Below are positions 1 through 26,211 of a DNA stretch of 26,211 nucleotides, in pieces (position 1 is the first letter of the stretch; each line of letters opens with the position of its first letter). The notes under the pieces are model-generated. The model was not told the origin of the DNA. It worked only from the letters and a program-made list of their open reading frames with translations, and did no database searches. Made by a program: the position numbers and the translations under genes. The stretch is from Monosiga brevicollis MX1 (lineage: Eukaryota; Opisthokonta; Choanoflagellata; Craspedida; Salpingoecidae): the NCBI RefSeq assembly GCF_000002865.3, contig NW_001865064.1, positions 398,262 to 424,472 of the forward strand, read 5' to 3'.

Positions 1-110
1 ACCAAAAAAAGCAACAACAAAAAAACACACAAAAAGTAAACAAGAAAGCTTGCTGTTGCCCAAGCTGTGGTGGTGCTGATGCTCCTCGCTCCTTACTCCT
101 CATTTTTCAG

Positions 111-806
111 GACCCAAATGGTGCCAATGACATGAGCGAGAGCAAGCGTAGTGTGAAAGTCGAACCTCTTGATGAGGGTAAGGAAGAAGTTTTTGAAACG
201 GAACTACCCACGGCACCCCCGCCTCTCAGTCCGCGCGAGGAGCGTCGGAGCACACGTATTATGCGACGCCTGACCTTTTGGGGCCGTAAAGGCAAAGATG
301 GCAAGAGCACCGGTGAACCGGGCTCAGGAAGCCAGGAGCATCTGAACGATCTTGGCGACGCCAGCCGAACACCGCCCTTTACCACAGACGTGGACACAGA
401 TGACGATGAGCAGGAGCCAGCGCGCGAACGCAATCGCGTTCGGGATCGATCTGCGTCAGGCGGGAGCTCGTTGCGCCCCCCACAACGGAGGTTATTTCAG
501 GTGTTGTTCCCCAATGGCTCCTCGTCACAGGTCTCGGTTCTTCCGGGACTGGACCTGCAAGCAGTACTACGAGACGCTTTTGTGCGTCATGGCATTTCGT
601 TGGATTCGCACCGCGTGGTTGTGGCCGCCAATGCAGGTGAATTGGAGGTGGCGCTGGATCGCGATAGTTCCGACTTTGAAGGACTGGAACTTCGAGTGCA
701 GAACGTGGACGAGGAGCCAGAGGCTGAGCAAACCAAAATATCCTATGTGCGAAGCGTCTCCAGTGGGTCAGCCCACAGTGTTGATGCTGAGGTGTCATTT
801 GTGTGA
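111..806 (+). CDS. Ras-binding-domain protein, last exon (5' partial)
   Basis: The gene continues off the left edge. A pyrimidine-rich tract ending in CAG at 110 looks like a 3' splice site, and the frame is open from 111 through the ATG at 132 to the TGA at 804-806. If the ATG at 132 is the true start, the protein is 224 residues. Residues 1-119 are charged, Ser/Pro-rich and probably disordered, with a basic patch at 38-58. Residues about 120-192 match a Raf/RGS14-type Ras-binding domain: a first strand with FPNG, a PG turn, the helix LQAVLRDAF, a RHGI motif, and a closing EGLELRV strand. Such domains bind GTP-loaded Ras or Rap, so an effector or scaffold role is likely. The last three residues, S-F-V, fit a class I PDZ ligand. 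The gene faces the receptor phosphatase tail to tail. The domain call is fairly sure; the full identity is not. Confidence 0.72.
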   Translation, partial: DPNGANDMSESKRSVKVEPLDEGKEEVFETELPTAPPPLSPREERRSTRIMRRLTFWGRKGKDGKSTGEPGSGSQEHLNDLGDASRTPPFTTDVDTDDDEQEPARERNRVRDRSASGGSSLRPPQRRLFQVLFPNGSSSQVSVLPGLDLQAVLRDAFVRHGISLDSHRVVVAANAGELEVALDRDSSDFEGLELRVQNVDEEPEAEQTKISYVRSVSSGSAHSVDAEVSFV

Positions 807-1160
807 AACGAGGCAGATCTGTCGGCCTTGGGCACGAGCGGCCTGAGATGTGCTTGTTGATAATGTGTCGTGTGCATGACCGCGTGCACACTGTCCATGT
901 ATGGGTGTCTGTTGACGTTTTGTGGCTGCAGTCAGTAGTGCCATAGTCTTCCATAGCCATCGAGACGTCAAATTCCACTCCATGCATCGGCCTTAACGTT
1001 TTCTTTGTGGCTACTCCATTTGGTGTTTTTTCTCCTGCTTGATTTATGTCCTTTTTCCCTTTCTCGTGTTTTGTTTTTGATTTCTGCTATTTGGTTTGTG
1101 ACGCGGACTGTCCATAATCACAATCTACGATTCCCTTCAATTCGATGGTGCTGTCAACTT
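807..1160. other. Convergent 3' intergenic region
   Basis: About 354 bases lie between the stop of the Ras-binding-domain gene (+) and the stop of the receptor phosphatase gene (-). It holds no convincing coding sequence. It is T-rich on the + strand at 1010-1095, as expected for 3' untranslated sequence and termination signals of two converging transcripts. I see no clear polyadenylation signal. Confidence 0.5.
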
Positions 1161-2560
1161 CTACAGCTCGTATCGCCAATCAGCGGCTTTGAGCTTGGCC
1201 AAAACAGCCGTAAAGCAGAATTCGTATTGCTGAAGTGTTTGCACCAATCGAGCGCGTTGCTCGCGCAAGTGCCGCAAAATGGCTGCTGCCTCAGGAATGC
1301 GCTGCGTGGAGAATGATAAACGGACGTTTCATGAGTCTGGCTCGCAAACTCTGCATAATTTCGTCTACAGATGTTACTCACCTTGCGTCTCAAGATGGCT
1401 AGCATGGCCATGGTTTGCACAACCACACCAGTACGCCCGATGCCAGCTGAACAATGCACGAGTGTGTACATGTTACGAGGGTGCGCGGCGCGCAACGACT
1501 CAACTTGATCAATCAGCGCCAAAAAGCGATCAACGTCTGGTACGCCACTGTAGTTGGAAAGAAATCACAGCAAACACAGCAAAAACGCAATGAGATGAGC
1601 TCCATCCTCGACCTGAATCCGGGCAACACCGCCGGCTTGTCGAGCAACTGTGGCATTATGCATGGAAGGTGATGTGATAAAACGTACTGGTCTGGCCAGC
1701 CCAAATATTGCACGTGTGTGACATGCCGGCGCTCGTTGGTCAGACGATGAATCAGCGTCAACTCTGTCGTCAAAATGACTCGGTCGTACGGGTCGTCGCT
1801 TGTTTGCGATACAAACTCGACGACAAAACTAGGAGTCTTGAGGCCGCCTTGGTCTGATGAGGGCCAGTACCTGCGCCACAAGCCCACCCCCCCCAAAAAG
1901 CGTGCAATGAATTCAACCACATTTGGAATTGAAAGCGCGCGTGTCTTTACAACAGGTAGCAATTGGTCAAGAAGGTGAAAGGGATGCAAGTAAGAAGAAA
2001 ACCCAACTTACGGCGCGCACTTGCTCCGACCGTCCTCCTGCAGCTTGGCCACCATAACGATCACCTAGCGAGTAAAAACAAGGCAGATAAGATAAGAATG
2101 AAACAGTGTCATGCAGCAACTAGGTGGCTTGGGGTGAATAAAAGGCGTGGAAGAGGCCGGGGCATGCCGTACTCGAACATCGTTTTCCCAAATCAGCTGC
2201 CAGTGATCGTCCACCGTCTGAGAGGTGGGTCCCTGAGCACAGATAAAGTAGAAAGGGGCCTCCTCGTTGGGAAACGTCACGTAGTTGGCGTTGATGTAGT
2301 CTGACCCAGTGATGCCACGTCGCAACTTGACGCGGGTATCATCGTAAGCCAAAATATCCGTATATCTATCGATGTTGGCGGCATTGAAATTCGATTGACA
2401 TGTGAGTGCGTTTATGAAAAAAATGCAGCAAACCGACACGGGCACACGAGCTTCCGATGCAGAGCCCCACGGGAGGGTTCTGTGCAGTTTAGGATTACAG
2501 ACTCGCAAATTGAGACAAACCGATTTTTTGTCGAGTTTCGTCGGCTGGAGCTGAACGAGC
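1161..2560 (-). other. Protein tyrosine phosphatase domain (exons 12-17)
   Basis: Across five introns the joined frame shows every class I cysteine-phosphatase landmark in order: KNRYTDILAYDDTRVKL (the phosphotyrosine loop, rebuilt over intron 2520-2366), DYINANY, a QGP motif, WEND-VIVMVAKLQEDG, KCAPYWP, GWPDHGVP (general-acid Asp, rebuilt over intron 1687-1548), HCSAGIGRTG (nucleophilic Cys and Arg, near 1431-1461) and LVQTLQQYEFCF (Q-loop). Only one phosphatase domain is present, and it ends six residues after ADWRYEL begins, with no long tail. It should be active. Confidence 0.95.
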
Positions 2561-5500
2561 CACCCTGTCGCTCCCTGAAAATTGAGTCATACGTATTGGC
2601 CGCCTCCTTTCGCTGCTCAGTCAAGTGATCGAGCTGGGCCTGCCGCACATCCTTGCCCTTGGCCACAGAGGCCACGTCCAGACTGCCAACGGCCTCGGGT
2701 GCCACCCGGGCTACATACGGCTGAGGAGGTAGATCCTCGTTGAACTTGACTTTTCGTGGATCACACAAAATTCCGTGCCGAGGGGCCGCGGCAAAATACC
2801 AGTAACCATCAACAGTGCCATTGTTCAAACCGTTTGCTGTGTCAAGCTCAACACCGCACCGAGCACCGGGCTTGGTCGCATGCAGGCCAAAATATCGTAG
2901 AGTACCCCAACCATAGCCCAGCACATACACGCGGCTGCCCACGTGTTCGGGGCCTACACCCAGGGACACGTCTTCCACACCAACAACGCCCGTGTCTGGC
3001 GCCGCGTCGTAGTCAATCTGAACCTGAGTTTCCGTCTCTGAAAAGGATACAGAGTTGCGGGTGCGCCCATAGCGTCCTGGCTCTCGCGTAGCAACGGATG
3101 TTTCCAAGGAAGCCGGCTCATCAAAGGTCGCATCGTAGGATTTGCCCCCTGTGTGGGCCATGGGAATGCCTGCATCGTCTGGGTTGGTGATGTCGTGCGT
3201 TTGTTGCCGACGCTTGCGCCGTCTCAGCACGACAACCAACACCACCAGCAGCACGATAACAGCAACTGCCACGACTGGGCCGACTATCAAGCTCATTCCA
3301 GCTGCGCCGGACGAGCCCGTAGAGGCATCACCAGAGCCCGGAGCGCATTCTCGATCTGATGTCAGAGTTGGAGCTGTGGCCTCGTGCTCACCTTCGGAGC
3401 AAGTGCTTACCGCAATGCATACTGCATCGCTTGTAGCCGTGGCTGCTTGTGCCTCGTATGTTGAACCCGCCTCGCACACAGTTGCGTTGGCGCAGATGCG
3501 GTCCGTTGTCACAGTGGGCGCCATCTCGGCATACTCAAAAGGCGCGCACTGCGTCAGGTTGACGCACTGTCGATCGCTGCTGGCCCCGGGTGCCACAACC
3601 TCGTACTCTCCTGTCACGCACATGGTTACGTTCTGGCACATGCGATCTGAGGTGGGTGTAGCAGAGCGAGCCTCAAACTCGCCCTCCGTGCACGTAGTAA
3701 GCCAGGCACACACACGATCCGACGTTCGCGTGGCTAATGTTTCTTCAAAGGCGTGCGTCGCATTGCACACCGTCAGCCGAGAACACGTGGCGTCGCTGGT
3801 GGGGGAGGCAGCTCGCGTTAGGTACTCTGTCTCCTCGCACTGTGTGGCTCTCGTGCAGACGCGATTGCTCGTGGGAGTCGGTGCGATGGACTGGTACTCC
3901 AAGGCAGTACAGGCCGTGAGGCCCAGACACAGGGCCTGGGTCACATTCTCATATTCCAACCCCGGGACGCAATTCAGGTTGCAGCTGGTCACGTTGACAC
4001 CGTTTTCATAGATTTGATGTGGGTAGTAACCTGCGTCACTGCCCAACACCACGTTCACCGGGGTGGTTGTTCTTAAGTTATAAGAGAACTCGAGTTGCGT
4101 CTGTTCAGCACCGGCTCGCACCGGCCCGCTGAGCAGTTGCACCACAAGCGAACCTGCAGCATCAGCCTGTTGGTTGATAAATACGTATGAAAGCGCAAAG
4201 GCGCTCTCATTGAGCAAAAATCCCGGAACAGCGACCGTAAATTCGTTCTCGTCTTCGTCGGAGCGCTGCCCTTCCCAGACAAACCCGCTCTCGTGGGCAG
4301 TTATCAAGCCTGCAAACAGCGTAGGATTGGACGCGGCGGTCGACTGCAGGCCCTGCGGGTCTGGGATAGCTCGGCGAAAATCAAACAACAGCGCCGTAGC
4401 GCCAAGGCTCACGTCCAGCGCTGCGAGCCGTACACCAAACGTAGCCAGACAATCGGGCCCGGCCCGGCCAACCGTACGGTAGACGTCCTCGACCAGGCGA
4501 CCGAGTCCAGCAAGAGCATTGAGCTGTGCCGCCACGTCCCGAATGGTTACCATGCCGTCGCCGTTGGCATCCAAGCCTCGACCCGCATTGCTGTTGTTGG
4601 CCAGTAGCTGCAGAATTTGTTGGCCCCGCGGTGACGCAAACTCGGTGAGCGCCTCGACAGCGTAAAACAAAGTCAACTGCGCGTCGGCCACATCAAAAAC
4701 GCAATCGCCATCGACATCAAAAGGCGAGCATTGATCCTCCATGCCAGGTTCAACTCGCCGCACTCGCTCCTCCACAGCCACAGCCTCGCTGTTCCGCAAT
4801 ACCCGCGGGCTGCGTCGACGACTGGAGCTGGAAGGGGCGACAAAGACAGGCGTGGCGGCCACAGCGGCACGTGGTGTTGTTGCACCAATCGTGGCGGCGG
4901 GCACGGATTTATCCTTGAGCGTCTGGATGTCCACGTTAAGGGGATTTGTCGGCACCGCAAGCAGCTGGAGCGTGATGGTAAATAGTGGCACGGCACTGCC
5001 CGTGGCGGCGCCCTCGAGCAAGCCGGCCACACTGACGCTAGATTCCCCGACATTTGAGGAGAAGCGGCCTTCAGCATAAAGCGAATCCACGCTTCTGACA
5101 ACGGCCATCCCAACAGGCACCTGCACGCTCAGAGCAAAGGCACCAAGGTCTTGCGCGCCCACATTGGCAGAGAACGCAAGCTGCACCGTATCGCCAGGTT
5201 GTGCTTCAATCACGCTGCTCCCCTCGATGTCAGCAAGACCTGCGTCCACGTCCCCAACAGCAGGGGCAAGGTTGACGGTACATGGGAGAGTTGTGTCGAC
5301 GCTTGCACCGTTGACACCGGGCGCTGAGACCACCAGCGTTGCTCGTCCGTTACGCCGTACGACACTCTCGCCGGTTAAGGTGTCGACAAACAGGATGTCC
5401 GAGTCCAAGCTTGAAAAAGACAGCAAGCCCGGAACAGGCGCTTCAAAGCTGGTGCTCGCCAGCAAATCTGCCCGATACGTGCCGTCGGAGAAATGCACGA

Positions 5501-8500
5501 TGCCTTGTGGGATAAAGGCTCCATGATCAGCAGTACCGATTAGCTCGGTTAACGTCAAACTTACCACGGCCTGCGCATCGCCATTGAGGGGCTGCAGATT
5601 CAAGTTGGTGATATTTGTCACCATCACGCCGCTGCGGGGGTCAAAAAAGAGTTCTGGCGAGGTGGCATTGAGGTCAAAAAAGCCCGCGGATAAAATCACC
5701 GAGCCAGCGGTCTGAGGCACAATGCGATCGTTTGAGGGAAGCGTGGCTGAAGGTGCGTCATCTGGCAAGCCAGAGGTCGTTGATAAAGAGGCAGTCACAA
5801 CAGTTGGACTGAGCTCTGTGTTGGTGTTGTCGCTCAAGCTAAGCCAATAACGCACTGTCAAGGGCTGATATGTTGGAGTGCTTGCGCCCAAGTATAGGGC
5901 GGCGGTGGTTGTGGGATTGAACACCTCCCCATACGTGCCAACTGCCACAGTAAGCGCCGTGCCGGTCACTACATTCACGCTCCATCGTCCTTCGACTTCC
6001 CCGTGCAAGGAAGACGTGAAGCGGAGGGTAATGTTCGCAACTCCGCCTGCACGACCCACGATCGCAACCCGTCCGTTACTTAAAACCTGCACACTGACTC
6101 GTGCCGCTGGCTCGACCCATGCAGACAGTGAGCCGGCCAGAGCAGCTGAGGATAGAACCTGGCCGTCTTCGAGGGTCACACGGGGTTCAAGAACGGCGGT
6201 TGAGGGCAAGATGGTGGCGGCAGCACCATTGGCGGGTGCCAAGCGAGCTGGAAGGTCAAGTGCATTGATTGACAACCTAGCAGCTCGCAAGAGTGCGACG
6301 GGGATGCTAACATTGCGAGCAGGCAGGCGCGTTGCGTCACAGCTATTACGAAGTTGAGCTGTGACTACAGGAGCTGATCCGTTGGCCGCGGCGATCGCGC
6401 GCACTTGATTATCATTCTCAAGCACCAGAACTGCTGGATCCTGAAGATCAAACGTGAGCCCATCCACGGCACTCACAACCTCTGTCGTGTTGTCCTCAAA
6501 CACCACCTGGGCCGCCAGCGTCAAACGATCAGTTGTCGTTTTCAGCGCATTGACGAGGCGTTGAATGTGCAGCTCATATCGACTGATCGATCCCGGGGTT
6601 TCACTGGGTACTGACAGGGTCAACGCCGATAATGGCATAACATCAAGTTGCGCCACGTATGCTGCAGATAGAGACACGGTCAGCGAGTTCTGGCTGACGA
6701 TTTGGGCACTGACAGGATTCACCATGGTCAAGGTGTAGTTGCCAGCCGTGGTGGGCTGGAAACGGAGACCCACACCACGCTCAGACGAGCGAGACGCAAC
6801 CATATTGACCGGGCCTTGGGCGGCCACAATGTCCGCCGGCACCATGGCTGTCACATCCAAATGGTCCATGCGTGCCGGAGATTCAAACTCTGCAACCACG
6901 CTGAGCTCAACCGCTTGGAATCGAGGCTGGCAGGTGGCCCCGGCTTCCCAATTGGCGACGCGGTGGCTTACGGATCGCGAGAGACGCAACGCATACGATC
7001 TGGCCACAGCCCACACCATGGCGTGACTGGCCATAACATTAGACCCACGCACGCGAAACTCAACCATGGTGCTCGTGGTCAAAAGTCCAGCCAGAGCGGC
7101 AGCCTCGCACCCAGAAGCGAGCAAAGTTTCGCTTGCCCACCACGTGCATTCCAAGCCTGTGCTTTCGGACGGCGTTGACGAGATGGTCGACGCATCCAAG
7201 AGCACCCAGCTGGAGTTTTGGTATAATGCCCAAAGCTGTAAAGCGCCACGCTGCAGCAAGGCGCCTCCAATCGACGTGAGATCAAACACATGTGAGGCAG
7301 GCTGTTGAATGGCCAGTGCAGCTGGTTGCTCGCTGCCACTCAGAAACAGCAAAGGCCTATTTGGCACACGCCCGCGTGTGGCCGTCGTCCAAGCTCCATT
7401 TGCCAAATTGAGCGCGGTCTGCTGCTCATCTAGCAATTCAACAAGCGATAGAGAAAAGGCTATAGTAGCATCAATCGGAACGATTGTAGCCACCCGAGCA
7501 TGAAGGGTTGCAAGCAACGCCTCGTTGGCACCTGCCGTTGCGTCCGGGCGCAATGTGTACCCCATGGCTGCAACTGATTCTTGCAACGTGAAGGTGCCAA
7601 CCCAGCGCGCCGAATCGGCGGTCACGGAAGTCAGCACAAGGTCTGAGCTGTTCACAGACGCCACCAAACGATAGCCTGCCGGATTGAAAGGGAGCTCGTG
7701 CGTAATGGGTATTGACACGAGCTCGCCCGGGTACAAGGTGCGATGCGGTAACCAAGCCACAGCCGCATCACCCCGAAGCTCAACGGAGGCATGCCTTGCC
7801 ACGAGCAGGTCCGTTGCTCCCAACACCACACCCCCAAAGCTGGCAGTCACGTTTAAGGTGGCAATGACGCCAGGGGGCAGTACCGAAACGCTTGCACCAA
7901 AACTCAAAGTCACGCGACACCGTGAAGCAGACTCGACGATGCATGAGGCAGAGGTCAGTCGTTTGCCAGGCTCAGACCACGCTTCCACAGTGATTGCGGT
8001 ACCTTGTGATATTGTATGTGCCCCCTCTGCATCAGCTAAGACGACCCATAGGACGGGGTCAACCTCTTCAACGTAGGCGGGTCTTGCACGCGGGGCATGA
8101 AAGCTGGCTAAAGCTGGCAAGTGACCAGGTAAAGCAATTTCAAACGCGGTTTGTACACCAGCCACTCCAACGATGACTTGACCATCGTCGACAGCCATTA
8201 CGCTGACTGTTCCGTTGACCGCGCTATCTGAACGCCATGCAAGTTCAGGTAAGGCGCCCCCCATAGCCTCGAGGTGCACCGGGAAGGAGGGTTCAAAGGT
8301 TGGCAGCCCTGAGCAAACACGGTCGCTGTAGAGCGTCGGAGGCAATAGCTCCCGTTCGTTGAGAGCACACACTGTCAAGAGCTGGCACACGCGATCTGTG
8401 GACGTGGTGGCATTGAACAGAACGTACTCCAGTGTTTCATCACAGACCGTGAGGGCAGCACATTGGGTATCACCGCTCGACGTGCAGGCGTGCTGCTCGT

Positions 8501-11500
8501 ATTCCCCGGGCGTGCACATTGTGCAGTCAGTGCAGCTACGATCAGATGAGGCGGTAGCTTGGCGACTGACAAACTGAGAGGTGTTGCAGAGAGATACGGC
8601 CCTGCAGACGCGGTCGGAGCTATGCGTCGGTGCGTTGAGCTCATATTCGCTCAGCGAGCAATCGGGTGAGACAAGCTGGCACACCTGATCCGCAAAGGGT
8701 GTTGCGGCCTCTGCCAAAAATTGATATTGGTTTGTGGAGTTTGAGGGTTGAGCGGTGTTTCGGCGAACGCGGGCCCTTGTACGCAAGTAAGAAATGGACG
8801 GAAGTGTCGTTGGGAGGCCAAGCGCATCGGGATCAACCTGAACAACCGCACACATGATTTGTCCACCCATATTTGCGACAACGAAGCCCGTGCATTCCAA
8901 GTTGCTGTCGCAAATGGAGCTGCACTCAGTTGAGTCAACTCCAGGAAGCTCACTGATGATGTTGATACTTGAGATGTTGAAGATGGCAGGTTCTGCGATA
9001 CCATCCAACGCCCCCACAAAGGCAACGGTGTAACCCTCGCCAGGTTCATTAAGGCCGGTAGGAAGGGTGGTTGGTAATGGTGGCGGTACATAGTTTGGGC
9101 TCAGCGTGGCCTCAGACGCTCTTGTCGGTTCGTAGGTTGTAGCCTCGGTGGTTGTAGCCTCGGTGGTTGTAGCCTCGGTAGTCGTGGCGTCAGGGGTCGT
9201 GGTCGTGGCTTCTAAAGTCGTAGCCTCGGTGGTTGTAGCCTCGGTGGTTGTAGCCTCGGTGGTTGTAGCCTCGGTGGTTGTAGCCTCGGTGGTTGTAGCC
9301 TCGGTGGTTGTAGCCTCGGTGGTTGTAGCCTCGGTGGTTGTAGCCTCGGTGGTTGTAGCCTCGGTGGTTGTAGCCTCGGTGGTTGTAGCCTCGGTGGTTG
9401 TAGCCTCGGTGGTTGTAGCCTCGGTGGTTGTAGCCTCGGTGGTTGTAGCCTCGGTGGTTGTAGCCCCGGTGGTCGTGGCCTCGGTGGTTGTAGCCTCGGT
9501 GGTTGTAGCCTCGGTGGTTGTAGCCCCGGTGGTTGTAGCCCCGGTGGTTGTAGCCCCGGTGGTCGTGGCGTCAGGGGTCGTGTTCGTGGCTTCTAAAGTC
9601 GTAGGCTCGGTGGTTGTAGCCTCGATGGTCGTAGCCTCGGTGGTTGTAGCCTCGGTGGTTGTAGCCCCGGTGGTCGTGGCCTCGGTGGTTGTAGCCTCGG
9701 TGGTTGTAGCCTCGGTGGTTGTAGCCTCGGTGGTTGTAGCCTCGGTGGTTGTAGCCCCGGTGGTTGTAGCCCCGGTGGTCGTGGCGTCAGGGGTCGTGGT
9801 CGTGGCTTCTAAAGTCGTAGGCTCGGTGGTTGTAGCCTCGATGGTCGTAGCCTCAGTTGTCGTGGCTTTGGTGGTCGTGGCTTCGGTGGTCGTGGCTTTG
9901 GTGGTCGTGGCTTCTGTAGTCGTAGGCTCGGTGGTCGTGGCTTCTGTAGTCGTAGGCTCGGCGGTGCTAGCCTCGGTGGTCGTAGCCTCGATGGTCGTGG
10001 CCTCGGTATTCATAGCCTCAGTGGTCATAGCTTCGGAGGTCGTGGCCTGTCGGGTTGTGCTGGGTGACCAGATGATTGTAGACGTTTGTGTTGATGACTG
10101 GGATGAAGGTGTCTTTGACGTCGGAGCTGTTGATATCAAAGTACTTGTCACCCATGAACCTGAACTATCGTCGTCGTCGTTGTCGTCGTCATTCGTGGCA
10201 CGGCTTGTCCCGGGCGCTTCAGTGGTTGTAGCCATTGGCTCCAACGATGCGACAAATGATGACATGTTGACTGTCACTGCTACGCTGCCGCGTAACACTT
10301 CTGTTTGAATCATCGCAAGCGCATCTGGCAAGCCGTAAACTTGCACCGCACCTCCACGATGAAAAACAAAATCACCCATGCCCGTTGCGTCGATACCAAG
10401 CAAACTAAAGGTTTGATCAAGACTCGCCACAGCTTCCTCCAAGCGCAAGCTCGTCCATGGAGCGCCAAGAGCCGAGGCAAAGTTTGGACCAAAATACAGG
10501 GTGAGGGAGCTTTGCTCAATAAAGTAGATGCATGGTGACACAGCCTCGCACTGACGATCCGAGGTGATGGAAGGGGCATGGGACTCGAATGTCATGATGC
10601 CATCACACGGAGCTCTAACCAGAGCGCAAGTGCGATCGCTGCTGGGTGTCGCTGCTTTTACCTGATACGTCGAGATGCCATCGCAGAAGGTCAATGGCAC
10701 ACACACGCGATCAGAGGTGGGTGAAGGTGCACTTTCTTGATATTGATGCTGGTCACATATGGTCAACTGCTGGCAAGTTCCATTGGCAGCTTGAAACTCA
10801 TCGTCAGCGCAGAGCACCACACTGGTTGATGTAGATGTGGACGTTGAGACTGACGTTGAAGTGGAGGTTGAGGTTGAAGAAGAGGTTGCAGTTGAAGAAG
10901 AAGTCGCAGTTGAAGTCGAGGTCGACGTGGAGGTCTGCGTACTCGTGGAAGTGCTTGAAGACAAGGAACTAGACGTAGACGTGCTTGTCGAAGACACAGA
11001 GGTCGAGGTCGATGTAGATGTGGACGTCGTTGTTGAAGTGCTTGAAGACTCGAGCATGGCTGGATTGAATGTCGCCGGGCTGGCTGCGAGAATGAAGCCG
11101 CGAGAATCGACCAGAGTGTACGCGTGCTGAAAGACTGCATCGCTATAAAAGAAGCCACACCGCGAGCAATCAGCATTTATGCAGCTGAGCCGGGAAGCTC
11201 GGAGAAGATTGCGGCTTTGAGGGAGGTGACACATACCGAAGAACACGAAACGCCTGCGAAGAAGCAACCGATGCACGGACGATGATGGACCCGGGCTCGA
11301 CTTCTAAAATGGCAACTTGACTGCCAAACTCATTGCCTAGCAGGGTGTACGTAAATTCTTGCAGCTCCAAGATGAGTCTCGAGGGATCTGCACCAACGAC
11401 CTGTGCAAATGCAAAAGTGAAAGTCAGAACAGGCCAGTCAAGGCTGGAACGATGAGAATCAAAGGAGGACTTGACCACACCAAGCAAAGCACATCATGAT

Positions 11501-14500
11501 CTTAAGGCCCTCACCTCCTCGTAGTTGTTGGGAAACATCCACGAAACGTCAATGCCGTCAACAAATGCGGTGGGCAAAACCATTGGTGTTGTTGGCAATG
11601 CACTTGTTGAATTTGTGGTCTCCAAAGGCAGGGTCGTGGTAACCGCCGTAGTCGTTGAGCGGCGGAGAGTAGAGCTAAACTCCCCCGACCCGCCATCATC
11701 GGTTGTGACTTGGGATGAGGTCGTCATTGAGGAGGTTGATGATGACGCAGTCGTCGAAGTGGAAACCGCTAGAGTTGATGAGGATGACATTTGTGGAGTT
11801 GAGGTGTCAGTCGATGTGCTTGAGGAATGCGAGACAGTGGTTGACTCAAGCGTTCCCGAGCCATCGTCCCCGTGCACCGTGGTAGATGCAGTCGAAGTCG
11901 TCACAGTGTCACTCGTTGTACGTGTTGTCAAATCCCCTGATGTTGAGCGACGAGTCGTCGAATGACTGGAACCAGAAGTAGTGGGCAAAGTAACTGTCTC
12001 TGGTTGAGTCGTGGGCTGAGAAAGGGTTGAGGTGGCTTGCTGCGGTGTGCTCGCAAGAGTAGTGATGTTGGACGCAGGGCTGGTACTCTGCCCAATAGTC
12101 GAGGTCGATGTTGTTGATGCATCACCCGACGTGGAAAAGAAGCTTGTCGAACTATTGTCTGGGACAGAAGACGAAGAGGTCATTTGAGCGGTGGGACTAG
12201 TGGGTAAAGAAGTGCTGCTCGGTGACGGGGTCTGCGTGGTGGTCGAGTCTCGCGGGTTGGTGGATGAAGCAGTATAGGCGTTTGTGCTTGATGATGCCGG
12301 TGAGGTAGATAAAGGCGTTTTTGAAGAAGCAATCGTCGTGGTTGCATTGCTCATTGATGTGGTGCCTGAAGCGGTGGTGCTTGATGACGACGAAGCTTGG
12401 CTGGTGACGATAAATGTCGTGCTGGGCGACTCTGATTGAGATGAGGGCATGGTTGTGTTGTCCCAAACAGAGGTTGAGGTGCTGGAAATGGAAGAGGATG
12501 CTGTGCTTGATGTACTTGTGGGACTTGCTTGCGTGTTTGTAGTCGTCTCTGGGACTGTCGTTGTGCTTGCGAGTGTTGTTGTGACTTCCTCAGTAGAGGA
12601 AGACACGCTGCTGGGCCCACTGGAGGATGTCGGCGTGCTTGAAGTGAAGGCTGTGGTCGTTGCACCAGACGCCACTGCAGATGTAGATGAAGGTTGACTG
12701 GTGGTCGGTTCTAAGGACGTGGCCATGGTTGTAGTCGTTGGGTTTGAAGGTGGCACCGCCGTCGATGCTGATGCCGATGTGGATGCAGCTGTGGTTGTTG
12801 CTAGAGTCGTTGCGAATGTGGTCCGTGTTACTGTCGATGTTGGCGCGGTAACAGACGTCGTCATTGGTGTTTCCGGTGTGTCCACTGGTGTTGAAGACGT
12901 CGTTAGAGGAGCCGTGATTGTGCTTGACGTGGACGTGGTGGACGAGGCTGCAGTCGTGTGCGTGGGCGCAATGGAAGTTGTGAGCATGGTAGACGTAGTC
13001 CCTGTCGTCGACGTAGTCATTGTCGTCGACGTGGTCCTTGTTGTAGACGTGGTCCTTGTTGTAGACGTGGTCCTTGTTGTAGACGTGGTCCTTGTTGTAG
13101 ACGTGGTCATTGTCGTCGACGTGGTAGACGTTGTCGTCGTGGTGGTGGGAACCGTGGATGTGGTTGTATCGGTTAGGCAAACGCGATCTGAGCTGGCGGT
13201 GGGCGCGGCCACTTCCTGTTCAGGACATGAGGCCCGAACCGCTTGGCACTCACGGTCGGAGGTGGCCGTTGCCTGAACGCTCTCATATTCGACAGCTGGA
13301 GGCTGCCAAGTTGAGGTCCCATTCACGTTGGCACAAAGGCGGCCGTAGAAGGCTTGGCCCACCTCGACATGACCCGGGGCCACGGCACAACTGGAGAAGC
13401 ACAAACTCAGATACAAATACTGCGAGTTTCGACATAGGGTACAGTATGCCTCCCCTTCGCCAACAATGCAAGCTTGGCAGTTGGCAGGACAACCGCAACT
13501 ACTGCCCATGCAGCTTTGCCTACACGTGGTCAATCGCTCACACACAGCGTTGGAGGATGGGGTGGCAGAGACAAGCTCGTACTCGCTATCTGAGCAGTTG
13601 GTGATGGGCCGGCACACAGTATCAGCTTGCAGCGTGCAAGCTTGTGCAGCATAATAGCCGGAGGGGCAGATCGAACAGGGGGTACATTGGGTATCCGTGT
13701 TGGGTCTACACGCCTCAATCTGATAAGTTTCTCCCAACACGCAAGAGGAACAGGTTGTGCAGCGGGCATCTGACGTGGCCGTGCAAGCGCTGCTCACAAA
13801 CTCGTCATTGCCACAAGTGTGACACCCATCACATTCCGCATCGGCATTGATCGTACACGCTCGGCGTTGAAAGTGATTGGCTGGGCATACAGTGCAATTG
13901 TCGCACAGGCGATCTGCGGTGCTGCGCGGCGGAATAACCTCATATGTTTGGCCGGCCACACAAGAGCTGACGTCGCGACAGTCGCGATCACTGGTGCTCG
14001 TGGGTGCAGCATGCTGGTACTGATTTGAACTGCATGAAGTCACGACCTTGCATTGGCGATCGGTGGTTGGGGTTGGAGCAGACGCCTCGTAGTAGTTGAT
14101 GAAGCAGGGCGTGTGCACTTGGCAGATGGCATCAGAGGTGGCTGTTGCTGGTGACCGTAGAAACTCAGTCTGGAGTGCCTCAAACTGGGACATTGGAATG
14201 GACTCATTGTAGGGCACGCACTCCCGATTGAAATTGCCCGATCCAAGCTCGATGTACCCTTCAAAGGCGCTACAATCATCGTAACATCGGCCCTCGTATA
14301 AATAATGCCCGTTCTACGAGATATGCCCCAAAAAAAAAAAAAAGAAAAAAAAAAAAAGAAAGAAAAAAACCTGATGAGAGCAAAACGAGAAAGGGGCCTG
14401 TGGGCCTGAAACGTGTGCATAGGCATGCCAGGTTGTCTCCAGCATGCATGGTATACCATGAACAGACCTTGCACTTGGTGCAGAAGGAGGCTGCGCCGCG

Positions 14501-17500
14501 CAAATTGCACGAATGGCACTCTGCACTGCATTGGCAGGCATGACCATAGGCATCCACGCGTGCAACACAAGCTGTGCTACACAGCTGAACATCACGGCAG
14601 GCTCTGCATGTTGTGATCACAAGCAAGTCAGACAAAATGATCACCAACATGGCTCAAGCGATTGATCAATGTTGTTTTACGTACTGGGCAGAAGTTGGGG
14701 TGGGAGGAGCAGTTTGGTATTCGCCGTCACCGCAGGTCACGTTGACGCACTGTTGGTCGGTAGAGGCGGTCGGGGCCACGGCTTCTGTTTCCAGATACAG
14801 CCGGCAGTCTGCGGATTGATGGCAGGAGAGTTCAGGTTAGAGGGAGATTGGAAGGTTCATGCACACTTGCAAGGCAAAGCGTGCTTAATGCAGCACAGAC
14901 TTGCCCGTTACGGGGGTACATTGACGGTCGGTGGTCGTCGTTGGCGCAGCGGTTTCGTAGGTGTCCTTTGTGCAATTAGAGACGGGTAAACAGACCCGAT
15001 CGTGTTCACCAGTGCAAGTACTGTTTTCAAACTCGGTGGGTGCGCAGGTCTGGCAGCGTGCGCAAACAGTATCAGCCGTGGCACTGCAAGCTGTGCGAGC
15101 ATAGAGATCAGCGACAGCCGGGCAGACACTGCAGCTGGCACATTGCCGCGCTGACGTAGGGGTAGGGGCCCTGGTTTCGTACTCGGTCATGGTGCAGTTG
15201 ATCTGAGTTCGACAAACACGATTTGAAGTGGGCGTGGGAGCCAACAGTTCCCACTCATGATTGCTACACGTGCGAAGTGCCACGCAGATGCGATCGGTGG
15301 TGGGAGATGCGGGCACTATCTCAAAGCGTGACTGGCCGCACACAGTATATGGGGTGCACATCCGGTTGGTGGTGGCTGTCGGGGCGGCCAGTTGATATTC
15401 CCAGCTGTTGTTGCAGGCAGGACGAAGCAACAAGCACGTGCGATCAGAGGTTGCAGTCGGGGGCTGAACTTGATACTGTGTCGTCTCATCACACACGGAG
15501 ATTGCTTCGCAAACTCGGTTTGTGGAGGGTGTCGGTGCCTCCACCTCGAATTGTTGCGTGCTGCACTCTGTAGGAGGTGGAATCATGAGTGAGGGTGGTT
15601 TGACTTTGCTGTAGATCTAATTGGCTCCCTTTCCCCAGCCACACAATCAAGAGGCAAGCATGCACGCCATCCCGCCACTGCCTTGTCGAGGGTGTAGCTG
15701 TACGAGTTGCACGTACCATTGAGAGCAGTGCATTGCCGATCAGAAGTAATCGTTGGAGCGACTTCCTCAATCTGGTCGCTATCGCAGGCAGCGCTTGTGT
15801 TGACGCAGGCCAAGTTGGCAGCCAAATACTGGAATGATGCACAATTGGGCTCAACGCAGCTAGGTAAACAGAGAAAATGATGAAATCAAAAAAGCATGGC
15901 AAAAGCATCAGCTACCCACGAAACTGCAGCAAAGAAGCTTAGCATCAAGAATGATCTGCTGGAGAAGGAAGATGCGCCTTGAGCATTTTTGTCAGCACGT
16001 ACAGGCGGTCTGAGGTCTGCGTAGGGGTGCGCATTTCCAACTCTGAACCAGAACACGAGGGTGAGAAGGAAGCACACACGACATCTGAGGAGGCCGTGGG
16101 AAGAGCTGCAACGTAGGTCGAGCAGACACCGCAGAACTCAAAGGCATTGGCCGTGCCCTCGACAAAGCACCAAGCTGTACGCTCCCCGTCTGCAGGCGCG
16201 GTGGCAAGGGACATGAGCAGAAAGAGGAATGGCTCGTGTCATGGTGCATGGGAGTGAGAGCTAGACAAAGTCGTCAGGCCAGGCGCAACAAACCAGGGTT
16301 GCGGCAGTAGTTGTGACGCAAGTCGGCATTGGGGTAGAGCTCCGGCGTCACGAGGTTGGCTTGCGCAACGCTAGAGGACCAGGGCAAACATGTCTTGCCC
16401 GACGATGTCTTATTAATCTGGCCGCGATAATTGGCATTGTCACCGTCATCAAATGCGCAACCCTCGATGGAGCCGCAAAGGTCCTCGAGGGGCACGCAAA
16501 TACGATCCGAGGTCGCGGTTGGTTGCCGCAGCTGGTATGTATTAGGTGAGCATGCCGTGTGGGGCAAGCAAGCCTGTGCGTCGCCAGTGGCATTCGCCTG
16601 CGTAATGCGAGGAGTCAAGACGCAAAGGAATCGGTTAGCGTTTCAAAAGCAATAAACGTGGCATTCATCCTGAGGGTGGTCAACTGAGTACAGTGGGAGG
16701 ATGAAGAAACGCCAAACACACGCGATAGGTGCCTGCCGGACAGTCAGGATGAGGCTCGCAGTAGCGATTAAAGTTGCCAGCCCCCGAATTTCGCAGCGTG
16801 TTGCTGGCTTCTTGACAGTCATCGTAGCACGCTCCTTGCCAAAAGTAGCGACCTACGCAAGACCAAGACCAGACGGTGCAAATCAAAGAAGATTATAAGA
16901 TTTTGAGAAAGAGGATTGTTTAGCAGACCAAGCGGGCAGCGTCAAGCTGTGAAGGGATGGCCAACAGATGACAGGCCGATGCGGTGGTGATGGGGACGAG
17001 TGGGGCGTTATAGCAAGAGAAGGCAGACGACCAAGTACCATTTTTGCACTGGGTGCATGTCGCAGAGTCATCCTCGTAAATGAGGCAAGAGTAGCACTGA
17101 TAGGGACATTGACATGATGTCCCTGCTGTTGTGGCAAACCCGATGCATGTTGTAATCTCTACATGTGGGAGCAAGCGATGACATGGTGCCAGACGCAAAA
17201 GAGAATGGCATTGGATTAGCGAGGGGCAAAGGGAATGTGTGCAGCTGGACTGAACTGGGTGGGTGGCGCAAGCAAGGGTAGGCAGACCGTTGCAAAAGAG
17301 AGAACTCTCGAGGGACGTGGCATTGACGGTCGCAGCGTCAGCAATGGGGACGGGGTTGAAGGTGAGAAGGGACGCAACGTCCGACGTATCCAAGGGATCT
17401 AGAAGAAGGAGGTGAACTTGAATGTCGGCATCGACGGCCAGCTGCAAAGCGGCCTGGGTGGCGTTCAGATCATGGGGGGGCGTCGACGCTAACAGCACAA

Positions 17501-18011
17501 TGTGCTGCTCAAGGCCGGTATCCTGGGCACTGGATGTGGCAGCGGTCAGGTGATTGGTCGCGCGGGTCACAGCTCGCTGCCAGCGACTGATGCCACCGTA
17601 GCTCTGGTCAATGCTGGCGAGTTGATCCACAAGTTGATCACTGGAAGGGAGGGGATCGGATGTGCATTGTGTGGAGACTGCACAAACAAAGTTGCTGAAT
17701 TCATAAGCCTCGTAGCGCGTGGCATTGCCCCGCGCGTTGTCGGCGGCGGCGGCCAACCGAGCGACGAGCGATTTTCGTGCTGTGAACGCTGAGCTAGAGA
17801 CACCGTAGGCGCCATCAATGAGAAAGACGGCATGAATGCTCACATCCTCGCACACCGGCGCTTGGCCCACAACAGTGGGCGTGCTGATGCTCGCAACAAA
17901 GAGCAGCAGCAGTAGCAGCGAGCTGAACCCCTGAAGGGCTGCTTGATAGGCCGAATGCCCGCGACTGCAGCCTAAGACCTTTGCCAAAGGCACTCGGCCA
18001 AGGCTGAACAT
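1161..18011 (-). CDS. Giant receptor-type protein tyrosine phosphatase, 17 exons
   Basis: A single-pass receptor predicted to remove phosphate from phosphotyrosine in the cytoplasm. Proposed exons, 5' to 3': 18011-17288, 17158-17039, 16852-16722, 16597-16294, 16189-16003, 15859-15643, 15565-14905, 14808-14685, 14603-14468, 14313-11515, 11400-11237, 11184-2521, 2365-2179, 2064-2012, 1870-1688, 1547-1382, 1301-1161. Every junction keeps phase, and the total (14,961 nt, stop TAG at 1163-1161) gives about 4,986 residues. The ATG at 18011 is followed by a signal peptide. Two joins lie inside recognisable domains (Kringle; the KNRY motif of the phosphatase) and restore them exactly, which supports one gene. 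The least certain join is 15643/15565. One intron is GC-AG. The 8.66-kb exon 12 carries most of the ectodomain, the membrane helix and the CAP-Gly domain. The ligand is unknown. Domain parts are listed separately. Confidence 0.85.
2745..2945 (-). other. CAP-Gly domain between membrane helix and phosphatase
   Basis: Residues about 4602-4669. Visible are VGSRVYVLGYGWGTLRYFG, a CGVELD strand, GLNNGTVDG in place of the usual GKNDG groove, YWYF, HGILC and RKVKF. CAP-Gly domains bind C-terminal EEY/F motifs of alpha-tubulin and EB or CLIP proteins. The change of K-N-D to L-N-N in the groove could weaken or alter that binding. The domain sits about 90 residues after the membrane helix, with about 70 more residues before the phosphatase. 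Confidence 0.85.
3225..3293 (-). other. Transmembrane helix of the receptor
   Basis: Twenty-three residues from SLIVGPVVAVAVIV to VVVL with no charge, followed at once by RRRKRRQQ, a typical cytoplasmic stop-transfer signal. Together with the N-terminal signal peptide this gives type I topology: cysteine repeats and mucin outside, CAP-Gly and phosphatase inside. Confidence 0.93.
3330..3990 (-). other. Juxtamembrane TNFR-like cysteine repeats
   Basis: Eight or so units of C-x4/5-YE-x4-PT-x-TSDR-x-C follow one another up to the membrane helix, with strongly conserved spacing. They belong to the same family as the membrane-distal array, so the two blocks probably arose by duplication. Confidence 0.8.
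4490..4735 (-). other. Dockerin-like pair of calcium-binding loops
   Basis: Two EF-type loops, DVDGDCVFDVAD and DANGDGMVTIRD, are followed by hydrophobic helices (AQLTLFYAVEAL, VAAQLNALAGL) and separated by about 45 residues. Acidic or polar ligands sit at loop positions 1, 3, 5 and 12, as in dockerin and EF-hand loops. The pair lies directly after the cohesin-like segment, which suggests an intramolecular or partner contact. Confidence 0.65.
4910..8280 (-). other. Beta-rich Ig-like and cohesin-like ectodomain modules
   Basis: About 1,120 residues with few cysteines and repeated beta-strand patterns. One segment near 5210-4910 (IEAQPGDTVQLAFSANV, GAFALSVQVPVGMAVV, ending PLFTITLQLLAV) resembles a cohesin-type jelly-roll. 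A second near 7740-7560 (LYPGELVSIPI, YRLVASVNSSDLVLTSV) has the same opening pattern. Between them are bacterial-Ig-like stretches such as LAAQVVFEDNTTEVVSAVDG. Mixed cohesin and Ig modules are known from animal TMEM132 proteins, but the relation here is my inference. Confidence 0.45.
8780..9000 (-). other. Apple/PAN-like module
   Basis: Just after the EATTT tract the protein reads INIISELPGVDSTECSSICD, then LECTGFVVAN, MCAVVQ, and SYLRTR. The pattern of a short strand, a CxxxC helix, C-x-G-F-V and a closing cysteine strand fits apple/PAN domains, which bind proteins or glycans. Disulfide number looks reduced, so the call is moderate. Confidence 0.45.
9130..10050 (-). repeat. 15-bp minisatellite coding for EATTT
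   Basis: The + strand unit gtagcctcggtggtt is repeated about 60 times, giving E-A-T-T-T on the coding strand (residues about 2234-2541). A core at 9221-9470 is nearly perfect. Variants give G, K, I, L or P at fixed positions. A longer block with gtggcgtcaggggtcgtg and ttctaaagtcgta recurs at 9184, 9565 and 9781, so there is higher-order duplication with a 216-bp spacing in the last pair. The 15-bp unit keeps the frame, so length changes would only alter stalk length. The product is probably an O-glycosylated rod. Confidence 0.92.
11185..11236 (-). other. 52-bp intron
   Basis: Donor GTATGT, acceptor GGCTCAG, phase 2. It is the shortest intron in the window. Joining across it turns VLR into VLRCINADCSRCGFF in the open frame of the large exon. 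Confidence 0.65.
11240..11590 (-). other. SEA-like module between Ser/Thr tracts
   Basis: The end of exon 10 joined to exon 11 gives about 75 residues with alternating hydrophobics: VSWMFPNNYEEVVG, LILELQEFTYTLLG, VAILEVEPGSIIVRASV. Length, the PGSIIV-type final strand and position beside mucin tracts recall SEA-type domains. No autocleavage GSVVV motif is clear. A related stretch occurs near 10200-10540 (SLTLYFGPNF...GSVAVTV). Family call is tentative. Confidence 0.4.
11560..13180 (-). other. Mucin-like Ser/Thr-rich stalk, first block
   Basis: About 540 residues, almost all Ser and Thr with Pro, Ala and Val, inside exon 10. Such tracts are usually heavily O-glycosylated, extended stalks. 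Near its N-terminal end, 13007-13132, it contains an 18-bp tandem repeat encoding TTSTTR/M. Confidence 0.8.
13007..13132 (-). repeat. 18-bp coding tandem repeat (TTSTTR)
   Basis: The + strand unit gtagacgtggtccttgtt recurs about six times in register from 13007, with four nearly perfect copies at 13025-13096 and diverged copies on both sides. On the coding strand it gives a hexapeptide of five Ser/Thr residues and Arg or Met. The unit length keeps the frame. Confidence 0.8.
14328..14370. repeat. A-rich homopolymer tract inside an intron
   Basis: Runs of A broken by a few G residues on the + strand, which is a T-rich pyrimidine tract in the transcript. It lies in the intron 14467-14314, just upstream of the acceptor CTCGTAG, so it probably serves as a long polypyrimidine tract. 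It is likely length-variable. Confidence 0.7.
14809..14904 (-). other. GC-AG intron
   Basis: The donor reads GCAAGT after the phase-1 base at 14905, and the acceptor is CCGCAG. No GT donor near this point gives the needed phase, while GCAAGT restores the repeat sequence CTPVTDCRLYLETEA. GC-AG introns are a known minor class spliced by the major spliceosome, normally with a strong donor match as here. Confidence 0.7.
16122..16459 (-). other. Kringle domain split by a phase-1 intron
   Basis: Residues about 372-449. The first exon carries YRGQINKTSSGKTC, PWSS, PNADLRHNYCRNP. The intron 16293-16190 (GTTTGT...GCAG) splits the next Asp codon, and the second exon continues DGERTAWCFVEG...FEFCGVC. 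The restored NPDGE-x-AWC and final cysteine pair match the Kringle family closely, and six Kringle-type cysteines are present. Kringles are small disulfide-bonded protein-binding modules of secreted and receptor proteins. The exact reconstruction of NPDGE across the splice is strong support for this junction. Confidence 0.88.
16722..17158 (-). other. Furin-like cysteine module, copy 1 (exons 2-3)
   Basis: Exons 17158-17039 and 16852-16722 join to give a cysteine-rich module with the spacing C-x-C-x3-C-x2-C, then CTQCKNG, RYFWQGACYDDC and NFNRYC. The intron 17038-16853 falls inside the Gly codon of CKNG. A second copy with the same landmarks lies at 14603-14180. A third, without the intron, is near 13330-13540. 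This points to internal duplication of a furin-like or growth-factor-receptor-like module. Confidence 0.65.
17307..17930 (-). other. Signal peptide and degenerate VWA domain of the receptor
   Basis: Residues about 28-49 form a Leu-rich hydrophobic core after an unusually long, basic N-terminal stretch, with likely cleavage near VVGQA. Residues about 58-235 follow the VWA fold pattern: a first strand AVFLID, a helix, the strand before EFSNFV, a YGG-containing loop, then strands HIVLLAS and IQVHLLLLD. The metal-binding DxSxS is replaced by DGAYG, and the TDG-type motif is missing. VWA folds usually bind protein ligands, often through a metal; metal-dependent adhesion looks lost here. The fold assignment is moderately sure. 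Confidence 0.6.
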
Positions 18012-18867
18012 GGTTCAGTTTGAGATCCCTATCGGACGACCTTGCCCTCGACCTCGAGGCCTTGTCGCGCGTGCGCGATTCGATCCCGCCGACAGGGAAA
18101 GCGGGGCAGGTTTGTGGAAACCATGTACATGCGCTCTGGCCAAAAGATGGCTGCCAAGACCAAGCACCACCATGAGAGGCCCGGTCGTGGCACCGAAAAT
18201 CAAGAAAATCAACGCTGCGATTGGCTCACGCTGGTGACGTACTTTTAATGTGTCTGTCCCAAGAAAGAACCGAAAAAAAAAAAGTGGGGGGCCGGGGGCA
18301 TTGAAAGTGCCATCTGTGGTTGTTGTCCACAACAAAACGCAGGTGATGGTGGGCGGGCTTGGGCTGTGTGATGTACTACGCCACACGCACACACAACAAT
18401 GCAACTTTCCAGCCGTTTTACATGCATGCACGCACATCCAGATTTGATGACATTGATATCAACAGGTGTTTTCAACGTTTTTCCTCTCTGTCGATCTGTC
18501 ATGTTCTCTTCGCTTTTCTCTTGCGCTCTTGGCCTTCAAACTCTCTCCTTCTTTCTCTCCTCTTCTCTCTCCTTCTCGCTCTCTCTCAAACTCTCTCTCA
18601 AACTCTCTGTCTCTCTCTCTCTTTCTCTCTCTCTCAAACTCTCTCTCTCCTCTTCTCTCAACTCTCTGTCTCTCTCTCTCAAACTCTCTCTCAAACTCTC
18701 CCTCTTCTCTCAACTCTCTGTCTCTCTCTCTCAAACTCTCTCTCAAACTCTCCCTCTCTCTGTCTCTCTCTCTCTCAAACTCTCTCTCTCAAACTCTCCC
18801 TCTCTCTCTCTTCTGTCTCTCTCTCTCTCTTCTCTCTCACTCTTTAGAGGGGTGACGCGTGCGGTGG
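18012..18867. promoter_or_regulatory. Shared upstream region of two divergent genes
   Basis: The receptor gene starts at 18011 going left, and the VPS9 gene at 18868 going right, so about 856 bases separate the two start codons. No convincing ORF lies inside. It contains an A/G-rich tract at 18270-18300 and a pyrimidine minisatellite next to the VPS9 start. I see no TATA box. A bidirectional promoter is likely from position alone, and 5' untranslated exons could also lie here. Confidence 0.5.
18530..18845. repeat. CT-rich minisatellite
   Basis: About 315 bases almost purely pyrimidine on the + strand, built from (CT)n runs broken at intervals by CAAA, as in ctctctctcaaactctctct. The larger pattern recurs irregularly every 20-60 bases. 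It ends 22 bases before the ATG at 18868. GA/CT tracts can form H-DNA and can bind GAGA-type factors; both are possibilities only. Open frames through it are low-complexity artefacts. Confidence 0.92.
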
Positions 18868-20621
18868 ATGCGTCAACGAGATGAGCCATTCGGAGGTCAG
18901 TGGCAGCTATGGGACCGGAGTTGGGCTGGGTTGACGATGTTTGTAAGGAGGGATGATGGTCAGGTCGTTTGGGGAAACGACTGCAGGGCTGATCCAGGAC
19001 CTGCGGGGCATGTGCGCGACAGGCAGCTCGGCGAGAGCTGGACGGCTTTTTTCGTGGCTGTCTTCAGTTGCTGCATCAAAGTGAGTGACAGTGTGGCCTG
19101 ACGCGGAAGCGAACACTAATCTGCTCGAGCCGCCACGGCTCCACCTCATCCCGGCATATGTGTCTGCATACTAGATCGGGATGCTGACTTGAACGAACTT
19201 GTGGCCCATGCCACTCGTCTCGGGCGGATACTCAAATCCGCCCCCAGTTCAGATGCAGCCACGGCTCAGCTCTTGCATGAGACCCATGCCACGGCGCTAC
19301 GTGCCGGCACGGCCCAAAGCCCGGCAGCGCCAACATCCGCCTCGCCCCGCTCCTCAGACACGGCGTCCTCGCCCGCGCCCAGCGTTCATCAAGTTGGCCC
19401 TGTAGCACGTCCCCCTGTATCGCCCAGTGCCGCCTCGGGCCAAATGCCAAACTACCTTTCCCAAGCCGAGCAACAAAATAGGCAGCTCCAGCGAGCCCTG
19501 GATGCACGTGCCGCAGAGCTCCTCCGCTCCGACCGGCAAGCTATCTTGGTACGGTGCTGCAACGCCCCACTCATGCGCGCCCCCTGCTGAATAATCATTT
19601 TGGCCGTGTCGACCTTGTCTTACCTCGGTCTCACCTTCCACCTAGCTGCTTCGACAACAATTTGAAAACCTACAAAAAGCCCACCAACTACAGGTACTTG
19701 CACCATGCCTGCATTTGATCATTGTAAGCATCGTCGTTGGCTCACCATTCGGCCCACCTTTGGCCACTCGATCCATAGAATGCAAATGCACGAGCCATAG
19801 CAGACCGTGAGCAGCGACTGCGCAGCCTTGTTTATCGGTACGGCAAGGGACGCCACTTGACCCTGTCTCGACCAACCACGATCCACAACTCTGTTTGATA
19901 ATGACTCACACGCAAATGTCGTTGTCACCGGACACGATAGGCAAGATGCCCCAGACGAAGAATCGGCTCAGCTGCGCGAATTAGTCATCAAGTTTGATTC
20001 CGCCAGCCAGGTACTATTTTTTCTGCCCTCATTGACATTGTACGTTACTCTCTTCTCACCGTTCATCCTTGCATTGCCTTGTCGCTGCCCCTTGTAGGAA
20101 GTGTCGGAATTGCTCTTGGCATCAGAAAAGGATCCAAATGAAGCCAATGCAAAACGCCTAGTGGGCCACGGTAAGTCCTGGGTGCTGCCGGGAGACTAGC
20201 ACGCCCTGCTCATCGTCATCCCTCATTCTGATGCCCGCCTGGCCTATGCGCCTCGTGATAGCGTTCACAACTTTGCATCACCCCTTGCGACGTGCACTCA
20301 AGCACTCGCAATACCAAACTTACCAACTGTTCAATCAAGAGAAGTTACCTCCTGAAGACCTGCTGGCTTACTGTCAAAAGAGTACCCGTGCTCTTGCCGA
20401 GCAATTTTTCAAGACCTACCACTTTCTGCGGCCCCAAACCGGATGCGATCCCGCGGCTGTGCGCCAACACCGTAGCTTCTGGGCCAAGCTTTTGGCACGA
20501 GAGGACGGTCTCGACAAGATCCACGAGGACGCCGATGCGGTGGACATCATGTCCGTTGTCGAGCGTCAAATCGAGGATGTTTACTTTGACGATGCCAGTA
20601 CGTTTGAGCCGCCATCTTCTC

Positions 20622-20691
<70 letters not shown>

Positions 20692-21462
20692 CCGTTTTGT
20701 TTGTCTCCACTCACTTATGGGCCCTTACGTATGCACGCGATCCGCAGTCTGGGGGGTTCTTCGCAAGGCATCAGAAGCTCAGTTGCTCGAGCAAGAGCAA
20801 CATTTTCATCAGGCCACAGCTGCATATCGTGCCAGCACAGCGCGACGAGTGCGTCTTGTTGGCCATGAAAACCCATCGGCCATGCCGTTTGCGGCCAAAG
20901 CCTCTTTCTCATCATCGTTTTCATCCTTTTTTTTGTGTGTGTGTTTTGTTTTTGATTTTTTGGTTTTTCATTGGCTGCGCAGGAGGATTTGTTGCCAGAG
21001 GCCTTTCGTCTCAAAGATGCAAATGGCAACCTACAGTTGGATGCCGCGACTGCAGATTGTGCCATCGAGTTGCATCGCATGCCTATTCAAGGAGGACCAC
21101 GAACCAAGGTTGAGAATTTTGCCAGCCTCCTCGAGCGTATCAGTCAACAAGTGGCCAGCATGCTCGACGAACCGGTATGTGGGGACGACTCGGACCACTT
21201 GATTGACCTGCTTTTCACGCTTCTTTTCTTATCAACCTGTACTCAATACTTTGACTTCGACTGTGGCCGAATGCATTGAAAGATCGGAGCTGAGCTTCTA
21301 GTCGATGCTCTGAAGCACGTCATCATGTATAGCGGGCGTTATGCCTTGGTGTACGAGCTCTTTGCCATCGACCGCCTTCTACCTCCCACAGAAGCCCACG
21401 GAATCTTGGGCTACACCTGCGTCACCTGGCAGATTGTACTAGCTTCGATTATTCAAAGCTGA
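18868..21462 (+). CDS. VPS9-domain Rab5-type exchange factor with coiled coil, 10 exons
   Basis: Proposed exons: 18868-18895, 19175-19548, 19646-19693, 19779-19837, 19941-20010, 20098-20170, 20262-20597, 20748-20848, 20983-21174, 21283-21462. All phases agree and the sum gives 486 residues. The N-terminal third has a helical stretch, a Pro/Ser/Ala-rich linker and a coiled coil (QQNRQLQRALDARAAELL, then FENLQKAHQLQ). The C-terminal third matches VPS9: ERQIEDVYFDDAIW helix, EDLLPEAFRL (cf. the WLTPEHL motif), GPRTKVENFASLLERI, then IGAELLVDALKHVI and GILGYTC. VPS9 proteins load GTP on Rab5-family GTPases on early endosomes. The usual Asp of the ADD motif appears as Glu, so activity should be tested. 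No zinc finger, SH2 or RasGAP domain is visible, so it is not a plain Rabex-5, RIN or GAPVD1. It is divergent with the receptor. Confidence 0.8.
20626..20692 (+). repeat. T29 run followed by (GT)n inside an intron
   Basis: A run of 29 T is followed by about 19 GT units in the intron 20598-20747 of the VPS9 gene. It probably acts as part of the pyrimidine tract upstream of the acceptor at 20747. It is likely variable between strains. Confidence 0.95.
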
Positions 21463-21882
21463 TCCCACAATAATATGAGGCGTTTGCAACCTGTTTCAAT
21501 CGCGCACCGTCGTGAGTGCAAGCGCGCGCTGACGTCCGTGATGCCGCGGTGTAGTTTTTTGTCGAATCCCATCTCGCTTCGAATGCCCATCAGCTTATAA
21601 TAATATACCATCACAATTAACCGACTGACCTATGAGATGCTTTTCTCTTCTTTGATTCAGACCTGGGTTTTCAAATGCACAGCCTCAGCCATTCAACGGG
21701 GTCACCCTGACTGACATGGTCAAAGACAGTGACATTGTCGTGCCACCACATGAAGAAGACAAGCGGTCGGGCGTCAACTGTTTTCACCATGGACTGGGGC
21801 AATCCTACTGCTTTTGCACACATCCAGCATCACTCCTCATGGGCTTGCTCGCTAAAACACCCCCCCCATAGGTGGTACGACG

Positions 21883-21917
<35 letters not shown>

Positions 21918-21970
21918 GGATAGACAGAAATGAGTTTACATGTTAGTTCAAAACGCCTGTCGTTGTAAAA
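21463..21970 (+). other. Intergenic stretch with an unassigned open frame
   Basis: Between the VPS9 stop and the next gene. A CAG acceptor-like site ends at 21660 after a T-rich tract. From 21661 one frame stays open to a TAG near 21872 and reads like protein (NGVTLTDMVKDSDIVV, then PHEEDKRS), including an ATG at 21717. The phase does not fit any donor I can find in the last VPS9 exon. It may be a first exon of the next gene, an alternative 3' exon, or chance. A (CA)n tract follows. Confidence 0.35.
21882..21914. repeat. (CA)n microsatellite
   Basis: About 16 CA dinucleotides on the + strand after a C8 run, in the gap upstream of the gene of unknown function. It has no coding role that I can see. 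Confidence 0.93.
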
Positions 21971-23977
21971 ATGACCGTTACGGTTTTTGCGCAAGATCGG
22001 ATCCAAAAACTTTCTTTTTCTTCTTCTGCTGCCTCGCTCAACCTCAGCATGGCAGCTGGCGCGGCAGGATGGCACTTGGGCTTCCAGGGTCAAAATGGTT
22101 TGGAAAGTACAGGCCTTCATGATGGCAGGGCGGGTGGGCTGCCCGTCGAGGCAGATGACATGGATGATGAAGTAGGTTCGCCTGCGTTAATCAAAGGGTT
22201 GGGTGATGATGCTGTCCGCTCCCTCACGTGCTCGTCTCTTGGTGTGAAGGACTGCTTCCCCATATTCCCATTCCCCGACGAGACCTGTATCCCTGATACG
22301 GCATGCGATGCAGGGCCTCGACGGGAGAGCGCGTTCATGTCTGCTGTATACAACATTTCCGAGATCGCAAGAGTGTGCAAGCTGGCCATGTGGGCCGTGC
22401 GAACAGATGGCGATGTAGAGCTTCGCACCTCGATTCCTTTGGGACCAGGCGATGCTCGTCTTCGAGGAATGGATCCGACCACCGCAGAACAATTGGCGCG
22501 CTATTCGTTTTCGCCAAGGTTAATCTGACCGCCTTTTTTCCTGTGGGGGGGGTGGGGGGGCGATGGATGTGTCTGTCTGCTTGGCTTACAAGAGGGTCTC
22601 ACGTTGCCCAATGGTGGACAGGTCAGGCGAGGAGAACCTTCGGGCGCTTTGTCAAGCTCGCTATCCACCTGATGACCGAGCGCTGCAAGGAAACATCACA
22701 GGGCTGGTGTGTAATGTGCCAACGGAAGACAAATCAGACAATGAAGAGATCATTGTTGCTCAGCGCCACCTCCAAACCCAAGCTTTCTTGATGCTCCTTG
22801 CTAGAAAGTAAGGAAATGCTTGACCTGCCTTCCCTCATTCTTATTCCAGTAAATATCTCACAAAGGGTCGCATTCACTAGTTTGCGCCCCTATTTGGCGT
22901 CTCTTCGCACCTGTTACACCGAACTGGAAGGTCATGTTCTTGGGCCACCACCGACGCCTGGACCTGAGGGGCAGTCAGAAGCTGAAGCGTCCGAGCTTCT
23001 GTATTATGCCGAAATGATGATCACCACTACATATCTGTATTTGCAACGAACGCGCAGTCTTCCTGCCGTGTCCTCAATTATGCCACAAAAAGGTGTCACA
23101 AAAAACCGCGTGCTGACCATAATCTATCGGACCCTTGCCGAGCTGCTGGATTGGTTTGCCGAAGATTACCCAGTTGAATATGACGCATCGGGCCATCAGC
23201 CGGCTCCCATCTGGGGAAAGGTGAGGCTTGCGAGCTGTATTATAATATTATTAGATGTAGCAACAAATCTATTGCGCATTTCACTTCTCACGCACGTTGC
23301 TTTAAGCTTGACAATGTCAAGATATGGCAACAGATGCGGCGCATGCAAAAGGCTGCTGATTTCGGCGTGACTGTTCGCGAACTCGAGGATTACCGAGCCA
23401 ACGTCGCTCAAGGAAAGGCTGTGGCAAAACCTATATCTGCCGAGGCCCTCGCCTTCTTCGAGGGATACGATCTTTCCGACGTAGACGATGACGTGCTCGC
23501 TTCGTTCGTCAATGCTCCTCCCTCACGACCCCGAAAGCGAGCGCAGCGTCGTCCCCGCGCAAAGCGCCGCTCAAGTATGTTACCAAGAGGAAAAAGCACC
23601 TTGTGATTAATCGGTGCCGCATTCGGTCCTTACGTTTTTCTTCTTTAGGTTTTTTCGAAGATCAGGTTGTCTATGACACCCTTCAGCAAGTTTTACAGGA
23701 AGCAACCTTGGCTTCAATCGAGAGCGTGCGCCGTGAGGAGGAAGCGCATCGTCGCAGAGCTAAAAGGAGGCATCGCCATCAAGCATTTTTGAAGCGTTAT
23801 GCAAAAGAGATGTCTCGCAGCGCCAAGGACTTACAGGCAGCAGTCGAGGATAACATGCGCAACTTACTCGCTGCCATGAAAGAGATGCAACAGAGTGCCA
23901 CAGGACATGCAACAGGCCTTACAACAGGCGCAACTGGCCATGCAACAAACTATGCTCAACCAGACAGGCACAAGTAG
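21971..23977 (+). CDS. Unknown protein with basic coiled-coil tail, 5 exons
   Basis: Proposed exons: 21971 (or 22049)-22518, 22622-22807, 22881-23220, 23307-23574, 23649-23977, with all phases consistent and 556 residues from the first ATG (530 from the second). I do not recognise a family. The N-terminal half is mixed and acidic near 22140-22200. The middle is largely helical. At 23515-23575 there is a very basic stretch (RPRKRAQRRPRAKRR) that looks like a nuclear localisation signal. The tail is a charged coiled coil. The exon-3 acceptor is odd: the stronger-looking TTCCAG at 22849 puts a stop in frame for the only fitting donor, so CACTAG at 22880 is used in this model. The end may be frameshifted: the next frame from 23904 encodes a Gln-rich helix and PKRKRG up to TAA at 24024. 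A nuclear role is an inference. Confidence 0.62.
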
Positions 23978-24486
23978 CAACAACACGCCAGTGCCAAAGC
24001 GCAAGCGAGGAACGTCCAAGAAGTAATGAGTCACCGTGAATGATATGTCGACCGAATGCGTCAATTGACATGTGAATTTCATCGAACAATCTATCAGGAC
24101 ATCGGATGTTGGAAGACACATGTGATCACACCGACCAACCAGACGTATTTGATGTGCTTCGGAGCAGCGCTCTGGGCACCAAAACGCTGTGCCATCATAC
24201 TTGGCATGTCGTGCCGCAGCGCGGAAGCAAGACAAGAAAATGCATCAGATGAAGAAAGAAAAAATCTGTTTCGAGCGTTTGCACATGTTAGCTTGACTCG
24301 GAGTCGTCGAAACACTTGAAACCTGCCACCAAAAGGGGAAGATCAAACAATGACCTAAGATACTAAATTTAAATTACCAACATGCAACAAGTAAGATGCG
24401 GCTGCTCTACATGCTTGTGGCCCGGTCAAAAAAACCCATCAAAACCATCTGCATCGATGTCCAACGCTCACGCGCATATGACCTGA
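23978..24486. other. Gap between the unknown gene and the retroelement fragment
   Basis: Apart from the alternative C-terminal frame of the previous gene up to 24026, I see no supported gene. Short frames on both strands have no recognisable motifs. An A/T-rich patch lies at 24355-24390. The left edge of the retroelement-derived sequence is not marked by any repeat I can see. Confidence 0.4.
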
Positions 24487-24987
24487 TGGCCAAGTGTGCA
24501 CCAACCTGCGGCAGGCATACCAGAACGCCATGTTCAGAGCTGCCGCATCGACCTGCACTGCCGCGACCTCGTTCCCGGCGGTGCACTGAGCCCAGCTCTG
24601 CCCGACCTGGGCATTGACGTGACTGTGCGCACAGCCCAACCCCCGACCACCTCGCAAGCCTGCATCAAGGTGGGCGCTGCCCTTCGCCGAGCCGAAAAGG
24701 AGAAGCGCGACTACTACACCGGTTTCAACCATGGAAAAACTCTGATCGTCCCTGCGGCGATGACGACAACCGGTGGGTTCGCCTCCTCCTTTGTGGATCT
24801 GCTTGGTCAGCTCGCCCGCTGCGCCGAGGCCCGTGGTGTGTACCAGCCGGGGCTGGATGAGGCCTTTGTTCCTCGGTGGAAAGGTCGCTTTGCGGCGCTG
24901 GTCCATCAGATGAACGCTGACCACATCCAGCGCCACTTTGGCGGTGTCTGCCTGTGGGGATCCCTGTGTGCACCTGTCGCTCCCTAG
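24487..24987 (+). pseudogene. C-terminal fragment of a retroelement polyprotein
   Basis: The frame opens after a TGA at 24484 and runs to TAG at 24985-24987, with no good start codon. It reads IDLHCRDLVPGG, PDLGIDVTVRTA, then an Ala/Lys/Glu-rich helix (ALRRAEKEKRDYYTGF), IVPAAMTTTGGF and DLLGQLARCAEARG. The DVTV motif followed by a K/R-rich helix with a Tyr and a hydrophobic 'lg.l' segment is typical of the C-terminus of non-LTR-type reverse transcriptase ORFs in many protists. The polymerase and endonuclease parts are missing, and a neighbouring frame (NLRQAYQNAMFRAAAS) suggests frameshifts upstream. It is most likely a 5'-truncated, decaying copy. Confidence 0.5.
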
Positions 24988-25540
24988 GTGGTTCTCGTTG
25001 TGATCTTTTCATGGCTTGACTTGTATTTTTGTTTTAATTTTGCTTTGATTTTTACTGTATTTGTGTGGTATTTTTGCTGAATTTTTGTAAAGTCCTTTGT
25101 ATGATGTCTTTTTCTTCTGTGATCGGTTGTCTTTTCAACCCGACACTGTCTCTTGTTGGATGTGAGCGTGCCGTGGTGTTTTTTATGTTCGTGCTGTGAT
25201 GGCTTGTAGTTGTGATATGTGTGACTGCCTTTTTATGTGTCTAGTGTTTGAAATGGCCGTATCTCTGGTTATACTTGGTCGTTTTGTACGATTTTTGTTT
25301 CTATGTGCGTGATTCTTCGCGCTTGTACTTCTTGGCATGATAGGAGCCGATGAAATTGTCTTGTTCTCTTGGGGTGTTCTGCGTGCCGTCGTGATTTTGA
25401 TGTCGGGGTTGCACAGCTTTGCTTTCAGCTCTGAGGTTCAAACACCTAATTTATTTATTTTGCTTGGAGGTGATTCGGCACTCGGGCGCTTAGCACCGCG
25501 GACCTGGGTCCAAGAATCCTCGCCGCCGGACTCAGTGGCC
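24988..25540 (+). other. T-rich spacer, possible retroelement 3' UTR
   Basis: Non-coding, strongly T/G-rich on the + strand at 25000-25330, and free of convincing frames. It follows the retroelement stop, so it may be that element's 3' UTR. A TTTATTTATTTT patch at 25449-25460 may mark its end. No target-site duplication or poly-A tail could be recognised. Confidence 0.4.
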
Positions 25541-25661
25541 ATGTCCACGGGGCAAGCAAGCGAGCAAGCGAGCGGACACGGTGGGAGCGAGGGCGCCGCC
25601 AAAACGCGGGCCGCAAGGAGCGGGGTTGCAGATTTTGTCTGACAACGTGGTTCACGCCAAG

Positions 25662-26211
25662 ATGTCAGAAAAAAAAAAAAAAAGCCGCCGCCGCGGGCCC
25701 TGGATCCCCCCGCAACAATGACGCCGCCGTGGCCCAGGTCCACAGGACCCTTCAAGCCCTAGTGCACTCTCTAGGCTCCCAACATCAGCTCCAATCGCAG
25801 ATTGCCGAGCTTGAACGCGAGATAAACGCTGCCCTTCGGCTCATCCCGGACAGGGGCCGCTCACATGGTTCGTTACGCGCGCACGAGACCCAGTCGCCTT
25901 CTCGTGACCTTGCGACCGATTTTTCTTTGCTCGCTCCCTCGCCCGCGGCGCACCCGTCTGCCCGCGATGGCGAAGTGGCTTTTGGCCTGGCCTCTAATCG
26001 CCCTCTACCCCGGCTCCCGAGAGAGCCCGTGCACGAATCGCTCTCTCACGACTCTCGTTATCGTCATGGCTATTTGAGCTCTCCCGCACATGACGATAGA
26101 GCCACCACGCCCAGGCGCTCTCCCATGGAAGCAGTGGATGCATCCCAATTTGGTGTTGCCTTTGGCACCAATGCGCCACCACGGGCCGGCTCTCGGACTC
26201 AACCACCCCAC
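25662..26211 (+). CDS. ORF1/Gag-like frame, partial, with A15 frame break
   Basis: From 25684 one frame is open to the right edge. It begins AAAAGPGSPRNNDAAVAQV, forms a short coiled coil (QLQSQIAELEREINAALRL) and continues as Pro/Ser/His/Arg-rich low-complexity sequence with SRTQPP at the edge. Such layout resembles ORF1 or Gag proteins of retroelements. The ATG at 25662 (M-S-E-K...) would be the natural start, but the A15 run at 25669-25683 puts it one base out of frame. An ATG at 25541 opens another short frame that stops at 25642. No zinc knuckle is seen before the window ends, so a host gene is also possible. Confidence 0.4.

Follow-up and report, generated by a model that had tools for sequence, protein, structure and literature searches.

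The stretch of DNA analysed here, called the window throughout (26,211 nucleotides of Monosiga brevicollis contig NW_001865064.1), raises the question of what a CAP-Gly domain does inside a receptor tyrosine phosphatase, since on the minus strand such a domain is preceded by a membrane helix and followed by a classical protein tyrosine phosphatase (PTP) domain that is complete. The answer that we favor, with a probability of roughly 0.55, is that the locus represents one large receptor PTP gene, the CAP-Gly domain of which was spread by shuffling and would dock the phosphatase to the partner of the RTKC receptor tyrosine kinases (RTKs), thereby placing it in opposition to these kinases. That M. 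brevicollis RTKC kinases carry CAP-Gly domains is already known (RTKC1-10; PMC10263333). What we regard as new is a phosphatase counterpart that carries the CAP-Gly subclass of the kinases together with their common groove change. The features of the locus are as follows, in the direction of reading:

16922..18014, minus strand: possible N-terminal exon with Met, a hydrophobic signal-like stretch and a VWA domain (PF00092, 33.7 bits, cut-off 23.8)
2521..11303, minus strand: large exon encoding ectodomain, membrane helix, juxtamembrane region, CAP-Gly domain and the first PTP residues (open frame, donor at 2520); 11303 is an upper bound set by the stop-to-stop frame, and the actual 5' junction lies below it
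4881..6899, minus strand: TMEM132-like Ig (sixth-domain) match, PF23487, below cut-off (25.8 bits against 27.8)
4113..4880, minus strand: dockerin-like stretch, Dockerin_1, below cut-off (15.8 bits against 22.9)
3340..3985, minus strand: membrane-proximal Cys repeats, TNFR_c6-like, with approximate limits (PF00020; translation)
about 3231..3287, minus strand: membrane helix IVGPVVAVAVIVLLVVLVV, followed by VLRRRKRR (hydropathy scan, translation)
2748..2942, minus strand: CAP-Gly domain of the receptor subclass, with RCGVELD, GLNNG and GIL (PF01302, tree, alignment columns)
3' end of the large exon, minus strand: NSTKN plus two bases of an Arg codon, the start of the PTP on the CAP-Gly exon
2366..2520, minus strand: intron 1, GTTTGT...CGATAG, interrupting an Arg codon (phase 2); splicing yields KNRYTDILAYDDTRVKL (splice model)
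2173..2365, minus strand: PTP exon 2 with YTDILAYDDTRVKL and DYINANY (PF00102; splice model)
2065..2172, minus strand: intron 2, GT-AG (splice model)
2012..2064, minus strand: PTP exon 3 with VIVMVAKLQEDGRSKCA and part of a Pro codon (splice model)
1871..2011, minus strand: intron 3, GT-AG (splice model)
1688..1870, minus strand: PTP exon 4, extending to WPD and into a His codon (PF00102; splice model)
1548..1687, minus strand: intron 4, GT-AG (splice model)
1382..1547, minus strand: PTP exon 5 with GVP and the catalytic loop HCSAGIGRTG (PF00102; splice model)
1302..1381, minus strand: intron 5, GT-AG (splice model)
1161..1301, minus strand: PTP exon 6 with QTLQQYEFCF, then the stop codon (splice model)

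In a stop-to-stop reading of the window, the frame 2412-11303 on the minus strand is open over 2963 codons and includes the CAP-Gly domain. Within the 3172-aa model that starts from 11303, the membrane helix is the sole segment exceeding a hydropathy of 2.2 (3.37), and with this single helix and TNFR_c6-type repeats upstream of it the protein has the layout of a receptor. Hence, the continuous frame from Cys repeats through the membrane helix into the CAP-Gly domain, as given in a preliminary description of the locus, is confirmed. The identity of 2748-2942 as a CAP-Gly domain, which that description proposed to check by a profile search, is far beyond chance: in the whole-genome profile scan it matches PF01302 over positions 1-65 of 65 (62.3 bits, E 1.5e-15), hmmscan returned 56.3 bits (E 3e-15, cut-off 26.5), and a phmmer search against PDB sequences matched solved CAP-Gly domains, the best being CLIP4 (2z0w; 3.6e-14). 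An AlphaFold prediction from a single sequence of 100 aa that covers just the CAP-Gly region yielded a mean pLDDT of 41.2 and a pTM of 0.28, for which reason no structural reading was drawn.

The ectodomain contains TNFR_c6 repeats in several stretches of the scanned pieces, and next to the membrane PF00020 reaches 44 bits over the whole piece 2415-6200, with no single stretch significant alone. Where a coherin-type ectodomain would have a cohesin followed by three BIG domains, only PF23487 was matched, below its cut-off. The VWA exon is assigned to the phosphatase gene provisionally. The Pfam matches obtained for the scanned pieces included neither a cadherin nor a kinase family, and no kinase was found in the window among the PF07714 matches listed. 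As separate observations, the TMEM132-like and dockerin-like stretches (window 4113-6899, minus strand; both below cut-off) may possibly form a cohesin-dockerin pair inside one receptor, and a long, mucin-like Thr/Glu/Ala repeat of the TTTEA type is located in the ectodomain at about 9136-10308 of the window (minus strand).

The PTP domain is spread across six exons, and all five introns of the splice model are of the GT-AG type. In the spliced product the motifs KNRY, DYINANY, KCAPYWP, WPDHGVP, HCSAGIGRTG and QTLQQYEFCF are all restored. It matches PF00102 with 231.7 bits (E 1.2e-68), covering profile positions 1-233 of 234, resembles solved classical PTPs and contains the catalytic Cys, the WPD loop, the Q loop and KNRY of a classical PTP; the enzyme is presumably active. 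No second PTP domain precedes the stop codon in the spliced model. The phosphatase was previously described as complete after one intron; it is complete, but five introns have to be removed to join its six exons.

Whether the CAP-Gly and the PTP domain form a single gene depends on the border between the large exon and PTP exon 2. The PF00102 match starts at the first Asn of NSTKNR, i.e., on the CAP-Gly exon, and as this exon also encodes the KN of KNRY together with two bases of the Arg that follows, a single gene is the most likely arrangement. Taking donors from 2760 on, there are 41 in-frame GT-AG junctions from the CAP-Gly frame to PTP exon 2; all of these keep the CAP-Gly domain in frame with the PTP with a loss of at most its last residue or two, and KNRYTDILAYD arises from 2520/2366 only. 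The alternative donor 2502 keeps KNR in the exon and inserts extra residues ahead of YTDIL. Convincing PTP character of the exon end appears limited to NSTKNR and is weak beyond it: a PTP N-terminal profile of 7 segments scored 3.1 bits, a value reached by 30 of the 940 scored shuffles (1000 shuffles, 940 with a reported score), and it was dropped as proof of PTP character for the exon end since 3.1 bits is too weak. The gene structure as a whole is well supported, and its exons would be joined in a single transcript.

Two other arrangements have to be weighed against this. The locus could contain two genes, with the receptor that carries the CAP-Gly terminating at the 2412 stop codon and the PTP belonging to another gene with a first exon of its own. 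Indeed, the CAP-Gly frame is readable without splicing to the stop codon at 2414-2412, the PTP character of the exon end is weak and the donor of intron 1, GTTTGT, is not strong-looking, the last two points counting also against our preferred reading. However, a single phase-2 intron restores KNRY exactly, the PF00102 match already starts on the CAP-Gly exon, at NSTKNR, and the distance from the stop to PTP exon 2 is 46 bases only. Moreover, no Met upstream of the PTP was seen in its own frame in the translation of 2065-2586, so that no ATG is present there for a separate gene. Two genes are regarded as very improbable. Slightly more room, albeit little, is given to the production of both forms from the one gene, with retention of intron 1 leading to a phosphatase-less CAP-Gly receptor as decoy for the docking site and splicing leading to the phosphatase; the unspliced frame stays open for 35 codons beyond the split Arg codon before a stop follows, but the same could be read from many introns.

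Profile scans of 39.47 Mb on 57 contigs resulted in 31 CAP-Gly matches and 83 PTP matches, grouped by hand into 24 and 39 loci, respectively, which are lower bounds. Among these, only at the window locus are a CAP-Gly and a PTP match no more than 10 kb apart in the same orientation. A second CAP-Gly phosphatase on C35 (CAP-Gly at 642-643k, PTP at 652k) was rejected as the two lie on opposite strands, and the PTP at 958-959k and the CAP-Gly at 980k of C52, one strand and about 20 kb apart, were taken as separate genes because a Met closely precedes the CAP-Gly. At least eight of the 24 CAP-Gly loci have a tyrosine kinase nearby in the same orientation, as counted from the kinase matches listed (C49, C53, C51, C52 at 888k, C34, C33 and two on C21). 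Kinase and CAP-Gly appear to share one frame, as read from equal frame lengths, on C49 (1884 codons), C53 (1109), C51 (1228), C34 (1001) and C33 (1048), and these five RTK loci show a hydrophobic helix ahead of the CAP-Gly with values of 2.22 to 3.07, the lowest on C51.

Some of the RTK loci have features of their own. One RTK gene (C49:789500-798500) seemingly contains two receptor-subclass CAP-Gly domains, at C49:794288 and C49:794976. Two RTK genes are adjacent on C21 (C21:289000-307500; L017 and L018), and the first half of both kinase domains closely resembles RTKC8: against PDB 8E4T, which is the M. brevicollis RTKC8 kinase domain, the first stretches are 95.4% (L017, 131 aa) and 97.6% (L018, 125 aa) identical, and the second stretches 77.6% and 64.4%, respectively, in tblastn alignments that cross introns unheeded.

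The relation of the window domain to these CAP-Gly domains was analysed in a tree of 24 rows, 20 from the M. brevicollis genome and four from solved domains. The tree rows make use of 22 of the 31 genome matches, with nine rows joined by eye from two exons, while nine partial or doubtful matches were left out (two at C36:508k, C36:625k, C56:3340k, two at C54:1369k, two on C35, and C23). The window CAP-Gly falls into a clade of 11 rows with a support of 100/96, the other members being nine domains of RTKs, encoded by eight genes, and the domain of an RPEL-like protein on C32. Closest to it are the RTK domains C53 and C21b (63%) and C33 (62%), and the 13 rows outside the clade do not exceed 43% identity to it. 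Furthermore, in a genome search with the window CAP-Gly alone, the next ten best matches were all from the receptor clade. The window domain has a long end branch (0.78), and the tree settles neither its place inside the clade nor the direction of transfer; this CAP-Gly may have changed its partner.

The C32 row was dropped as a receptor, its open frame being without a membrane helix. The locus (C32:527000-534500) thus has a receptor-subclass CAP-Gly at C32:530375-530497 on a protein that we take to be an RPEL-repeat protein and that may belong, as a soluble component, to the same system.

Outside the CAP-Gly domain, no similarity of the window gene to 20 fetched regions, which hold only part of each ectodomain, was detected at E 1e-5 with low-complexity masked. 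This restriction of the similarity to the CAP-Gly domain points to domain shuffling and not to descent of whole receptors. Most likely, the receptor-subclass CAP-Gly, which occurs mainly on RTKC-type kinases in this genome, was spread between receptor genes in this way.

The clade is also distinguished by its ligand groove. All 11 clade rows carry Arg in place of the Trp of GxW and Leu in place of the Phe of GxF. Neither replacement occurs in the other 13 rows of the tree, of which 11 have the Trp and 12 the Phe. At a third position, five residues ahead of the groove Trp, no clade row is aromatic, compared to Phe in nine of the 13 others. The window CAP-Gly accordingly has Arg, Thr and Leu at three groove positions that are mostly aromatic in ordinary rows, and the same positions are non-aromatic in all of its ten clade relatives. 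The GKNDG motif reads GLNNG in the window, as was noted before; throughout the clade its Lys position is L, R, K or N, its Asp position is N in 9 of 11 rows and its Asn is kept in all 11. The Phe column rests on the exon join in six of the nine joined clade rows (C53, C33, C51, C49a, C34 and C52b).

The nine matches left out of the tree represent eight domains, which were afterwards read by eye in three frames. Their Trp position is Trp in C36:509k, C36:625k, C54 and C56:3340k, Phe in C23, Leu in C36:508k and Tyr in C35:642k; in C35:643k, Trp is found at the end of the preceding exon, and Arg appears only when it is read unspliced. At GxF, which could be read in four of these domains, Phe is present in C36:509k and C56:3340k, Met in C54 and Leu in C36:508k (C36:508311). 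Since Leu at this position thus also occurs outside the clade, Arg marks the clade and Leu alone does not. The two CAP-Gly domains C36:508311-508427 and C36:509052-509183 are close neighbours, and one of them has Leu at two groove positions and no Arg.

By our mapping from the spacing, the three groove positions correspond to Trp185, Phe216 and Leu180 of Trypanosoma brucei TBC-B, which together with Val201 and Phe207 form its groove floor (PMC3806363). The aromatic floor of the EEY/F-binding CLIP/p150 type was not found in the window CAP-Gly. Arg for Trp and Leu for Phe in all 11 clade members make binding of an ordinary EEY tail doubtful, and with a pocket loss common to kinases and phosphatase the simplest reading would be a different ligand shared by both. 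We know of no ligand for the receptor CAP-Gly subclass.

This has to be compared with the earlier proposal that the window CAP-Gly reads the alpha-tubulin EEY tail, or alternatively that of EB1, tying the phosphatase to microtubule ends beneath the membrane. Membership in the CAP-Gly family is clear, CAP-Gly domains recognise tyrosinated tubulin (PMC10404244), and the genome encodes the usual ligand tails, an alpha-type tubulin ending in GAEEY and an EB1 exon ending in EEAY. The Asn of GKNDG, which was reported to be H-bonded to the ligand tail (PMC3806363), is retained as well. However, Lys and Asn of this motif were both reported to be important for EEY/F binding by CLIP-170 (PMC9062740), and in the window Lys is changed to Leu and Asp to Asn; in addition, the groove Trp is replaced by Arg, the Phe by Leu and the third Phe by Thr, and the aromatics are lost clade-wide, as though for another ligand. 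The earlier proposal is weakened by these changes and appears unlikely, with binding of EEY by other groove contacts being possible.

For the favored docking of the phosphatase to the partner of the RTKC kinases, a mechanism can be outlined from its architecture, in which an adhesion-type ectodomain with Cys repeats is followed by a single membrane helix, the CAP-Gly in the juxtamembrane region and one classical PTP domain whose motifs are intact. The ectodomain might sense a cue or a contact. The juxtamembrane CAP-Gly would hold the phosphatase at the site used by the RTKC kinases via the same cytoskeletal or adaptor partner, and the PTP could remove phosphate from the products of these kinases, perhaps including the kinase tails, so that both enzymes would act on a common substrate pool at one membrane site. 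The shared partner is deduced from shared ancestry and shared groove changes, and kinases and phosphatase would then have a shared location in the cell. A bolder generalisation, for which we see somewhat less than even odds, is that the receptor CAP-Gly clade constitutes a docking module that is private to a single lineage of choanoflagellates and that, with a remade groove and a new ligand, would have ceased to read tubulin tails and would assemble kinases as writers and the phosphatase as eraser at one membrane-cytoskeleton site.

Animal tyrosine kinases and phosphatases are targeted by SH2, PTB, FERM or PDZ domains. M. brevicollis seems to use a CAP-Gly variant for such targeting, for kinases and a phosphatase alike. 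If the partner is shared, this would represent an independent solution for the co-recruitment of opposing enzymes in a lineage close to where phosphotyrosine signalling of animals originated, and in vitro tests could then be made on a well-delimited module with specified residue changes. Moreover, Arg for Trp combined with Leu for Phe provides a simple mark for such receptors in other choanoflagellate transcriptomes.

Compared to known systems, the RTKC kinases are the nearest: they are likewise described as large Cys-rich receptors with one membrane helix, a tyrosine-signalling enzyme and an intracellular CAP-Gly (PMC10263333), and their CAP-Gly is of the same subclass as that of the window phosphatase, as judged by the clade and the subclass residues. 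In contrast, their enzyme is a kinase and not a phosphatase, the RTK loci are without similarity to the window gene beyond the CAP-Gly at the above threshold in the regions fetched, and the domain order differs, with the CAP-Gly after the kinase in RTKs but before the phosphatase in the window, which counts against our preferred reading. Animal receptor-type classical PTPs such as PTPRS, LAR/PTPRF and PTPRA similarly have a membrane helix followed by a classical PTP with catalytic motifs, whereas the window gene has a juxtamembrane CAP-Gly, one PTP domain and an ectodomain with TNFR_c6-like, TMEM132-like and dockerin-like parts. LAR-type receptor PTPs are said to arise in choanoflagellates such as Monosiga, and the excerpt of that review of adhesion PTPs contains no mention of CAP-Gly (PMC7959691). 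Among the titles and abstract openings of the top-ranked results in the open literature searched, no CAP-Gly receptor phosphatase is described, an earlier listing of the gene being possible. The earlier remark that no described receptor phosphatase is known to carry a CAP-Gly agrees with these listings, but it overlooked the CAP-Gly RTKC kinases (PMC10263333).

The window CAP-Gly belongs to the same family as those of CLIP, dynactin p150Glued, CEP350 and TBCB by its profile and its match to solved domains, and it differs from these by the replaced groove Trp and Phe, by GLNNG and by its location in a membrane receptor. Lefftyrins carry a PTP. TMEM132-like domain sets occur in choanoflagellate and sponge cadherins (PMC6030884), and the window gene resembles the TMEM132 family, coherins, lefftyrins and hedglings in its TMEM132-like Ig and dockerin-like stretches, both below cut-off here; unlike coherins, lefftyrins and hedglings, it gave no Pfam match to a cadherin in the window pieces that were scanned. 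Finally, on the opposite strand, just downstream of the phosphatase gene, an open frame at 3-806 (plus strand) encodes a Raf-like Ras-binding domain (PF02196, 32.5 bits).
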